From Methanotorris igneus Kol 5 (lineage in GTDB: Archaea; AGJL01; Methanococci; Methanococcales; Methanococcaceae): 64,000 bases of DNA. Below are positions 1 through 64,000 of this stretch, in pieces. Position numbers and translations under genes: made by a program. The notes under the pieces are model-generated. The model made no database searches. It was not told where the DNA came from and saw only the letters and a list, made by a program, of their open reading frames with translations. The stretch's first letter is position 1, and each line of letters starts with the position of its first letter. Where the stretch lies: the NCBI RefSeq assembly GCF_000214415.1, contig NC_015562.1, forward strand, positions 1,116,001 to 1,180,000. Reading direction: 5' to 3'.

Positions 1-176
1 AAATGTTCATAATCTTCCAAATCTCTAATGAATATTTTTTCTTTGTCGAGTGTTCTCATGTAAAATCCTTTAAATTCGACGTCCACCAAATCTGTTCTAA
101 TTAAATCTTTGCAATACTCGTCTAAATTTTTGTAAATGTCCTGTAATACTTTGCTCGCCATTTCTTTTGCATGCAT
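1..176 (-). CDS. Unrecognised protein, N-terminal part only (runs off the window)
   Basis: An open frame on the minus strand starts at ATG 176-174 and continues past the window edge. A GGTGA ribosome site at 186-182 lies five bases upstream of this ATG, so I prefer it to the in-frame ATG at 188. About 58 residues are visible, starting MHAKEMASKVLQDIYKNL; they are charged, probably alpha-helical, and have no signal peptide or membrane segment. I do not recognise the family and the C-terminal part is missing, so no function is offered. It is followed upstream by a mobile-element graveyard (190-600). Confidence 0.6.
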   Translation of the reverse strand, partial: MHAKEMASKVLQDIYKNLDEYCKDLIRTDLVDVEFKGFYMRTLDKEKIFIRDLEDYEH

Positions 177-195
177 AACATTCACCATTATTTGC

Positions 196-228
196 CCCTA
201 AGGAAGCTCCGCTTTTTAGAGCGGAGAG
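196..228 (+). other. Orphan hairpin resembling a TnpB-element right end
   Basis: The sequence CTCCGC-TTTTTAGA-GCGGAG forms a 6-bp GC-rich hairpin followed by AGAGG. This is the shape of the hairpin that closes many IS200/IS605-type right ends and omegaRNAs, and it resembles the hairpin at 401-419. No tnpB is attached. It could also be a simple terminator. Confidence 0.35.
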
Positions 229-289
229 GATTTGGTATCGATGGATTTATATACAAGTTATTTCATAAATTATACGGCAAAGTCCAAAG

Positions 290-424
290 GATTTTGCTAT
301 TATATTCTTCGAAGGCTGCCTGACCCAGCCTGATGAACATAACCTGCCCAATGACGCCTCGGCGACGAGGATGAGAGGGTGTTCCCCATGGGAACCTCCG
401 CCCTTTAGGCGGAGAGGAGGTCAG
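290..424 (+). ncRNA. Orphan omegaRNA-like right end of a TnpB transposon
   Basis: This block of about 130 bp is strikingly GC-rich in AT-rich DNA and holds several nested hairpins: CCTCG/CGAGG near 357-371, TTCCCCATGGGAA near 382-394 and CTCCGCC/GGCGGAG at 401-418. It ends AGAGGAGGTCA. A terminal GC hairpin followed by a short purine tract is typical of the 3' end of IS200/IS605-family omegaRNA. Read on the plus strand it stays open and encodes a basic, proline-rich tail (FRRRGG), as TnpB 3' ends do. No tnpB body is present, so this is a relic or a solo element. A structured RNA unrelated to TnpB is the alternative. Confidence 0.4.
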
Positions 425-450
425 CTAAATAAAATCTTGCATTGATAGTA

Positions 451-599
451 TATAGTGTTTGCGTTATAAATTGTCACAACCATCAATGAAATTAAATGTC
501 TAATTATATCATTTATTTGAAATTTTACGTAAAAGTTTATTTGTATTTCAAAAATCTATTGTGGTTAAGTAAGTGCAAAAAATTCTGCAAACAACTATA
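451..599. repeat. MITE of the TATAGTCGT family
   Basis: A 149-bp element opens with TATAGTGTTTGCGTTATAAA and closes with CTGCAAACAACTATA, an imperfect inverted repeat. An internal CATCAATGAAATTAA is shared with the elements at 24342, 45700 and 51444, defining a subfamily. It has no coding capacity. It occupies most of the gap between the partial gene at 1-176 and nip7; from 600 to 688 I see only AT-rich sequence. Confidence 0.7.
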
Positions 600-688
600 A
601 ATAGTATATAGTCTATATAGTCTCGGACATTAATAAGTGGATAATTATCATTTGGAAAAATTTTTGTGGCAAAACTTTGTTTTGTCAT

Positions 689-1180
689 TTATCCTCCTTC
701 CCTTAAATACCATCCTTTATCCTTAATATTTTTAATCATTTTTCCATCATACTTTCCAATGCCTAAAAAGTCCCTATATTTGTTAAAAACAGCAACTTTA
801 CCTTTACCATGAATTTCTAAGATTGATGATTTGAAGATATCCCTACCGTACAAAAACATTGTTTCTCCTTTTTCATTCACAATAGCGTAGTTTTTACAAA
901 TTCCATCAGCGATTAGGGACATTCCCTCCAAAGATAGTAAAAATCTGTTTTTATTTTTCCTTGAGAACTCTCCAAATATTATGCCAAAACTATAAACCTT
1001 CTCAAAGTTCTTTAAATTTTTGATAACCTCTTTTGTTGCATACACAACATTAACCCAATTACCAACCAACGCGTATAAATTCTCAAATGGGAAGGTTTTT
1101 AGGTATTCCTCATCCACAAATCTTTTAAGTTCATGTTTAATTATCCCTATTTCCTTTTTTGTTAATGCCCTAAACTTCAT
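689..1180 (-). CDS. Nip7-like ribosome biogenesis protein with PUA domain
   Basis: A 163-residue protein matching archaeal/eukaryotic Nip7, a factor in 60S (large-subunit) maturation that binds RNA through a C-terminal PUA domain. Visible family features are the N-terminal RALTKKE stretch, SFGIIFGEFSRKNKNRF near residues 64-80, and the PUA signature FLYGRDIFKSSILEI near 109-123 followed by VAVFNKYRDFLGIGKYD. Length equals that of archaeal Nip7. The start is fixed by a GGTGAGG site just before the ATG at 1180. It is a single gene, flanked by repeats on both sides. Function is inferred from family resemblance. Confidence 0.8.
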   Translation of the reverse strand: MKFRALTKKEIGIIKHELKRFVDEEYLKTFPFENLYALVGNWVNVVYATKEVIKNLKNFEKVYSFGIIFGEFSRKNKNRFLLSLEGMSLIADGICKNYAIVNEKGETMFLYGRDIFKSSILEIHGKGKVAVFNKYRDFLGIGKYDGKMIKNIKDKGWYLREGG

Positions 1181-1270
1181 CGCCTCACCACATATTACAT
1201 TAGAAAACTCGAAAATCCAAACATACCAATGTCTTATAAATGTGATTTAAAAAATTAAAATTAAAAGAAT

Positions 1271-1405
1271 AACGCTCATCTTCAAATATCATTACTTATA
1301 CGGCAAACAAGTTTTACCATTGACAATTTTTTATATGCACCAGCCCGCAAAGCCACGATAACAGCACACTATTTATATAGGTAATCTTGAATGAACATGA
1401 GCGAT
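1271..1405. repeat. 135-bp dispersed repeat, copy A (inverted relative to copy B)
   Basis: The segment matches the reverse complement of 5251-5384 at nearly every position apart from a short variable patch near 1299-1308. The ends are imperfect inverted repeats of each other (AACGCTCATCTTCA... and ...TGAACATGAGCGAT), so each copy looks like a MITE. The core (1345-1372) is unusually GC-rich, GCACCAGCCCGCAAAGCCACG, and may be structured. A partial third copy lies at 16468-16514. The rest of the 1181-1545 gap is AT-rich and apparently empty. Confidence 0.8.
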
Positions 1406-1545
1406 CCTTAAAATTTACCGATAGTGGGTTTTATACTTTATGTAATGGCATTGTTAGTTTCTGGAATAGTTTATTATAAAGTATGCCGCAAAAAATTTTT
1501 AGAACATAATTGTCGCTAAGAAGACACCATTTGAATGATTAAAAT

Positions 1546-3003
1546 TTACTCAATTTCATAAGACAAAAGATTTTCTTTAACTTTATTTATTTTCTCAATC
1601 TTCTCATCAACTTCTTTTTCATATTTATTTATTCTTTCCTTAAAGCTCTTTATTGCCCTCTCAACTTCTTTTGGTGCAGGGCCTCCTACAACATCCCTCA
1701 TTTTGACATTCTCATAAGGATCTAATGCCTTCTTTATTTTTTCTTCATCAATTTTTAAGTTGTATTTTTCTAAAACCTCATAAATAACCTTAATCATATC
1801 CTTTTTTTCCTCAATCGCCCTCCTTACAACTTCCCCAACAATACCATGGGCAGTTCTAAATGGAATATTGCATTCTCTAACAAGAGTATCGGCAAGTTCT
1901 GTTGCAGTTGAATAATTAGCATTTGCTAACTCTCTCATCCTATCTGCATTTACTTTTAATGTTTTTAACATACCATGTATCATTTTTATCGTGTCTATTG
2001 TTGTATAAACGCTTTTCCACAAATGCGGACTTATTTCTTGCAAGTCTCTATTGTAGGTGTTAGGCAATGCCTTCAAAATGGTTAAAACACTAATTAAATT
2101 CCCATTTAAGGTTGATAATTTTGCCCGTGCAATCTCTGCAACGTCTGGGTTCTTCTTTTGTGGCATTATTGAGGATGTTGATGTGTATTCGTTTGCAATC
2201 TCAACAATCCCAAACTCGTATGTTGAGAATAGAATCAACTCCTCACAAATTTTTGATAAATTAGTCCCCAATATAGAGAGATTTGCCATCGTCTCAGCAA
2301 TAAAATCCCTTGCAGAAACAGCATCCATTGAATTTTCTATAATGCCATCGAAGCCCAAAAGTTCCTTTGTCCTTTCCCTATCTATATCAAAACCAGTAGT
2401 TGCCATTGCCCCACTACCTAATGGGGAGATGTTTATTCTTTTGTAGGTGTCCAACAACCTTAAAATGTCCCTCTCAATTGCTGAAACATAGCTTAGCAAG
2501 TGATGGGCAAAGGTTGTTGGCTGTGCATGTTGCAAATGGGTGTATCCGACCATAAGCGTTTCTTTATGCTCTTTTGCCATGTTTAGGAGGTCCTTCTCTA
2601 AGTTTATAAGCATTTTTAAGATTAATAAAACCTTTTCCCTCAAAGCCATCCTTAAGTCAGTTGCAACTTCATCGTTCCTACTCCTACCAGTGTGCATTCT
2701 TCCAGCAACGTCCTCACCTAATTTTTTAATCAATTCACTCTCAATAACCATGTGTATGTCATCCAATGAAGGGTCTAAGTTGAGATTTTCCATGCCTTTT
2801 TTATAAATCTCTTTCAAACCTTCAATAATCTTTTTTGCATCTTCTTTTGAGATGATATTGTTTTCCATTAGCATTATTACGTGTGCAATATCACATAAGA
2901 TATCTGCCTCAAAAATTTCTCTATCGAAATCTAAACTTGTTGTGTATTTTGCCACATCATTCTTTACTGAGTTTCCTAACCTACCTCTTCTTAGAATGTT
3001 CAT
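1546..3003 (-). CDS. argH: Argininosuccinate lyase
   Basis: A 485-residue protein that cleaves argininosuccinate to arginine and fumarate in arginine biosynthesis; cytosolic. It belongs to the fumarase/aspartase superfamily: HTGRSRNDEVATD lies near residue 105, YTHLQHAQPTTFAHH near 155, and the superfamily signature with the flexible catalytic loop, TSSIMPQKKNPDV, near 275-290. Length is normal. The start is set by GGTGATTTT immediately before ATG 3003. The gene stands alone and is divergent from the gene at 3277. The whole gene lies between the inverted repeats 1271-1405 and 5251-5384. Confidence 0.95.
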   Translation of the reverse strand: MNILRRGRLGNSVKNDVAKYTTSLDFDREIFEADILCDIAHVIMLMENNIISKEDAKKIIEGLKEIYKKGMENLNLDPSLDDIHMVIESELIKKLGEDVAGRMHTGRSRNDEVATDLRMALREKVLLILKMLINLEKDLLNMAKEHKETLMVGYTHLQHAQPTTFAHHLLSYVSAIERDILRLLDTYKRINISPLGSGAMATTGFDIDRERTKELLGFDGIIENSMDAVSARDFIAETMANLSILGTNLSKICEELILFSTYEFGIVEIANEYTSTSSIMPQKKNPDVAEIARAKLSTLNGNLISVLTILKALPNTYNRDLQEISPHLWKSVYTTIDTIKMIHGMLKTLKVNADRMRELANANYSTATELADTLVRECNIPFRTAHGIVGEVVRRAIEEKKDMIKVIYEVLEKYNLKIDEEKIKKALDPYENVKMRDVVGGPAPKEVERAIKSFKERINKYEKEVDEKIEKINKVKENLLSYEIE

Positions 3004-3234
3004 AAAATCACCAAATTTTTTGTAAATTTTTGTATTTTTTATTTTAAATTTTTTGTGGATTTGTTAGAATTACTTTTCTAATGAATATTTGAAATTTAAT
3101 ACTTATTTTTGTGAGCGTAATTCTAAAAGTAGTTAAGCTACTTATGTAAATTACTTTACTTTTCCATAGTTATTGAAAATTTTAGGATACTTATTATATT
3201 TTTTAAGTTAAATCGATATATTTATGTAGTAATT

Positions 3235-3277
3235 TAGTACCATTCATGATTTATATAATATTGTTTAAGTGGTACTA
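3235..3277. promoter_or_regulatory. Inverted repeat enclosing promoter and ribosome site
   Basis: TAGTACCA at 3235-3242 and TGGTACTA at 3270-3277 are perfect 8-bp arms. Between them lies the TATA-like TTATATAATA (3251-3260), and the right arm overlaps the Shine-Dalgarno and first base of the start codon of the next gene. This looks like an operator or an mRNA hairpin that hides the ribosome site. Confidence 0.4.
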
Positions 3278-4272
3278 TGAATTACATAAATATTAAAGAT
3301 AAAAATAAAGGTTGGTTAGATGCCCTATATTCAGCATGGTGTAATGGATGTAAATTTTACAATAAAAAGGAATATAATAAAGCAATGAAATATTTTAACT
3401 TACTAAATCAAATTTTTAGGGAAAATGTCCCAAAATATGATTTTTATGAACTTAGAGAAGAAGCATATAAAGAAATTTTAAATAATAACATCCAAAAAGG
3501 AATTAAAAAATTCATCTGGCATATTGAGGGGATTTTGTTAAGTAAGGACTATTATAGTTTATCAGGGGAATTAATAACTGTTACTTCAATACTTACAAAG
3601 ATTGGAAAATATAACATTGCTAAATGTTTTTTGAATATAGGTGCAGAGAGAATATATGAAGATATTAAAGATATTAAACCAGAATCTATATTAAAAGAAG
3701 TATTAAATTCTTTGTTTGGTGATGAAGAGATAGAGAGAATAAAAAGAGAAAATAATTTAGAAAATTTGATTAAAGAAAACATTATTGATTTTAATATTGA
3801 TTATTTTAATAGTATGATGGATTTTTTTATGTATGCTTTAAATTGGGAAAGATTTTTAAAAATACATGAAGAAGTTAAGAATAAAATAAAAAAATGCAAA
3901 ATATCAAGAGAAATTATTGAAAAAATCATTGAAAGATTTGAAGAATCAATGAGTGATAAATTATCTATAGCCTATTTATTAAAAGGAGATTATGCTAAGT
4001 GTCTTGAATATATGGAATTATTTAAGAGGCATTATGGTGAATGTTTGAAAGAATATGAAATAGAAAAAAATAAATTTAATTTAATTGAATATATTGCAAA
4101 TAGTTTAAAAGATAGGATTATTAAAAAAGAAGAATGGATAATTGAATTAAATGAAATTTACAAAGATATTTTAAATAAACCTTTAAAACCAACGTATAAA
4201 GAAACTAAAAACTGTGATTTGGAATATATTCTGGATTATTATGTTTTAAAAAGTTTTATTGAGTCAATATAA
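3277..4272 (+). CDS. Hypothetical helical protein, possibly TPR-like
   Basis: A 331-residue soluble protein, very rich in Lys, Glu, Ile and Asn and in AT. I do not recognise a family. The N-terminal half has helix pairs such as WCNGCKFYNKKEYNKAMKYF that suggest tetratricopeptide-like repeats; there is no signal peptide or membrane segment. The start at ATG 3277 follows AGTGGTACT. It is the first gene of a plus-strand run (3277-5284) that continues with a small Gly/Ala-rich peptide gene and two membrane-protein genes, so it may be an accessory protein for that locus. Its base composition is lower in GC than argH, which fits horizontally acquired DNA. Confidence 0.7.
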   Translation: MNYINIKDKNKGWLDALYSAWCNGCKFYNKKEYNKAMKYFNLLNQIFRENVPKYDFYELREEAYKEILNNNIQKGIKKFIWHIEGILLSKDYYSLSGELITVTSILTKIGKYNIAKCFLNIGAERIYEDIKDIKPESILKEVLNSLFGDEEIERIKRENNLENLIKENIIDFNIDYFNSMMDFFMYALNWERFLKIHEEVKNKIKKCKISREIIEKIIERFEESMSDKLSIAYLLKGDYAKCLEYMELFKRHYGECLKEYEIEKNKFNLIEYIANSLKDRIIKKEEWIIELNEIYKDILNKPLKPTYKETKNCDLEYILDYYVLKSFIESI

Positions 4273-4278
4273 AGGATT

Positions 4279-4570
4279 ATGGAGTTAAAACCAACTTAAA
4301 GGTTTCACTGCTATAGCTATGCTTTGCATGATGGGGGCTGTATTAGCTGAGCCGGTGGTTTTGGGAAATGTTGGATACTATGTAGGAAAAGAATTAGCTG
4401 GAGAAGCTGGAAGTGTTGTTGGAGGTTATATTGGAACAAAAGCTGGAGAATATGCTGGTGAAAGTGCAGGAATAATATTGGCAGAATTGTATGCAGAGGA
4501 GGGAGCAGCTGCTGGCTCTATAGCAGGACCAGTCGGTGCAATAATAGGGGGAATAACCGGCGCGTTATAA
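4279..4570 (+). CDS. Gly/Ala-rich bacteriocin-like peptide precursor with a broken leader
   Basis: From ATG 4319 an uninterrupted frame encodes 83 residues. The same frame is open upstream and reads QLKGFTAIAMLCMMGAVLAEP, a convincing leader or signal peptide, but it has no start codon. A start codon exists at 4279 one frame away (MELK...), and removing one A from the run at 4287-4290 joins the two. The mature part is hydrophobic, full of small residues, and has glycine-zipper spacing (GSVVGGYIGTKAGEYAGESAG). It resembles class II or circular bacteriocin precursors. The next genes encode small membrane proteins. It may be a frameshifted relic, a programmed frameshift or a sequencing error. 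Confidence 0.5.
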
Positions 4571-4646
4571 ATATCCAATATATATTCTAATTTTCTTTAT
4601 TATTTATAATATTATTTTTTGCTAAACCACTATGGGGTTGAGAACG

Positions 4647-4988
4647 ATGGATAGCTGGGTTATTGTCATTTTTTTAATAATATACGCATTAATAGTACCA
4701 TGGTTTGTTAATTGGATAATTTTAAATAGGCAAAATAAAAAAGTTGGTTTTTTAAAGTCTTTCCATTATTTAGAAAAAAAATTTAGTACTAAAGAAAAAT
4801 TTGTCATAATATTTGTTGAGTTTATTTTAGTAATTACCTTGTTATATGGATATACACGGCTAAATATAAGTCAATTATATAGAATATTTTACCTATTTTC
4901 TGGCATTCTAATTGTGTTCTTGTTTAATTATTTATTAAAGATATCACTTAGACATGCAAAATCTAAACAAATAAGCTTTAATGATTAA
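4647..4988 (+). CDS. Small membrane protein, about three transmembrane segments
   Basis: A 113-residue protein from ATG 4647 (an in-frame ATG at 4632 would add five residues). Hydrophobic segments lie near residues 3-25, 49-67 and 75-95, with basic linkers such as NRQNKKVGFLK and a polar C-terminus. No family is recognised. It sits between the bacteriocin-like peptide gene and a SpoIIM/DUF95-like fragment. Small multi-pass proteins in such positions in circular-bacteriocin clusters serve in immunity or maturation; that role here is inference from context only. Confidence 0.6.
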   Translation: MDSWVIVIFLIIYALIVPWFVNWIILNRQNKKVGFLKSFHYLEKKFSTKEKFVIIFVEFILVITLLYGYTRLNISQLYRIFYLFSGILIVFLFNYLLKISLRHAKSKQISFND

Positions 4989-5023
4989 CTTAACTTGCAA
5001 TAAAAAACGATGTGGATGGAAAT

Positions 5024-5284
5024 ATGAAAGTATTGTATATGATAACCATATTTTTATTTATCTTTGGATTTATTTCATCTTTAATGCTGAATATTAATAC
5101 TAATAGCAATAATAATTCAAAAGTCGGAAATACCCCTAATTTTAAATTAGCTTCAGCACCTTTAACTTTAATTCTAACAAACAATCTAAAACTTATTTTT
5201 CTAATGTTAGCTGGAGCTATAACTTTCGGCTTATCCACTTTTATAAACTTAATCGCTCATGTTCATTCAAGATTACCTATATAA
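5024..5284 (+). pseudogene. SpoIIM/DUF95-like membrane protein fragment, ended by a repeat
   Basis: From ATG 5024 (or 5012) the frame encodes about 86-90 residues with two hydrophobic segments. The second, ILTNNLKLIFLMLAGAITFG followed by LSTFINL, matches the conserved asparagine-glycine pattern of the SpoIIM/DUF95 family. Family members are much longer (about 180 residues or more). The last residues (IAHVHSRLPI) and the stop codon are supplied by repeat copy B, which starts at 5251. The gene therefore appears truncated by insertion of the repeat. The assignment rests on one motif. Confidence 0.5.
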
Positions 5285-5384
5285 ATAGTGTGCTGTTATC
5301 GTGGCTTTGCGGGCTGGTGCATATAAAAAATTGTCAATGGTAAAACTTGTTATCTATAGGTAATGATGTTTGAAGATGAGCGTT
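5251..5384. repeat. 135-bp dispersed repeat, copy B
   Basis: Near-identical inverted partner of 1271-1405, ending CGCTCAT at both termini. It truncates the SpoIIM-like gene and provides its stop codon. With copy A it encloses argH and the bacteriocin-like locus, a 4-kb segment that recombination between the copies could invert. Confidence 0.8.
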
Positions 5385-5521
5385 AAGGATTAATGCTTTA
5401 TTTCAAATTTTAAGGAAGACTGAACTATTTGAGTTCTTTTAGAACTGGTAATTTTCCATATAATTTTATTTTTCACCTAAACATTATAGTATCCTATCTA
5501 TATAATTACTTTAATAGTGAT

Positions 5522-5704
5522 TATAGTCGTGTGCGTTAGAAATTGGAAATATGCTACTGATAAAATCATAAAGATTTATGACTTATTTAAAATTTAAAGG
5601 ATGGATAAATGTTATTTGGAAATTCATTAATGTATAAATAAGTTTAAAAATTAATGGCAAAACCCTTTGGGTTTTGCCGTATATTAATTCCGCACACGAC
5701 TATA
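5522..5704. repeat. MITE of the TATAGTCGT family
   Basis: A 183-bp element with terminal inverted repeats TATAGTCGTGTGCGTTAG and its counterpart CCGCACACGACTATA. It contains a hairpin module GGCAAAACCC/GGGTTTTGCC (5655-5679). The right terminus supplies the TAG stop of the gene at 5700-6290. The gap 5385-5521 shows nothing else. Confidence 0.8.
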
Positions 5705-6290
5705 TTTTTCTCCAAAAATACCAAAACAGTGATGTTAGTAACAATATTAATACCGAAATAACGTAATTTTCTGATTTATAAATAATTATACTAGTTGATA
5801 GTAATCCGACGATTTGTGGGACAAATAACCTTAATTCTTTTTTATCTAAATAATTCATAAACACATACCAGCAATAAAGATACAACCAGATTCCCACACT
5901 AAAAACTAACATACTAATTCCCAAATTTCTCAATTTTGAGTACACAATTAAACACAAAATGAATATATAAATAAACCATGTTGTTGTTAGATAATCTAAT
6001 AAAAGAAGTTGGATAATAGACGTTTTATCTTTTAAATATTCTCTTAGAACGCCATTCCAAATAGTTCTAATAACTACCAAAATTAATCCCCCAATACACA
6101 ACCCTACCGATAAATATCCAAAAATTATCAAAAATACTTGAAATATCCCTACAAAATTATATATAGAATCATCATCTATAATATTGTTACTTATAATACC
6201 AATAATACCATATATAACTAAATAAATAATACAAAATGCTAACAGATACCACATAATTTTGAAGAATCTATCTGATACCATAAATATCAA
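5700..6290 (-). CDS. Hypothetical six-TM membrane protein
   Basis: A 196-residue integral membrane protein with about six hydrophobic segments (near residues 12-33, 46-75, 93-118, 125-145, 158-170 and 176-193). No recognisable family, motif or charged catalytic residue. The C-terminus ends ...WYFWRKI and the stop TAG at 5702-5700 lies inside the terminal repeat of the MITE 5522-5704, so the original C-terminus may have been longer. It follows the secreted-protein gene at 6337-7149 on the same strand after about 45 bases and is probably cotranscribed with it. Confidence 0.65.
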   Translation of the reverse strand: MIFMVSDRFFKIMWYLLAFCIIYLVIYGIIGIISNNIIDDDSIYNFVGIFQVFLIIFGYLSVGLCIGGLILVVIRTIWNGVLREYLKDKTSIIQLLLLDYLTTTWFIYIFILCLIVYSKLRNLGISMLVFSVGIWLYLYCWYVFMNYLDKKELRLFVPQIVGLLSTSIIIYKSENYVISVLILLLTSLFWYFWRKI

Positions 6291-6336
6291 CTTTTATTAT
6301 TTCTATAAATGTTAAAAAAAATAGTTAGTTAAAATT

Positions 6337-7149
6337 TTATGAGGCATATACAGTAAATGAGTCGTAATCTTGATCCCCAATTCCCCAAAAGGCCCCTTTA
6401 ATAGCATCTCCAGATTTAAAGATAAATACACCTTTATTTAAATATTTAACTTTTACAACTATACGCTTTTTGTAATCAGAATAATCTAATGATTGCCATA
6501 TAAGTAGTGTACAAGGGCCTTTTACAATACCAAGATATGGTACGAAAATATAATCTCCTTCTTTAAGTGTTCTAACAGCATCTGGTTGTGGACCGTCAAC
6601 TATATAATAATATCTTACACCATCTGGAATTCTTAAATAATAAATAGTATGTCCCAAAATAAGTCCATTAAGAGAATTTTTAACATCTATAGTGACTTTT
6701 CCAAATTCACCCACATTATAATTATATTTATCTGAATGAATATCTATATATGCATGAGGTCGTGGAATTGGAATGTCTACCAAATTAACTTTTATTGGAT
6801 TGTTATTTGTTATCTCAGATTTTATTAATTTACCATCTTTGTAAACATCTACTCTATATTTGTTTTCTTTTATTTTTGTAACTTTAATGAGATATTCACT
6901 CTTAATATTTTTGTTTTTTGTTTCAAGTATATTCACTTTCCCATTTGTATGGTATTTTATGAGGTTTCCATTTACCTTTACAATCTGGTCTGTTGGCGTA
7001 TTTTTTACTACTTTAATATTCACCTTTTGAACTGTAATATCTTTATTACTTTCCGAGATCGCAACAGGCGTAGCAAATACTACCCCTACCATTCCTAATA
7101 TTACCAAAGCAGCGAAACTTTTTAATATTCCTTTACTACATAGTTTCAT
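6337..7149 (-). CDS. Secreted protein of unknown function
   Basis: A 270-residue protein with a clear N-terminal signal peptide (ILKSFAALVILGMVGVVFAT, residues 8-27). The mature part is beta-rich and lysine/asparagine-rich, with a proline-containing linker (IPIPRPHAY) near residue 130 and a C-terminal half that may fold as an immunoglobulin-like domain. No catalytic motif is seen. The ATG at 7149 is preceded by AAAGGTGGC. Its signal sequence resembles the leader of the small peptide at 4279-4570, which may only reflect shared secretion signals. Likely cotranscribed with the six-TM protein downstream. Confidence 0.7.
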   Translation of the reverse strand: MKLCSKGILKSFAALVILGMVGVVFATPVAISESNKDITVQKVNIKVVKNTPTDQIVKVNGNLIKYHTNGKVNILETKNKNIKSEYLIKVTKIKENKYRVDVYKDGKLIKSEITNNNPIKVNLVDIPIPRPHAYIDIHSDKYNYNVGEFGKVTIDVKNSLNGLILGHTIYYLRIPDGVRYYYIVDGPQPDAVRTLKEGDYIFVPYLGIVKGPCTLLIWQSLDYSDYKKRIVVKVKYLNKGVFIFKSGDAIKGAFWGIGDQDYDSFTVYAS

Positions 7150-7188
7150 TTTGCCACCTTTATTGTAGTTGTGGTTGCCACTGGCTCA

Positions 7189-7201
7189 GGACATATAGTC
7201 C
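7189..7201. promoter_or_regulatory. Short palindrome in the promoter of the secreted-protein gene
   Basis: GGACATATAGTCC is an imperfect dyad about 45 bases upstream of ATG 7149, overlapping the likely TATA box on the minus strand. It could be an operator. The remaining upstream DNA to 7405 is plain AT-rich sequence. Confidence 0.3.
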
Positions 7202-7405
7202 ATCATCGCCAACTATTCTTTACTTTTTTAAAGTTCTTATTTTCCACATTTTTCATAAACAAAATAAATGCAAAACCACTATATATATAACGATTTAAAT
7301 CAAATAGAAATGTATTCAAATTAAGTTTTTAAGTGATTAGGATTTTTAGTAAAATAAAGTAAAAAGATAGCAACAATATAAGAAAGTTTAAAATATTAAA
7401 TTATT

Positions 7406-8101
7406 TTAAAAATTAATAAAGACAATATTGCATCTTTCCAAAATATAAAGAACCATTAAAAACCAAACTAATATTAAAACATATCCTTCTTTTTTTCTTA
7501 ATTTATAGTTGGAGATTGGATAAAACGCCTTAACTCCTGCAGGAGTTGTTGAATCACCGACAATATGGGATAAGTAACCTACTGCAATAGGCAAGATATA
7601 TGAGAAATTTCCACTAACCAATGGATTTGGCTTTAAAATATCAAAAACAATCCATCCAAACAAGGCAATAATCAAAATTTTCCCCAACAACTTCTCATTA
7701 ACAACCATCAACAAAACAATAATTCCTGCCAATATTGGAGAAAATATTGTTAATTTCAATGCCAAAAATCCCAAAATTACTGAAACAAAAATTAACGCCC
7801 AAAATGTATGTGTTATCCCCCTATGGTTTGCAAAATATGGGATAAGATAGATTAAAAGAACAGAAACTGCCAAAATAAACAAATCCAAATTAAAATATTC
7901 TTTTTTGAAGTAATAAATTAAGATATTTATTAAAACCAACCCCAACGAGATATAAATCCCCCTCTTAACAATATCCTCCTTAACATCGTGGTCTAAATCA
8001 GGATATAATGCCCCTGCCAAAACCAAAAATATCTGTTCTGGGGAAGAAATAAAAGGCAATCCAAATACAAGTCCCAAAATTGTATGCCCCTTCCAATCCA
8101 T
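7406..8101 (-). CDS. YdjM-type membrane-bound metal-dependent hydrolase (DUF457)
   Basis: A 231-residue multi-pass membrane protein. It carries the family's metal-ligand motifs in order: [10 protein letters not shown] at the N-terminus, YPDLDHD near residue 40, HRGITHTF near 93, and [11 protein letters not shown] near 195. The family is annotated as membrane-bound metal-dependent hydrolase; the substrate is unknown. I start it at ATG 8101, because GTGATC a few bases upstream is a good ribosome site; the longer GTG start at 8110 would use that site as codons. Single gene, not obviously part of an operon. Confidence 0.8.
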
Positions 8102-8433
8102 TTTGATCACAATTTAGATTTATGAAAATATTCATCTAAACCCCACATAATTTTTAAGATGCATTTAGACATAATTGATTTATATTTTAATTATTAATAT
8201 ATATCAATATAATATAATATGAAGTTGTTACAAGAATCTTTATAATTCTTAGTTGTAGTTTATGGAAAAAGTCAATTAATCTTTTATTTTTTAATATTTT
8301 ATATTCCTATTCTTAATTCTTTCGATTTATAAAATATCATAATAATTATACTCTGATTTAAAAATTATGCTCAATCATAAAATTTAAATATAAGGAAATA
8401 TAAAGATATTTTTGTAAAATTTGGGGGTGAGAT
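8102..8433. other. Intergenic region, no feature seen
   Basis: About 330 bp of AT-rich DNA between divergent transcription units. I see no RNA gene, repeat or long inverted repeat, only generic TATA-like runs. Confidence 0.5.
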
Positions 8434-8478
8434 ATGGAAGTTGAGGGGGAAATAATCAACTATATCCAGTCAAAGTAA
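8434..8478 (+). CDS. Possible 14-residue peptide or gene remnant
   Basis: A strong ribosome site GGGGGTGAG at 8423-8431 precedes ATG 8434, which opens a frame of only 14 codons (MEVEGEIINYIQSK) before TAA. The strength of the site suggests the start of a former gene that has been cut, or a leader peptide for the secreted protein starting at 8546. Nothing else supports translation. Confidence 0.3.
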   Translation: MEVEGEIINYIQSK

Positions 8479-8545
8479 AAATGTTAGAATAAAATAAACC
8501 GAATGTTAGAGCATTTCAAACTAAAAAACATATTTAGGGGAAAAT

Positions 8546-9265
8546 ATGAAAAAAATTATTTTTTTATTGTTGGGATTTTTAATTACACTATCATATACTA
8601 CATCAGTATATGCAAAAGTTAAAGTTAGCCCTAACTTGGAAGTTGTGATAAATGGAAAAAAAATTCCAATGAATGCTGAGAGAATAGAAAAACTTGAAAA
8701 AATGATAAATGAAAATGACACATCATGGGGCGAAGTGTTAAAAACAATAGCTCCAGAATATTGGAAATCACTATCAAGCACTGAAAAACAGATATTTCAA
8801 AAAATGAAATTTCAAAGTGAAATAAAAGGAGGCAGTAGTAAAATAGTAAGAGGAAAATTATATTTAAAGCCTATACAGTTAAATAGTTATGACAGAACAA
8901 CTTATTTGAAGACACCTACACCTTTATTATTAGCAGGTCAATCAGATATATCACCTTCCCCAAATTTCCCTATAATAGAATATAGTGCCGATACTAGGGT
9001 GGTACTTCCACCATATTTTAATGTGGCATACATAAGTGCTGGTGCTACTTTAAATAGGAAAATAAGCGATAGCGATTCGGAAATGGTCGCATTCGTTTGT
9101 ACAAGTGCAACTTATAAAAGTTATATTGAAGCTGTTTCAAATTATTATGTAATTAAACCAGGGTATTATAGAGTAATTGGAACACATGCTGTTGAAGATC
9201 CAAGATGCATGCCAAGTTCTTGGACGGGAATATCATATACTGATTGGGAATATGTTAATAACTAA
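8546..9265 (+). CDS. Secreted protein of unknown function
   Basis: A 239-residue protein with a signal peptide (IIFLLLGFLITLSYTTSVYA, residues 4-23). A charged helical stretch follows (residues 45-90), then a beta-rich C-terminal half with two cysteines (FVCTSAT and PRCMPSS), which might form a disulfide outside the cell. I do not recognise the family. ATG 8546 follows TTAGGGGAAA. A very small membrane protein gene (9305-9445) follows and could be translated with it. Confidence 0.65.
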   Translation: MKKIIFLLLGFLITLSYTTSVYAKVKVSPNLEVVINGKKIPMNAERIEKLEKMINENDTSWGEVLKTIAPEYWKSLSSTEKQIFQKMKFQSEIKGGSSKIVRGKLYLKPIQLNSYDRTTYLKTPTPLLLAGQSDISPSPNFPIIEYSADTRVVLPPYFNVAYISAGATLNRKISDSDSEMVAFVCTSATYKSYIEAVSNYYVIKPGYYRVIGTHAVEDPRCMPSSWTGISYTDWEYVNN

Positions 9266-9304
9266 TTATTTAAATATTTTCTATTTTTTTGATAAGGTGG
9301 TAAT

Positions 9305-9445
9305 GTGGGATGGACATTTGGAGTTATGTTTTATTGTGGGTCAAATTGGTATTATAGCATACTTTTTACAGTTGTAGTTTTATTTATTGTTGCATTATGG
9401 TTATTATGGAAAAAACAAAGAAAGAAATCTAATTGCACTAAATAG
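9305..9445 (+). CDS. Small single-TM protein, GTG start
   Basis: A 46-residue frame starts at GTG 9305, five bases after the AAGGTGG ribosome site at 9294-9300. It encodes one transmembrane segment (YSILFTVVVLFIVALWLLW) followed by a strongly basic tail (KKQRKKSN), the usual cytoplasmic anchor. An ATG at 9303 opens a different frame of only 24 codons and is less convincing. It lies 39 bases after the secreted-protein gene, so it may be a membrane partner. Confidence 0.5.
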   Translation: MGWTFGVMFYCGSNWYYSILFTVVVLFIVALWLLWKKQRKKSNCTK

Positions 9446-9556
9446 ACTAAAAATATTATAAAAGGAGATATTGATATTTACTATAATTCCCACCAAACAT
9501 TAGCTTGACTAATTATTGTCAATGCTTTTTAATGTGAATACTGTTGATATTTTTAT

Positions 9557-11077
9557 CTAAATCAAGCTCTCAGCATCTACTTTATTTTTTATTTTCAAAA
9601 TTATCTCTGGAATCATAGAGCATATATATGTCTTATCCGCATTTTTAACAACTTCTTCATCATTCCCATTGCATTTGTAGGCATTTATTCCTACTTCATT
9701 CAATATCTTAACAGTTGCCTCCTCAACCCATTTATTTGCATCACTAACATAAACCTCCTCTGGCATCAACTTCTTTGCTATTCCCCATGCTATATACCTC
9801 CCCCCTAAGAAACCCAACTTCTCCCCATTATATTCATTTTCAACATCTTCCAGTGTCTTCCTTATCCTAACTCTATCATGTAGTTTGCTGTTTTTAATAG
9901 CAACCCAATGGGCATCTCCAATAAACATTCCCCCCAATGTTTCTGGATAAATGATATTGCCTAAAAACTTACTGCTCCTTGCTATAGCAATTAAATCATG
10001 CCTACTTACCAAATTCACATCCATATTTTTTATCTCTTCCTTAATTATCCTCATAACCCTTGGCAATCCAAAATTACCCCTCTTTGCTGTTCCAGGAGAG
10101 TAACCACACATATATCCATGGTGATTTCCACTAAATCCACTTATAATCACATTAAGCCCACTCCTCAACCCAATTCTACATTCATCCTCATAGGCCCCAT
10201 TTGTAGCAACAACTCCACCCTTAACCAAAATTCTTGAAACTGCTATTGCCTTTGCAAATGCTTTGAGGCGATTCTTTGCCCTATTGAACGGAGCCCCCTC
10301 AACGACCAAAACATCAACATCAAAGTCAATGCATGATTTTAGACCTGTTATCAAATCATCATACCCATCCCCAATGTGGAAAATTCCCTCCAATCCCTTA
10401 CCATATTTTTTCGCTGCCTCGGCAACAACCGCCATTTCCTCTAATGGGGCTGCATGCTCCTCTCCACCCTGCTCTTCAACCACATTTATACATACAGTTG
10501 ATGCTAACTTTACCCAATCATCAAATTCATGAGCATATTCTTTCTCTTTATCAATTAACCTCTTGTGTATCCTTTCTCTTGGGCATCCTTTATATGGTGG
10601 GCCGTTGTAATAACACTCTCCCATGCAGTGTGTTATCTCCTTTGGAAATCTCATCGCCCCATATTGCCCAAAGTGATCTAAATCCAACGGAACATCAACA
10701 TTCTCATAAACCATCTTCATAACTTCTAATGGTGGAATCCCTTCCTTTTCTCCAATGTCTGCCAACGCATAGGCACAAACGTGTATAGTTAATCCCATAT
10801 AATCAGTTAAGATACAGTTCTCTATGAATTGAGTTAGTGTTAAAGATGATGCACATGGCCCTACAGCAACCTCAACCAAATCACACCCCATAGGAAACTT
10901 TCTTAAATTGCTCCCTAATTTTTGAATCTCATTTAAAGATAAATCATCAACCGCATCAACAATCTCAATTATATCGCTTTCTTTTAATTTTTTCTCATTT
11001 AATTTTTTTATAATTAGCTTTCTTAATTCCAATGCCGCATCTAAATTATTTACACTTTCCTTTATAAGATCCCTCAT
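9557..11077 (-). CDS. hcgG: HmdC/HcgG-type protein for [Fe]-hydrogenase cofactor biosynthesis
   Basis: A 506-residue protein immediately downstream of hcgA in the hmd cluster. I take it to be the conserved hydrogenase-associated protein called HmdC or HcgG, needed for the iron-guanylylpyridinol cofactor; its exact reaction is not known to me. It is rich in conserved-looking Cys and His, for example HCMGECYYNGPPYKGC near residue 150 and GFSGNHHGYMCGYSPG near 315. It has a Rossmann-like C-terminal region (LGFLGGRYIAWGIAKKLMPE near 400). Its start overlaps the preceding 188-residue gene by 32 bases, which shows translational coupling. The family name rests mainly on gene context. Confidence 0.65.
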   Translation of the reverse strand: MRDLIKESVNNLDAALELRKLIIKKLNEKKLKESDIIEIVDAVDDLSLNEIQKLGSNLRKFPMGCDLVEVAVGPCASSLTLTQFIENCILTDYMGLTIHVCAYALADIGEKEGIPPLEVMKMVYENVDVPLDLDHFGQYGAMRFPKEITHCMGECYYNGPPYKGCPRERIHKRLIDKEKEYAHEFDDWVKLASTVCINVVEEQGGEEHAAPLEEMAVVAEAAKKYGKGLEGIFHIGDGYDDLITGLKSCIDFDVDVLVVEGAPFNRAKNRLKAFAKAIAVSRILVKGGVVATNGAYEDECRIGLRSGLNVIISGFSGNHHGYMCGYSPGTAKRGNFGLPRVMRIIKEEIKNMDVNLVSRHDLIAIARSSKFLGNIIYPETLGGMFIGDAHWVAIKNSKLHDRVRIRKTLEDVENEYNGEKLGFLGGRYIAWGIAKKLMPEEVYVSDANKWVEEATVKILNEVGINAYKCNGNDEEVVKNADKTYICSMIPEIILKIKNKVDAESLI

Positions 11078-11612
11078 AAAAACCCCTCAAGTTATTTACC
11101 ATTTGTAAATACCTATCTTCAATTCTCTCAACTAATCCTAAATCATAGTTGTGAGTTTTTAAAATGATGGCATCATCTCTTTCTTTCCCATCAAACAAAT
11201 AATCAGGGATTATTAAAATCCCATCATCTGAAATCTCTAAGTTCAAATCTTCAACAACCTTCCTAACAAAGTCAGTTTTTGGATTAACCTTTACATTCAA
11301 ATTTTTTGCCAATTTCTTTATCCTTTTTTCTTTATTTTTTAAAAATTCTATTGAGTTGTTTATTTTTTCTTTATTTCCAATGCCTAATTTTTTTAACTCT
11401 TCAAGAGTTTCAATTAAGTCCTTAAAAGTTGCTGACTTAACTTCAAAAATCTCTGCATTTGGATTTAGTTTTTTTACCCCTTCTTTATAACCCTTGGATA
11501 TGATTAAAAAATCGCAGTTACATTTTTCTTTGTATGGATTGACTATTTCGTAATCCTTCAATCCGATTAAATTGGCAATATCTTCATACATTTTAGTTAT
11601 TCCAATTTTCAT
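11046..11612 (-). CDS. Unassigned protein of the hmd/hcg operon
   Basis: A 188-residue soluble protein between hcgA and the hcgG-like gene, overlapping the latter by 32 bases. It starts MKIGITKMY and ends with a conserved-looking stretch NYDLGLVERIEDRYLQMVNN followed by LRGFYEGSYKG. It lacks a cysteine at position 9, which argues against HcgF (as I recall, HcgF binds its substrate through Cys9). It could be a divergent HcgB (guanylyltransferase) or another operon-specific protein. ATG 11612 has a GCGTGAAATT leader. A role in iron-guanylylpyridinol cofactor assembly is inferred only from position. Confidence 0.6.
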   Translation of the reverse strand: MKIGITKMYEDIANLIGLKDYEIVNPYKEKCNCDFLIISKGYKEGVKKLNPNAEIFEVKSATFKDLIETLEELKKLGIGNKEKINNSIEFLKNKEKRIKKLAKNLNVKVNPKTDFVRKVVEDLNLEISDDGILIIPDYLFDGKERDDAIILKTHNYDLGLVERIEDRYLQMVNNLRGFYEGSYKGKCK

Positions 11613-11681
11613 AATTTCACGCTTGGAAAATTTTCTAAAATTCGAAATAAAAATAATGAAAAAACAGAGAATTATAATTAT

Positions 11682-12734
11682 TCAGTTTTTGCTATTAATT
11701 TTACTCAAATTTAACTTTGGCTTCAACCCTAACTCACTAATCATCTTAATAACTTCATTCAAATTCCCAGTTCTTGGATTTCCAACCCCCTTAATATTCA
11801 TTGGATGATTATCTGGAATTACCGTTGCTAAGTTACTCGCTCCCCCCAATAAAGCAAATTGCACTAACTCAGCCCCTATTGTTGGGGTTGGGGATGTTAT
11901 TCTTATATCTGGAAATATTAACCGTGTTATTGCAATTGTCTTTGCTTGCTCTAATGCAGAACATTTTGGATGATTTTCCATTGGTGTGTCTTTGTAGGGG
12001 TTAAAACCCATTATGGGAATTTCCCCAACGCCCAATTCCTTCAAATAAAAAAGATGTTCAACTCTATCTTCATAACTCTCTCCAATTCCAATCAATAAGC
12101 CAGAAGATAGTTCAATATCATACTTTCTCACTAATTTACAGACCTTTATCCTATCCTCTAATTTTTCTCCTGGTTTTACTTTATTAAATAACTCTTCATT
12201 TGTTGTTTCTAAGTTACAGCAAATTGTATCTATTCCGTATTTTTTCATTTCTTTTATTGTCTCCTCCGTCAAATCCGCCCCAGCATTAACTAAAACCTCT
12301 AAGTTCGTGTTTTCCTTAACAATTTTTAATGCTCTTAAAACCTCTCTCCCCCCATAACCATGTGCGGATGAACAGCTAACCCTACAAATCCCACTCTCTT
12401 CAATTGCTATTGCTGATTTTTTGATGTCCTCATCAGAAATTCTAAATGGTTTGTAATAACCCTCTCTTGAAGTCCCAGCGGCAAAACCACAGTAGTGGCA
12501 TTTAGGATTAACTTTACAGATGTTGGTTATGTGGATTGTTGAAGTTATCTCAATCTCTTTCTTAAAATAATCCCTAACCTTTGAAGCAATATTAAATAAC
12601 CTTAAATAATCACTCCAATGGTTTATTTCAAATAGTTTTAAAGCATCTTCTTTATCTATCAACCCATATTTTATAAATTCCTCATTTCCCTTCTTTAACT
12701 CTTCAAAATTCTCCTCTATCTTTTTAAATACCAT
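11682..12734 (-). CDS. hcgA: Radical SAM protein HcgA/HmdB of [Fe]-hydrogenase maturation
   Basis: A 350-residue radical S-adenosylmethionine enzyme related to biotin synthase. The cluster-binding motif is CKVNPKCHYCGF (C-x5-C-x2-C, near residue 72-81), the unusual spacing that marks HmdB/HcgA rather than the common C-x3-C-x2-C. A GGGASNLATVIPDNHP stretch lies near residue 310. It is thought to act early in forming the pyridinol part of the cofactor of Hmd. ATG 12734 follows GGTGATGTA. It lies directly downstream of hmd on the same strand, with a 290-bp gap containing a GCAAAACC/GGTTTTGC hairpin (12933-12950). Confidence 0.88.
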   Translation of the reverse strand: MVFKKIEENFEELKKGNEEFIKYGLIDKEDALKLFEINHWSDYLRLFNIASKVRDYFKKEIEITSTIHITNICKVNPKCHYCGFAAGTSREGYYKPFRISDEDIKKSAIAIEESGICRVSCSSAHGYGGREVLRALKIVKENTNLEVLVNAGADLTEETIKEMKKYGIDTICCNLETTNEELFNKVKPGEKLEDRIKVCKLVRKYDIELSSGLLIGIGESYEDRVEHLFYLKELGVGEIPIMGFNPYKDTPMENHPKCSALEQAKTIAITRLIFPDIRITSPTPTIGAELVQFALLGGASNLATVIPDNHPMNIKGVGNPRTGNLNEVIKMISELGLKPKLNLSKINSKN

Positions 12735-12932
12735 TACATCACCATTTACGGATGGGTATCATGAATAATTTACTAATAACTAATAATTTACTAAATACTA
12801 AATTTCATAATGTCTATGAGCATCAATTTAAATTTATAATTGAATATAACCCAATACTCTGTTAAAATCCCATTTTCAAATATAAAAAAGAAAGATTAAA
12901 AAGTTTTCGATTTCGAAGTGAAGCGAAGAGCT

Positions 12933-12950
12933 GCAAAACCGAGGTTTTGC
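12933..12950. terminator. Hairpin between hmd and hcgA
   Basis: GCAAAACC-GA-GGTTTTGC forms an 8-bp stem. It belongs to the dispersed GGCAAAACC hairpin family seen throughout the window. Its position after hmd suggests it could limit read-through so that hmd is expressed more strongly than the cofactor genes. Confidence 0.4.
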
Positions 12951-13024
12951 TCAATTAAAACCAATTAACATACAAATTAAAATATAAAAAATAAAAAAGA
13001 AGATTATTATTCAAAATTTACAAT

Positions 13025-14101
13025 TTATTTATTTGCTTGTGACATTATTTCGCATTTGGTTTTTTCTCCTTCGTCCTCTACACCATGTTTTTTAAGAACT
13101 TCTAACGCTTGTGGTAATATGTCTGCTAAAGGTCCAAAGCACATACTGTCTGCTGTTCCAGTTAATGCTTTTGGATTTAAAACTTTTTCCATGTTTGCAA
13201 TTCCTTCTTTTTTCATCAATTCTAAGAGTTGTGTAATTGCCTCTTCTGCCATCATTTGAGCGAAGTCAGCAGGAGCTCCTAAGATTTTTGTAACTGCATC
13301 TCTGTAAGCTAATAAACCAGCATAAACTGTTGCTGTAACTGCTGAACCCATGTCACAAACAGGACTAATTAAGTTTGCAGGTAATTTGTAAGCTGTTCCT
13401 CTTGCTTTTTGAGCTAATGCGTATAATTTTTCAACAGCTTCATCTGATGCAAATCCTGTTGATAAGAATACTTGTCCTTTCATTTCAGGAACTGCCCCTG
13501 GGTGGTAGGAGATGATGTTTAAGTCATCTCTTCCTAAATCTTTAAAGATTTTTGCGAATTTTGTTGTTGGGATTGTACATGCGTGGGTTACAATAGCCCC
13601 CTCCGGAATTGCATCAACGAATTTCTTAATGATGTCTGGTTGTTTGTTTCCTTTTGGTAACCATGTTAATATGATATCTGCATCTGCAACTGCCTCTTTG
13701 TCATCTGTTGTTATTTTTAAACCAACATCTTCTGGGTGAACTAAGTGGATACATGCTTTTGGAGGTTTTGGCAACTCTTTTGCTTTTGCTTTAACTGCCT
13801 CTCTAATTTTTGGCATTATTTTTTCTGGATCTTCTTTGTGTGCTTCAATAACTTCTTTTGGGTCAAACTCATCAATAACAACTAAACCAGGTTCCTCAGC
13901 AAAACATGGGTCTGAAACAACAACTTCTTTAACTTCATCACATAAGTGTAATAACTCTGCCCCCATTGTGATTGTTGAGTGTGTTAAAGCAATTTCAGGT
14001 TTGCCAACTTGTTCTGCAACTTCACATGCTCTCGCAAAGTTTGTAATTCCAGCAGCTGCGTGGGTCCTGTAACAGCCTGCCCCCAATATAGCAATTTTCA
14101 T
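13025..14101 (-). CDS. hmd: [Fe]-hydrogenase (H2-forming methylene-H4MPT dehydrogenase)
   Basis: A 358-residue enzyme that reduces methenyl-tetrahydromethanopterin with H2 in CO2-dependent methanogenesis. Using ATG 14101 as start (GGTGATGTG precedes it), the residues agree with family numbering: GAGCYRTHAAAG gives Cys10 and the catalytic base His14, and THACTIPT near 173-180 carries the iron ligand Cys176. The N-terminal Rossmann domain and C-terminal helical dimerisation domain are complete. The promoter contains TTTATATAAT near 14127. The cofactor genes hcgA and hcgG lie downstream on the same strand, so the operon makes both the apoprotein and part of its cofactor pathway. Confidence 0.96.
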   Translation of the reverse strand: MKIAILGAGCYRTHAAAGITNFARACEVAEQVGKPEIALTHSTITMGAELLHLCDEVKEVVVSDPCFAEEPGLVVIDEFDPKEVIEAHKEDPEKIMPKIREAVKAKAKELPKPPKACIHLVHPEDVGLKITTDDKEAVADADIILTWLPKGNKQPDIIKKFVDAIPEGAIVTHACTIPTTKFAKIFKDLGRDDLNIISYHPGAVPEMKGQVFLSTGFASDEAVEKLYALAQKARGTAYKLPANLISPVCDMGSAVTATVYAGLLAYRDAVTKILGAPADFAQMMAEEAITQLLELMKKEGIANMEKVLNPKALTGTADSMCFGPLADILPQALEVLKKHGVEDEGEKTKCEIMSQANK

Positions 14102-14296
14102 CACATCACCTCAAAATTTTGTATTACTATTATATAAATTAGTAATATATATAATTATCTATTTGGTTCAAATTATTACAATTTTTTGAAAAATTATTAT
14201 TTGCCATTAAAAATATTAATAATATATTTTAAAATTTAATGGATATCAGTTTATTTAATATCAAACTTTAAAAAATAAAAAATAATAATTAAGTTT

Positions 14297-14911
14297 TTAA
14301 AGAATTGCAATTGCCCTAATTGGCACACCATCAATATTTTTAATTTTTAAAGGCAAACCGATGAAGAAAAATGATTTATTCACTAAAATATCCAAATTAG
14401 TGAGATTCTCAATAATCAAAATCCCATTTAATAAAAGAGATTTATGCACATCGTAATCTCCAATACTTGCACAATCCACACCTATCGCTTTGATACCTAA
14501 ACTTAACAAATCATTCAAATAGTCTTTAATATTTATCCCCCTTTCAAAATACTCTTCCCTCCCCCAAAGTGATGAAATAGAGGTATAAATCAATAAAACA
14601 TCTATATTTCTAATATAATTGCTTTTAGATAAAAATTCTTCCAAATTACCAATATTAACACAAAATCCCTCCCCAACAATAACATCTACCACAGAATCGT
14701 TATCTAATCCAACATGCTTTGGATAATCCACATGCGTAGAAATGTGGGAGCCCATTTTTATCTCAGAAACCATAAAATTCTCAAATTTGAGAGTACTTAT
14801 ACAAAACTTTGGATCTCCTGGATAGACAAAATCCATAACTTCATGACTAAGGTCAATAATAGTGTTTTTATTTTTTAATAGGTCTTTAATATCTCCCATA
14901 CTCCCCAACAT
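14297..14911 (-). CDS. Cyclase/kynurenine-formamidase-like metal hydrolase
   Basis: A 204-residue member of the cyclase family (kynurenine formamidase-like amide hydrolases). The N-terminus has IIDLSHEVMDFVYPGDP near residues 18-34. The metal motif is present as GSHISTHVDYPKH near 55-67, the family's H-x-G-T-H-x-D-x-P pattern with Ser and Ile in place of two small residues. A later IGVDCASIGD near 140 matches the conserved aspartate region. The true substrate in methanogens is unknown to me. Start is ATG 14911 or 14899; ribosome sites do not decide. It lies upstream of hmd on the same strand after a 195-bp gap. Confidence 0.75.
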   Translation of the reverse strand: MLGSMGDIKDLLKNKNTIIDLSHEVMDFVYPGDPKFCISTLKFENFMVSEIKMGSHISTHVDYPKHVGLDNDSVVDVIVGEGFCVNIGNLEEFLSKSNYIRNIDVLLIYTSISSLWGREEYFERGINIKDYLNDLLSLGIKAIGVDCASIGDYDVHKSLLLNGILIIENLTNLDILVNKSFFFIGLPLKIKNIDGVPIRAIAIL

Positions 14912-15119
14912 CCATATATTTTAGTTTTTTTACATTGATATATCATTATATTTGCCAATAATTTAATTAAGAGCACACAATTGAATCCCATCTTTCAATC
15001 CAAAGATAAAAATGTTCACATTTGGTGCATAAACCCAAGTCCTAATATATAAACTTTTCGAAAAATTTATATACCATAAGTGACAAGAAATAATCTGTGT
15101 ATCGTTGGAGGAGTTGAAC

Positions 15120-15377
15120 TTGAAAAGGATAATAATAACTCATAAAACTCCAAAGGGGAAGTTAATTGGGAGGGCTAATTTTCAACCGCCAATAAATTCA
15201 ATTGTTATTTTGAAGAGCAATAAAAAATTCAAAAAAGTTGGTAAAATATATGATGTTTTTGGTCCTGTTAATAGACCATACGTAAAGATCATCCCATTTA
15301 AGGGTTTTGAGGATTATATAGGTGAGGTGTATATTCTCAAACAAAAGAACGGTAAATCTAAATATCGAAAAAAATAA
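15120..15377 (+). CDS. gar1: Gar1-like H/ACA snoRNP protein
   Basis: An 85-residue protein of the Gar1/Naf1 fold, a subunit of the archaeal H/ACA ribonucleoprotein that guides pseudouridylation. GRANFQPPINSIVILKSN and VGKIYDVFGPVNRPYVKI show the core beta-barrel. The start is TTG 15120, six bases after the GGAGGAG site at 15107-15113; a TTG at 15105 in the same frame precedes that site and is less likely. The gene lies 25 bases before tfb and the two probably form one operon. Confidence 0.85.
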   Translation: MKRIIITHKTPKGKLIGRANFQPPINSIVILKSNKKFKKVGKIYDVFGPVNRPYVKIIPFKGFEDYIGEVYILKQKNGKSKYRKK

Positions 15378-15402
15378 CTAAAAAATTTTATAAGTGGTAA
15401 TT

Positions 15403-16434
15403 ATGACAACCAAACAAGAACTCAAAGAAAAAATAACAACCACTGAAAACGAAAAATCAGAAAAAAAGATTAAAACTACTAACAACGAAAAAATTAAAAG
15501 CGATAAAAATGTTATCCTTGAAAAAGAAGAAGAATTAGTATGTCCAATTTGTGGAAGCACTAATGTTATTAAAGACTATGAGAGAGCTGAAATTGTATGT
15601 GAAAATTGTGGATGTGTCTTGCAACAAAACTTGTTTGATGTTGGGCCTGAATGGAGAGCATTTGACCATGAGCAAAGAGTTAAGAGAAGTAGAGTTGGAG
15701 CTCCAATGACATACACCATTCACGATAAGGGGTTATCAACAGTTATCGACTGGAGAAACAAAGATAGTTATGGAAAAGACATCTCTGCAAATAAGAGGGC
15801 TCAACTTTACAGATTGAGAAAATGGCAAAGAAGAATTAGGGTTAGTGATGCATCAGAGAGGAACTTGGCATTTGCATTATCTGAATTGGATAGAATTGCA
15901 TCAAAACTCGGCTTACCAAGAAACGTTAGAGAAAACGCTGCTGTATTGTATAGGGGGGCTGTTGAAAAAGGACTTATTAGAGGAAGAAGTATAGAGGGTG
16001 TCGCAGCAGCAGCATTATATGCGGCATGTAGAAGATGCAGAGTGCCAAGAACTCTTGATGAGATTGCTGAGGCATCAAGAGTCGATAGAAAAGAAATTGG
16101 AAGGACATACAGATTTTTAGCAAGGGAATTAGGTATAAAATTAGCCCCAACAAACCCAATAGATTACGTGCCAAGATTTGCATCTGAATTGGGATTACCT
16201 GGAGAAGTTGAGTCAAAGGCAATAGCCATCTTGCAAAAAGCTGCTGAAAAAGGTTTAACAAGTGGAAGAGGCCCAACTGGTGTTGCAGCAGCAGCAATTT
16301 ACATAGCAAGTGTATTATTAGGAAATAGAAGAACACAAAGAGATGTTGCAGAAGTTGCCGGAGTTACAGAAGTAACTATAAGGAATAGATACAAAGAACT
16401 TACCGAGCATTTAGATATAGATGTAACGCTATAA
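15403..16434 (+). CDS. tfb: Transcription initiation factor TFB
   Basis: A 343-residue TFIIB homologue that bridges TBP-DNA and RNA polymerase. A lysine/glutamate-rich N-terminal extension of about 45 residues precedes the zinc ribbon [20 protein letters not shown] followed by ENCGC. Two cyclin repeats follow ([21 protein letters not shown] near 155 and [19 protein letters not shown] near 250). ATG 15403 is preferred over the GTG at 15394. As I recall, M. jannaschii tfb carries an intein; here the coding sequence is continuous, so this allele is empty. Confidence 0.96.
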
Positions 16435-16467
16435 CCCAAAACTCTATTTTAAACGATTTAAGTTTTG

Positions 16468-16514
16468 AACGCTTTATCTTCAAACATCATTACTTATAGA
16501 TAACAAATTTTACC
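16468..16514. repeat. Partial third copy of the 135-bp dispersed repeat
   Basis: AACGCTTTATCTTCAAACAT continuing CATTACTTATAGATAACAAA matches one end of copies 1271-1405 and 5251-5384. The rest of the repeat is missing; the next bases lead into the IS607-like end. Confidence 0.65.
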
Positions 16515-16533
16515 TCTTTATGAATAACACAAA

Positions 16534-16700
16534 AAATAAATTTGGGGTCTGTCCAATATGAGTATTGGTGAGTAAATACCCATATTGGACTTGGGCGTCA
16601 TCAGCCACACAAGGGTGTCTCTGCCCCTGTCGTGGACATAAAAACCTAACGGTTTTTAAGTTCTCGTCGCTTCGCTCCGAGATGACCCCAAGCTCCACCC
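16534..16700 (-). ncRNA. Orphan IS607-type right end / omegaRNA-like element
   Basis: The order TTGGGGTCT, 10-bp stem GTCCAATATG, loop containing GAGTAAATA, stem CATATTGGAC, CTTGGGCG-CATC is the same as at the right end of the complete IS607 element (38252-38345). The stem sequence differs but is compensated, so the hairpin is conserved rather than the letters. Farther in are a GC-rich stretch and the hairpin CTCG-TCGCTTCGCT-CCGAG (16663-16681). No tnpB frame remains. It could still be transcribed from the minus strand as a solo omegaRNA. Confidence 0.5.
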
Positions 16701-17040
16701 ATCTATCTTTTTATCTTTATAAAGTTCTATATAAATATATCGAAAACTCATAAACACATCCTCACAAATACTCACAAAAAACTAAACAGTTTTGAACGGC
16801 AAAACCCGTAGGTTTTGCCGTAATATTTTAAATACTGTGCATACCAAATTTATATGGTTTAAAAAGTTTCATTATGAACTATAATATTGATAATGTTTTT
16901 TATACCATACACCACTAATATTATATTAAATATATGATATTGCAGCCATTCCAAATTCTAACGCATATAACCATTATAAACATTAATAAGGTGATATATA
17001 AAATATAATAAATAGAAATAGGGTACAAAAAGTAACAATC

Positions 17041-17180
17041 ATTATACATGATGGTTACCGTTCTCCGCTTCGGGAATCTATAGGAACTTTAAGCAACATT
17101 CCGAAGCGGTTCTCCCGTTCAGCCTATACAGCCTCATCAGGGAGCGTTCGCGGGGAACGGGACTCCGCACATCTGTCTGA
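17041..17180 (-). ncRNA. GC-rich structured block, possible orphan omegaRNA
   Basis: The stem CCGCTTCGGGAAT / ATTCCGAAGCGG (12 pairs, one bulge; 17065-17109) and the stem CCCGTTC / GAACGGG (17114-17162) fold most of this block. GC content is far above the surroundings, a known marker of structured RNA in AT-rich hyperthermophiles. On the minus strand one frame encodes ESRSPRTLPDEAV and stops, similar in style to a TnpB C-terminal tail, and the hairpin then follows it, as in IS200/IS605 right ends. A different ncRNA remains possible. Confidence 0.4.
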
Positions 17181-17203
17181 CTACACCCACATCCCACCCC
17201 TAT

Positions 17204-17326
17204 TATAGTCGTTCTACAAATTACGGCACTGTCCATAGTCCCAAATTTTAAATTTTAGGTAATTTAACAAAACTCTAATTTAAATTAGAGTTAGATTAAC
17301 TGTCATCTAATTGTAGAACGACTATA
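17204..17326. repeat. 123-bp palindromic MITE, TIR TATAGTCGTTCTACAA
   Basis: Ends TATAGTCGTTCTACAAATT and AATTGTAGAACGACTATA are inverted repeats, and the centre has a second palindrome ACTCTAATTTAAATTAGAGT. A copy in opposite orientation is at 47576-47699 and looks about 90 percent identical by eye. No coding capacity. Confidence 0.85.
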
Positions 17327-17370
17327 AGGGACTTTCGGGTTTATTATAATTGATATACGGCAAAACCTTT

Positions 17371-17441
17371 TAGGTTTTGCCAAAAGACATACGGCAAAAC
17401 TTTCAGTTTTGCCAAAAACCCTTCTAACGCACACGACTATA
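17371..17441. repeat. Hairpin pair and one terminus of a TATAGTCGT-family element
   Basis: Two modules ACGGCAAAAC(CT)...(AG)GTTTTGCC (17375-17396 and 17392-17415 region) are followed by TTCTAACGCACACGACTATA, the family's terminal repeat. The opposite end is not recognisable. The hairpins would be strong folded structures in RNA from either strand. Confidence 0.6.
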
Positions 17442-17611
17442 TTTAAATGTTACTTAAATCAAAAACTGCGTTGAACCCATTAATAGGGGTTAAAGATGTT
17501 AGGGTATAAATTTAGATGTATCAATTATGCACCATCTTCCTTAAATACAATAACAACATTTCAAAATTCACATTTAAAATTTCCCAAAATAATTACATAA
17601 TCGGTGATTAA

Positions 17612-20011
17612 ATGGGACTTCTTGATAGAATTCAGAAGAAAAGCGTAAAAACTACTGCAGAACCTGAAACTAAAAAAGAAATGGAAAGAAAAGAAACAAT
17701 TAAAGATGCTGAGCCAAAAACTATAGAATCCAAAATAACACCCAAAATAAATCTTTCTAAAGACGCATCTGAAATAATATTAGACACTTACAGAGTTGCT
17801 ATCGGGGATATTGAAATGGATGTATTCATTAAGAAAAAAGGTAGTATGATATACTACGAAATCTCAGAACTTGATAAAATAAAACAGGCACTATCAAAAC
17901 TAACAGAGGATCATATAAAAACAATAAAATCAGATATTTCAGAACGTCTATTTACACAATTAGAACAAATTAAAGAATATTTAACAAATTTTGCTGACAG
18001 ACGTAATATAACATTTAATAAAGATGAATTGGATTGCTTAGCAAAATACTTTTACTTATTAATAGGAAGGTTGGGTTTATTAGAAGTCCCGTTAAACGAT
18101 CCAAGATTAGAAGAGGTTATGGTTAATGGTTGGAATTTGCCAGCATTCGTATTCCACAGAAAATATCAGATGTGTGAAACTAACATTGTTTTAGATGAGG
18201 GGGAATTAACAAGAATCATTGAAAATATTGCATATCTTGCAAATAGAACAATAGATGCAAGAACTCCTATGCTTGATGCATTCTTACCAGATGGTAGTAG
18301 GGTGAATGCAACAACACAAGATGTTACATTAAATGGGGCAACATTAACAATCCGTAAATTTACAAAAGACCCATTAACAATAACCGACTTAATTAAATTT
18401 GGAACATTTGATTTGGAAACTGCAGCATTTTTATGGCAAGCCGTTGAAGGATATTTTGGAGCAAAACCTGCCAACACCTTAATTGTAGGGGGAACAGGTT
18501 CTGGTAAAACAACAACATTAAACGTATTGTCCATGTTTGCCATGTATACAGATAGGATAATAACGATTGAAGATACACCAGAATTGCAAATTCCACATAA
18601 GCACGTTATAAGGATGATTACACGTCCTCCAAGACCTGGTGTTCCAGGATATGAGATAACCATGGATGACTTAATTAAAAACGCCCTGAGGATGAGACCT
18701 GATAGGATACTCGTTGGGGAAGTTAGGGGGAAAGAAGCCCACTCATTACTTGTTGCTATGAACACAGGTCACGATGGAGCATTGCATTATGATGCAAATA
18801 TAATGCTTAACAATGGCATGGAAAAGATCGGAGAGTTCTGTGAGGCATTCTTTGATGGAAACATTGAGACATACAAGAATCATGAGTATGTTGATATCTC
18901 TGATGAGAATATAACAATAAAGAGTTTAAACAAAAAATCCCTAAAATGTGAGAAAAAAAGAATCTTGAGGGTTTGGAGAACAAAATACAACGGCTATCTA
19001 TATAAGATAAAAACTGAAGATGGTGGGGAAATAGTAGCAACAAATGATCACCCATTTTATACTCTAAATGGAATAATATATGAGAAAAATGCAGAGTTCT
19101 TAAAATGTGGGGATTTCATTGCCGTGCCAACTAATGGCACTGATGAATTAGAGAAGTTCGAAAATACTGGAAAGATACTGAGAGATATAAGAGAACACCT
19201 AAATATGAATCCATCAGAATTGGAAGAAATTACTGGCATTAATTCAGAAACAATTAAGCAGTATGAAAATTCAAGTGTAATATCAAAAGATGATTTGAGA
19301 ACACTCGTTGAAAATATTAAGGAAAAATACTCAGAAAAATTAAAGTCAAACTACTATAACAAATCAAAAAAATTAAATGAAAGATTAGACAGTTTAGTTA
19401 CAAGTAGAAAGTTGAATCACCTATTGGCATTATGCAATGACATAACATGGAAAAGAGTAGTATCCATTGAAAAAGTAAAATATGATGGATATGTATATGA
19501 TTTAACCGTTGAAGATAACCATACATACATGGCTGGAAATACTGGGATGTTTTATGTTTCCAACTGCTCTGGGACATTACACGCAAACAGTGCTGATGAG
19601 GCAATATTAAGATTAATAAGCCCCCCAATGAACGTCCCAAAAATCATGATCACATCATTAAACTTCATAATAAACCAACAAAGAATTAGGAGAAACAAAA
19701 AAACAGTTAGAAGAATATTGGATATAGTTGAAATTGTAAGTGGAGATGGGGTACAAATTAGCAAAACCACATTGTTTGAGTATGATGGTATTACAGATTC
19801 CCTCATCAAAAAAGGTATCTGCATGTGGGAAGAAGAGGTTTGTGAAATTGCAGGAATTACAAGGGATGAATTGATGGACGATAGGATAAATAGGAAAAAG
19901 GTCTTAAAGTATATGGTGGACAACAACATCCATAAACTTGAAGATGTGGCTCCAATAATAATGGCATATCAAGAAGATCCGGAAAAATTATTACGTTCCC
20001 TCCACTTATAA
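17612..20011 (+). CDS. klbA: KlbA-type secretion ATPase containing an intein
   Basis: A 799-residue precursor of a VirB11/TadA/PilT-family ATPase that powers a type II/IV secretion or pilus machine at the cytoplasmic membrane. The N-extein has DARTPMLDAFLPDGSRVNAT, the P-loop GGTGSGKTTT near residue 293, and RILVGEVRGKEA. The C-extein resumes CSGTLHANSADEA and ends LHL. Excluding the intein (residues 390-651) the host protein is 537 residues. The N-terminal 60 residues are lysine/glutamate-rich linker. The next two genes encode the membrane platform. As I recall, M. jannaschii KlbA (MJ0781) has an intein at the same site. Confidence 0.95.
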   Translation: MGLLDRIQKKSVKTTAEPETKKEMERKETIKDAEPKTIESKITPKINLSKDASEIILDTYRVAIGDIEMDVFIKKKGSMIYYEISELDKIKQALSKLTEDHIKTIKSDISERLFTQLEQIKEYLTNFADRRNITFNKDELDCLAKYFYLLIGRLGLLEVPLNDPRLEEVMVNGWNLPAFVFHRKYQMCETNIVLDEGELTRIIENIAYLANRTIDARTPMLDAFLPDGSRVNATTQDVTLNGATLTIRKFTKDPLTITDLIKFGTFDLETAAFLWQAVEGYFGAKPANTLIVGGTGSGKTTTLNVLSMFAMYTDRIITIEDTPELQIPHKHVIRMITRPPRPGVPGYEITMDDLIKNALRMRPDRILVGEVRGKEAHSLLVAMNTGHDGALHYDANIMLNNGMEKIGEFCEAFFDGNIETYKNHEYVDISDENITIKSLNKKSLKCEKKRILRVWRTKYNGYLYKIKTEDGGEIVATNDHPFYTLNGIIYEKNAEFLKCGDFIAVPTNGTDELEKFENTGKILRDIREHLNMNPSELEEITGINSETIKQYENSSVISKDDLRTLVENIKEKYSEKLKSNYYNKSKKLNERLDSLVTSRKLNHLLALCNDITWKRVVSIEKVKYDGYVYDLTVEDNHTYMAGNTGMFYVSNCSGTLHANSADEAILRLISPPMNVPKIMITSLNFIINQQRIRRNKKTVRRILDIVEIVSGDGVQISKTTLFEYDGITDSLIKKGICMWEEEVCEIAGITRDELMDDRINRKKVLKYMVDNNIHKLEDVAPIIMAYQEDPEKLLRSLHL
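18779..19564 (+). other. KlbA intein, alanine-1 type, with helix-turn-helix insert
   Basis: The intein runs from Ala390 (ALHYDANIMLNNG) to Asn651 (MFYVSN), followed by Cys652. Starting with Ala rather than Cys/Ser is the hallmark of the KlbA inteins, which splice without the first acyl shift. Block B is VATNDHPFY and block F is YDLTVEDNHTYMAG. It is 262 residues, about 94 longer than the 168-residue M. jannaschii KlbA mini-intein as I recall it. The extra part is not a LAGLIDADG endonuclease but contains RDIREHLNMNPSELEEITGI followed by NSETIKQYENS (19180-19280), a good match to an XRE/lambda-repressor helix-turn-helix. Confidence 0.9.
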
Positions 20012-20036
20012 CTCAATTCATTTTATGGTGGGTTCT

Positions 20037-21086
20037 ATGGTAGAAATTTCTGTGGAAAACATAAAAAAATTTTTTAAGAAAATTTCAAAACGCATAGATG
20101 ATTTTTTAATTAAAATAGGGCTAAAAAGGAAAAGAATAAGATTCCGTACTGCTTGGGAAGAATATCTCAGAAGAATGTCAAGTGGTGAAGAGGCACTTAC
20201 ATTTTACGAACCATTCATAGAAGATACCCCCATGGATGTCAGAGATATTGATGATTTATTTGGTGATGATTTAGGGATTTTTGAGAAATATTCAAAATCA
20301 CTCTCATATTGGATAACCCACACGTCATTTTTACCATCAAAAAGAGATTTTCAATATATAGGTATAAGTGATGAGAAAAAATATTTCGCTAAGGTGTTAT
20401 TAGCAAGTCTTGGAACATTCATTCTTTTGTTTTTATATGGGGCTATTTTGAACAATAATCCAATTTCAGGTATCTTAAATGGTTTCATCTTCGCTGGAGG
20501 TTTAATGATAGCCGGTATTTTCTACCCCAAATTAAAATTAATATTATTTAGAGGAGAAATAAAAATTCAAATATTATTTGCATTGTTGTATATGGTATCT
20601 GTTGTTAGGGTAGGAATATCACTTCAGGAAGCTATAGAAAACGTTGCAAAAAGTCCAGAATATGGAATAGTATCTTATGAATTCAAAGCAATAATTCATG
20701 ACGTAAATGTTGGTGGATATAACTTTGTAGAGGCACTGGAAAGGGCAAAAATGAGAACTAAAATACCACTTATGGAAAAATTGTATGATCAGCTCTTAGT
20801 GGCTTTTAATAAAGGTAATGTTTCTCTATTGTTGGAGAAGTTGTATGAGGATATTGTTAGACAATCTTTGGCAAAAATAGATTCATCAAAATTTATGATA
20901 TCAAATTTAGGAAATCTTGTTTTTGGTGTTGGGTTGATTTTACCATTTGCTGGTATGATACAGTCAGCACTTGGTAGTCAGCAAGGATTTCCCGGAATAA
21001 TAGATACAGTTGATCTCATACTAACAAAAATAGGTCCAATCTCAACAATAATTTTCACGATATTTATTAAAATGAAGATTGAGTGA
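20037..21086 (+). CDS. Type II secretion F-domain membrane platform protein (TadB-like)
   Basis: A 349-residue protein of the T2SS-F/TadB family. A basic N-terminal cytoplasmic part of about 120 residues precedes two hydrophobic segments (LASLGTFILLFLYGAIL near 125-145 and FIFAGGLMIAGIFYP near 155-170). A cytoplasmic F domain (SLQEAIENVAKSPEYGI...LMEKLYDQLLVAF) and C-terminal membrane segments follow. It should form the inner-membrane core of the machine powered by KlbA. I chose ATG 20037 because GGTGGG lies between it and the in-frame ATG at 20025. Its end overlaps the next gene's leader. Confidence 0.85.
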   Translation: MVEISVENIKKFFKKISKRIDDFLIKIGLKRKRIRFRTAWEEYLRRMSSGEEALTFYEPFIEDTPMDVRDIDDLFGDDLGIFEKYSKSLSYWITHTSFLPSKRDFQYIGISDEKKYFAKVLLASLGTFILLFLYGAILNNNPISGILNGFIFAGGLMIAGIFYPKLKLILFRGEIKIQILFALLYMVSVVRVGISLQEAIENVAKSPEYGIVSYEFKAIIHDVNVGGYNFVEALERAKMRTKIPLMEKLYDQLLVAFNKGNVSLLLEKLYEDIVRQSLAKIDSSKFMISNLGNLVFGVGLILPFAGMIQSALGSQQGFPGIIDTVDLILTKIGPISTIIFTIFIKMKIE

Positions 21087-21090
21087 GATT

Positions 21091-21978
21091 ATGTCAATCA
21101 TAAACAAAATATATATTTATTTTATAAAACGGAACATTAGAATACTGCGAAAAATTGGAAAACGCGTTGATGAAAGGGTATTTATATCGTTATTATTGTT
21201 TGTATTTGCAATTCCATTAGTATTTAGTTTATTTTTTAATTTAACATTAAAAACAGCAATAATATTGGCATTAGTATATCTTGCATCCGCATTATCCATT
21301 CCAACAATCCTCTATGAAATAAAGATTGAAAGGTTTGAACAAAACTTACCAAAGGCTTTATATACAATGATTCTTGCCTTAGAGTCAGGAAGGTCATTAA
21401 CTGAAGCTATGGAAGAGGTTATTAAAAGTGGTATTAGTGAGGTTGATAAGGTTTTTGCCAGAGTTATGATATTAATGATTAACCAAAAAATGAGTTTTGA
21501 AGATGCTATGCTGGTTGTTGCCAGTTATCTGGATTCAAAAGTATTCCGACAGCTTTCAAGATTATTAATAGAAAACAGAAAATATGGTGGGGATTTAGCA
21601 AACACACTAAAAATATTGGCTAAAACCTTAGAGGACTTTCAAAATTTAAGAAGGCAGTTGTTAAGTGTCACTGCAAATGGTCTTGCCGTGGGTTTAGTTA
21701 TATTATGTGGGGTTATACCAGCAACGGCAGCCTTGATTGGGGGGTATTTAATAATCGTCTCAAAAATAGCTCCACAAATGCCATCAGTAACTCAGGATCA
21801 AATAGCAAAATGCGTTGAAATAATCCAAACTGGAACTGGAATATTTGGGTTATTATTTGCTATACCACTATATGGTCTTAAGTTGGGTAGGATGATTTTA
21901 ATGTGTGCTATATGTATGACCATGGGTATTATAGCATTTTATGGCACGTTAAAACTTACAGGGATGTTATTCAGTTAA
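21091..21978 (+). CDS. Type II secretion F-domain membrane platform protein (TadC-like)
   Basis: A 295-residue second T2SS-F protein. Two membrane segments lie near residues 30-70, the F domain (LPKALYTMILALESGRSLTE near 85-105; SFEDAMLVVASYLDSKVFRQ near 145) follows, and C-terminal membrane segments end the protein. ATG 21091 follows GAGTGAGATT and is separated from the previous stop by only a few bases. With klbA and 20037-21086 it forms an operon for an archaeal pilus- or secretion-type machine; no pilin gene with a class III signal is seen in this window. Confidence 0.83.
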   Translation: MSIINKIYIYFIKRNIRILRKIGKRVDERVFISLLLFVFAIPLVFSLFFNLTLKTAIILALVYLASALSIPTILYEIKIERFEQNLPKALYTMILALESGRSLTEAMEEVIKSGISEVDKVFARVMILMINQKMSFEDAMLVVASYLDSKVFRQLSRLLIENRKYGGDLANTLKILAKTLEDFQNLRRQLLSVTANGLAVGLVILCGVIPATAALIGGYLIIVSKIAPQMPSVTQDQIAKCVEIIQTGTGIFGLLFAIPLYGLKLGRMILMCAICMTMGIIAFYGTLKLTGMLFS

Positions 21979-22059
21979 ACTAAAAAAATTAAAGTACAAT
22001 GTTAAAACAAAATAATAAAAAATACAGAAACCAGAAAACTAAAAATGAACTTTAAATTT

Positions 22060-22560
22060 TTATTTTAACAATGAATTTATTTCATCATTTAACCTTAAAA
22101 TTCTTTCTATTGCAGGGTGATTATCCCCCAACTTTCTCCTAAATTTATCTACGACAAAACCAATATCCACTCTTTTAGTCCCGCTTACTAAGTTATCTGC
22201 ATGAGCCACAATTTTCTCCTCCAAAGTTACTGGAACGTAATCTTTTGGTGGTAAACCAAGTTCAATAGCCTCTTTTTTTGTTATTCCAGCACCAATATGC
22301 CTCTCCGCTATTAACGCCAATCTTTCATCAAAACCATGCATTCTCAGAATTTCCGCCCCAGCAATCCCATGCTCTATACCATGCGTTTTGCTCCTCCCAA
22401 TATCATGCAACAGCCCACCTAACCTAACTAACTCTAAATCTACTGGATGACCATTGTTTTTTATTTGTAAGGCTATTTCATAAGCATAATTTGAAACAGC
22501 GATGCAGTGTTCTACAACATTTTTATCACATAACTCCTTTAAAAGCGATAGTGCATCCAT
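22060..22560 (-). CDS. HD-domain phosphohydrolase
   Basis: A 166-residue HD-domain protein. Metal-binding residues are visible: VEHCIAVSNYA near residue 17, GGLLHDIGRSKTHGIEHG near 50-65, and KIVAHADNLVSG near 118-129. The domain spans the whole protein, and small archaeal members have unassigned phosphohydrolase activity. The ATG at 22560 follows AGGTGGAAAC. It is convergent with the secretion operon and lies downstream of tfe. Confidence 0.85.
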   Translation of the reverse strand: MDALSLLKELCDKNVVEHCIAVSNYAYEIALQIKNNGHPVDLELVRLGGLLHDIGRSKTHGIEHGIAGAEILRMHGFDERLALIAERHIGAGITKKEAIELGLPPKDYVPVTLEEKIVAHADNLVSGTKRVDIGFVVDKFRRKLGDNHPAIERILRLNDEINSLLK

Positions 22561-22664
22561 GTTTCCACCTTACGAAACTAAAAAAGTTGTAGTTTATTTT
22601 TAATTCAAAAAATTAAAATTAATTTATGAATTCTTAGGTTTCTTAAATTTCGTGTTTTTAGGAC

Positions 22665-23219
22665 TTATCTTGAAAATAAAGGATTTGTTTTAATTTCATT
22701 TTCAAAGAAGGCAATTTGTTCCTTTAATGATTTTATTATTTCCCTGTTATCAAACTCTTGCAATATCCCATCGCACCTTGGGCATCTAAATCCAGTTTCC
22801 ATTGCCTCATCAAAGACAAATCTCAAATTACATTCTGGACAGTAGAAAAACATATTGTTCTCCTCAAACTCCAACCTCTTTTTCAAATCATCTAATATAT
22901 GATTGACTCTCTTTTTTACAACGTAGGGCAGTTTCTCAATTGTTGGTTTCCATGTGTATGTGTACCAATTAGTATCTTCATCTTTTTCTCTTCTATAATC
23001 CACTAACCTTGCCTCATATATTTTATACAAAAGTTTTCTAACTAAATTTAGCTTTAAATTTAACTTTCTTGCAATTTCATCATCTGTAGCCTCACCTAAC
23101 TCCAAAAGTACATCCAATATCTCAAACCCTTCCTCCTCACCATCAAAAATATCAAACAACACTTCCTGAACAAGTGGGTTGTCAAACATCTTGTAAATCT
23201 CTTCTTTACTTAGCTTCAT
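22665..23219 (-). CDS. tfe: Transcription factor E (TFIIE alpha homologue)
   Basis: A 184-residue archaeal TFE that assists promoter opening with TBP and TFB. The N-terminal winged helix (QEVLFDIFDGEEEGFEILDV and ATDDEIARKLNLKLNLVRKL) is followed by a coiled linker and a C-terminal zinc ribbon, FYCPECNLRFVFDEAMETGF then RCPRCDG. The start ATG 23219 is preferred to a GTG at 23228. It overlaps the end of the preceding ATP-grasp gene by 14 bases, so the two are translationally coupled. Confidence 0.93.
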   Translation of the reverse strand: MKLSKEEIYKMFDNPLVQEVLFDIFDGEEEGFEILDVLLELGEATDDEIARKLNLKLNLVRKLLYKIYEARLVDYRREKDEDTNWYTYTWKPTIEKLPYVVKKRVNHILDDLKKRLEFEENNMFFYCPECNLRFVFDEAMETGFRCPRCDGILQEFDNREIIKSLKEQIAFFENEIKTNPLFSR

Positions 23220-24312
23220 ACTCAACACACTCCTTGTAAATACTGTCTATACAGTGGTTAATGTTAGTTTTAGCAATTACTGTTGCTATTGGCTCATTTT
23301 TTTCTATCACTGCATTATATTTTGGAATATCATAAACAAATGGTTTCTTTTTGATTTTTGCGATAATTTTTTCCTTTGCAAACACGATTCTCTTAATAAA
23401 CCTCTCCCTGACGTTCGCTGATTTTCCTTCAATTATATGCTTTACTAAATTTACTCCTGCAGATTTTTCAATAGTTTCAAAGGTTCCCAATATCCTTGGA
23501 TTAATCTCAATTATACAAACTTCATTATCTTTAATCATAAAATCAATACCATTCATACCCTTTAGTTCAAAAGTTTCAATAATTTCCCTGAAATCATTTA
23601 TGGCTTTACTAACGTTAAATATCCTACCATTTAGTGAATAAGGAGTTATATTTCCAACATACATATTGTTCTCAATTATCTGCCTATTAAATGTTATAAA
23701 ATTAGTGTCTATGAAAGATGCACTAAAACTCTCAGAATTTATATATTCCTGAACCAATATGGGGAATTCAATGTTGATATTCAATTCTTCAAGAGCTTCT
23801 TTAGCACCCATGTTTTCAATTGTGGAAAAGCTTATTTTTGTGACGCCAATACCTCCACTACCAGAAATCGGCTTTAAAATCGCTATTTTTAATTCATCCA
23901 AATACCTCTCCAGCTGAGAATAGTTCTTAGCAAGGTATGTCAAAGGAACGTTGTAGCCCAAGTTTTCTAATCTTTTAATGGTATTATATTTATTGCTCAT
24001 CCTTTTAATCTTTTTTGGTGGGTTTCCAATAACATCCCAATTGGGAGTTTTTGAATTCTTATCCTCAAATATTCCAGAAGTTATCAAAATACCATCAACC
24101 TCATCCACAAATTTCTCTGCCGCTTTTAACAATTCATCCTCACTGTAATTCTCCCTAAAATGTCCATGGTTATAGTCATCTATAAAATATATCTTTTTGT
24201 CGGCATTTAAATCCACAGGGTTATAATAAGATACTGAATAAACTTCAAACCCCAACCTCTTGGCAGAATTTACTACGGGGCGAGTATTGACACCAACAAC
24301 AAGCAACCTCAT
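23206..24312 (-). CDS. ATP-grasp domain protein
   Basis: A 368-residue ATP-grasp ligase of unknown substrate. The N-terminal pre-ATP-grasp domain begins MRLLVVGVNTRPVVNSAKRL. The ATP-binding region has ILKPISGSGGIGVTKI near residue 135, and the metal/phosphate motif VCIIEINPRILGTFE lies near 270. The start is ATG 24312 with GGGGATGG before it. Members of this methanogen family are annotated only as ATP-grasp proteins. It is coupled to tfe, an association that as I recall also holds in M. jannaschii. Confidence 0.85.
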   Translation of the reverse strand: MRLLVVGVNTRPVVNSAKRLGFEVYSVSYYNPVDLNADKKIYFIDDYNHGHFRENYSEDELLKAAEKFVDEVDGILITSGIFEDKNSKTPNWDVIGNPPKKIKRMSNKYNTIKRLENLGYNVPLTYLAKNYSQLERYLDELKIAILKPISGSGGIGVTKISFSTIENMGAKEALEELNINIEFPILVQEYINSESFSASFIDTNFITFNRQIIENNMYVGNITPYSLNGRIFNVSKAINDFREIIETFELKGMNGIDFMIKDNEVCIIEINPRILGTFETIEKSAGVNLVKHIIEGKSANVRERFIKRIVFAKEKIIAKIKKKPFVYDIPKYNAVIEKNEPIATVIAKTNINHCIDSIYKECVEYEAK

Positions 24313-24341
24313 AACCATCCCCAAAACAAAAAAACAATATA

Positions 24342-24459
24342 GTCGTTTAGGTTATAACCGATAACAATCTTCAATGAAATTAAAAAGGGATAAAGTTTAG
24401 ACATATTTGAAATATTATGTTTAATTATTATTCTTTTAAAATTGTTGTGAACGATTATA
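24342..24459. repeat. Short MITE of the TATAGTCGT family
   Basis: Begins TATAGTCGTTTAGGTTATAA, contains the subfamily sequence CTTCAATGAAATTAA, and ends GAACGATTATA. Its left end is 30 bases upstream of the ATP-grasp start codon, where the promoter should be. Confidence 0.55.
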
Positions 24460-24505
24460 CACCAAAACAAATAAAATTGCAAAATAAATCCAACTTATCA
24501 AAAAA

Positions 24506-25438
24506 TTACTTAACATCCAATTCCTTCCTTAACTCTCCCAAAGTAGCACATCTTTCAGCAAATGCATCATGTCTATGTATGCTTTCTTGATTAACCTGCC
24601 TAACCAAAACTCTTGCTTCATCTGGAAGGTAATCAAAAGTTTCAACAATCCTCTTTATCATTTCCCTTGCACAATCCTCTACAAATTTGGGATTTCTATG
24701 GGCTGTTTCAACAACATATGCTTCATCACTTCTCTTTAAAAGCTCGTAAACTTCTCCACTCATGGATTTTTTAATAATATCTATTATCCTCAATATTTCA
24801 ACATTATATCCTTCTGGAACCTCAATTAAGATTGTTCCAATGCCCCTTTGGTTGTGAGTTGCTATAACCACAGAATCCATTATCTTTTTAATCTCCTCAT
24901 CAGAAAAACCCTGCTTTTTTAAATTTTCTATTGATTTTTCTTTTAGTAAATTTTGAGCACATGGGCACGCAGTTATTCCAACGACCTCAGCACCAACCAA
25001 TTTTTTAATTTTTATTTTATTACCATCTTTAAATCCACATGCCTTTGCCATTATCTTACAAACTTCCTGGGAGTGCTTTTTTGATACTGGGCTTTTCTCC
25101 TCTAAAACAAAATCACTCACCATAAAAACCTCTGCCCTTGTGGCATATTCATGCTTTTCAAACAACTTTTTAACAATCTCCTCACAAATCGTCTCCATCT
25201 CATACACATCTTTCTCTACTGCATCCTCTATAATCTCCTCTATAACTTCAGGATTTCTTGACATGTGAACTCCTTTTTGAAAACTTGGCAAATCAACAAA
25301 CACTTCAAACGTTGGTAATAAGATAATTGGCCTCTTATTTTTCCTCTTAATTTTTACCAATTTTTTCAAATTTGTTATCCCAACCCTTGTTAAAGGAACC
25401 TTAATATCTGGTTCTGTTGCTTGGATATCACATTTCAT
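24506..25438 (-). CDS. mptA: GTP cyclohydrolase MptA
   Basis: A 310-residue Fe(II)-dependent GTP cyclohydrolase (FolE2 superfamily) that makes 7,8-dihydroneopterin 2',3'-cyclic phosphate, the first step of tetrahydromethanopterin biosynthesis. The N-terminus MKCDIQATEPDIKVPLTRVG is typical, FQKGVHMSRNPEVIEE lies near residue 55, and the metal cysteine region is GITACPCAQNLL near 150. The start is ATG 25438 behind AGGTGG. It follows the Cdc6-like gene directly on the same strand. Confidence 0.93.
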   Translation of the reverse strand: MKCDIQATEPDIKVPLTRVGITNLKKLVKIKRKNKRPIILLPTFEVFVDLPSFQKGVHMSRNPEVIEEIIEDAVEKDVYEMETICEEIVKKLFEKHEYATRAEVFMVSDFVLEEKSPVSKKHSQEVCKIMAKACGFKDGNKIKIKKLVGAEVVGITACPCAQNLLKEKSIENLKKQGFSDEEIKKIMDSVVIATHNQRGIGTILIEVPEGYNVEILRIIDIIKKSMSGEVYELLKRSDEAYVVETAHRNPKFVEDCAREMIKRIVETFDYLPDEARVLVRQVNQESIHRHDAFAERCATLGELRKELDVK

Positions 25439-25455
25439 TGAACCACCTAACAACA

Positions 25456-26676
25456 CTAATCATTATCATTCATTAACACATCCATCAACTCTTTTGACAG
25501 TGTATAGTAAACATTATTTCCCCTTCTTTCTTTATAAATATATCCCATTTCATAAATATCTGATAAATGCGTTCCTATAGTTCCCGGGGAGTTTCCTAAA
25601 TATTTTGCCAATTCTGTTACTGTTGAACTTCCTCCCAATTCTGCAAGAGCCCTAACAATTTTTGATTGGGCAGGCGTTAAGTGGTTTAATATTTGATGAC
25701 CAACACTAATTCCTAAAACCTCCATAGCCATCTTAACTATATCTTCATCAATCTTACTAACTCCTTTTTTTAATGCTATTGAAATTGATTCTGAGCAAGT
25801 CATTATTATCTTTCTTGGAATCCCATCACATTCTTCAACAATCTTATCTATTGCCGCATCAGTAAATGGATCAAATTCCTTTGCGTTTCCTATATGTGCG
25901 TCCTCCAACCTCCTCCTAATCAAATCATAAGATTCCTCTTTTGACAATGGAGGCATGTTAATAATTTTTGGTATCCTATCCCTCATTGCTGGGGAGATTT
26001 TTGTTAAGTCATCCATAAGTGTTGGGGAACCTGCAAAGAATGCCAAAATTCCATCTTCATATAGGAATGAGTGGAAAAACTGTAACAAGCTTAAACAACT
26101 TTTTTTGGCAAATTGATCCGCCTCATCAACTAAAATTATACAAAGTTTGTCCTCTTCTTTAACCTCATTCAATAAAAAATCAAGATCTCTCTCAATTCTC
26201 TCCCTTGGATAATGGACTGGTGTTCTGTCACCATAATCAACAAGTTTCCTATAAATTTCCATGATTTTCTGGGAGTGTTGTATATACTCACTGCATATTG
26301 TTCCATCTATTGAGATGAGGTTATCCCTTATTAGGTTGTAAAGTACTTGTATCAAAAATTGCCTTGGTGTTATTTGAGATGCCGTTAACTCAACAGCCCA
26401 ATGTCCCTGTTTTTTTGCAGCGTAATATATTATGTTGAGAAGAGAACTTTTACCAATCCCCTTTGTCCCAACAATAGCAGCGTTGACAACACTTCCATAC
26501 TGCGCAGCTCCAAAAATATCAGCTATTTCTCTCAACTCTGATGTTCTCCCAACAAAAAATTTGGTGTTTCCCCTTATAGGCTTCTCTGAAAATGGGTTTG
26601 TTTTCAATTTTAGCCTGTGCATGGCGTTTTTTGTTGCTGATGCTGAGTTGTATATAAAGTCAATAGGGTCCAACAT
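25456..26676 (-). CDS. Divergent Orc1/Cdc6-like AAA+ ATPase
   Basis: A 406-residue AAA+ ATPase. Walker A is GTKGIGKSS near residue 65, Walker B is CIILVDEADQF near 180, the sensor-1 region is ILAFFAGSPTL, and FDPFTDAAIDKIVEECDGIPR followed by KIIM is the lid. A C-terminal winged helix (LTPAQSKIVRALAELGGSST and VTELAKYLGNSPGTIGTHL) is the DNA-binding part. I take it as the counterpart of M. jannaschii MJ0774, which has been proposed as a remote Orc1/Cdc6 homologue next to the predicted origin. The start is ATG 26676 after GGTGATGCTT. A regulator of the same fold is the alternative. Confidence 0.75.
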   Translation of the reverse strand: MLDPIDFIYNSASATKNAMHRLKLKTNPFSEKPIRGNTKFFVGRTSELREIADIFGAAQYGSVVNAAIVGTKGIGKSSLLNIIYYAAKKQGHWAVELTASQITPRQFLIQVLYNLIRDNLISIDGTICSEYIQHSQKIMEIYRKLVDYGDRTPVHYPRERIERDLDFLLNEVKEEDKLCIILVDEADQFAKKSCLSLLQFFHSFLYEDGILAFFAGSPTLMDDLTKISPAMRDRIPKIINMPPLSKEESYDLIRRRLEDAHIGNAKEFDPFTDAAIDKIVEECDGIPRKIIMTCSESISIALKKGVSKIDEDIVKMAMEVLGISVGHQILNHLTPAQSKIVRALAELGGSSTVTELAKYLGNSPGTIGTHLSDIYEMGYIYKERRGNNVYYTLSKELMDVLMNDND

Positions 26677-27286
26677 AAGCATCACCCATCCACTAATACG
26701 TTTCGAAATTTTTTATATCTTTCGAAAATCCGAAAATCCAAAGATATTTTATCAATAAATTTAAATATAATAACTAATAAATACAATTTACAATAAAACA
26801 AATCTCATGAATATAAAAATATAAAGCTAAAATATTGTGAATCAAATAATAAACATGCGAAAACACCAACTACAAATGCTCAAAAATAAACTTGAATAAA
26901 ATTCAAAATTATATATATACTATTTTATTGTAATAAAGTTTATTTGAATTAGGATATTTCCAAAAACCGCATATAACAAAAGTGTGAATCAAAAATATAC
27001 AAATAACAAAACTATGAATTTAATGATTATATAACAAAACTTCAACAAATATAACCTACAATTGCTAAAAAATGATATTAAAATGTGATTATATATAAAA
27101 TACCTGATATTATTTTAAATCTAAAAAATCAAACAAATGACAAAATTTTTATACCACGACCTTTATGTTATTACTAAATAGGGCCAGAGGTCCATATATG
27201 AATCTAACCAAAATATCAGCAAAAAACTACATATAATTGAAATCTTAAAAAAATAAAACAAAATAACAATTATTCAATAAAAAAAG
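26677..27286. other. Candidate replication-origin intergenic region
   Basis: About 600 bp of extremely AT-rich DNA between the divergent Cdc6-like and HTH genes. It contains TTCGAAAATCCGAAAATCC (26721-26739), a long imperfect AT palindrome (AATAAACTTGAATAAAAT / ATTTTATTGTAATAAAGTTTATT, 26883-26957), and repeated GTGAATCAAA-type words (26836 and 26985). No gene is present. Origin function is inferred from composition, repeats and the adjacent initiator-like gene. Confidence 0.45.
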
Positions 27287-27295
27287 GTGATAACA

Positions 27296-27814
27296 ATGGA
27301 ATACCTACCAAAAGAGATTATTTCCACTCCATTCAGGAAGGCAATTTTGCACTATGTGTTAATACGTGGCACAACTTATCCACAACAGGTATCCGAAAAC
27401 CTTCGAATTTCCAAAGGGTTACCTTCTCAGTTTTTAAGGCTATGTACGGCATTAGGAGTTACAAAACGTGAAAGAAATGGACATAAAGTTCTCTATTCAT
27501 TGACAACTAAAGGCATAGCCATTTTAAAGCGATTATGTCCAGAAATCTTTGACTTGAGTTTTTCGAGTATTTTCGAAAACCTTTCGAAAATGAAATTCAA
27601 CACCAAGTATTACCCAGTCGAAAAAATAGGTTTTGAAGTCAAAAAAATTGTAGATAATTTTGGTGGAGTCACATTTGTATTCTACGATGCTGATGGAGAA
27701 GAAATTTCAAGAGTGTTCAAGCCGAAAAAAGGTAGTTGGTGGTGTATTTCATGCCAATCGTCAAATTGTAAGCATATTAACTATCTGAAGAAATATTACG
27801 ACAAAACAAATTAG
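27296..27814 (+). CDS. Winged-helix protein with C-terminal SWIM-like zinc motif
   Basis: A 172-residue putative DNA-binding protein. The N-terminal winged helix is visible (PQQVSENLRISKGLPSQFLR and VTKRERNGHKVLYSLTTKGI, residues 25-85). The C-terminus has WWCISCQSSNCKHINYLKK, a compact C-x2-C-x4-C-x-H set like a SWIM or similar zinc finger. ATG 27296 (MEYLPKE) follows AAAGGTGATAAC. It is transcribed away from the candidate origin towards a repeat-rich region that lies before an MCM-containing module, so it may regulate that module or an integrated element. Confidence 0.7.
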   Translation: MEYLPKEIISTPFRKAILHYVLIRGTTYPQQVSENLRISKGLPSQFLRLCTALGVTKRERNGHKVLYSLTTKGIAILKRLCPEIFDLSFSSIFENLSKMKFNTKYYPVEKIGFEVKKIVDNFGGVTFVFYDADGEEISRVFKPKKGSWWCISCQSSNCKHINYLKKYYDKTN

Positions 27815-28340
27815 TATGATTTCGAGTTTTCGAATCGCATGTATGTATATGCCTTGGAAGAGCATCAAAATTACAACTGGTAAAATTATCACAAGAAATA
27901 AAATAGGTTGAAATGTCAAGATTTTTTGGAGATTTTAGTTATTTTGTAGTAGATCATGCTAAATATAATTGTTAGTTCGTTTTATTTTAATCAGTGACGT
28001 TTTTAATTGATACTAATGTATAAATTCAGTTAATATTTGTTTTATATAATGTTTTGTTAATTATTTAGTTCTCAGACATTTATTGAGCGAGAACATAAAA
28101 TATAATAAAAAAATTTTTGTGATAATTTTGTTGGTGTACAATGTTGGATACATTCCCTCGCTACCTATACATACATGCACTTCGAAAACTCGAAACACTT
28201 TGAGAAATCATTTATATACTAATTTTCGTATTATATTGATTTACAACCTTTTAAGAAAAACTTATTTGTGACACTACTTTACACAAAACATATTTTATAA
28301 TAATCTTGCATCAGTTTTGTAATACTTCCAAAATTATATA
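27815..28340. other. Gene-free region framed by a 32-bp inverted repeat
   Basis: Arms at 27819-27850 and 28165-28196 match at about 27 of 32 positions. Each combines CATACATGC with TTCGAAAACTCGAAA. The DNA between is very AT-rich and contains no convincing gene. A related word, CTCGAAAACCCGAAAC, occurs at 28347-28362, and another lies in the Cdc6-like promoter. The block could be a second initiator-binding region, an attachment site or a MITE. Confidence 0.55.
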
Positions 28341-29411
28341 TCACTCGAAAACCCGAAACTTTTCTAATCTTGGGATTGGTTCAAGGATGTTATTTATTGT
28401 AAATAGTAGCAAAATAGGTTTTCTTGGGAGTTTATCCAGTAGTTTTATAAGTTTTTCTCTGTCGAGTTTTATAGAGAACCTTATGGTTTTTCTAATTTTC
28501 GTTTTTGATATAATACCCATGTCAACTAAATCGTTAAGGTATTCGTAAATTGTAGGTAATTTTAAATCTACCCTCTTTTCAATATCTTTGATTTTGAATT
28601 TTCTTAACTCACAGGCGATTTCCACAATTTTTTCATATTTTTTTGGGACGATTTTTGGCAATATCTTCAACCATGGGATTTTTATATCTCTTAGTGTTTT
28701 TAGTTCTTTTTTTGAGTGTATCAGTATTAACCTTATGACATTCAAATTGCCTTTCGAAATTTCGGCTAAGTATTTTGCAACCCTGTTGGAGATGTAATAG
28801 CCGAGGTGTTTGGCATAGTATTTAACTGCTGCTATGGTGTTTATTTTTGCGTTTTTAAATAACTTTTTTGCATAATCTATCGCTTCAATTGGGCATCTTA
28901 TTATAACAACGATATCATTTTTCGTTAATTCTTCAATAAATTTTACAAATGTTTTTGTGTGGTTCCATTTTGTTATGTTGTGGACGTCAAATACTAATAT
29001 TGGGCTTAATACTCTTAGCAAACTAATTACTTTTCCTCTAACTTTTTTAAAGTTCCAATTTTTAATGTCCTCAAATAAATCGCCTATCATCCTATACCAT
29101 GCTTTTTTTGCTCTGTAGTAGTTGTTGTTTGATTTATCAAAATATTTTTCGTGGATGTAGTTGAATAGATTTTTTAACCAATTTGCTTTTTCTATTTTTT
29201 TAAACATTACCATTTTGTCTTTTATTAAATAGATTAGCCGTGATATGGTTTTGCTTAATGATGGTGTGGCAAGAGATCTTATTATGGGTATATTATTGAC
29301 TACTTCAAAAGTTCCATTTTCATTTAATTCCAAAGTATTTTCCCTTATTGTGGGTATTAGCCATAACTTTTCGGTGAGAAAGTCCTCTGGGGAATTGTAT
29401 ATTATTTTCAT
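28341..29411 (-). CDS. Degenerate AAA+-like protein with winged helix, coupled to mcm
   Basis: A 356-residue protein whose start (ATG 29411, GTGAG ribosome site inside the mcm stop region) lies five bases after the mcm stop. No Walker A is visible. PILVFDVHNITKWNHTK near residue 135 resembles a Walker B strand with the catalytic acid replaced, IVVIIRCPIEAIDYAKK a sensor-1 strand, and RVAKYLAEISKGNLNVIRLI a sensor-2/lid helix. The C-terminus (KYEKIVEIACELRKFKIKDI and TIYEYLNDLVDMGIISK) is a winged helix. The order matches Orc/Cdc6 proteins, so I propose an ATP-site-dead initiator or MCM loader. The resemblance is by eye and weak in the N-terminal third. Confidence 0.6.
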   Translation of the reverse strand: MKIIYNSPEDFLTEKLWLIPTIRENTLELNENGTFEVVNNIPIIRSLATPSLSKTISRLIYLIKDKMVMFKKIEKANWLKNLFNYIHEKYFDKSNNNYYRAKKAWYRMIGDLFEDIKNWNFKKVRGKVISLLRVLSPILVFDVHNITKWNHTKTFVKFIEELTKNDIVVIIRCPIEAIDYAKKLFKNAKINTIAAVKYYAKHLGYYISNRVAKYLAEISKGNLNVIRLILIHSKKELKTLRDIKIPWLKILPKIVPKKYEKIVEIACELRKFKIKDIEKRVDLKLPTIYEYLNDLVDMGIISKTKIRKTIRFSIKLDREKLIKLLDKLPRKPILLLFTINNILEPIPRLEKFRVFE

Positions 29412-29416
29412 AATTC

Positions 29417-31450
29417 TCACATCAACCTATATTTTCCAGGTTTCGGCTCGTCTATATCTCCATTTTTGATGAGTTTTTTAATGATTCTTTCTGCCTCTTC
29501 CTCGTCGATTCCCTCTTTTTCACATAACTCTATAACATCCTCATGCAACGCAAGACCATCATCTTTCTTTTCAGCAAGTTTTTTGATAATTTCATAAACT
29601 ACCATCATCTTATCTCTATCTTTCTTTGAGACACCGGTTATTTTATCAATATCAAACTGTCCCGTATCTGGGTCATAGGCAATCTGTTTCAGGCATTCGG
29701 TGATTATGTTTATTGCCTCTTTTGCATCCTCTTCATCAACCACATCCTTTAACTTTGCCTTTGCATGTGCCTCTGCCAATCTTATAGCTGCCTCTAATTG
29801 TCTTGCTGTAACTTGTATAGTTCCTTTTCTCATGTTTAGGTAGTAGTTTATGAGAAGTTTTTTTGCCTCTTCAGATATTACTGGCTTCTTTTGTCTTGCG
29901 TAGGCAATGTATTTTATTATAAATTCAGTATCTATCTTGATTCCATCAACCTCAATATATTCTAACCCAACTTTTTTGTTTACTTCTTTATCTAAGTGTG
30001 CCCTATGGATGTCTATGATGTGTTCTGCTATTTCTTTGTCTTTTGCCCTATCTGGTTCATCTCTTATTGGAAAGATCAAATCAAATCTACTCAACAATGG
30101 TGCAGGAATGTTTATCTGCTCTGCAACTGAAATGTTAGGGTCGAATCTTCCCCATCTTGGGTTACATGCTGCCAAAATTGCACATTCTGCTGGAAGTTTT
30201 GCAGTGATTCCCCCTTTACTGATGTGTATTGTTTGACTCTCCATTGCCTCCAAAACATAACTTTGCAAATCTTTATTTACTGTTAACTCATCGATACATG
30301 CCGTTCCCTTATTTGCCTTCACCAAGAGCCCTGGTTTAATAACCCATGTGTCATCTCCAATCTCTGTCTTTTCCCTCACTACTGCCGCGGTTAAACCAAC
30401 TCCTGATGCAGTGGTTACAGAACCATATAAATTCCCAGGAAGTTCTGCGATCCTCCTCAATATCACTGTTTTCCCGATTCCTGGGTCGGTGATTAATAAA
30501 ATATGGATGTCTGCTCTTTTATTTCCTTTTTTAACCCCTTTTATTTGTTGCAAAAATACTGCTTTTTTAACAACTTCATGCCCTTTTATCTCAGGAATTA
30601 GTCGATCTGCCAATAAATCCACAACATTTGGCAATTTACTTATTTTTTCAATCTTTTTGATATCTTCCCTACTTAATTCCATTTCAATTTCATCATCTAA
30701 AACCTCACAGTTGATTCCTTTTATATAGATGTCATATATTGGCACTTTTTTGTTCTTTTGTATTTTTATTGGAATGCCTGTTATCTTTACCCTTCCACAG
30801 TAAATCCCTGGGGAGTTCTCTAAGAATACGGTTATGTATTTTGGTGGTTCCTCTGGGTCATCCATCAAATCCAAAGGTTGTTGAACTTTTATCTCTTGAA
30901 AGTCCATGTATTCACATTCATTGTCAATTAAAACTAAATCATTCCCTCCACATTCACAACTTGGCTCTTCAAATGGTTCAAATGGGTTATCTATGTTTAT
31001 AGTTATTTTTTTCCCACATTTGCTACAAATAAATGTTGCTTTTTTTAGAACTGTTTTTATTTTTGTTGCCGTCACTACTATACCTTCAAACTCTACGAGT
31101 TTTCCAATTGTGTGACTTTTTATGTCACTGATTGTTAGCAATCTATTTTTGTGCCTAACTTTTTTGAAAATTTCCGGTAGATTTTTTATTGTGATGATGC
31201 ATTTTGGATATTCGTTTTTTAATGAATAGTATGCTTTACGGTAACACTCTTCTATGAATTTTAATCCTTCCTTAGGATGTTCATGAATAAATTCCACAAA
31301 ATCAATTAATCCAAATTTATAAATTTCAGTTAGGTCAATCTCAATTCTTTCTTTTTCTGAGATGATATCGTCGTTGTAGAAATTTCTGATGTAATATATA
31401 AGCAGATCTTTTAATTCCTCAATTTTTTCTCTTATTTTGTCATTTTCCAT
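29417..31450 (-). CDS. mcm: MCM replicative helicase
   Basis: A 677-residue MCM. The N-terminal domain has a zinc module (CSKCGKKITI...CECGG, residues 140-170). The AAA+ domain has Walker A LITDPGIGKTVILRR, Walker B TACIDELT, sensor 1 AACNPRWGRFD and the arginine finger LLSRFDLIFPI. A C-terminal winged helix (DGLALHEDVIELCEKEGIDE) closes the protein. It is complete and of normal length. Methanococcales often carry several mcm genes, some on integrated elements, so this copy may not be the main chromosomal helicase. It is coupled to the degenerate AAA+ gene. A MITE starts 21 bases upstream of its ATG. Confidence 0.95.
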   Translation of the reverse strand: MENDKIREKIEELKDLLIYYIRNFYNDDIISEKERIEIDLTEIYKFGLIDFVEFIHEHPKEGLKFIEECYRKAYYSLKNEYPKCIITIKNLPEIFKKVRHKNRLLTISDIKSHTIGKLVEFEGIVVTATKIKTVLKKATFICSKCGKKITINIDNPFEPFEEPSCECGGNDLVLIDNECEYMDFQEIKVQQPLDLMDDPEEPPKYITVFLENSPGIYCGRVKITGIPIKIQKNKKVPIYDIYIKGINCEVLDDEIEMELSREDIKKIEKISKLPNVVDLLADRLIPEIKGHEVVKKAVFLQQIKGVKKGNKRADIHILLITDPGIGKTVILRRIAELPGNLYGSVTTASGVGLTAAVVREKTEIGDDTWVIKPGLLVKANKGTACIDELTVNKDLQSYVLEAMESQTIHISKGGITAKLPAECAILAACNPRWGRFDPNISVAEQINIPAPLLSRFDLIFPIRDEPDRAKDKEIAEHIIDIHRAHLDKEVNKKVGLEYIEVDGIKIDTEFIIKYIAYARQKKPVISEEAKKLLINYYLNMRKGTIQVTARQLEAAIRLAEAHAKAKLKDVVDEEDAKEAINIITECLKQIAYDPDTGQFDIDKITGVSKKDRDKMMVVYEIIKKLAEKKDDGLALHEDVIELCEKEGIDEEEAERIIKKLIKNGDIDEPKPGKYRLM

Positions 31451-31470
31451 AATTCCACAGAACTTTCTAA

Positions 31471-31614
31471 TTTAGTCGTTTGCGGAATTTTTGTCACTTA
31501 TTTAATTCAATAAATATTGAAAAAAACTATAATCACGGTTAATTTTAGATAGGACATAACTCTTCCTTTAATTTTGATTGTGTGTAATGTCATTTATAAA
31601 ACGCAACGACTATA
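31471..31614. repeat. MITE of the TATAGTCGT family upstream of mcm
   Basis: Begins TTTAGTCGTTTGCGGAAT and ends AAAACGCAACGACTATA, inverted repeats of the family. The left end is about 20 bases from the mcm start codon, so the mcm promoter must lie in or beyond the element. The rest of the gap to 31751 holds only an AT-rich promoter for the DUF4013 gene. Confidence 0.7.
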
Positions 31615-31751
31615 TTTTTTGTGAAGTTTATAGTATGTGGGGTATATATTCTTTTAGTGTTGTTTAATTTAAATGTTTAAATATTCAAAGAAAAATAAAT
31701 TTATATATTATGAAAAACAGAAATATGTTATTATTATGTGGGGTGGGAGTT

Positions 31752-32363
31752 ATGGATATTATTGAAGGTTTGAAGTTTCCTATGGATGATGAAGAATGGG
31801 TTAAGAAGGTTATTATTGGGGGGATTATAGGCATTATCCCCATAGTTAATCTTATAGTAGGTGGTTATTTTGTTGAAACTATGAAGTATGTTATAACTGG
31901 AAAAAAGGTTCTTCCAGAATGGGAAAATTGGGGAGGTAAGTTCATTACTGGTATTTGTGTGTTTATTATAGGTTTGATTTACTTTGCGATTCCTTTAGTG
32001 GTGATGATTTTGTTAGGGGGATTGGGGGCTTTGGTAGGTAAAAATTCTTCTATTGTTGGTTTTGTGTTGGGATTTGTGTTATTTATAGTATTTGGATTTG
32101 CAATGCCTATGGCAATTGCAAATTATGCTGCAAAGGAAAAGTTATCAGCAGCATTTGAGTTCGAAGAAATATTGGGAAGAATAAAATCGGTAATTGGGGA
32201 TTATTTATTGGCGTATGTTGTGTTGTTTATTTTGGTTTTTGTATTGGATCTAGTATCAATGATTCCCATAATAGGTTGGATATTGAGCATTTTTGCCATG
32301 TTTTATTTGTCTTTAGTGGCTGTATATTACTTTGGAACTTTATATAGGGAAAGTTCTAAGTAA
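31752..32363 (+). CDS. DUF4013 membrane protein
   Basis: A 203-residue integral membrane protein of the DUF4013 family, function unknown. The N-terminal [19 protein letters not shown] is typical; five to six hydrophobic segments follow (for example [20 protein letters not shown] and [16 protein letters not shown]). Its start is ATG 31752, directly behind GGGGTGGGAG; an ATG at 31710 in the same frame is upstream of this site and unlikely. It is convergent with the CobB/CobQ-like gene and overlaps its end by eight bases. Confidence 0.8.
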
Positions 32364-33819
32364 TATTTTTTATTTTTTTACTCCATTCTTTTAAATAATC
32401 TTCAAAATTTTTATTTTCTTCATTTATGCCTTTAATTTCGACTTTCGGTATTTCGAGTTGTATATCCAATTCCATTGCCAACTTACAGAACTCTTCATAA
32501 TCAATCTCCACTTCAGGAATTAGGCCTCTCCTTTCCATTTCGACTTTTCGGATGCCGATAACTTTGACGCCAATCTCTTCTCCAATCTTTTTAACTTTTT
32601 CAAAAACATTAAAATTATAAACCCTATTTAGTATTATTCCCTCAACTTTAATTCCCATCTCTTTTAGTAGGGAATAATATGCTAAGCTTTCAACAAATGC
32701 CCCCTCAATACCGCTTTTATTACATGCAGAGACAATATAAACTGGGAAATTTAATAACTTCGCTATCTCAGCCCCACTGTAATTTTTCTTATTTAATGCC
32801 CCAGTAAATGCCCCCATAACCCCTTCAATGATTACATAATCGTAGTTGGAATTTTTTAGGTAATTTAGGTATTCAGAGACTTCACACCAACCTCTATCAC
32901 TAATTTTTATACTACTATATTTTAGCATTGGTTCCCTCAACAGATACAAAGCTGGGACGATATCCCTAACATCAGGCCCAATCTTTGATACCAAAACCTT
33001 TCCATCTAACTTTGAGCAAATTGCAGTAGTTAAAAATGTTTTTCCACTTTCTGAGCCCGTTGCTAATAAAATGATTCCCCGAATTTCTTTTTTGTTTTCT
33101 GTGTTTGTTATGTTTTTGTTTGTGTTATTTCTGAATTTTAATCCTCTTAATTTTAATTTTTTCATAACTTCTTTATTTTTTTCAAGGATTTTTTTTCTCT
33201 CTTCTTCATCAACCTTTAAGTTGTCTAATATATTGTTTCTTATATGTTCGTTGTCCAAAAACCCATGCACCATGGTTCCAATGACTTTTCCACAAACAGC
33301 CCCAGATATGATATTTTTACAGGTTTTTTGCATCTTATAGTTTAGTTTTTTGACCTCTGATATTGTGAGGGGTTTGGTTTTTTTATCCGTTATCTTTATA
33401 TTTCCATAGGTGTGGCAGTGAAATCCTTCTCCAACAGTTCCTTTTTTTCCTAAGATTGAATCTGTTTCAAGTGTTGCTTTAACCCTATCTGTGCAAATTA
33501 GTGGGGAAAATTCAACATTCAATAAACCCAATCCCTCCCTAATTATTGGAACCGGGCTTTTCCTCCCAATGTCTATTTTTTCCGATAAGATTTGAAAACC
33601 GCTACAAATTCCAATTATGTACCCATCAAAATTGACAATTTCTTTTTTTAGGTTTTCATTGAGTGATTTGCTTTCTACTATACTACCTCCTGGAATAATA
33701 AGCATGTCTAAATCTTTAATATCCTTGATATTATTTTCATCGATGATTTTGGTTGGTAAATTTCCGAAGTATTCAAAACATGGAAGAGAACCTTTTATGT
33801 CTAAGATACCAATTTCCAT
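32356..33819 (-). CDS. CobB/CobQ-like amidotransferase with permuted domain order
   Basis: A 487-residue protein joining a class-I glutamine amidotransferase domain at the N-terminus (residues 1-225: [12 protein letters not shown], nucleophile in [17 protein letters not shown] histidine) to a dethiobiotin-synthetase/CobB-like ATPase domain at the C-terminus (residues 245-460: [35 protein letters not shown]). CobB, CobQ and CfbB carry these in the opposite order. Its substrate is therefore uncertain; amidation of a corrinoid or other tetrapyrrole acid is the family expectation. The start ATG 33819 and its GGTGT site lie only about ten bases from the end of an IS481-type element. Confidence 0.75.
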
Positions 33820-33829
33820 AATTACACCT

Positions 33830-34808
33830 GTGGTATCCCAAAATTATTTCGCATCAGTAGGTAATAAAAAGAGGAATGTTAATAATAAGAATAATATGAA
33901 GGGGGCAAAACTTAACGATAAAATGATTAGGAAAATCATTAGATGGAAAGAAAAGGGCTTTGAAACCAGCCGTATAGCTAAGAAAGTTGGAGTAACTCCC
34001 CGTAGAGTTCAGCAAATATGGAAAGAATATAGAGAGACCGGAGAAATTCCAAAGATAAAACGTAGGGGTAGAAAGCCAAAGAAAATATCGAAGGGAGAGA
34101 TTGATTTAGTTCTTAAAGCAGTTGAGGAGTATAAAGGAACCAGTGCAGTGCATTTAGAGAAATACATAGAGAATAAGCACAATATACATATTCCTCATAA
34201 TCGTATATATACTATACTGAAGGAGTTCGATCTCACCCACAAGAGAAAGAAGAAAAGAAAGAAAAAGCCAAAGCGATTCAGCGCTTCAAAACCTAACGAA
34301 ATGTGGCAGATGGATTTTAAAATCGTAGATGTGGATGGAGTTAGATATAATCTCCTGTTAATAATTGATGATCACAGTAGATTCATCCTACACGCTGGAA
34401 TTTACGAAGAAGCTACAACCGACGTTGTTATCTCGGCTTTAGAAGAATGCTTTGAAAAGTATGGAACGCCGAAAAAGATATTAACTGACAATGGAACCCA
34501 ATTCGTCCCTGCAAGGGGTGGAATCTCGAGATTTCAGAAGTTTCTAATGGAAAGGGAAATTTTGCATATAAAAACCTCAATCAGACACCCTCAAACGATA
34601 GGAAAAGTTGAAAGAATAAATAGGGAAGTTGAATATCGACTGGACAAGTTCAACAACCTGAAAGAATTCGTTGAATGGCACAACCAAATAAAACCACACC
34701 GCTCATTAAGTTTTAAAACCCCATACGAAGTATACTTCGAAAATACCAAATGCAATAAAGAGGTGATAACATGAACATGAACAACGAAATAATTTCAGGA
34801 TACAACAA
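33830..34808 (+). mobile_element. IS481-type insertion sequence
   Basis: Terminal inverted repeats are TGTGGTATCCCAAAATTATT on the left (33830) and the complement of TGTTGTATCCTGAAATTATT on the right (to about 34807), about 23 bp long. They enclose one rve-type transposase. I could not define a clear target duplication. It sits between the CobB/CobQ-like start codon and a channel gene whose 5' part is missing. Confidence 0.8.
33896..34774 (+). CDS. IS481-family transposase
   Basis: A 292-residue DDE (rve integrase-core) transposase. An N-terminal helix-turn-helix pair (IIRWKEKGFETSRIAKKVGV and TPRRVQQIWKEYRETGEIP) is followed by a basic linker and the catalytic core. The acidic triad can be seen as WQMDFKIVDVDG (first Asp), ILTDNGTQF (second Asp) and GKVERINREV (Glu). 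The C-terminus has LKEFVEWHNQIKPHRSLSFK, typical of this group. I start at ATG 33896; the frame is open farther upstream but that part antisenses the neighbouring gene. It looks intact and probably active. Confidence 0.9.
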   Translation: MKGAKLNDKMIRKIIRWKEKGFETSRIAKKVGVTPRRVQQIWKEYRETGEIPKIKRRGRKPKKISKGEIDLVLKAVEEYKGTSAVHLEKYIENKHNIHIPHNRIYTILKEFDLTHKRKKKRKKKPKRFSASKPNEMWQMDFKIVDVDGVRYNLLLIIDDHSRFILHAGIYEEATTDVVISALEECFEKYGTPKKILTDNGTQFVPARGGISRFQKFLMEREILHIKTSIRHPQTIGKVERINREVEYRLDKFNNLKEFVEWHNQIKPHRSLSFKTPYEVYFENTKCNKEVIT

Positions 34809-35200
34809 TAATTAATGCAGTAAGAATATTGGTATTATTGAGGATAATAAAATTCAGACATCTTAACCTAAGTCGAGAAACCATTAATTTTATAACCATA
34901 TTGACATTTAGTTTTATATTATCATGTTTTATATGGCTGGCTGAAAATGAAGCAAATCCAAAAATAAACAATTTTGCAGATGCATTTTACTTTACAGTAA
35001 TATCTATAACCACCATAGGATACGGAGATATTACACCCCAAACAATGTGGGGAAAAATAATAATTGTTCTTGCAGTGTTATATATAATATCTGGACTAAT
35101 AACAAGGGTTCAGAGAATTATCAGTCATGAGCTGGAAAAAAAGAATAAAATTAATCGCTCATCTTCTCAATCAACTGATGATAATTTTGAAAACCAATAA
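34793..35200 (+). pseudogene. 5'-truncated voltage-gated-type potassium channel
   Basis: The frame is open through the right IS terminus with no ATG; the first possible start is TTG 34829. It encodes AVRILVLLRIIKFRHLNLS, a regularly spaced basic segment like an S4 voltage sensor. Then come S5 (FITILTFSFILSCFIWLAEN), a pore loop with ITTIGYGDITPQ and S6 (IIIVLAVLYIISGLITRV). A full channel would have S1-S3 upstream, which the IS481 element has replaced. Up to about 123 residues could be made from the TTG. I regard it as a truncated remnant that might still form a two-TM pore. Confidence 0.75.
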
Positions 35201-35403
35201 CTATTAAAAAATCTATTAAAACTGGGATTTTTCACCCCTCCTCTGTTAATGGAAGCATCAGAAACAACATAACAACATAAAGAACATTAAAAATCTACTT
35301 AAAGTAGTGGATTCATTAGAAATATTTGTGTTTTTTATCAATCAATATATATGAGCGTAAGTTTAAAAATTAATGGTAAAACATAGTATAATAATTGGGA
35401 TTG

Positions 35404-36429
35404 ATGGAAATGGACACCTTAAATAAAATAAAGTTGGGAATGGTGACTATAGGGGCACTAATATTATTTGCGTCTATAGGGTTTATGTTTTTGGAAGGTT
35501 GGGATTTTTTCACGGCGTTGTATGTTTCAATTGTGACAATATCGACTGTTGGTTATGGTGATTATACTCCAACTACACATTGGGGTAAGGCACTGGTAAT
35601 GGTGTATATCGTTACTGGTGTTGGTGCTGTTGCGTATACATTTGGAAGTATTGCAGAGTTTTTTATGGAAGGGCATTTTAAAAAAGTTGCAAGGATGAGA
35701 AAAATGGAGAAAAATTTAAAAAAATTAAAGGGTCACTTTATTATCTGTGGATATGGCAAATTAGGAAAAGTTGTAGCGGAAAAATTCAAAAATGCAAAGG
35801 TACCTTTTGTTGTTATTGATTCTGATGAAAAAATGTTGGAAGAAGAAGCTGAAAAGGACCCTGATCTGATTTATGTTGTGGGGGATGCTACATCAGATGA
35901 TGTTTTGATAAAAGCAGGTATTGAGAGGGCAAGGGGGTTAATTTCTGTGGTAAATACTAATGCTGAGAATGTTTTTATAACTTTGTCTGCTAAAAGATTA
36001 AATCCAAACATATATGTTGTGGCAAAGGCAGAGGATGGTAGTGCAGTAGATAAGCTTTTAAAAGCAGGGGCTGATAGGGTAGTTTCTCCTAATGTGATAG
36101 GGGGTTCAAGGATAGCAGAGATAGCCCTAAAACCTGAGGTTTTGGATTTTGTATCTACCATAATGGATGATAGTTATGATATGGAGATTGAGAAGTTCTG
36201 TGTTTGTGAAGGATCTGAAATTTGTGGGAAGTCACTTTATGAATCCCAAATAAGGTCAAAAACTGGGGTAACAATCTTAGCAGTTAAAAAGGGGAATGAT
36301 TTAATTATAAATCCTTCCCCAGATGTTGTTGTTGATAAAGGAGATGAAATTTACGCGTTTGGTACTAAAGAACAATTAGAAAAACTTGAAAAAATATTAA
36401 ATAAAACAAAAAAAAGAAAGAATAAATAA
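35404..36429 (+). CDS. MthK-type potassium channel with RCK/TrkA-N domain
   Basis: A 341-residue channel. TM1 (LGMVTIGALILFASIGFMFL), pore loop with the filter TVGYGD near residue 55, and TM2 (ALVMVYIVTGVGAVAYTFGS) are followed by an RCK domain. Its Rossmann motif is IICGYGKLGKVVAEKF near 115, with VVIDSDEKM for ligand binding, and a TrkA-C domain ends the protein. It should gate K+ flux in response to Ca2+ or nucleotide. ATG 35404 or 35410 is the start; both follow GGGATTG. It is downstream of the truncated channel but has its own leader. Confidence 0.9.
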   Translation: MEMDTLNKIKLGMVTIGALILFASIGFMFLEGWDFFTALYVSIVTISTVGYGDYTPTTHWGKALVMVYIVTGVGAVAYTFGSIAEFFMEGHFKKVARMRKMEKNLKKLKGHFIICGYGKLGKVVAEKFKNAKVPFVVIDSDEKMLEEEAEKDPDLIYVVGDATSDDVLIKAGIERARGLISVVNTNAENVFITLSAKRLNPNIYVVAKAEDGSAVDKLLKAGADRVVSPNVIGGSRIAEIALKPEVLDFVSTIMDDSYDMEIEKFCVCEGSEICGKSLYESQIRSKTGVTILAVKKGNDLIINPSPDVVVDKGDEIYAFGTKEQLEKLEKILNKTKKRKNK

Positions 36430-36489
36430 AAAAAGACAACTTAATGGAAATTTTAATGTCGATTTCCAAATACATTTGTCTGAGATGAG

Positions 36490-37191
36490 TTATTCAATAT
36501 ATTTTGTTTTATCTTTAACACCAGCTCCTAAAAATGCTCTTTTTCTTCTTGCACAACTCTCACAAACTCCACAATGTAAAAAATCCTCTCCATTATCTTT
36601 GTAGCATGAGTAACTATACTTTAAAACCTCAACGCCCAATTTCTTTTCAATTTCATGCCCAATTTTAACAATCTCCTGCTTGTTCTTATTGCATAGTGGT
36701 GCCTCTATCTTAACTTGGTTTAATGTTCCATATTCCAATGCCTTATTTAATCTCTCAACAAATTCAGGTGTGTTGTCTGGAAATGTTGTTGCCTCCTCCC
36801 CGCTTAAACCAACAAACACCCTATCTGCATCAATACTCTCGGCAAACCCGCTTGCAATGCTGAATAAGATTAAATTCCTCGCTGGAACCCAAACTTCTTC
36901 CATTGTTTGAATGGTTCTGAATCTCATATCCAACTCTTCAATATCCAATTTTGGAGGTTCTTTTTCAGTTAGCAAAGCACTTTTTCCAAATTTTTTAATA
37001 AATGGCAAATCAATAACAACATGTTCAGCATTTAAAATTTCTGATATTTTTTTTGCAGAGTTTACTTCCCTTTTTGCTGCTTTTTGTCCATAGTTAAATG
37101 TAATATTAACCAAATCATAACCTAAATCCTTTGCAATTAAGCAACTTACTGTAGAATCTAAACCACCGCTTAAAACACATACTGCTTTCAT
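36490..37191 (-). CDS. queC: 7-cyano-7-deazaguanine synthase QueC
   Basis: A 233-residue ATP-dependent enzyme converting 7-carboxy-7-deazaguanine to preQ0, which archaea use to make archaeosine in tRNA. The PP-loop SGGLDSTVSC lies near residues 8-17, GLSGEEATTFPDNTPEF near 128, and the zinc site HCGVCESCARRK near 206-217. The start ATG 37191 follows AAGTGATAAT. It is the last gene of a probable pair with mfnF, 47 bases upstream on the same strand. Confidence 0.94.
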   Translation of the reverse strand: MKAVCVLSGGLDSTVSCLIAKDLGYDLVNITFNYGQKAAKREVNSAKKISEILNAEHVVIDLPFIKKFGKSALLTEKEPPKLDIEELDMRFRTIQTMEEVWVPARNLILFSIASGFAESIDADRVFVGLSGEEATTFPDNTPEFVERLNKALEYGTLNQVKIEAPLCNKNKQEIVKIGHEIEKKLGVEVLKYSYSCYKDNGEDFLHCGVCESCARRKRAFLGAGVKDKTKYIE

Positions 37192-37238
37192 ATTATCACT
37201 TTTTGTTTTTTGGTTTTAGATAATAAACATTTGGGAAA

Positions 37239-38219
37239 TTAGCCAATGTATTTCTTCAACAACATCCCAACGGCAAAACTTGGGGTTGCCAATGAAACTT
37301 CTTTCCCATAAATTTCTTTTATTGATTTTATGTTATATCCCTTTAACGCATCTTTTAAGATTTCTTCTCCTAAACCAGTTATAACTACATTTTTTAATTC
37401 ATATTTTTTAGATACCTCATCAACTCCTTCCCTTATTAATTTCAATAATTTGGCATAGAATTCTTCAGCAATAGCAGTTAATTCATCATCATTGATCATC
37501 TCTCTATCTCCACACAAAACCCTTGCGACTCTTGTTAAGCATGCGTCTCTATCAACGCCCTTACCATCTGGTGTCTCACAGGTGTAATCTTCTTCCTTAA
37601 TTTTGCCAAGAATAACGTGTATATCACCAGTTATTGCAAAGTATTCTGATGATACATGTGTTATTTTTCCTCTAAAGTTTATTTTATTGGCTAAAAATGA
37701 TAATGGAGTCCTCAAAGTCCCAACATAAATAAGTTCGTTGTTCATTAACCTATCCAAGTCCTTCTTATTTGCCAAAATTTTCCCATCTTTTATTGGGATT
37801 ATATCTGTTGTGGTTGAGCCCATATCCACCAAAATGCAGTTATTATCAATATATTCAGAGACAAATTTTGCAGTAGCCATCCAATTGGCGGCGGAAACTT
37901 TTAAGTAGTTTTCTCTCGCTTCTTCTGGAGTTAAAAAATTCCCATCAGCATCAAGAACATAAATTGGGCAATCATAGGCGTTTTCAACGGAATTTAATAT
38001 GTCATTTACGCCCTCTTTTTTTGTTTCATAGGCATCAACGAGTTCAGCGGTCATAACAATACCAACTGTATCAACATTTTCACTGTATTTTTTTAATAAT
38101 TCGGTTAGTTTTTCATTATTTTTCCACATTGGGAAATATATATGATGTATTTTGTAGTCATTCTCATCAATTTCAGTTATTTTTGTATTTGCCCCACCAA
38201 TATCAATGCCCAATATCAT
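37239..38219 (-). CDS. mfnF: Methanofuran biosynthesis protein MfnF
   Basis: A 326-residue ASKHA-fold (hydantoinase A/oxoprolinase-like) protein assigned as MfnF, which couples the furan and tyramine-glutamate parts of methanofuran. The nucleotide-binding motifs are MILGIDIGGANTKITE at the N-terminus and CILVDMGSTTTDIIPI near residue 130. The older name for the family is the H4MPT-linked C1-transfer-pathway protein. ATG 38219 follows CTTGGTGAAAAG. The right end of the IS607 element lies only about 27 bases upstream, so its original promoter has probably been replaced. Confidence 0.87.
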   Translation of the reverse strand: MILGIDIGGANTKITEIDENDYKIHHIYFPMWKNNEKLTELLKKYSENVDTVGIVMTAELVDAYETKKEGVNDILNSVENAYDCPIYVLDADGNFLTPEEARENYLKVSAANWMATAKFVSEYIDNNCILVDMGSTTTDIIPIKDGKILANKKDLDRLMNNELIYVGTLRTPLSFLANKINFRGKITHVSSEYFAITGDIHVILGKIKEEDYTCETPDGKGVDRDACLTRVARVLCGDREMINDDELTAIAEEFYAKLLKLIREGVDEVSKKYELKNVVITGLGEEILKDALKGYNIKSIKEIYGKEVSLATPSFAVGMLLKKYIG

Positions 38220-38251
38220 CTTTTCACCAAGATGGTTTCTTAGAATAAAAT

Positions 38252-38405
38252 AAATTGGGGTCTATCCATCGTGAGGATTTAGGAGTAAATGTGAATAAAA
38301 GTACTCTCGCTTAAATTAACCCTCACGATGGACTTGGGTGACATCGGTCTCAACTCTCCTCTGGGTTCATTGGGGAGTAAATCATCGACCTCCACCCCAG
38401 CCACG
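38252..38405 (-). ncRNA. Predicted omegaRNA at the 3' end of tnpB
   Basis: The tnpB 3' end overlaps a GC-rich stretch (GGGGGCCCC near 38406 and CCTCTGGGTTCATTGGGG near 38358-38375). The terminal hairpin TCCATCGTGAGG / CCTCACGATGGA lies at 38265-38332. This is where omegaRNA is made in TnpB systems. The terminal stem keeps the design of the orphan at 16551-16590 while its sequence differs. Confidence 0.6.
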
Positions 38406-39583
38406 GGGGCCCCAACTCCGCCTAAGAGTTTTTTAACTAATTTAACTCCTCTTTTAAAGATATTAAAAGAGCCGACGAACTGCCTATTGAAAACTCCACA
38501 TTTTTCGCATGTTACAACCTGTCCCTCTTGGGACTCCATTTTACTCCCGCATACGGGACAGGTTTTTGAAGTATAGTGAGGATTAACGTAAAAAACAATA
38601 CTCTTATACTCTAACTTTTTCGCTATCTCTCTCCAGCTTGTCCTATCTAAATCTCTGTTAAAGTTTGAATTTTTATACATACTGAGCTTATCCAAATCCT
38701 CAAAGATAAAAATTGCATTTGGAAAGAGTTTAGATAGCTGGGAAGTTAATTTATTAATAAAATCTTCAACTCGATTTTTCCTTCTATTATAATACTTTTT
38801 TAGCAAGATACCAATTCTCTTCGGAGCTTTTTTATAAATCGACTTTAACTTATCGATAATAACATCATAAACCTTCTTTATTCTATGCAGTTCAGATAAA
38901 TCAACTCTAATCCACCCCTCTTCTGGATGGAATAAATCTAAGGATTTTAGATTGCTATCTACACCGATAACGACTTTTTTATCAAATATATTTAAAGGTT
39001 TTTTAAAGGTTATTAATGCCTCGTTGTCCTTCAAAATAATCTCTCCAATGTCAAAACCTCTAATTTTTTCGAAAAACCATTCATTTTTAATATTTAAAAC
39101 TAAATACTCCCTCCTCGCTTTTATTGTTATCCTTATCGTTCCATTTTCTTTATCGTATTTTATTAGGGTATTTTTAACTCTAACAAAAGGTCTTTTAAAT
39201 GTCGGTTTATTTCTTTTTCTTTTACCATCTAAATAATTCGATTTCCAACTCTCTATTGTTGAATAAGCCACTTTAATAGCTCCATCTACATAATGAGAAG
39301 CAAAATTCCAGCCATTTAGTAAATAATTTCTTAGTTCTCTTTTGAAATCCTTATCTTTTGGAATTTCTGGGATTAATCGGGTGGTTGTGTAGTATTTGTA
39401 TTTATTTTTAGATTTAAATCGATGTTTAACTTGTTTTTCTTTCCAGTTGATATTTTCCCAGATAATATCAACTGCTTTCTGAGAGGTACTCATAAATCCA
39501 TCTAACAAGTTTTTTAAATCGTAATTGTGTTTAATCTTGTAAGTTAATACGATTTCGGATGGAAGTTTGTTTTTATTTTGCAT
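38279..39583 (-). CDS. tnpB: TnpB RNA-guided nuclease homologue, altered RuvC-III
   Basis: A 434-residue TnpB from ATG 39583 (GGGCGAG ribosome site). RuvC-I is [13 protein letters not shown] with its aspartate, RuvC-II is [12 protein letters not shown] with its glutamate, and the zinc finger is CPVCGSKM...CEKCG. The RuvC-III motif normally reads D-R-D-x-x-G/N-A-x-N-I; here it is [10 protein letters not shown], so both aspartates are replaced by Asn and Gln. The C-terminal tail ([15 protein letters not shown]) overlaps the structured right end. Its start overlaps tnpA by 11 bases. It may be a cleavage-dead RNA-guided binder unless another acid compensates. Confidence 0.88.
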
Positions 39584-40202
39584 TATTCTCGCCCACAATT
39601 TCTTTAACTGTCTTTATAAGTTTTTTATATTTGTGAGAACGCCTTCCGTATAATTTTCCTGCGAAATGGGAAATAACGGTTATTAAATCTTCTACTAACT
39701 CTTCTTGTGGAGCCTTACATTTCTTATTAATAACGATTACCTCCGTTCCGTAAGATTTAAAGAATTCTTTTAATGTTTCAAAGCCAAATCTTGTCAATCT
39801 ATCTGGATAGGCAATTATTACTTTCTCAACCTCCTGATTTATAACCATTTTTAAAAGTTTTCTGTAGTTTTTTCTTTTTTCGCTTAATCCACTGCCAACA
39901 TCTTTTAATATCTCTATATTCCAGCCCCTATCTTTTGCGTATGATTTTATCGCGTCTATTTGCCTTTCTAAATCGTCTTTTTGTGTGTTAGATGAAACCC
40001 TTGCATAGCCGATAATTTTTCTTTGTTCTTTATCTTTAATTCCTAATATTCGTTTTATTTCACTCTCTGGAACCCTCCTCTTTCCCCCCACAGTTCTAAC
40101 ACACTTTATCTTTCCCTCTCTATCCCATCTTTGCAGTGTTTTTATATGAATTCCCAACAATTCACAAGCTTCCTTCATCGTATATAGTCTTTCTAAACTC
40201 AT
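39573..40202 (-). CDS. tnpA: IS607 serine recombinase TnpA
   Basis: A 209-residue IS607 transposase. The N-terminal MerR-type helix-turn-helix ([20 protein letters not shown]) binds the ends. The small serine-recombinase domain carries [18 protein letters not shown] with the nucleophilic serine near residue 70, and [17 protein letters not shown] near 140. It has the reversed domain order characteristic of IS607. ATG 40202 follows GGTGAGTAAGT. It looks intact. Confidence 0.92.
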
Positions 40203-40245
40203 ACTTACTCACCAATAATAACTAACACTCATCTAATATATAACA

Positions 40246-40645
40246 GTTTCGGAAGGCGGTTATATAAAAAATATTTTAAAAAACTTTTTAGTATAAAATA
40301 ACAATAAAGATTAAATTAATGTGGGGAAGTATTTTGTCATTTGGAATGTGTCATGTGGAATGAATTTGAGAATAAAAATGGAAAGTTGAAAGGATTTTGT
40401 AGATTATAGTCAGTTACAAAACTTTCTAAATTAAATAAGGAAGATATAATCTCGGACAAATATATACGGCAAAATCCCTTGGATTTTGCCAAAAAACATA
40501 CGGCAAAACCTTTGGTTTTGCCAAATATTTCTAACGCACACGACGGTATCTCAACAAAATTGACTTTGAATATATAAACCACAGTAATTTTCCAAACAAT
40601 AATTTCCACGTATTAATATCTAACTACAGGTTCATTGGTGATACT
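40246..40645. repeat. Hairpin modules and one TATAGTCGT-type terminus upstream of bioA
   Basis: This 400-bp gap has two hairpins, ACGGCAAAATCC/GGATTTTGCC (40475-40495) and ACGGCAAAACC/GGTTTTGCC (40500-40521), followed by TTCTAACGCACACGACGGTAT, a mutated family terminus. No gene is present. The bioA promoter is probably in 40560-40635 (AATATATAAACC). Confidence 0.55.
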
Positions 40646-42028
40646 ATGAAAAATCCAGAATTGCTTGAGAAATGGGATAAGGAGTATGTGTGGCATCCTT
40701 ACACACAAATGAAGGAATATGTAAACTCAAAAAACTTAATTATAGAGAGAGGAGAAGGAAATTATTTGATTGATATTTATGGGAATAGATATTTGGATGC
40801 CGTCTCATCTATATGGTGTAATTTGTTTGGACATAGTAGGAAAGAGATAATAGATGCAATAAAAAATCAAGCGGATAAAATTTGCCATTCAACATTACTT
40901 GGATGTGGGAATGTTCCATCTATCTTATTGGCAAAAAAATTGGTGGATATAACCCCAAAGCATTTAACAAAAGTATTCTATTCAGAAGATGGTGCAGAGG
41001 CTGTAGAGATTGCCGTTAAAATGGCATTTGAATATTATGTTTTGAGAGGGGATAAAGGGAGGCATAAATTTATTTCAGTTAAAGAAGGTTATCATGGAGA
41101 TACAGTTGGTGCTATGAGTGTTGGAGGTAGTGAACTTTTCCATGGGGTATTTAAACCACTATTATTTAAAGGTTACCATGCAGACCCTCCTTACTGCTAT
41201 AGATGCAAATACTACAACTTCAAAGATACGGATGAGAGAAATAAGAAAGGTTGTGGGATGGAGTGTTTAAATGAAATCGTTGAGTTGATTGAGAAGCATA
41301 GTGAGGAAGTATTTTGTGTTATCCTTGAAGGAGGAGTTATGGGTTCTGCTGGAATAATACCATTCCCAGATGGGTATATTGAAGGAGTAGCGAAGGCATG
41401 TAAAGAGAACGATGTGATATTTATCCTTGATGAAGTTGCTACTGGATTTGGAAGAACAGGAAAGATGTTCTTTTGTGACAATGAAGAGTTAAAGAAATTA
41501 GAAAAACCTGATATCCTTTGTCTTGGGAAGGGAATAACTGGAGGGTATTTACCATTGGCCGCAACACTTACAACAGATGAGATATATAATATGTTCCTTG
41601 GAGACTTTGGGGAAAGTAAGCAGTTCTATCACGGACATACATATACTGGAAACCAACTCCTATGTTCTGCTGCACTTGCAACATTAGATATTTTTGAGAA
41701 AGAAAATGTAATAGAAAATATTCAACCAAAAATAAAACTTCTCCACGAGGAGCTTAAAAAATTAAAAGAACTTGAACATGTTGGAGATGTAAGAGGAAGA
41801 GGTTTTATGGTTGGAATAGAACTTGTAAAAAATAAAGAAACAAAAGAACCTTATCCTTATGGATATAAGGCAGGATATAGGGTTGCAGATAAATTACTTG
41901 AAAAAGGCATATATATGAGGCCTATTGGTAATGTTGTTATCTTAGTTCCTCCACTATCAATAACAGAGGAAGAAATCATTTATTTATGCAATTCCCTATA
42001 CGATGCAATAAAAGAAGCGGATTTATAA
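40646..42028 (+). CDS. bioA: Adenosylmethionine-8-amino-7-oxononanoate aminotransferase
   Basis: A 460-residue class-III PLP aminotransferase that makes 7,8-diaminopelargonic acid in biotin synthesis, with SAM as the usual amino donor. WHPYTQMKEYV near residue 16 is a BioA hallmark. SEDGAEAVEIAVKMAF near 112, ILDEVATGFGRTG near 258 and the PLP lysine in CLGKGITGGYLPL near 292 complete the fold. ATG 40646 follows TTGGTGATACT. No other bio gene is visible in the window, so any biotin operon is split. Confidence 0.93.
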   Translation: MKNPELLEKWDKEYVWHPYTQMKEYVNSKNLIIERGEGNYLIDIYGNRYLDAVSSIWCNLFGHSRKEIIDAIKNQADKICHSTLLGCGNVPSILLAKKLVDITPKHLTKVFYSEDGAEAVEIAVKMAFEYYVLRGDKGRHKFISVKEGYHGDTVGAMSVGGSELFHGVFKPLLFKGYHADPPYCYRCKYYNFKDTDERNKKGCGMECLNEIVELIEKHSEEVFCVILEGGVMGSAGIIPFPDGYIEGVAKACKENDVIFILDEVATGFGRTGKMFFCDNEELKKLEKPDILCLGKGITGGYLPLAATLTTDEIYNMFLGDFGESKQFYHGHTYTGNQLLCSAALATLDIFEKENVIENIQPKIKLLHEELKKLKELEHVGDVRGRGFMVGIELVKNKETKEPYPYGYKAGYRVADKLLEKGIYMRPIGNVVILVPPLSITEEEIIYLCNSLYDAIKEADL

Positions 42029-42116
42029 AACAACATTAATATTCTATTTCTTTTCTTTAATTCTTGATAATTTTGATTATGTACAAAAAATAAAATGGGA
42101 AATCTGGGTTTTATTT

Positions 42117-42659
42117 ATGAGGGAAATTTATAGACAGCTCATCCACATGGTATTCGGAAGTATTACTGCTTTTTCAATTCTTTATTTTGGAAAGAAGGTA
42201 ATATATCCATTATTTATTTTGACATTGGCGGGGATTTTCTTACACTTTTATTTAAGGAAACATTATGCTCCAATAATATCTGACTTACTTAGGTTGTGTG
42301 GTAGAGAAAATGAGTATGGTAAAGGGGCTGTTTTGTTTGCAGTTGGAGTGTTAATAGCAGTGATACTTGTAGATAACATTAATGCCATTTTTTATGCGAT
42401 ATTGGTTTTTTCTATTAGCGATGCTTTGGCAACATTAGTGGGTATTAGAGGCAAAATAAAGATATTTGGGAAAACACTTGAAGGATTTCTTGCATTTTTT
42501 ATCTCTGCCTGCATAATATTGCATTCATTTGGAATTTACGGGGTTTTAGTGGCATTTGTTGGGGCGTTTATAGAGTTAATAAGCAAAAAAATAAAAATTG
42601 ATGACAATTTAGTCCTCCCCATATTTTTGGCGTTTATTTTGAATATGATAAATTGGTAA
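42117..42659 (+). CDS. Polyprenol/dolichol-kinase-like membrane protein
   Basis: A 180-residue protein of the CTP-dependent dolichol/phytol kinase (VTE5/SEC59-like) group. The start MREIYRQLIHMVFGS is characteristic, and the conserved block SISDALATLVGIRGK with GKTLEGFLAF near residues 100-125 carries the expected Asp and the K-T-x-E-G motif. Five to six membrane segments are present. It should phosphorylate a lipid alcohol, perhaps geranylgeraniol or dolichol, at the membrane. It follows bioA by 88 bases and may share its transcript. Confidence 0.8.
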   Translation: MREIYRQLIHMVFGSITAFSILYFGKKVIYPLFILTLAGIFLHFYLRKHYAPIISDLLRLCGRENEYGKGAVLFAVGVLIAVILVDNINAIFYAILVFSISDALATLVGIRGKIKIFGKTLEGFLAFFISACIILHSFGIYGVLVAFVGAFIELISKKIKIDDNLVLPIFLAFILNMINW

Positions 42660-42755
42660 ATTTTTTATTTTTTTATAGTCAATTTTTGTTGTTATTGTAA
42701 ATTTCAGATAAATTTGGAGATATTAACATTAATATTTTTAAATATTTTTGTTGGG

Positions 42756-44369
42756 CTATAGATATTTACCCATATATGCCCCTATTCTTTCATATCCCAA
42801 CCTTCTGTAGTATTCCCTAACTCCAATACCACTTGTTACCAAAATTTTGTTCATGCCAAATTCTTCCTTCGCAATCCTCTCTGCTTCTTTTAGGAGCATT
42901 TTTCCATATCCTTTATGTTGCCATGTGATTTCTTTTATGTCCTTTGTTAAAGGTTTTTCTTGCCCACAAACATGGAGCTGCCTTACCAATGCTGTTTTGT
43001 CATCAATCTCCTTTCTAAATGGTTTGTATGGAATTCTCAACCTTAAATATGCTATTAATATATCGTTTTTTAAATCTTCATAGGATAAGAAGATTTCTGT
43101 TCCTCCACTTGCAATATATTCTTCCCTGCATAATTTTATATGCTCAATCTCAGGCATAATGCCTCTCTTATACATCACATGCCCAACTTCCCTACACCTT
43201 ATACATTTACATTTTATGCCTTTCCTTTCTAAGTTTTTATAGACCAATTCTCCCAAATTGCTCTTCTTAACTCCATCGACGATAACAGTTGCAGGAATAT
43301 CCCTTTGAATTCTTGAAGTTCTTACCCATTTTGGCATTATGGACTTTACATAACTTATTAATTCCACCGCTTCTTCATCATTTAGTGGTTTAAATTCCCC
43401 TTTTTTCCACAAATCATATATTTCTGTCCCCCTAACAACCAAACATGGATAAATTTTGATTAAATCAGGCTTAAAATCTGGATTGTTGAATATTTCATAA
43501 AACATCTTTTTGTCCATCTCTTCTGTTGTGTTTGGTAAGCCAGGCATCATGTGGTAAGAAACCTTTAAACCACTATCCTTTAACAATTGCGTTGCCTTTA
43601 TTGTATCTTCAACGGTATGTCCTCTTTTAACAAACTTTAACACATCATTGTATATACTCTGAACCCCAAGTTCTACCCTTGTGGCCCCCAATTTTAGCAT
43701 TTGGTTTATATGTTCCTCTCTACAATAATCAGGTCTCGTTTCAATGCATAAAGCCACACATCTATGTTCTGCAGTTTCATTTAGTTTTTGTGCTTCCTCT
43801 AAACTATTTGATACTTTTTTGTTCATTGCATCTAAGCAACCTTTTATAAACCAATCTTGATACTCTATATCCCTTGCTGGAAATGTCCCTCCCATAATGA
43901 TGAGTTCAACCTTATTTGTTGGATGCCCAACTTTCTCCAACTGCTCCAACCTTGCTTTGGTTTGTTCGTAGGGGTCGAATTTATACATCAAGCCCCTCAT
44001 TGTTGCTGGTTCTCTTCCCGTATAACTTTGCGGCACATCTCCAAAGACGCTACCTTTTCCCCCTGGACAAAACATACACTTTCCATGCGGACATTTTTCA
44101 GGGGATGTCATTACTGCAACAACCGCAACACCAGATAATGTTCTGACGGGCTTTTTTCTCAGTAATGGGATGAGGACTTTTTTCTCTTCTTCAGTTGCAT
44201 ATTTTAATATTTCAGAGTTTAATGGGAACCCCACATTTAAATGCCTAAATTTTCTTAGACATTTTGATTTTATCTGTTCAATTCTGTCTTTTGAGACCTT
44301 CTTTTTCTTTTCATATTCATTCAATATATTCTCTATTATACACCTCATGAATTTCTCGTAATCATCCAT
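42756..44369 (-). CDS. elp3: Elp3-type tRNA wobble-uridine modifying enzyme
   Basis: A 537-residue radical SAM plus acetyltransferase protein that adds a carboxymethyl group to wobble U34 of tRNA. The cluster motif is CPHGKCMFCPGG (C-x4-C-x2-C, near residue 94-101). LIIMGGTFPARDIEYQDWF near 150 is a family hallmark. A zinc-type CKCIRCREVGH near 395 follows, and the GNAT domain ends HKGYGKMLLKEAERIAKEEF and RLGYERIGAYM. ATG 44369 follows GGTGATTTT. Length is normal and all domains are present. Confidence 0.95.
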   Translation of the reverse strand: MDDYEKFMRCIIENILNEYEKKKKVSKDRIEQIKSKCLRKFRHLNVGFPLNSEILKYATEEEKKVLIPLLRKKPVRTLSGVAVVAVMTSPEKCPHGKCMFCPGGKGSVFGDVPQSYTGREPATMRGLMYKFDPYEQTKARLEQLEKVGHPTNKVELIIMGGTFPARDIEYQDWFIKGCLDAMNKKVSNSLEEAQKLNETAEHRCVALCIETRPDYCREEHINQMLKLGATRVELGVQSIYNDVLKFVKRGHTVEDTIKATQLLKDSGLKVSYHMMPGLPNTTEEMDKKMFYEIFNNPDFKPDLIKIYPCLVVRGTEIYDLWKKGEFKPLNDEEAVELISYVKSIMPKWVRTSRIQRDIPATVIVDGVKKSNLGELVYKNLERKGIKCKCIRCREVGHVMYKRGIMPEIEHIKLCREEYIASGGTEIFLSYEDLKNDILIAYLRLRIPYKPFRKEIDDKTALVRQLHVCGQEKPLTKDIKEITWQHKGYGKMLLKEAERIAKEEFGMNKILVTSGIGVREYYRRLGYERIGAYMGKYL

Positions 44370-44753
44370 AAAATCACCAAAATAGTTTTGTCATTATTAT
44401 GACCTAAATTTATTATTTTTGGTATTTATTTTGTTTGAAAATAGTTGATTGTATGAAAATAATTCCAAACTTTAATTTAATCTTAAAATAGAATAATTTT
44501 CGATATTTTATTAGCTTAGAAACAATCAGAAAAATAGAACTTGCTGACTTATTTTTAAATTTATTTTCTATTATTGCAGAAACTTCTATAAATATCTTTC
44601 TTTAAACTCTTACTAAAAATTATCGAACTCTTTATAAAGCAAGAGAAGTTATAACTAAAAATCAATAATCAATACAAAAATATTATGATTTATGATTTTG
44701 AGCAAAATAGGAAAAAATAAAGTAAATATTCATTTCCGTAGCCTTGCTTTTAA
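44370..44753. other. Intergenic region, no feature seen
   Basis: About 380 bp of AT-rich DNA between elp3 and a MITE. I found no RNA gene, hairpin or repeat beyond short AT runs. Confidence 0.5.
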
Positions 44754-44954
44754 TATAGTCGTGTGCGGAATAGTTGAATAACCTACGGTTATTCAACTTC
44801 CCTGCAACCGAAGGTTGCAGTGGATTTTTAAACCTATTTATATAATAATGAATTTTTTAAATGGCTTTCATTCCTCCTTAAAATTTTTAAATGAGATATA
44901 AATCTTTAAAAATTAACCAACAGTTTATTCCAATTTCTAACGCACACGACTATA
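44754..44954. repeat. MITE of the TATAGTCGT family inside the 3' end of a gene
   Basis: A 201-bp element from TATAGTCGTGTGCGGAAT to TTCTAACGCACACGACTATA, with internal hairpins TGAATAACC/GGTTATTCA (44784-44802) and CTGCAACC/GGTTGCAG (44812-44830). Its right terminus encodes the last five residues and the stop codon of the SemiSWEET gene. Confidence 0.85.
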
Positions 44955-45227
44955 ATTTAACTTCCTTCTTAATTCATCCTTTACCTTTAAATACGTTATT
45001 GGAATCCAAAACATCAATGAAATTATGTTAAAAATTATTATTGGATAATCATTCTTTAAAATTCCATAAACAAGCCATAAAGAAAGCCCTAAAGTGAAAG
45101 TAACCACAAAATAAAGTGAAATCCCACTCATGTCTTTTGTTTTTAATGATTTTATTAGTTGGGGCAGGGAGGCAAATGTTGTCAACGTCCCAGCAATATA
45201 TCCAACCATATCAAACTCTATCGCCAT
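44937..45227 (-). CDS. SemiSWEET (PQ-loop/MtN3) sugar transporter
   Basis: A 96-residue protein with three transmembrane helices, the half-transporter size of prokaryotic SemiSWEETs, which work as dimers. The PQ motif lies in TFASLPQLIKSLKTKDMSG near residues 17-35; helix 2 (LYFVVTFTLGLSLWLVYGIL) and helix 3 (YPIIIFNIISLMFWIPITYL) follow. I start at ATG 45227 behind GGGATGG; the frame is open upstream but that part includes MITE sequence. The C-terminus YSRVR and its TAG are encoded by the MITE terminus at 44954-44937. A second MITE begins 66 bases upstream. Confidence 0.8.
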   Translation of the reverse strand: MAIEFDMVGYIAGTLTTFASLPQLIKSLKTKDMSGISLYFVVTFTLGLSLWLVYGILKNDYPIIIFNIISLMFWIPITYLKVKDELRRKLNYSRVR

Positions 45228-45292
45228 AAAACCATCCCAAAAATTCTTTTTAACATAATTTTGCATACCAACTATAAACAATTTGTGATATT

Positions 45293-45505
45293 TATAGTTG
45301 TGTGCGGAATTATATATGGCAAAACCAGAGGTTTTGTCGTTAATTTTTAAACTCATTTATATATTAAATGAATTTTTAATAGTAATTATTCTTCCTTAAA
45401 AATATATGGCAAAACCTTTTAGGTTTTGCCAAAAAATTTGAAATAGCTTACAATCATTGAAAATTTGCTACAGCATATTTCCAAACTCTAACGCACACAA
45501 CTATA
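45293..45505. repeat. MITE of the TATAGTCGT family
   Basis: A 213-bp element from TATAGTTGTGTGCGGAAT to CTAACGCACACAACTATA with two GGCAAAACC/GGTTTTGCC-type hairpins (near 45315-45335 and 45407-45430). Together with 44754-44954 it brackets the SemiSWEET gene. Confidence 0.8.
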
Positions 45506-45699
45506 TTCTTATGCCCTACTTCTTAATACCGCTGTATTTTTGTTATATGCCCATATTCTCAACAATTCAACACCTATTTTTATTTTATTCGGTTAAAAGA
45601 AGTCGGCTTCTATTTTCCGTGATAAATTATTTATACATCAAAAGGAAATTGGGATGTAGGAAGAAGTATTCCTATTGGCGATAATATTCTACCCCGTAG

Positions 45700-45854
45700 T
45701 ATAGTCGTTTGCATTATAAATGACCATAGTCATCAATGAAATTAAAGCATGAGTTATATTTTATTTGGAATTTTACGTGCAATTATCGTTCTTTCAAGAA
45801 TTTCTTACAATAATTTCTTATGTCCAAAATATATTAAAATCCACAAACAACCAT
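45700..45854. repeat. MITE of the TATAGTCGT family upstream of amt
   Basis: Begins TATAGTCGTTTGCATTATAA, has the subfamily word CATCAATGAAATTAA, and ends near CCACAAACAACCATA. It occupies the amt promoter region; amt starts 32 bases after its end. The DNA at 45506-45699 shows no supported gene. Confidence 0.6.
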
Positions 45855-45885
45855 AAACACACCTAAAATACGTAAGGTGGAAGGC

Positions 45886-47037
45886 ATGGAAGGAATTGAT
45901 GTATTTTTCTTTTTATGGGCTGCATCGTTGATCTTCTTCATGAAGGCAGGGTTTATTGCGTTGGAGATTGGTCAGTTCAGCCATAGAAATGCTGCTTATC
46001 ATTGTGTTTTGAAATTGTTGGATTTGGCTGCAGTGTTTATTGGTTATTTGGCAATTGGTTATGGAATTTCTTATGGACTTGAGAATATTATTCCTTTGGT
46101 ATTTGGAGGATTTGATGTCGAGTTAGGAGCATGGTTCATGAAGATGGTTATGTTCGCTGCTGCTGCAGTAACAATCATAACAGGAGGAGTTGCAGAGAGA
46201 ATAAAAATCCTTCCATACTTCATTGGGGCTTTAATCGTTGGAGGTATTTTATACCCAATTGTTGAGCATTTGGTATGGGGCGGAGGATTTGAGGCGTTAG
46301 GAATTGCTTTCCACGACTATGCAGGAAGTGGAGCTGTCCACTTGTTTGGTGGTTTGGTTGGTCTAATGGCTGCATGGGCATTGGGGCCAAGAGCTAAAAA
46401 GTATATAAATGGCATCCCACAAGCACTTCCAGGACATAACATCCCATTGGCTGTCTTAGGGGCATTTATATTGGCATTTGGATGGTATGGATTTAACATT
46501 GGAAGTGCGGCAAGTGTTGGAGATGGTTTGGAATTAACAAGAGTTGCATTGGCAACAACAATGGCTCTTGCTGGGGGTATCATTGGTGGGGCTTTAAGCT
46601 CAAGAAACGACCCCCTCTACACTGCAAACGGTATGTGTGCAGGGTTAGTTGCTGTTTGTAGTGGAGTAGATTTATTCACCCCAATAGGGGCTTTAATTGT
46701 TGGATTATTGGCAGGTTTGCAACAACCATTCACATTCAAATTCATTGAAGAGAAATTGAAAATTGATGATGTCTGTGCTATTGGACCAGTTCATGCAATG
46801 AGTGGTTTAATTGGGGTTATATGTGCAGGAATTCCATTCTTGTTAAGAGATCCTTCAGCAACATCATTTGTTGGGCAGGTGTTGGGGGCAGTTATAATAA
46901 GTTTAATTGCGATTATTGGTGGAGCAATCCTCTATAAAGGATTAGATGCAACCATTGGCTTGAGAGTTTCAAAAGAAGTTGAAGAAGTCGGATTGGATGA
47001 AGGAGTATTGCAGGTAAGTGCATACACAAATGACTAA
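45886..47037 (+). CDS. amt: Ammonium transporter Amt
   Basis: A 383-residue Amt/Rh channel protein with about eleven transmembrane helices. Recognisable segments are FFLWAASLIFFMKAGFIALE (helix 1), GGVAERIKILPYF near residue 110, FHDYAGSGAVHLFGGLVG near 145 with the first pore histidine, and FGWYGFNIGSAASVGDG near 205. A second pore histidine lies in IGPVHAMSGLIG. The start is ATG 45886 after AAGGTGGAAGGC. It forms an operon with glnK, the usual arrangement, in which PII blocks Amt when nitrogen is plentiful. Confidence 0.96.
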   Translation: MEGIDVFFFLWAASLIFFMKAGFIALEIGQFSHRNAAYHCVLKLLDLAAVFIGYLAIGYGISYGLENIIPLVFGGFDVELGAWFMKMVMFAAAAVTIITGGVAERIKILPYFIGALIVGGILYPIVEHLVWGGGFEALGIAFHDYAGSGAVHLFGGLVGLMAAWALGPRAKKYINGIPQALPGHNIPLAVLGAFILAFGWYGFNIGSAASVGDGLELTRVALATTMALAGGIIGGALSSRNDPLYTANGMCAGLVAVCSGVDLFTPIGALIVGLLAGLQQPFTFKFIEEKLKIDDVCAIGPVHAMSGLIGVICAGIPFLLRDPSATSFVGQVLGAVIISLIAIIGGAILYKGLDATIGLRVSKEVEEVGLDEGVLQVSAYTND

Positions 47038-47106
47038 ACAAAAACTCTTCTAATTTTTATTTATTCCTATTTAATTTCTTATTATTTCTTTAAGTTTTTA
47101 GTTTAG

Positions 47107-47454
<348 letters not shown>

Positions 47455-47575
47455 ATAATTTATAATTTTACTCCTTTTTTGTTACTCTTTTTTATTTACC
47501 CAATTTTTATTGATTTTTTGCATTTTTTAATAATTTTAAATCGATAATTTTATTAGGTATTTTTCACAGAGTGTT

Positions 47576-47699
47576 TATAGTCGTTCTACAATTAGATGAT
47601 AGTTAGCATAACTCTAATTTAAATTAGAGTTTTGTCAAATTACCTAAAATTTAAAATTTAAGATTATGGACAGTGCTGTAAATTTGTAGAACGACTATA
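47576..47699. repeat. Second copy of the TATAGTCGTTCTACAA MITE
   Basis: An inverted-orientation copy of 17204-17326, with the same ends and the same central palindrome ACTCTAATTTAAATTAGAGT. It lies 26 bases before the GXGXG-protein start codon. Confidence 0.85.
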
Positions 47700-47725
47700 T
47701 TAGTGCTGTTTATTTTGGTGGTATT

Positions 47726-48667
47726 ATGGTTTTTGGTATATTCAAAAAATTAAAAAAGAAATCCATTGAAGATTTTTTAAAAGATAAGGATATTTTAACA
47801 ATAAAATTAGAAAAGCCACTGGATTGTCTGTGCGATTTTACCTACAACTTTATATGGCAAAGTAATTTTGATTATAACCAAAAAGTAGTTGATGATATAA
47901 CCTACAAAGATTTGGTTGAACATCTGAAAAATAAAGGAGTTGTCTATATAAAAGGAGATGTTGGAAAGAGGTTTTGCTCATCTATGGGAGCAGATTTAAA
48001 ATACTTTGGAGGCAAAGGGGGAAAAATTGACGTAGGAACAGTAGTCATTGATGGAAACATTGACACAAGGTTTGGCATCAGTATGGTTTCTGGAACGGTT
48101 TATGTTAATGAAAAATCTACCATAAAAGAGCCAATAGGCAATGTAATTGAAGTTGAGAGTGATATTAAAGGATATAGAAAGTTCATATCCATTACTGAAT
48201 TTGTTGAAAAAAGACACAACGAAAAACTTCTAAAACCAAATAAATTTAGAAATGATGAATTAATTATTAATGATGGAATTGTTAGAGACACTGTTGGAGC
48301 AAGATTAGAAAAAGATGCCACCATTGTTGTAAATGGAAACGTTGATTTAAGCACTGGCATACTGATGAAAAAAGGAAAGGTTATTGTAAATGGAAACGCT
48401 GGAAAAAATACTGGGGCTGTTTTGAGGGGAGGGTGTGTTATAGTTAGGGGCAATACTGGGGACTTTACAGCCATTGAGATGAAAAAAGGGTTTATCATAG
48501 TTGATGGAAATGCAGGAAAATATTTGGGAGCAAAGAAAAAAGGAGGGGTTATATACGCAAGAGATGGCTCACCAATTCCACCAACAAAGAAATATCCTTT
48601 AAGTGAAGAGGATAAAAAACTTCTAAATAAATTAGGGTTTTTTGGAGAATTTTACAAATTCCAATGA
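47726..48667 (+). CDS. GXGXG beta-helix protein (GltB-C / FwdC-like)
   Basis: A 313-residue protein made largely of the GXGXG right-handed beta-helix repeat found in the C-terminal domain of glutamate synthase and in FwdC. Repeats include [20 protein letters not shown] near residue 112, [20 protein letters not shown] near 208, [18 protein letters not shown] and [18 protein letters not shown]. The first about 75 residues are unlike these. It has no catalytic or iron-sulfur motif of its own and probably serves as a structural subunit. Its place after amt-glnK hints at nitrogen metabolism, but a MITE separates them. Confidence 0.7.
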
Positions 48668-48740
48668 ACTATTATGAATTTCTAAATTTCTATATTTAGA
48701 TTTATAAATTAATTTTTCCAAAATAAAAATTAAAAATGAA

Positions 48741-48813
48741 GCCTCGGGCGGGGTTCGAACCCGCGACCTCCTGCTTACCAAGCAGGCGCTCTACCAGGCT
48801 GAGCCACCGAGGC
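48741..48813 (-). tRNA. tRNA-Thr (anticodon GGU)
   Basis: The minus strand folds into a full cloverleaf. The acceptor stem is GCCTCGG/CCGAGGC, the anticodon stem CCTGC/GCAGG with loop TTGGTAA (anticodon GGT), and the T arm GCGGGTTCGAACCCCGC. The discriminator base is U (48740); CCA is not encoded. A TATA-like box (TTATATATA, near 48841-48850) lies upstream on the minus strand. Confidence 0.95.
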
Positions 48814-48854
48814 ACCAAATAATTTTTAAATTCTTAAACAACTATATATAATTT

Positions 48855-48875
48855 TCGCCGAAAAGTTTATATACC
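48855..48875 (+). promoter_or_regulatory. TATA box of the tRNA-Gln gene
   Basis: CGAAAAGTTTATATACCAGA contains a near-perfect archaeal BRE/TATA element (AAA-x-TTTATATA) about 40 bases before the tRNA. Confidence 0.65.
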
Positions 48876-48909
48876 AGAACATCATCTAATAATGAGTGGT
48901 GCTATCTGA

Positions 48910-48985
48910 AGCCCGGTGGTGTAGTGGCCAATCATCCGGGGCTTTGGACCCCGGGACCGCGGTTCGAATCCGCGCCGGGCTACCA
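48910..48985 (+). tRNA. tRNA-Gln (anticodon UUG), CCA encoded
   Basis: The acceptor stem is AGCCCGG/CCGGGCT, the anticodon stem CGGGG/CCCCG with loop CTTTGGA (anticodon TTG), and the T arm GCGGTTCGAATCCGC. The discriminator A and CCA (48982-48985) are encoded. The high GC content is typical of a hyperthermophile tRNA. Confidence 0.95.
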
Positions 48986-49035
48986 TTTTTTATTTTGGAC
49001 AGTTATATCCATATATTTAAATTTATGGTGAAATA

Positions 49036-49698
49036 ATGAAAATAGGCATTTTAAGTGAAGGAAAGTATGGAGAAAGGGCTTATAATGTTATAGGAAAAAA
49101 ATTCAATTGTGATTTTATTAAGGTTAAATATTCTGGAGAATTTGATGACATAGAAATTGATAAAGATGTTTTGGAGAAATTAAAGGATTATGATTTATTT
49201 ATAACCTATACCACAAACCCGGATTTAACCTACGAACTCGTTAGGCAAATCAGCAAAATAAATAAAAATGCATTTGTTATTGTTGGTGCATGGAAAGGTG
49301 GGGGATTTAAAAAGCAATTGGAAAGTTTTGGTAATGCATTTTGTCCAGATTTGATGTGTGAGATTGATGAAGATGTTTTAAAAAATTATATCGATAAATT
49401 TCCCCAATTGAAGGGATTTTTAAAATATTTTGGAAGGCCAAAGGTAAAAATCAAATGCATAGATGACAAAATAAAAGATATTGAAATTTTGAGAGAGGCA
49501 CCATGTGGTTCAACCTCAGAAACACTAAAGGAATTTATTGGAAAGGAGTTTAACGAAAATACCTTAAAAAACATTGGTTTAAGAGTCCAACATTTCTGCA
49601 GAGCATCTAAAATTAGATTATTTGTAGATAACGAATGCAAAAAAATCAAAGCCGGGGAAATTATTGTCCAATCTGTTAAAGAGGGGATTAACCAATAA
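49036..49698 (+). CDS. DUF166 protein
   Basis: A 220-residue member of DUF166, a methanogen family for which a thymidylate-synthase role was once suggested. Visible features are MKIGILSEGKYGERAYNV at the N-terminus, AFVIVGAWKGGGFKKQLESF near residue 90, and REAPCGSTSETLKEFIGKEF near 155 with a conserved Cys. The C-terminal LRVQHFCRASKIRLFVD is also conserved-looking. I cannot confirm any activity from sequence. ATG 49036 follows ATGGTGAAATA. Its stop overlaps the end of the convergent primase gene by 11 bases. Confidence 0.75.
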   Translation: MKIGILSEGKYGERAYNVIGKKFNCDFIKVKYSGEFDDIEIDKDVLEKLKDYDLFITYTTNPDLTYELVRQISKINKNAFVIVGAWKGGGFKKQLESFGNAFCPDLMCEIDEDVLKNYIDKFPQLKGFLKYFGRPKVKIKCIDDKIKDIEILREAPCGSTSETLKEFIGKEFNENTLKNIGLRVQHFCRASKIRLFVDNECKKIKAGEIIVQSVKEGINQ

Positions 49699-50725
49699 TC
49701 TCAAAATCCACACCATGCCCAAATAAAAACAACAAAACACTTGCCGGAATTTCTTTGCTTTTAGTGCTATATATTTCATCTCCAATGTTAATTTTATCAA
49801 CCTTTTGTTTTATCTTAACATTGTAGAATTTTTTATTAAAACCATTAAAAATCGCATCTTTTAAGGGATTAAAATTATCAAGTTCTTTGTATTTTATCTC
49901 CTTAACTATAAACCCTGTATATCCATGCAAAGAGTTGATAACCCTTAACAATCTTATATCATCATCCATAACTTTCTCATCCAATTCCAATTTATTTAAA
50001 GTTTCATTTATAATTGAGTATATTTTATCCTTATTTTTCCTTTTTTCAATTATTTTTTTCCAATTTTCTTCTTTTTCAAATTGTTTTGTTGCTATTCTTT
50101 TCTTTTTGAACTCCTTTACCAATCTCCTCCTCCAACCACTTCCAACCTTATTTAAATTCAAATTTTTTCCTAAGATGTATTCAATAAAAAATCTCCTCTG
50201 CGGTTTTTCATAATGCTCTATGATGTTCCTTATTTCCTCATCCTTTGGTTTAATATAGATGTGATATCCCCTATTCCCACTAAATGCAATTTGCAAATCC
50301 TCCTTAGATAACCCAAAATCAGGCATTAAAAATTCCTCAATTAAATAAATTGCCTGCTCTTTTGCTGCGTTTAAGCATTTATCACAAACCCAATCATCAC
50401 TATGCCTACATTTATTTGTTTTATGAACATCAATATCAAATGCAATCTCTCTCCTAAAAACCTTCTTTTTATTTGCACCACCGGATTTGTCAGGAAATTC
50501 CATGTAGGAGAGAGACTTATACAAATGGAATGGGGCATTTTTCAATACCCAATTTTTATACTCTTCCTCATCCTTAAATGAGATGTTTCTATTATCTACT
50601 TTTTTAAAATACCCATAACCAAATTCCCTATACTCAATTCCTTCAGGAACCTCCAACAAATCATTTTTTATTGCATAAGAGTAATATTCTTTATACAAAT
50701 TTTGAATTTCATTTAATTTATCCAT
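49688..50725 (-). CDS. priS: DNA primase small (catalytic) subunit
   Basis: A 345-residue archaeo-eukaryotic primase. The catalytic acids are in REIAFDIDVHKT near residue 100, followed by the zinc-type CRHSDDWVCDKC. FSGNRGYHIYIKP near 157 is the nucleotide-binding motif, and RLLRVINSLHGYTGFIVKEI near 270 carries the C-terminal Lys/His region. The start is ATG 50725 behind AATGGTGGAGTAATT; an in-frame start at 50749 is upstream of that site. A MITE begins 27 bases upstream, so the promoter must be in or formed by that element. Confidence 0.94.
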   Translation of the reverse strand: MDKLNEIQNLYKEYYSYAIKNDLLEVPEGIEYREFGYGYFKKVDNRNISFKDEEEYKNWVLKNAPFHLYKSLSYMEFPDKSGGANKKKVFRREIAFDIDVHKTNKCRHSDDWVCDKCLNAAKEQAIYLIEEFLMPDFGLSKEDLQIAFSGNRGYHIYIKPKDEEIRNIIEHYEKPQRRFFIEYILGKNLNLNKVGSGWRRRLVKEFKKKRIATKQFEKEENWKKIIEKRKNKDKIYSIINETLNKLELDEKVMDDDIRLLRVINSLHGYTGFIVKEIKYKELDNFNPLKDAIFNGFNKKFYNVKIKQKVDKINIGDEIYSTKSKEIPASVLLFLFGHGVDFEIIG

Positions 50726-50751
50726 AATTACTCCACCATTTTTCACCAATT

Positions 50752-50943
50752 TATAGTTATGTGCGGAATAGTTTAATAACTACGTTATAGTATAAATCTT
50801 TATGACTTTATCAATAGCATTATACGGCAAAACCCAAAAGGGTTTTACCAAAAGACATACGGCAAAACTTTCAGTTTTGCCAAAAGATATTCGGCAAAAT
50901 CCCTTGGATTTTGCCAAAAACCCTTCTAACACATACGACTATA
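50752..50943. repeat. MITE of the TATAGTCGT family with three hairpins, upstream of priS
   Basis: Runs from TATAGTTATGTGCGGAAT to TTCTAACACATACGACTATA (192 bp). It has three consecutive CGGCAAAA...TTTTGCC or TTTTACC hairpins (50823-50849, 50862-50882, 50892-50916). The left terminus plus flank reads CTATAAATTGG towards priS, a plausible TATA box 33 bases before its ATG. Confidence 0.8.
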
Positions 50944-51073
50944 AATCACAATACCATAAAGTATTAATAATATTATATAAATACATAAAAACCTGCAATA
51001 TTTAAACATAAATCAAGATTATTTATAATTCACAGAGTGTATTAAAAAGAATGTTGATTTAAGGAGGATCATT

Positions 51074-51394
51074 ATGGAGGATATATTCAGTTTATTGGGT
51101 AAAAAGGGAGTTATAGACATAATTTTTAAGATTAAAGAAGGGGTAAATACATTTACTACATTGAAAAAAAGCCTTGATGAGGAAGGTAAAGGTGTAAGTA
51201 CAAGAACCTTGGCTGAGAGATTGGATGAGTTGGAACATGAGAATATCATTCAAAAAGAGTCCAATAAATATATACTTACAAAAAAAGGAGAAGAACTTAT
51301 TGAAATTATTGAAAAAGTAAAGTCCTGGGAAGCTAAATGGAGAGAAGTTAAAATACCAAGAGTAATTCTTGGAATGTTAGGTGAAAAAAGATAA
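51074..51394 (+). CDS. HxlR/winged-helix transcriptional regulator
   Basis: A 106-residue DNA-binding protein. MEDIFSLLGKKGVIDIIFKI, a recognition helix in GVSTRTLAERLDELEHENII, and a wing (SNKYILTKKGEELIEII) make a winged helix of the HxlR/ArsR type. There is no sensor cysteine or extra domain. ATG 51074 follows AAGGAGGATCATT. It stands alone between two MITEs; its target is unknown. Confidence 0.8.
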   Translation: MEDIFSLLGKKGVIDIIFKIKEGVNTFTTLKKSLDEEGKGVSTRTLAERLDELEHENIIQKESNKYILTKKGEELIEIIEKVKSWEAKWREVKIPRVILGMLGEKR

Positions 51395-51443
51395 AACATT
51401 AAAATGCTTATACCCCATTTTTTGATAATATTGCGCGTGGATG

Positions 51444-51626
51444 TATAGTCGTTTGCGTTATAATGGCCACAGTCATCAATGAAATTAACAAGGATAAATT
51501 ATGCTTTATTTGAAAATTTAATGATAAAACCGAAGGTTGCCGTATGAATAGCGGCAAAATCTTTGGATTTTGCCGTAGTTATGTTGCAGGAAGTTGATTA
51601 TTCAACTATTCCGCAAACGGCCCTTG
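51444..51626. repeat. MITE of the TATAGTCGT family
   Basis: Begins TATAGTCGTTTGCGTTATAA with CATCAATGAAATTAA, includes GGCAAAATC/GATTTTGCC (51553-51575), and ends near TATTCCGCAAACGGCCCTTG TATA. The right end leads into GTATAAAACC, a likely TATA box about 60 bases before the ParA-like gene. Confidence 0.65.
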
Positions 51627-51684
51627 TATAAAACCCTATTAATAAACAACAAAAACATAAAAAATAGTACAAGCGGGGAATACT

Positions 51685-52461
51685 ATGAAGACAATTACAT
51701 TTTCCATAGCAAAAGGAGGAACTGGAAAAAGTGTCATGACTGCAAATGTTGCTGCAGCACTGGCTTTGAAGGGTAAAAAGGTTGTTATATTAGACGCTGA
51801 CATTGGATCAAGATCATTAACACATCTTTTTGGGAAGGAAATGAACAAATCATTTATAGATGCGATTAAAGAGGACTTGAGCATAGATGAAATATTGGTA
51901 GAAACAGACATTGAAAATCTCTACATTATTACAAGCGGAAGGTCATTAGAAGATTATTTCAAAATTGAAGGATATAAGGCATTTGAAAAATTAGAGGAAT
52001 TAAAGAGATTTGACTATGTGTTTATTGATGCCCCAACAACTACCACAGGTATTGAAACATACCTATCCTTAGGGTTTTCTGAGTATTTCGTTTTGGTTTT
52101 AGATTTCATATCCTTTGGCCCAAGTTTGCAAGGGGCTATCAACACTGCAGTTATAGGAAGAAATTACCTTGAATGTAAACCAGTAGGATTCATATTAAAT
52201 AAATCAGACGCTTTGGTTCCAGAAAGTGTTATAAATGATGTTGAAAAATTACTTGGTATGAAATGTATAGCCAATATTCCAAAAAATGCATTACTTGAAC
52301 AATCATACAACAGAAAAGAGATTCTATATGTAAAAAATACGGATGCAAACTTCAACAAGCTAATTGACAATATTGTAGAAGAATTAGAAGCACTTCCTGA
52401 ATACGAAAAAACAAGCATTCCTGAATTATTAAAAAGAATAAAAGATAGTTTGATATTATAA
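51685..52461 (+). CDS. ParA/MinD-family ATPase
   Basis: A 258-residue deviant Walker-A ATPase: IAKGGTGKSVMTANVAAALA with Lys10 and Lys15, switch-I ILDADIGSRSLTHLF, and YVFIDAPTTTTGIETYLS near residue 112 as Walker B. It differs from the canonical MinD at 55030 and lacks a basic amphipathic C-terminal membrane helix; its end is IPELLKRIKDSLIL. It may position a cellular structure or act as a metal-cofactor or regulatory ATPase. ATG 51685 follows GCGGGGAATACT. Single gene. Confidence 0.85.
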   Translation: MKTITFSIAKGGTGKSVMTANVAAALALKGKKVVILDADIGSRSLTHLFGKEMNKSFIDAIKEDLSIDEILVETDIENLYIITSGRSLEDYFKIEGYKAFEKLEELKRFDYVFIDAPTTTTGIETYLSLGFSEYFVLVLDFISFGPSLQGAINTAVIGRNYLECKPVGFILNKSDALVPESVINDVEKLLGMKCIANIPKNALLEQSYNRKEILYVKNTDANFNKLIDNIVEELEALPEYEKTSIPELLKRIKDSLIL

Positions 52462-52514
52462 TTAAAAATTAAAAAAATTATTTAAAAAATTAATATTATC
52501 TATCTTTATTAATA

Positions 52515-53211
52515 TTATTTATCTTTTGTTTTGTCTGTAGGCGTTTTACTTATTTGTGAGAACACTTTTTTTAATATTTCTTTCTGTTCTTCCTGTGAAG
52601 GATATTTAATATTATATTTTTCTAAAAGTTCTGGGTCAACTTTATGATCATCTTTTTTATTTTGCATATATTCGTTTATGTGCTCTTCTAACATCTTATC
52701 ATATATCTTTGGGCTGTATTTTATAATCATTTTTGTTAAATAAATTATCATTATGGTGAATACTGTGCCAATTAGTGTCATAAATAACCTTTCTTTAATA
52801 AAATGCGGAATCACTTCGGCATACATATATGCTGGAAGGTTAAGATACCACATGCCTAAGAATGAACCATATAAGTGGTCGGTCATAACACTACAAAAAG
52901 ATAACACTGCAGTTCCAAAAATTGATTTGATTACATTTTTTTCAAACATTAATTTGCAAATTTTTTCTCGTAGATATAATATTAGTATTAGTGCAAAGAT
53001 GGATACAAATGGATAATAGTAAACTATCCTTCCAATGTCTGTTGAGTACCACAACAACAACCCAAATAACATTATAATTGCCACATGTTTCCAACGACCT
53101 TCAGATAGATAACCTGCAACAATTGTTCCAAGTATGGGGGGTAATACAGAAAACACTCCAAAATATGCAGCTTTGGGATTAATTAATAAATAAATAGATT
53201 TTGCAATTAGT
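52515..53211 (-). pseudogene. Membrane protein, 3' portion, split by an insertion sequence
   Basis: Residues from the IS junction onwards: KSIYLLINPKAAYFGVFSVL continuing PPILGTIVAGYLSEGRWKH, several transmembrane segments and a polar C-terminal tail ending TPTDKTKDK. The 5' portion is at 54234-54442 in the same frame once one copy of the 9-bp duplication and the IS are removed. The intact protein would be about 300 residues and resembles a small multi-pass transporter component, possibly an ECF-type S subunit; that label is uncertain. An internal ATG at 53156 could permit a shortened product. Confidence 0.75.
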
Positions 53212-54233
53212 GAGGTTGTCGAAAAATTATTTCATCAATGAATTTAAATATTACTCTCTAATACTAATAACTCTCATTAGTGTTAAAATATTATGAACGA
53301 TTGCTACTGCTAAAGTAGCTCTACATCTACTTTCAGGTAGTTTTTCATTTAGAGTTAATCTAAATTTAGTTTTTAGCCCTCCAAATATCGCTTCTATTAC
53401 CCCTCTAATTTTATACAGTTTCTTATCAAACAATTTTTTAACTTTCTTTCTGATTTTAGAAATACCGTAATCCCATTTAAACTCTTTTGTTTTAACTATT
53501 GGAATGAGGTCTATGGATAACAACTCTCTAAGTAAATCTTCATCATCGTAACCACCATCCAACAATATTATCGCACCTTTCACAAAATCTAAAGATTTTA
53601 TCATTTTTAGTAAGTTTTTACTGTCTGAACTATATCCATTATCCCATTTTACCATAACAATCGAAATTAATCCATAATCTTTATAATAGCAAGCTAATAC
53701 GTGCATTTTGTCAAAAACCCGATACTTTACCTTTTTTATTTCATTATTCACAACTCTGATTCTTTCACAATACACTCTTAATAAATGGACTCCAGTGGAA
53801 TCAGCTATGTAAATTATAACCGATGATTTTAACGAATTAGCAATAATTAAGTGTAATCCAACGATTATTTTAGTTAAATCGCTTATTTTAATCCTCTGAA
53901 AAGCTTTTCCGTATGTGGAGCTATCTATATGCTTTTTATGTAAATAATCGGAAAGAGTTTCTAAATCTCTTAAACTAATTCTAAAAATGTGTTTTATTAT
54001 TAGAGTAGCTATATATTCATTGTAACTTATAGCTAAAGGCCTTCCTACTTTGCGTTTTTCTTTATATGGAAGTAAAATATTTATAATAAATGAAACAAAA
54101 TCATAAGTGTACTTAATATTGAATATCTTAAACCTCTTATCGTAGGCTTTCCAGTATCCTTTTCTTTTGGTTTTTCTGCCGCTCATAATTATTATTACTA
54201 TTATTTATAGTATTCGTATTTTTCGACAACCTC
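53212..54233 (-). mobile_element. 1022-bp insertion sequence with 9-bp target duplication
   Basis: The terminal inverted repeat GAGGTTGTCGAAAAAT is present at both ends. GCAATTAGT lies immediately outside at 53203-53211 and 54234-54242. One transposase gene fills it. A 9-bp duplication and DDE transposase fit the IS4-like superfamily; I cannot name the group. The clean duplication and intact gene indicate a recent insertion. Confidence 0.92.
53251..54186 (-). CDS. DDE transposase (IS4/IS5-like)
   Basis: A 311-residue transposase. The N-terminal part is basic (MSGRKTKRKGYWKAYDKRFK). The catalytic region shows IIYIADSTGVHLL (first Asp near residue 130), AIILLDGGYDDEDLLREL (second Asp near 215) and KIRGVIEAIFGGLKTKFR (Glu near 275). 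RVFDKMHVLACYYKDYGLIS lies between the first two. It spans nearly the whole element and has no frameshift. Confidence 0.88.
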   Translation of the reverse strand: MSGRKTKRKGYWKAYDKRFKIFNIKYTYDFVSFIINILLPYKEKRKVGRPLAISYNEYIATLIIKHIFRISLRDLETLSDYLHKKHIDSSTYGKAFQRIKISDLTKIIVGLHLIIANSLKSSVIIYIADSTGVHLLRVYCERIRVVNNEIKKVKYRVFDKMHVLACYYKDYGLISIVMVKWDNGYSSDSKNLLKMIKSLDFVKGAIILLDGGYDDEDLLRELLSIDLIPIVKTKEFKWDYGISKIRKKVKKLFDKKLYKIRGVIEAIFGGLKTKFRLTLNEKLPESRCRATLAVAIVHNILTLMRVISIRE

Positions 54234-54442
54234 GCAATTAGTATTGCAATAGCTCCATAAAGAGGCCCCAACACTGTTCCACAAACTGGAGCTAAACTTG
54301 GAGACAAGTTTATTTTATGTGGGGATATACTGACCATTTTAAATCCTGGATAAAAAATGAAAGTAAAAACCATTTCAATCGACATTGTTAACATGAGAAA
54401 TTTAATTTTTGTATCCTGAATTAAGACCCTAAAAATATTCAT
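54234..54442 (-). pseudogene. Membrane protein, 5' portion, split by an insertion sequence
   Basis: From ATG 54442 (GGGGAAAAT upstream) the frame reads MNIFRVLIQDTKIKFLMLTM...VCGTVLGPLYGAIAILIA up to the target site, then runs into the IS. It joins exactly to 52515-53211. About 69 residues with two membrane segments remain. SISPHKINLSPSLAPVCGTV with LGPLYGA resembles the N-terminal region of ECF-type substrate-binding membrane subunits. Confidence 0.75.
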
Positions 54443-55029
54443 ATTTTCCCCGTTAAAAAAATATATATTGTAAATTATATTAAATCTACAATATTGCAAT
54501 AAATATAAATATTTTTTCTTAAATATTTTCTCTGAGTGTAGTATTTCCCTATATAGTGTAAAATTTTAAATTAAATAAAGTATTATGGAGAAAATAGATA
54601 TATATTAAAATAACCAAAATAATAAAATAATTAAATGATGAAATATAGTCGTGTGCATTAGAAAAGTTTTTTGGCAAAACCGAAGGTTTTGCCGTATGTC
54701 TTTTGGTAAAACCCTTTTGGGTTTTGCCGTATATTCTATATAGGGTGCATATAGTACGATTTTTAAGATTTTTATCGTAAGTTAAAAATAAATTTTATAA
54801 TAACATTGCATCCATGAAATAAACCTTTGGAATCACTTGAGTTTTATTAAACTTTAAGTAATATGACAACAATATACATTTTGTATATATAGAACCAACG
54901 CACTACAACGTTAATTGGTAATACCGTAGTGAAATATATATAATAACTAATAACCATATTTTTAGTATGAACAATCAAATAACAAGATATGTCTTTCTTT
55001 ATTATTTATTACTTTATTAGGTGGAAATC
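54443..55029. other. Intergenic region with a partial MITE and hairpins
   Basis: A family terminus TATAGTCGTGTGCATTAG begins at 54644 and is followed by the hairpins GGCAAAACC/GGTTTTGCC (54675-54694) and GGTAAAACCC/GGGTTTTGCC (54704-54729). No matching right end is seen. The rest is AT-rich, with GTAATATGAC and several TATA-like runs before minD. Confidence 0.55.
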
Positions 55030-55815
55030 ATGACAGTAACTATTGCAATTGCGTCTGGTAAAGGAGGTACTGGAAAAACTACAATTGCTGCAAACTTAGC
55101 AGTTGCGTTATCTCGTTTTGGAAAAAATGTTATTGTATTGGATGCTGATATCGCAATGGCAAACTTGGAATTGATTTTGGGGTTAGAAGGAAAACCAGTA
55201 ACATTAAATGACGTCCTTGCGGGAACTGCTGATATTGAAGAGGCAATTTATGAGGGTCCTGGAGGGGTTAAAGTAGTTCCAGCAGGGATTTCATTAGAGA
55301 GGTTCAGGAGAGCCAATCCCGAAAGATTAGAAGAAGTATTGACTAAATTAAATGAAAAAGCAGATATATTAATCATAGATTGTCCTGCAGGGCTTGGTAA
55401 GGATGCACTTGTAGCATTATCTGCTGCTGAGAATCTTATTGTTGTAGTAAACCCGGAGATTTCATCAATATCTGATGCCTTAAAAATTATTGCAGTAGCT
55501 CGTAGACTTGAAACCAATGTTCTTGGAGCAATTATTAACAGGGTTAGCAACGATAGTACAGAACTTAGTGCTAAGGCAATTGAAACAATCTTAGAAATCC
55601 CTATAATGGGTATAATTCCTGAAGATCCGAATGTCAGAAGAAGTGCAGCGTTTGGAGAACCAATAGTTTTAAGATATCCAGATTCCCCAGCAGCACAGGC
55701 AATTATGGAAATAGCAGCAAAACTCGTAGGAAAGCAATACATTCCTGAAAAGAAAGAAAAAGAATCATTTATAAAGAGATTCATTAAAGGTCTGTTTGGG
55801 AGGAAGAAAAAATGA
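55030..55815 (+). CDS. minD: Septum-site-determining type ATPase MinD
   Basis: A 261-residue MinD ATPase: [20 protein letters not shown] with Lys11 and Lys16, [15 protein letters not shown]-type switch ([16 protein letters not shown]), and [18 protein letters not shown] as Walker B. The C-terminus [17 protein letters not shown] is a basic amphipathic helix, the membrane-targeting sequence of MinD. The start is ATG 55030 behind TAGGTGGAAATC. It overlaps the next small membrane gene by four bases, so a three-gene operon (minD, 62-residue protein, 222-residue surface protein) is clear. Archaeal MinD positions cell-surface or chemotaxis structures. Confidence 0.93.
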
Positions 55816-56000
55816 TACCCCCAGAAATATTGGTAACTCTTGTTGTTATTAGCATAGCATTGAACGTCGTGCTTTTTGTAAAAGTTGTAATGTTACAGAG
55901 AGAACTTAATGCTGTTAAAAAATCAACACAACTTACAAAAGAGGAGGTAGAAAAATTAAATGAGAGACTAAAAAGATTAAAAATGGGTGGACAAGTATGA
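55812..56000 (+). CDS. Small membrane/coiled-coil protein of the minD operon
   Basis: A 62-residue protein with one N-terminal transmembrane segment ([21 protein letters not shown], residues 5-25) followed by a heptad-patterned charged helix ([20 protein letters not shown] and [11 protein letters not shown]). The ATG overlaps the minD stop, and its own stop overlaps the next start by four bases. Tight coupling suggests a MinD membrane partner. No known family is recognised. Confidence 0.75.
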
Positions 56001-56665
56001 AAAAATTTCTTCCAATATTTTTATTACTTATGCTTTCACCAGTTTTTGGAGAATTTATAGTAGTTCCAGAAACAGTCCCTATTAACGAAAGTGTGTATGT
56101 AATATTTAAATGGTCATGTGAGCAAGGTATTTCAAATTTCAATGTAACAATAAACTCTGACGCTGTAGAATTTGAAAATAATTCCCTATATTATGCAGGT
56201 GTGGCGGCAAATGCAGAAATCATAAAATTATTTAAGGGTAAGGCCAAAAAATTGGGAAATCATACAATTGTTATAACTATGGATTATTGGAAAAATGGAT
56301 GTCATATACGTAAAAAACACTATTTGAACATATCCATAATCCCAAAAACAATAATTAAAATTAAAAAAGAAGTTGTAGAAAAAATTATCGTAAAAAATGA
56401 AACTATTAATGAAAGTTCAATCAATAATATCACTAACAACAAATCTAAAAATGAATCCGCACAAACAACTGTTCAAACAATAAACAAAAACAACAGTAAT
56501 ATTGAAAATATAACAAATGTGGAAATTAGCATTAACGTTAATAATTCACAATCACAAAAGAATACAGAATCATTATATTCGCTACACAGTTTATACTATG
56601 TAATTGGTGGCTTGTTGGTTGGGATATTAAGTGGTATTGCATTTATGTATGCAATTAAAGCGTAA
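55997..56665 (+). CDS. Membrane-anchored surface protein of the minD operon
   Basis: A 222-residue protein with a signal peptide (FLPIFLLLMLSPVFG, residues 4-18), a beta-rich extracellular domain with two cysteines (WSCEQG and NGCHIRKK), an Asn/Ser-rich stalk with many N-x-S/T sites (NETINESSINNITNNKSKNE), and a C-terminal membrane anchor (YVIGGLLVGILSGIAFMYAI). Many N-glycosylation sites and the stalk fit an exposed surface protein. It is coupled to the 62-residue protein and MinD, so its location may be controlled by them. No family is recognised. Confidence 0.75.
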   Translation: MKKFLPIFLLLMLSPVFGEFIVVPETVPINESVYVIFKWSCEQGISNFNVTINSDAVEFENNSLYYAGVAANAEIIKLFKGKAKKLGNHTIVITMDYWKNGCHIRKKHYLNISIIPKTIIKIKKEVVEKIIVKNETINESSINNITNNKSKNESAQTTVQTINKNNSNIENITNVEISINVNNSQSQKNTESLYSLHSLYYVIGGLLVGILSGIAFMYAIKA

Positions 56666-56715
56666 AGGACTTTTAACATTAATTTAGATTTTTTAAAACT
56701 GTTTTTTGTGATATT

Positions 56716-57486
56716 ATGATTGCTGTTATCCCTATGTTCAATGAGGAGAGGAATATCTTAAAAGTTTTGAGGGATTTGGAAGAATTGGGGATTGATGCGG
56801 TTGTTGTGGATGATGGGAGTAAAGATAACTCCTCAAAAATCGTGGAAGAATTCTCAAAAAAATCAAAGAATAGGATATACTTAATAAAGAAAGAAAAAAA
56901 CGAAGGGAAGGCAAGAGCATTAAAAGATGGAACAGAATTTGCATTAAAACTAAACCCCGACTACATAATCTATATGGATGGGGATTATCAGCATAAACCA
57001 AAAGACATTCCAAAAATGATAGAAAAATTAAAAAAAGAAAATGCAGATGCGGTTTTTGGAATTAGAAAGTATAAACACATTCCATTCCACAGGCAGATAT
57101 CTAATTTTTTGGCAAGTTTAATAATGTCACTTGTAGTTACGTTCTATTCGGGAAAAATTTACATCTTTAGGGATATTCAGTGTGGATATAGAATAATAAA
57201 GGCGAAATTTTTAAAAGATGTTTATTTTGGGGAAGGGTATAGTGTTGAACATCTAATTGCCCTACAACTTGCAAAAAATAGGGCAAAGATTGTTGAGGAA
57301 TATGTAGATATTGAGTACCATCCAGACGCAACTTCATACATAACAACTAAAAAGATTTTGGATGTTGCAAAAGAAGTTGCAAAGTTTGTTTTAAAGGGGC
57401 TTCCAAAAAATGAGTCAAAAACATGGATTTTATTATGTTTCTTTCATAAAATTCATCAAATAATAAAATCAATAACCCTCCTTTAA
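56716..57486 (+). CDS. Family-2 glycosyltransferase (dolichyl-phosphate sugar synthase-like)
   Basis: A 256-residue GT-A glycosyltransferase. MIAVIPMFNEERNILKVL at the N-terminus, AVVVDDGSKDNSSKIVEEF near residue 30, and IIYMDGDYQHKPKDIPKM near 87 provide the nucleotide-sugar and metal sites. FRDIQCGYRIIKAKFL near 155 is typical of the UDP/GDP-sugar to polyprenyl-phosphate group. No C-terminal membrane anchor is present. It probably makes a lipid-linked sugar for surface glycosylation. It follows the minD operon by 50 bases and could be on the same transcript. Its end lies just before a MITE. Confidence 0.85.
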   Translation: MIAVIPMFNEERNILKVLRDLEELGIDAVVVDDGSKDNSSKIVEEFSKKSKNRIYLIKKEKNEGKARALKDGTEFALKLNPDYIIYMDGDYQHKPKDIPKMIEKLKKENADAVFGIRKYKHIPFHRQISNFLASLIMSLVVTFYSGKIYIFRDIQCGYRIIKAKFLKDVYFGEGYSVEHLIALQLAKNRAKIVEEYVDIEYHPDATSYITTKKILDVAKEVAKFVLKGLPKNESKTWILLCFFHKIHQIIKSITLL

Positions 57487-57491
57487 TAATT

Positions 57492-57562
57492 TATAGTCAT
57501 GTGCAGAAGACATCCTGGCAAAACCAAAGGTTTTGCCGTTAATTATAATGCACTTGACTATA
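57492..57562. repeat. 71-bp MITE of the TATAGTCGT family between convergent genes
   Basis: TATAGTCATGTGCAGAAG and its counterpart AATGCACTTGACTATA flank a GGCAAAACC/GGTTTTGCC hairpin (57513-57532). Its right terminus supplies the TAG stop of the radical SAM gene. As a hairpin between convergent genes it could terminate both. Confidence 0.8.
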
Positions 57563-59087
57563 ATAACTTTTTTGCTGTTATTGACCTTCTTCCATAATCA
57601 ATAACTTCAACATCAACAAACTCTCCAATTTTTAAGTTTTTCTCTTTTATTCCAACCAAAATGGGGTAACTACCAAATTGCCTACCGAAGAATAAGTCAT
57701 CTCTCTCCTTAACCTCAACAAAAACATTTTTTAATATTGTTCCTTTTGGAACCACCCTTTTTAGCATTGGATTATCGATTTCCTTTCTAACCTTTTCTTT
57801 AAAACTTAAAAATAAACTTTTTCTTTTTTTGGCTTTTTCAACATCTTTAATGGTTAATTCAGTTCCAAAGAATGGAACCACCTGCCTTATATTTATCCTT
57901 CTCAACATTAAACCTCTGTCATAAATCTCCTTTAAATATTCATAGTTTATTCTAAATGTTTCTTTTGTTTCTCCTCTTAATCCATAAAGTAAGTTGATTC
58001 CAGGTAGGAGGTAGGGCAATCCTGTCTCACTCCTTTTTCCTCCAATTTCATTCAATATTTCCACTGCTTTCAAAACATCCTCCGGTGTTGTTAGGAGGTT
58101 GTTCTTTTTAATAACCTTTTCATCAAAACTCTCCACACCAAATGCAGCAACATTTCCTCCAGTGCAATATCTAACCAAAATTTTTGCAACTTCTCTGCTT
58201 TCCTCTTCATGTCTTGCTATTACAGCAGGATTGGCATTGTCTATATGCAAAACCTCTGGATTTACCACATTCCAAATGCCCTTAAAAAGTTTCTCAATCT
58301 CTTCCACATTTGGCTTTGGAACTTCTTCCTTTTCACTTTCTTTTGATTTATATGAGAATATGCATGGTTGCCTTCCAATTCTGAAGTATTTAATTCCATA
58401 ACTATATAAAGCTTTAATTTCCTCAATTATGTCCTTTGCATCTCTATAGTTGGGAGTTCCAAATCTCCTTGGCTCTGTGCAAAAACTACATCCCCCACTC
58501 AAAGCCCTTGCACATCCCCTATAGGTTTCAATCTCAGCAATTATGTATGGATAAGAAGGGTGTTGCTTAACTATCTTTGCCCCTCTAATGGCAAACTCTC
58601 TTAACTCATCGTAGGTTCTTAATCTTTTTGTATCGATATTCTCAATTTTGCAATTATTCAAAAAATAATCATGCAAAACTGCCTCAGCATCTCCTTCTAT
58701 GATAATATCAAAGAATGCCTTTAATTTACTCTCATCTTTTATGGTTCCTCCTTCAATGGATGAGCCGAATTTTGTTGCCGCTGGTCCTGCAAGAATTTTT
58801 AGGCCTTTGAAGTTATAAAGCAGAGAGACAATTTCTCTCAATGTTGCGGGATTTGCAGTTAAATACTTTCCTGGTGTGTGAAATCCACAAATAGCAATTA
58901 TTGCATCGAATTTATTAAAATCAAACGTTCCTCTAATTTCTCTCAATTTATCGATAGTTATATAATGCACTTCTTGGTTAAATTTATCTAATACACCTGC
59001 AATGTATCTTGGATATATGCCTATGTAAGGGGGAACTCCTAATCCTGCTGGCTCATCAGTATAGCCATCTAAAATTAAAAACCTCAT
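57558..59087 (-). CDS. Radical SAM protein with C-terminal TRAM domain
   Basis: A 509-residue radical SAM enzyme. An N-terminal cobalamin-binding-like domain (LILDGYTDEPAGLGVPPYIG to AIIAICGFHTPG) precedes the cluster motif YRGCARALSGGCSFCTEPRR (C-x7-C-x2-C, near residue 195), an unusual spacing. A TRAM domain at the end (KEKNLKIGEFVDVEVIDYG) suggests an RNA substrate, as in methylthiotransferases. ATG 59087 follows GTGGTGATTCT. The stop TAG at 57560-57558 is inside the MITE terminus; the protein ends normally after the TRAM strand, so little was lost. Confidence 0.88.
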   Translation of the reverse strand: MRFLILDGYTDEPAGLGVPPYIGIYPRYIAGVLDKFNQEVHYITIDKLREIRGTFDFNKFDAIIAICGFHTPGKYLTANPATLREIVSLLYNFKGLKILAGPAATKFGSSIEGGTIKDESKLKAFFDIIIEGDAEAVLHDYFLNNCKIENIDTKRLRTYDELREFAIRGAKIVKQHPSYPYIIAEIETYRGCARALSGGCSFCTEPRRFGTPNYRDAKDIIEEIKALYSYGIKYFRIGRQPCIFSYKSKESEKEEVPKPNVEEIEKLFKGIWNVVNPEVLHIDNANPAVIARHEEESREVAKILVRYCTGGNVAAFGVESFDEKVIKKNNLLTTPEDVLKAVEILNEIGGKRSETGLPYLLPGINLLYGLRGETKETFRINYEYLKEIYDRGLMLRRINIRQVVPFFGTELTIKDVEKAKKRKSLFLSFKEKVRKEIDNPMLKRVVPKGTILKNVFVEVKERDDLFFGRQFGSYPILVGIKEKNLKIGEFVDVEVIDYGRRSITAKKLL

Positions 59088-59102
59088 AGAATCACCACAA
59101 AA

Positions 59103-59166
59103 ATGTTGTCGATGATGAATAGTTTCGCTGATTTTATGATGAACCGTATGAGCACTGAGACAACAT
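59103..59166 (+). ncRNA. Box C/D guide sRNA
   Basis: All elements are present in order. The 5' stem is ATGTTGTC (59103-59110), box C is ATGATGA (59112-59118) and guide 1 is ATAGTTTCG. Box D' is CTGA (59128-59131), box C' is ATGATGA (59136-59142), guide 2 is ACCGTATGAGCA and box D is CTGA (59155-59158). The 3' stem GACAACAT (59159-59166) pairs perfectly with the 5' stem. The size is 64 nt, normal for archaeal sRNAs. By the N+5 rule guide 2 would direct 2'-O-methylation of the fifth base of UGCUCAUACGGU in its target RNA. It lies 15 bases upstream of, and divergent from, the radical SAM gene. Confidence 0.88.
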
Positions 59167-59317
59167 CACTCTTTAAGCATTATCTTGATATTTTTACCTC
59201 TCAACTTTCTTTTACATTATTCGTCATACCAAAAAACTCTTTTATCTCATCATATAATTCAATGATGATTGCTATTCTTCATCAAAAATAATCTATTAAA
59301 GAATTAATTTCTAATTG
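59167..59317. other. Intergenic, no gene seen
   Basis: AT-rich DNA between the sRNA and the end of the permease gene. A 62-codon frame here begins inside the sRNA stem and is rejected. Confidence 0.5.
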
Positions 59318-60391
59318 TCAAATTAAAAATCTATTTTTTACATAGAAATAGATAATCAACGCAATTAAATGCAAAATATAAACTAAAATTCCAAACATTA
59401 AAAACTTAATAGCACTTATCTTTCCATCTGATAACCTTAAAGTTATTAAATTTGCAAAGGAAGCAATTAAAGTCCCATTTCCTCCAACATTCACTCCATA
59501 GGCAATTGGTAGCCAATTATTGTATATATTTGATAATAAAATAGTTGTTGGGACGTTTGAGATTATCTGAGATAATAATGATGCATATATCATAGTTAAT
59601 ATGTCGTTTTCATAGCTAATTTTAAACAACTCTATAACTCCTAACCTTTTCAGACCTTCAATATCAATAAACAATGCACAAAATGTTAAAATGAAGAGGT
59701 AGTCAATCTTTATTCTTTTAATGAATGCAATGGGAAGGATTACTGGCAATAAATAGATATAATTAAAAATGCCCAAGATTGATGCAATAACAAGCAGAAA
59801 TATTGCTAAATAACTCAACCACTCTTTTTTAAATTTTTGGGTTTTTACTGTATTTACATCAACATTCATCTTTTTAAATTCCAAAAATGGGATTAAAATC
59901 AAAATACCTAAAATTTCAAATGGTATCATGTTTATTATGAACTCCATAAGATTTAAATTGTAGTGATAATAGATGAATAAATTCTGCGGATTTCCAAAAG
60001 GGGTTAAAGCACTCCCAATGTTTGCTGAAATCCCTTCAAGCATAAGAATTTTTCTTAGGTTGATGTTGCAGTATTTTGTCATAATTAAAGTTATTGGAAT
60101 TATAACAAAGAGTGCAATGTCATTTGTTACAAACATAGAGAGTAGTAGGGTTAATAAAATTAGAACAATGAAAATTCTATTTGTTTTTTCTATTATCTTC
60201 AAAGAAATCCATTCTAAAAACCCACAATCCTTTAAAAGATTCACAACCACCAACATGTAAAATAAACTAAAAATTGTCTTCCACTCTACGATATCCAATA
60301 TCTCAATTGGTTTTATTAGGAAGATTAAAAATAATATTGAAATAAAGATAAAAAATAAAAATATTGTCTCATCAATGTTAATTCTAACCAT
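59318..60391 (-). CDS. ArsB/NhaD-type anion or cation permease
   Basis: A 357-residue membrane protein with about ten transmembrane helices, of the ion-transporter superfamily (ArsB, NhaD, CitM). MFVTNDIALFVIIPITLIM near residue 88 and SANIGSALTPFGNPQNLFIY near 122 are the typical re-entrant loop motifs; a second pseudo-symmetric SNVPTTILLSNIY and GVNVGGNGTLIASFANLITL occur near 270-320. The transported ion cannot be deduced. ATG 60391 lies four bases after the epimerase-like gene's stop, so the two are cotranscribed. Confidence 0.82.
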   Translation of the reverse strand: MVRINIDETIFLFFIFISILFLIFLIKPIEILDIVEWKTIFSLFYMLVVVNLLKDCGFLEWISLKIIEKTNRIFIVLILLTLLLSMFVTNDIALFVIIPITLIMTKYCNINLRKILMLEGISANIGSALTPFGNPQNLFIYYHYNLNLMEFIINMIPFEILGILILIPFLEFKKMNVDVNTVKTQKFKKEWLSYLAIFLLVIASILGIFNYIYLLPVILPIAFIKRIKIDYLFILTFCALFIDIEGLKRLGVIELFKISYENDILTMIYASLLSQIISNVPTTILLSNIYNNWLPIAYGVNVGGNGTLIASFANLITLRLSDGKISAIKFLMFGILVYILHLIALIIYFYVKNRFLI

Positions 60392-60395
60392 AGCT

Positions 60396-61328
60396 TTATT
60401 CCTTCCATTTGTTATAATATTTTAGAAATATTTCATCCTTAGTTAAATTATAAAGCCATAACATTTGCAATCTATGAAGATGTTCATAATGTTTATTGCA
60501 CCTATGGCCTAAAGCATCGTAATAACTCCAATCATTATCATCATAATCAGAAATGAAAGCTTTTATTGATTTAACCCCCTCTCTATATAAAAAATTTGCA
60601 TTTTTATTGTTGGTTTTATTTGCAAATTCCCCAATCCATATAACAGAAGTTATAAACCCATTTAAAACATAAGGTGGGTTATTTGATGCATATTCTGGAT
60701 ACCAATAGTAAGTTTTATTATTTCTTTTCCTTATTTTTAATAACCCTCCTCTCTCAACTGGAACTTTAAAGGCATTTAATGCTTTATTAGCCAATATTAA
60801 ATATCTTTCATCCCCAGTTGTGTTATATGCCAAGTATAATGTTTTTAAACATCCTGCCTGACATAATGAGCCTGCCCATCCTTTTGATAAATTATACTCT
60901 GGATAATCAAAATTATACCTCCAAATAATAAAGGTAATATTTGTTCCATTTAAATTAACGGTTTCTTCTTCTGATTGAGATATTAAATATTCGGTTAAAA
61001 ATAAACCCCTCTTTAAACAATTTTTTGCTTTTTCTTGATCTTCATTTTTTAATTTAAGATATTTATAAAAACATTTCCTTGCTTCATCATTTACATTGTG
61101 GGGAGTTATTTGATAGCCTATGTATTTTCCATTTATAGTTCCATAATAAGTTACTGGCATATTGACATTTTCAACTGTAAATGGTTTTGGATTCTCAATA
61201 TATTGAATAATTGGATTTTCAGAATATGTTATCTGGGAAATTCCAGTAAAATAACCAAAAATAAATGATAATGCCAATGATAATATTGCAATAGGTATCA
61301 CAATATACCTTTTAATATTTTTAAGCAT
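60396..61328 (-). CDS. D-glucuronyl C5-epimerase-like protein, membrane-anchored
   Basis: A 310-residue protein with an N-terminal membrane anchor (YIVIPIAILSLALSFIFGYF) and an extracytoplasmic alpha/alpha-barrel domain like the C-terminal part of glucuronyl C5-epimerase (PF06662-type). Visible hallmarks are the aromatic YYGTINGKYIGYQITPH, SKGWAGSLCQAGCLKTLYLA near 155, YPEYASNNPPYVLNGFITSV near 215 and WSYYDALGHRCNKHYEHLHR near 270. It may epimerise or trim uronic acids on surface glycans. ATG 61328 is chosen because GGTGAGGGG precedes it. It overlaps the stop region of the deacetylase-like gene closely, forming an operon. Confidence 0.8.
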   Translation of the reverse strand: MLKNIKRYIVIPIAILSLALSFIFGYFTGISQITYSENPIIQYIENPKPFTVENVNMPVTYYGTINGKYIGYQITPHNVNDEARKCFYKYLKLKNEDQEKAKNCLKRGLFLTEYLISQSEEETVNLNGTNITFIIWRYNFDYPEYNLSKGWAGSLCQAGCLKTLYLAYNTTGDERYLILANKALNAFKVPVERGGLLKIRKRNNKTYYWYPEYASNNPPYVLNGFITSVIWIGEFANKTNNKNANFLYREGVKSIKAFISDYDDNDWSYYDALGHRCNKHYEHLHRLQMLWLYNLTKDEIFLKYYNKWKE

Positions 61329-61342
61329 ACTACCCCTCACCA

Positions 61343-62113
61343 TTATTTGTTAGTTATATTTAAGAAGTAATCTAAGAATTCCAACCCTCCCCCATAATTT
61401 ACAGCCTTTGGATGAATTGATAGGCAGAATTGATGCTGCGAAGATTTATAATCAATCTCAGCCAAAATTTCAGCTGGTTTGACAAGATTTTCTGGAAGAT
61501 ACCATGTATATTCTTTATTAGTTATTATAATTTTTTTAATTGAATTATTTTCTTTTTTTAATATGTAGTAATCCATAATGATTGTAATATTTTTATTCAA
61601 AAATATTTCTTCTGCATCTTTTGATATTTTATACCTTGGGGGAATAAAATATTTTATTTTTTTAGTATTAAACTCACAGTCATTCAATATTTTAAATGAA
61701 TTATTCAGTTTTTCTTCTGCAACAGTTTTATTACAGTTAAATTCTTCGCCTATGTGGTTGTATCCATGATATTCTATATGATAACCTTCATTTTCTAAGT
61801 GATGTAGGTATTTAACAAATTTAGGATACTTCTTAAGGTTGTATTTGTTTGCGTGATTAACGATAATAAATAGGTAGGTTCTATCTTGATAGTTGTGTTT
61901 GTTTATTATTTTTTCAATATCCTTCAATTCATTGAAATATTTTGGACTAACATCATGAATAAAAATTATTGGTTTTTTGGTAGTGTTATTTGATATGTTA
62001 TTTGATATATTACCTAAAGGATCAATTTCATGACTATTACTCACTTCAAAAGTAAATATTATTAATAAAACCAATATAACTGCTGAAAAAATAAAATAAA
62101 GTAATTTTCCCAT
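61343..62113 (-). CDS. DUF2334 polysaccharide-deacetylase-like protein
   Basis: A 256-residue protein with an N-terminal membrane anchor (LLYFIFSAVILVLLIIFTFE) and an extracytoplasmic NodB-like DUF2334 domain: FIHDVSPKYFNEL with the His-Asp pair near residue 48, FIIVNHANKYN, and GYHIEYHGYNHIGEEF near 110 with metal histidines. It is predicted to remove acyl groups from a surface carbohydrate. I start at ATG 62113 (AGGGGGGATTTT before it). It is the first gene of a surface-glycan unit with the epimerase-like protein and permease. Confidence 0.8.
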   Translation of the reverse strand: MGKLLYFIFSAVILVLLIIFTFEVSNSHEIDPLGNISNNISNNTTKKPIIFIHDVSPKYFNELKDIEKIINKHNYQDRTYLFIIVNHANKYNLKKYPKFVKYLHHLENEGYHIEYHGYNHIGEEFNCNKTVAEEKLNNSFKILNDCEFNTKKIKYFIPPRYKISKDAEEIFLNKNITIIMDYYILKKENNSIKKIIITNKEYTWYLPENLVKPAEILAEIDYKSSQHQFCLSIHPKAVNYGGGLEFLDYFLNITNK

Positions 62114-62177
62114 AAAATCCCCCCTTTGAAGTAAAATAAACAATAATAAAATAAACAATAACTATGCATTCTATTTT

Positions 62178-62945
62178 TTATACATTCTCACACAGATATT
62201 TTAATGCCTCTTCTTCCATAAAGTGCAATTTTCCAGGGATGATTATGCAATGTAATGGCTTTCCAAAGTCATAATTAATCAAATCCTTTATTTTACCATA
62301 AACCAACTTTGGCTTTAAACTTCCCGCCCTTGCGACTACAACAACCTTTGTATTCTCAGTTATTACATTTTCCTTTCTTCTTTTTTCCAATTCTAAGAGA
62401 ATTTTTAATCCCTCATTTGCCGTCATGAATTTATTTTTATCTGCATGGATATCTAAGAGGCACAATGTATGATACCCCATCTTTAAATTTTCCTTTATAA
62501 CATCATAAGGCGTCTCTGGGAAATAGTTTGGTTCTGGGAAGACAATTGATGTTGTTTTACCAAATTTATACAATTGCAAACCAGTTATCCCAACTGCTGA
62601 GTAGATAGATGGGGCATTTATAATAATAACATCAATTCCTCTCTTTTTTGCCTCAACTGCTAAATCAACATGGGTTGTTGCAACCATTGGGTCTCCAGCA
62701 GTTAGAAACATGATATCTTTTTCTTTTGCCTCTTCAATCAATTTTTCTGTTTCATATTCAACTTTTTCCCTGCTTAATACCTCAATTTTTCTTCCAAGGG
62801 TTTCTTCTATTTTTTCAATGGTTGTTCCTGTCAAAACTGCAGTGTAAAATTCTGCATAAATTTTATCCACTTTTTTAGCAAATTCTAAGGTTTTTAATGG
62901 CATATCCTTTTCATCATATAATCCCAACCCTGCCAAAATGAGCAT
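62178..62945 (-). CDS. dphB: Diphthine synthase
   Basis: A 255-residue SAM-dependent methyltransferase of the tetrapyrrole-methylase fold that methylates the modified histidine of elongation factor 2 in diphthamide synthesis. MLILAGLGLYDEKDMPLKTL at the N-terminus, FLTAGDPMVATTHVDLAVEA near residue 92, INAPSIYSAVGITGLQLYKF near 120, and VVVVARAGSLKPKLVYGKI near 205 are typical. Length is normal. ATG 62945 follows TTGGTGAGATT. The downstream surface-glycan genes are functionally unrelated but may share the transcript. Confidence 0.93.
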   Translation of the reverse strand: MLILAGLGLYDEKDMPLKTLEFAKKVDKIYAEFYTAVLTGTTIEKIEETLGRKIEVLSREKVEYETEKLIEEAKEKDIMFLTAGDPMVATTHVDLAVEAKKRGIDVIIINAPSIYSAVGITGLQLYKFGKTTSIVFPEPNYFPETPYDVIKENLKMGYHTLCLLDIHADKNKFMTANEGLKILLELEKRRKENVITENTKVVVVARAGSLKPKLVYGKIKDLINYDFGKPLHCIIIPGKLHFMEEEALKYLCENV

Positions 62946-63355
62946 AATCTCACCAAAACTTGAAGTTTGACATTTTTAAAAGTCATATTATTTTTCGCCA
63001 CAAATTCTAAAACAAACCCCATAATCTCCCAAATAGTTAATAATAAATATAGGGTAGATAAAGATGCATTCAAAACCATTATTATCGGAACCATCAATAT
63101 ATTTAAAACTTTTGGCAAATTTATAGTCATTCTGCGAGAGTGAGTGTCATAATATTATCTTGAATTTCCAATTTGCAATGTTTAGCAGACATTTAATTAA
63201 AATTTAAAGTTGGACAAGTGTCATCTACAGTCGTTTGCGTTATAAATGGTTGAAAATTTAATTAAAATTAAAGAATGTCTTTCATCCCCTATCAAAATTC
63301 CATTATGTCAAAATACATGCAAAAAACCGTATATACAATGGTACACGGTGAAATT
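62946..63355. other. Intergenic region with TATAGTC-like fragments
   Basis: About 400 bp without a supported gene. TATAGTCATTCTGCG at 63122 and CAGTCGTTTGCGTTATAAAT at 63226 are termini of the MITE family but in the same orientation, so no complete element can be drawn. Divergent promoters for dphB and the antiporter must lie here. Confidence 0.5.
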
Positions 63356-64000
63356 GTGGATGAGTATTTACTGTTCTTTATAATTATTGCCACAGTGTTT
63401 ATTGTCCCTAATTTATTGAGGAAGTTTAACGTTCCTGCTATAACGTCAATTATGTTGGCGGGTATTTTGATAGGGCCCCATGGTTTAAATATTCTTCAAG
63501 TTGATGGAACTTTAAAGATATTTTCTTCATTTGGAGCGATATTTTTGATGTTTTTGGCTGGCTTGGAAGTTGATAATGAAACTTTGAGGGAAGAGTTTAA
63601 AAACTCTATGGTAGTCAGTTTATTTTCCCTCCTAATACCCGGTGTTGGTGGATACTTGGTTGGGCAATATTTAGGGCTTGGATTTGCTGGGAGTTTGTTG
63701 TATTCAGTTATATTCGCTTCCCATTCCGTTGGAATTGTCTATGCATTAATGGATGAGCTTAAAATGGTTAAAACAAAGTTGGGAACGATGATGTTGAGTG
63801 CAACTATATTGATTGATTTGATTACGTTAATATTATTGTCTATTGTCATTAAGTTGAGTGAAACAAATGCAATAACATCAGATATCTGGATGTTTTTAAT
63901 ATATGCTGGGTTATACATTGGGGGGTTGTTATTAACAATCCCATATCTATCAAAAATCATCTTTAAAAACCTTGAAAAACTCCATATCCAAAGGATTCAT
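63356..64000 (+). CDS. Cation/proton antiporter (CPA2/NapA type), N-terminal part
   Basis: An incomplete gene running off the window; about 215 residues are visible. The first helices (LLFFIIIATVFIVPNLLRKF), SIMLAGILIGPHGLNIL near residue 30, and FGAIFLMFLAGLEVDNETL near 57 are the signature of the CPA2 family (NapA/KefB). SATILIDLITLILLSIVIKL further on contains the membrane aspartate of the transport site. It should exchange Na+ or K+ for H+. I prefer the GTG start at 63356, five bases after GGTGA, over the in-frame ATG at 63338. Confidence 0.88.
   Translation, partial: MDEYLLFFIIIATVFIVPNLLRKFNVPAITSIMLAGILIGPHGLNILQVDGTLKIFSSFGAIFLMFLAGLEVDNETLREEFKNSMVVSLFSLLIPGVGGYLVGQYLGLGFAGSLLYSVIFASHSVGIVYALMDELKMVKTKLGTMMLSATILIDLITLILLSIVIKLSETNAITSDIWMFLIYAGLYIGGLLLTIPYLSKIIFKNLEKLHIQRIH

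Follow-up and report, generated by a model that had tools for sequence, protein, structure and literature searches.

The window analysed here is a stretch of 64,000 nucleotides from the genome of Methanotorris igneus Kol 5, which is a single closed contig of 1,854,197 bases. On its + strand, klbA (17612..20011) encodes a 799-aa precursor of the type II/IV secretion ATPase family (Pfam T2SSE, E 2.9e-40). The precursor contains a class 2 KlbA intein of 262 aa (18779..19564, +), for which the intein N- and C-terminal domains (TIGR01445/TIGR01443) scored over the cut-off and Pfam Intein_splicing matched at E 8.5e-31. Its borders are the codons GCA (Ala1, 18779-18781) and AAC (Asn262, 19562-19564), followed by the +1 Cys (19565-19567). 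The Hint-N half of the splicing domain (residues 1-118, 18779..19132, +) includes block B, TNDH, at residues 88-91, and the Hint-C half (residues 221-262, 19439..19564, +) ends with Ser261-Asn262. Between them, at the homing-endonuclease position defined by an alignment of 23 KlbA inteins, lies an insert (residues 119-220, 19133..19438, +). It is composed of an XRE-like helix-turn-helix (HTH) core (residues 128-183, 19160..19327, +), in which the recognition-helix position (residues 156-164, 19244..19270, +) has few basic residues, and a helical tail joining the HTH to Hint-C (residues 184-220, 19328..19438, +). Upstream of klbA lies a MITE-like element (17204-17326, about 123 bp) whose inverted ends read TATAGTCGTTCTACAA; across the genome, 45 matches reach E 1e-3 or better, 16 of which exceed 100 bp, and one is located at window positions 47575-47703.

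Class 2 (KlbA-type) inteins are defined, in PMC4031507, by Ala1, Ser G:6, Cys+1, Thr B:7, His B:10 and Asp F:4. All of the class 2 residues are present in the window intein (Ala1, T88 and H91, Asp241, Ser261-Asn262 and Cys+1), and, with its motifs intact, it is predicted to be splicing-competent. It is orthologous to the KlbA mini-intein of M. jannaschii (PDB 2jmz/2jnq; phmmer E 7.1e-34), with which it shares the insertion site, Ala1, the Ser-Asn end and Cys+1. In contrast to the window intein, the M. jannaschii protein has 168 aa and an empty endonuclease position. No Pfam match to the LAGLIDADG, Hom_end or HNH families was obtained in the window intein up to E=1, and a genome-wide scan gave no LAGLIDADG_3 match within klbA. 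Thus, the intein is nuclease-free, as a mini-intein is, but in place of a short linker it carries a conserved 102-residue insert with a predicted fold. A sequence-only reading of this DNA had given intein coordinates that proved exact to the codons of Ala1 and Asn262, and its view that an XRE-type HTH stands where no LAGLIDADG or HNH motif occurs is borne out. The extra block that it described does lie at the endonuclease position, although it comprises about 102 residues rather than about 94. The 168-residue length that it gave for the M. jannaschii mini-intein agrees with the corresponding locus in our set (L024, 168 aa, sequence as in PDB 2jmz).

Residues 131-183 matched HTH_19 (E 8.7e-6, 26.0 bits, cut-off 30.2) and HTH_3 (E 4.7e-4, 20.6 bits, cut-off 23), both slightly below the Pfam gathering score. 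Against a C-side profile made from the HTHs of nuclease-bearing inteins (13 seeds), the window HTH scored 27.3 bits, and the best of 1000 shuffles (986 reported) reached 11.3 bits; therefore, the match is beyond chance. The AlphaFold2 model of the whole intein, made with three rows of HTH-less relatives, had a mean pLDDT of 71.8, with about 48-65 in the insert, where helices were modelled at residues 130-141, 145-152, 156-164, 170-193, 197-207 and 210-218. For the isolated insert, the mean pLDDT was 61.2 and the HTH blocks reached 69-80. Foldseek ranked KlbA 2jmz first for the whole-intein model (1.9 A). For the insert, it listed mostly XRE repressors and controller proteins at E about 0.1 or worse, several of them at 1.6-2.5 A across 54-57 columns. 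The VIA Z values of the insert were 5-7 (maximum 7.2), and helical domains can score this high by chance; the absence of TliVMA from the structure-search lists for the isolated insert excludes nothing. At this modest structural confidence, an XRE-like HTH fold is likely rather than proven. The segment is predicted to fold, and the refuting outcomes named in the earlier reading do not arise as worded there, although this type of domain does occur inside known homing-endonuclease inteins.

In total, 23 KlbA inteins were excised at the GHDG / N-C junction; 22 come from the phylum, for which 36 genomes were covered, and the remaining one from G055. Full-length forms occur twice among the 23, in G003 (451 aa; L015/L049, from the same family as the window species) and in G055 (438 aa). 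In both, LAGLIDADG_3 (E 2.6e-18 and 5.2e-19, respectively) is followed by HTH_3 (E 4.9e-11 and 1.6e-8) and then by Hint-C. The HTH occurs without the nuclease in three inteins: those of the window, of its sister species G001 (83% identity) and of G009. The window and G001 inteins are both 262 aa long, and all 102 insert codons align (102/102). Plain mini-inteins are common, since 18/23 have neither nuclease nor HTH; two of these (G015 and G023) have apparently kept short traces. Judging from their domain content, the KlbA inteins at this one site form a decay series from full-length to mini-intein. In 13 of the 36 genomes klbA is uninterrupted, and G035 gave no match. In G010, four equal-scoring klbA copies (C1:1057683, 1063088, 1068493 and 1073898) are spaced by exactly 5405 bp, which represents either a tandem amplification or an assembly artefact.

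The KlbA intein query also matched in 47 of 94 Thermococcaceae genomes at 1e-20. Among the nine loci read first, two are mini-inteins, and the other seven combine a nuclease with an HTH and an extended helical tail, L161 among them ending prematurely within its frame. The domain order is as in G003 and G055, and the long tail after the HTH resembles that of the window intein. One further Thermococcaceae intein (G194, L178) has the HTH without the nuclease. A search of genome contigs for related loci gave nine with an alignment as query, three of them HTH-less Methanothermococcus KlbA inteins, and none with the single protein.

Selection on the insert was assessed from Nei-Gojobori dN/dS with bootstrap ranges between the window species and G001, the single sister species available. 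The insert gave 0.093 (0.039-0.193) at a dS of 1.25, which is near saturation, the Hint domain 0.128 (0.063-0.232) and the exteins 0.144. Independently of dS, pN was 0.108 in the insert vs 0.068 in Hint, i.e., 1.6 times higher. HTH-less control inserts gave much higher ratios, 0.789 (0.452-1.536) for G017/G021 and 1.271 (0.376-6.216) for G020/G007, as did the insert of the pair G009/G015, in which the HTH is missing from G015 alone, through loss (0.798, 0.45-1.49). The G009/G003 pair, with the nuclease in G003 only, gave 0.321 (0.158-0.544). The inserts of the G017 and G021 KlbA inteins (L011, L012) are Asn-rich and of low complexity, and their evolution is near-neutral (dN/dS 0.79). In the MCM/Cdc21 inteins of G045 and G067 (L081, L082), which differ from the window intein in host gene and site, the nuclease is likewise gone and the HTH kept, and the insert dN/dS is 0.122 (0.074-0.336). 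The extein figure for this pair (59% identity) was left out, as the two genomes also differ in another intein. The accessory domains (ACDs) of intact Thermococcaceae inteins gave 0.086-0.149 in 4/4 pairs. The low ratio of the window insert, near these values, indicates that, with the nuclease gone, the domain is held under a constraint similar in strength to that in intact enzymes, a comparison that rests on one species pair per gene with high dS. HTH-only inteins are thus recognised, by domain content, in three other lineages besides the window species and its sister.

The HTH insert is under purifying selection and is not merely decaying. The explanation that the HTH is a passive remnant, just not yet lost and without a role, would fit the family decay series, with its many inteins free of both nuclease and HTH. 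It is already disfavoured by the ratio of the insert, whose upper bound (0.193) is to be compared with 0.8-1.3 for the klbA control inserts, and by the equal length of the two inteins and the complete alignment of the insert codons. Within the insert, the sister sequences are 66% identical in the HTH and 89% in the tail; 19 of 56 HTH positions differ, and all 16 hydrophobic positions (16/16) stay hydrophobic. We consider a passive remnant rather unlikely.

Turning to where the HTH came from, a search with eight nuclease-bearing ACDs as a profile, none of them from the window genus, found the window insert among 304 ORFs at E 5.3e-9, a score to which the start of Hint-C contributes in part; a profile of 13 ACDs found it at E 2.8e-8. 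The match extends past the HTH and across the tail to the start of Hint-C. Pairwise, the window insert resembles the G003 ACD weakly (z 2.3; 47/2000 shuffles as good), and the insert of the sister does so at z 4.6 (2/2000). The C-side profile does not discriminate, since 28.7 bits are reached by an ordinary XRE regulator encoded in this genome; therefore, position and same-site relatives carry as much weight as the score in a claim of descent. Like an ACD, the window HTH lies between the nuclease position and Hint-C and is similar to the HTHs of nuclease-bearing inteins, a similarity that is unspecific with respect to ordinary XRE proteins.

This lack of specificity is what would be expected if an XRE HTH had entered a KlbA mini-intein independently and had never been part of a homing enzyme, and the ACDs themselves have been suggested, in PMC8966425, to be captured from transcription factors. 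Such a gain is unlikely given that the position equals that of the HTH in the nuclease-bearing KlbA inteins of G003, G055, G308 and Thermococcaceae, and that the match continues through the tail. The deletion route is seen directly in G009 beside G003, which are 77% identical over G003 residues 336-451. Because full-length same-site KlbA inteins of other archaea have the order splicing half, LAGLIDADG, HTH, splicing half, the window HTH is best read as an accessory domain that would have remained after deletion of the nuclease core. The earlier suggestion of a remnant of a homing enzyme agrees with these relatives, which carry LAGLIDADG plus an HTH at the corresponding place; however, the HTH is the accessory domain and not the nuclease, and under purifying selection the word remnant alone is too weak.

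It should be noted that in GlmS inteins (L005, G000:C1:1510141-1511148; L150-L152) an XRE-like HTH precedes LAGLIDADG, on its N-side. Homing inteins thus carry accessory HTHs on either side, which leaves the side of origin uncertain. An N-side origin of the window HTH was rejected, as a 5-seed N-side profile gave 11.2 bits vs 10.8 for its best shuffle, compared with the 27.3 bits of the C-side profile, a comparison that is unequal in seeds (5 vs 13). Several candidate relatives were set aside: the intein that the window genome carries in UDP-glucose dehydrogenase (L002/L038), in which no HTH was seen; L008/L047, which is an ordinary XRE regulator and not an intein; and the Pyrococcus-like MCM inteins of G082 and G314, which matched continuously over 1-255 and were not counted as HTH-only, no HTH being seen in their inserts. 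In an IF-2 intein (L110, G025:C1:309080-309841), LAGLIDADG is seemingly lost and an HTH-like helical part kept, by eye against L041/L042; it was dropped from the HTH-only count as the profile did not find it.

The net charge, summed over those residues that align with the HTH section of the profile, was used as a proxy for a basic, DNA-gripping surface. Identical cores were deduplicated, and 31 partial matches that left profile positions 11-62 uncovered were excluded. The window (-4) and G001 (-6) have the two lowest values among 43 intein HTHs and therefore lack the basic core of ACDs. With a nuclease, the cores range from 0 to +12 (37/37), and without one they are -6, -4, 0, +1, +2 and +3 (6/6), the MCM inteins having 0 and +1. 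The difference (Mann-Whitney p 4e-4) is not corrected for relatedness, and the points are not independent, the six HTH-only cases representing only four lineages. The HTH of the nuclease-free G009 is still at +3, and that of G003, which otherwise shares with the window intein the site, the HTH position and the class 2 residues, is basic (+5) and accompanied by LAGLIDADG_3. In Thermococcaceae, a typed pattern found the HTH in 34 of 40 KlbA loci, 33 of them at +4 to +8 and G194 at +1. Positive charge has thus been lost from the window HTH and that of its sister. Conserved hydrophobics combined with changed charge are the pattern expected of a domain whose fold is maintained while its surface is free to vary, and DNA binding by the window HTH has probably been lost.

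These charges bear on the explanation that the HTH still binds DNA, so that the excised intein would act as a small repressor-like protein on klbA or other genes. In its favour are the recognisable XRE HTH and the purifying selection, as well as the HTH-like ACD of TliVMA, which, according to PMC8966425, affects the choice of cut sites; there, the isolated ACD seemed to add no overall DNA affinity. Besides the acidic cores, the HTH_3 score falls from 42.9 bits in G003 and 35.3 in G009 to below the gathering score in the window, and K160E and Q161E distinguish the sisters inside the recognition helix itself, where G001 has gained acid relative to the window. Regulation of DNA by the HTH, raised in the earlier reading, is accordingly disfavoured, and we regard continued DNA binding as quite improbable. 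Split homing, in which the HTH intein would team up with a LAGLIDADG nuclease encoded elsewhere in the cell, would find targets in the uninterrupted klbA genes but is very improbable, as each of the 14 LAGLIDADG_3 matches of the genome falls within an open frame of 697-1618 aa, klbA not being among these frames, and no short free-standing LAGLIDADG_3 frame was seen in the genome.

Based on the above, we suggest the following history, to which we give about an even chance as the best overall explanation: the nuclease core was deleted, and the HTH persisted as a structural or splicing partner with its DNA binding gone. The ancestor would have been a mobile class 2 KlbA intein bearing LAGLIDADG, whose HTH accessory domain, lying between nuclease and Hint-C as in the nuclease-bearing relatives, presumably aided the search for DNA. 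The nuclease core would then have been deleted in frame, earlier than the split of the window species and its sister, and the accessory domain retained along with the helical tail. At present, what keeps the HTH in place may be its fold; during splicing, it would most likely serve the Hint halves as a partner in structure or folding, and the insert could help the two halves fold or remain aligned.

HTH accessory domains of homing inteins are already published, for TliVMA and PI-TkoII (PMC8966425). The TliVMA ACD, which is compared there with the 434 repressor, likewise lies between nuclease and Hint-C in an archaeal intein, but TliVMA has an active nuclease and a different host gene. PI-TkoII also has an HTH-like accessory domain, but within a homing intein with a full nuclease. 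WhiA offers another parallel, a homing-endonuclease domain plus HTH turned into a cellular protein; unlike the window intein, where the HTH stands alone within an intein, WhiA retains the two domains and acts as a free-standing transcription factor (PMC11701221). In the usual homing cycle, the nuclease region decays and disappears after targets are fixed, and the mutualism between nuclease and Hint is reviewed in the same source as the TliVMA ACD (PMC8966425). Our literature search, limited in scope and partly in the texts it covered, found no report of an intein keeping the accessory HTH alone.

In the window intein, the catalytic core is gone and an accessory domain is kept under selection similar to that on the splicing domain. 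Retention of the ACD is indicated by dN/dS in two unrelated host genes, by the KlbA and MCM pairs. A selected HTH-only insert makes the proposed mutualism between splicing and inserted domains directly testable in a protein of 262 residues, and the insert site may offer a folded, tolerated place for engineering regulated inteins. Beyond the structural role preferred above, we tentatively consider that the ACD has been domesticated inside the intein, the basic DNA binder having become an acidic module under selection that governs class 2 splicing or makes it possible, e.g., as a temperature- or partner-dependent KlbA switch. If this domestication is true, the HTH-only inteins of MCM and of two further KlbA lineages would have followed the same route in parallel.

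Follow-up and report, generated by a model that had tools for sequence, protein, structure and literature searches.

Results

Genes and noncoding regions at the locus

We analysed a window of 64,000 nucleotides of the Methanotorris igneus Kol 5 genome (G000:C1:1116001-1180000 of 1.854 Mb); coordinates below are positions in this window unless a contig is named. The gene of interest, here referred to as pseudo-Orc, lies on the minus strand at 28341..29411 (ATG at 29411) and encodes 356 amino acids comprising a degenerate AAA+-like domain (residues 1-235) and a C-terminal winged helix (residues 247-325; 28437..28673, minus strand), the latter recognised from weak Pfam matches of the TrmB/ArsR type and from Foldseek. 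Directly upstream is mcm-1 (29417..31450, minus strand), an MCM helicase paralogue identified by Pfam (MCM, E = 7e-77) and by its place in the MCM tree, and the five bases that the original prediction had counted between the mcm stop and the pseudo-Orc ATG are indeed there. On the other side of pseudo-Orc lie, in order, noncoding region A (27815-28340), h175 (27287..27814, plus strand), noncoding region B (26686..27286, no strand assigned) and orc (25456..26685, minus strand). Region A separates the 3' ends of two convergent genes, pseudo-Orc and h175. The latter is conserved in the block and encodes a 175-amino-acid helix-turn-helix (HTH) protein with a Cys/His-rich C-terminus, whereas orc, about 1.7 kb from pseudo-Orc, encodes a divergent Orc1/Cdc6 with intact Walker A and Walker B motifs. 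An open reading frame of the rve integrase/transposase type is also found near the locus (33617-34774).

The pseudo-Orc gene is conserved within the Methanococcales

Pseudo-Orc occurs as a single copy in 26 of 36 Methanococcales genomes. Since its reading frame and the same ATG are kept in nearly all of these 26, and since dN/dS between close pairs is 0.05-0.17, indicating strong purifying selection, we consider it a real gene that encodes a working protein and not a gene in decay. No full-length homologue was found outside the order, including in 115 and 200 genomes searched from two other archaeal phyla; almost all matches there were to the winged helix alone, and the few partial matches that reached further extended back to position ~177, some of them in broken frames. 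When genome contigs were scanned with pseudo-Orc, four loci were returned, all from Methanococcales, and a scan of viral sequences returned one winged-helix fragment. An identity as a transposon protein or a nuclease, which by the original prediction would have refuted it, was supported by none of the family libraries searched.

The ATP site is degenerate throughout the family

We surveyed the ATP motifs in 24 aligned members of the pseudo-Orc family. The original prediction had seen no Walker A motif. The functional motif is gone, as both central glycines are replaced in 24 of 24 members, but a degenerate Walker A became visible once the homologues were aligned: residues 48-55 (ATPSLSKT; 29247..29270, minus strand) read mostly [AG][TS]P[SN][LVI][KSR][KR][TM] across the family, residue 54 being K or R in every member, and they lie where strand 41-48 gives way to helix 52-63, the position of a P-loop. 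A Walker-B-like strand is placed by the structural model and the alignment at residues 138-143 (28983..29000, minus strand). Its FDVHN sequence, correctly read in the original prediction as lacking the catalytic Glu, carries Asp142 at a position that is D or E in 23 of 24 members, followed by V, I, L or T where the Glu would stand (0/24 members have it) and then by His or Asn. Trp149, after this strand, is invariant in the 24 members. The sensor-1 position is Arg172 in 23 of 24 with an invariant Pro174, and the lid contains an invariant Gly221 and a near-invariant Asn222; a sensor-2 Arg is absent from all 24. The pair of motifs by which Orc1/Cdc6 proteins are recognised (Walker A GxxGxGK[ST] and Walker B hhhhDE) was found in 0/24 members. 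As judged from these aligned motifs, the ATP site of pseudo-Orc is dead in 24/24 members, and the earlier description of the protein as a pseudo-ATPase extends to every one of them.

The predicted fold resembles AAA+ proteins with a winged helix

We modelled pseudo-Orc with AlphaFold from the 24-sequence family alignment, and obtained a confident model of the whole chain (pLDDT 87, pTM 0.79); a model of the N-domain alone scored pLDDT 89 and pTM 0.85. The whole-chain model comprises strand 41-48, helix 52-63 (at the P-loop position), helices within 80-135, strand 138-143 (Walker B), helix 153-164, strand 168-174 (sensor 1), helix 175-184, three lid helices (192-231) and a winged helix at about 247-325, in agreement with the order of elements read earlier from the sequence (Walker-B-like strand, sensor-1-like strand, lid, winged helix). 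When the whole chain was compared with the PDB by Foldseek, the best matches that covered both domains were ORC2 chains from the ORC structures of yeast, fly and human (E = 2.3e-3 to 3e-2; TM-scores were low); chain B of these entries is what we take to be ORC2. RFC5 and Apaf-1 ranked after ORC2, and winged-helix regulators matched the C-terminus. With the N-domain alone, 44 of the 50 best matches were AAA+ proteins from about a dozen families, among them RdrA, RFC subunits, RuvB, TnsC/MuB, MgsA, PCH-2, Orc1/Cdc6, Sir3, RuvBL, ClpX, Mpa and ORC, and the remaining six were eIF2B, SSADH and retron ATPases. Some family members also matched Hda_lid weakly. Neither Foldseek search of the PDB returned a match at E < 1e-3 and TM-scores were low, so an AAA+ fold is favoured for the N-domain but unproven, homology being suggested by the ranking of folds in a predicted structure. 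Viral structures gave no significant Foldseek match, the best being ORF A460 of the SSV-K1 virus (E = 1.3e-2).

Sequence comparison separates the two domains. By hhalign, only the winged helix of pseudo-Orc aligned with the divergent Orc (probability 31) and with canonical Orc1/Cdc6 (probability 21), and the N-domain aligned with neither of these nor with MCM. In a positive control, the divergent Orc itself aligned with canonical Orc1/Cdc6 over 315 columns (probability 96, E = 4.5e-9). Over its AAA+-like domain, pseudo-Orc matched neither the TIGR02928 profile nor that of canonical Orc1/Cdc6, and sequence and profile searches of the PDB with pseudo-Orc returned nothing relevant. Because it is essentially the winged helix alone that aligns and finds matches, the statement that pseudo-Orc is an Orc1/Cdc6 is unsupported, whereas it is possible that it acts like an Orc subunit; the features it has in common with Orc1/Cdc6 are the C-terminal winged helix and a gene that adjoins origin repeats. 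Thus the fold first proposed for this protein holds up reasonably: the architecture of an AAA+-like domain plus winged helix and the replication context stand, and descent from Orc/Cdc6 is not borne out by sequence, as profile similarity in the N-domain is lacking.

Two classes of conserved repeats flank h175

Thirteen of 14 loci keep the gene order pseudo-Orc, region A, h175, region B, orc, and with it the placement of an inverted repeat pair in region A and of same-strand iterons in region B. In the 14th locus (G025) orc lies about 193 kb away, and pseudo-Orc, region A and h175 are still together. Region B is 80% AT in the window and carries iterons at 27198-27204, 26984-26990, 26837-26843 and 26807-26813. 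Over the 14 loci the iteron pattern [TG]ATTCA[CT] occurs 65 times forward and once in reverse in region B (about 10 expected), and 21 iteron pairs are spaced at 30±1 bp (0.03 expected in shuffles) with a typical geometry of 184-30-156-30 bp, these counts being descriptive because the pattern was picked after the repeats had been seen. DoriC/Ori-Finder 2 lists TT[TA][GT]ATTCA[TC][GA]AT[AT]T[AT]T[AT] as the ORB motif of the Methanococcaceae (PMC4164010), a motif that we found only after our pattern had been derived. Since the iterons equal this motif, region B is a predicted origin of the published type.

The arms of the inverted pair in region A are 30-bp elements (TTTCGARTTTTCGAGNNRYATGTATGTATA) at 28166..28195 (minus strand) and 27820..27849 (plus strand). 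The pair spans 376 bp in the window, 376-378 bp in most genomes and 367 bp in G031. With up to three mismatches allowed, 15 genomes (13 of genus g5 and the two of the genus of the window) each carry exactly one copy of the element on either strand, always between pseudo-Orc and h175, and a search with a reversed control gave zero matches. Other Methanococcaceae show versions that have diverged further, and the pair is absent from genomes that lack the module of mcm-1, pseudo-Orc, h175 and orc. No published description of it was found in the open-licence literature. Copies of the element core, TTTCGAGTTTTCGA, are also found at the 3' end of the pseudo-Orc gene (28344..28358, minus strand) and just upstream of orc (26721..26735, minus strand); in several loci such copies sit 49-124 bp upstream of orc. 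Cumulative skews, computed over 1.66 of 1.85 Mb, gave no clear position for the origin: at the locus the MK disparity is close to its maximum, but the peak itself is 75 kb away. The unique inverted pair offers a precise candidate address for the origin.

Elsewhere on the chromosome, isolated exact copies of the core occur at G000:C1:739309, 1077324 and 1260590. Two of these adjoin identical 221-amino-acid genes, likely duplicated and cas6-like, and the third lies between convergent genes. The genes at these copies have no evident tie to initiation.

Linkage to mcm-1 is confined to one family

The original prediction had coupled pseudo-Orc to MCM. In the Methanococcaceae mcm-1 does lie directly upstream of pseudo-Orc, with gaps of 4-121 bp (it is farther off in L005), but a survey across the Methanococcales confined the pair to this family. 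In Methanocaldococcus the upstream gene, which overlaps the pseudo-Orc start by 4-14 bp, is a tetrapyrrole methylase (L011 being the locus tested), and mcm-1 is elsewhere. The tie of pseudo-Orc to orc and the predicted oriC spans the order and is stronger than its tie to mcm. Of the mcm genes of M. maripaludis, MMP0030 alone is likely to be essential (PMC3984812), and an mcm near a Cdc6-like gene was noted earlier in this species (PMC2643942). From gene order, we infer that MMP0030 is mcm-1 and the next gene pseudo-Orc; literature text on the gene numbers neighbouring MMP0030 was not found. In one locus (L119, G035:C102) mcm-1 lies inside a 1530-amino-acid open frame, perhaps with an intein.

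The genes mcm-1, pseudo-Orc, h175 and orc share one pattern of presence and absence across the 36 genomes of the order, and every genome with pseudo-Orc also has mcm-1. G035 (81% complete) has mcm-1 only, and in G015 mcm-1 and orc stand at the ends of two contigs, hence the genes between them fall in an assembly gap. The module is absent from G002 (one complete contig), G007, G011, G013, G018 and G020, which form one clade of the MCM tree within the same family, and from G019 and G021, two incomplete genomes whose neighbour G017 carries the module. Because the MCM tree shows a single clade of six plus incomplete genomes, we rejected repeated co-loss in eight genomes and counted one loss event. 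The module-less clade retains another ancient MCM paralogue, and the search for Orc-like genes in module-less genomes gave nothing above background.

Discussion

The observations on pseudo-Orc are that the gene is real and conserved, that all its ATP motifs are lost, that its model is confident and that it is linked throughout the order to orc and the predicted oriC. We favour, if only just, the reading that it is a non-hydrolysing Orc-like partner that would work together with the active Orc and MCM at oriC. Its most likely partner is the ATP-binding divergent Orc1/Cdc6, whose gene is about 1.7 kb away. In the mechanism that we propose, the ATP-binding Orc would recognise the iterons, and pseudo-Orc, unable to use ATP, would be positioned either on the inverted 30-bp pair or next to the iterons that Orc occupies. 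There it would supply a structural AAA+ surface, as Orc2 and Orc3 do in eukaryotic ORC, and contribute another winged helix, which might serve the inverted pair, and the resulting assembly would recruit MCM-1 to oriC. DNA binding, partner binding and MCM recruitment are thus inferred roles of pseudo-Orc. Against this reading stand the low fold scores, the lack of N-domain profile similarity, the unlinked mcm in Methanocaldococcus and the unlinked orc in G025; the support from co-occurrence of the module amounts to one loss event in a linked block.

Among the alternatives, we regard as unlikely, though the least so of them, that pseudo-Orc regulates the origin locus by binding DNA. It would then repress through its winged helix, or else inhibit initiation in a role like that of SeqA or Hda, and would occupy the element cores (TTTCGAGTTTTCGA) of region A and of the orc promoter outside any Orc/MCM complex. 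Its best sequence matches are winged helices of the TrmB/ArsR type and the core copies upstream of orc would suit such a role, but the large conserved AAA+-like domain exceeds the needs of a repressor. The HTH protein of the same block, h175, would be an equally good candidate for a regulator. It shares both the block and the phyletic pattern of pseudo-Orc, and is itself a candidate origin-binding or regulatory protein.

The original idea of a dedicated recruiter or loader of MCM-1 that works independently of the Orc-like protein now appears improbable: the position of mcm-1 directly upstream in the Methanococcaceae and its presence in every genome with pseudo-Orc speak for it, yet in Methanocaldococcus pseudo-Orc adjoins the tetrapyrrole methylase, not mcm, and linkage to orc and oriC is kept. 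Less probable still is that the N-domain has some other alpha/beta fold with a generic resemblance to AAA+ proteins. This would account for the missing significant structural or profile match and for the stretch between the helices at 52-63 and 98-117, in which no strand beta-2 is clear; it fits poorly with the dominance of about a dozen AAA+ families among the best N-domain matches (44/50) and with a P-loop remnant and Walker-B strand that are in register with the predicted strands and helices.

The favoured role of Orc-like partner can be set against known systems. Eukaryotic ORC2, and also ORC3, combine a degenerate AAA+-like domain with a winged helix as pseudo-Orc does, and ORC2 chains are its best full-length Foldseek matches; there is, however, no sequence similarity, and the TM-scores are low. 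Archaeal Orc1/Cdc6 proteins, including the divergent Methanococcales form, share with it the order of elements, the winged helix and a gene beside the predicted origin, but keep the Walker A and B motifs, of which pseudo-Orc has neither, and show no profile similarity to its N-domain. The RFC small subunits of the clamp loader (RFC5) resemble it in the ranking of N-domain folds and in a lid-like helix pair with GN[LI], whereas in pseudo-Orc a winged helix replaces the collar and the gene lies at an origin. WhiP, the initiator at Sulfolobus oriC3, likewise has a winged helix, is not an Orc1 and has its gene next to an origin (PMC5333045, PMC4010727); it is described as a distant homologue of Cdt1, while pseudo-Orc has an AAA+-like domain. 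The predicted Methanococcaceae oriC of Ori-Finder 2 has the same ORB motif as the region B iterons, and the available text of that account (PMC4164010) does not mention the inverted 30-bp pair, the 184-30-156-30 geometry, h175 or pseudo-Orc.

The Methanococcales stand apart from other archaea in replication. They are said in one review to lack a recognisable Orc1/Cdc6, their initiation being called an intriguing unknown (PMC3984812), and another describes their Orc genes as very divergent and their MCM recruitment as an extreme case (PMC5333045). Pseudo-Orc lies at the predicted oriC, and its gene is linked to that of the divergent Orc and, within a single family, also to an mcm gene; this makes it a concrete candidate for a missing partner in initiation. 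As a bolder and distinctly more tentative proposal, Methanococcales may use a heteromeric archaeal ORC that consists of an ATP-binding Orc1-like and an ATP-dead Orc2-like subunit, at an origin with two conserved classes of sites, the iterons and the inverted 30-bp pair. If true, this would be an archaeal counterpart of the division between active and degenerate subunits in eukaryotic ORC.
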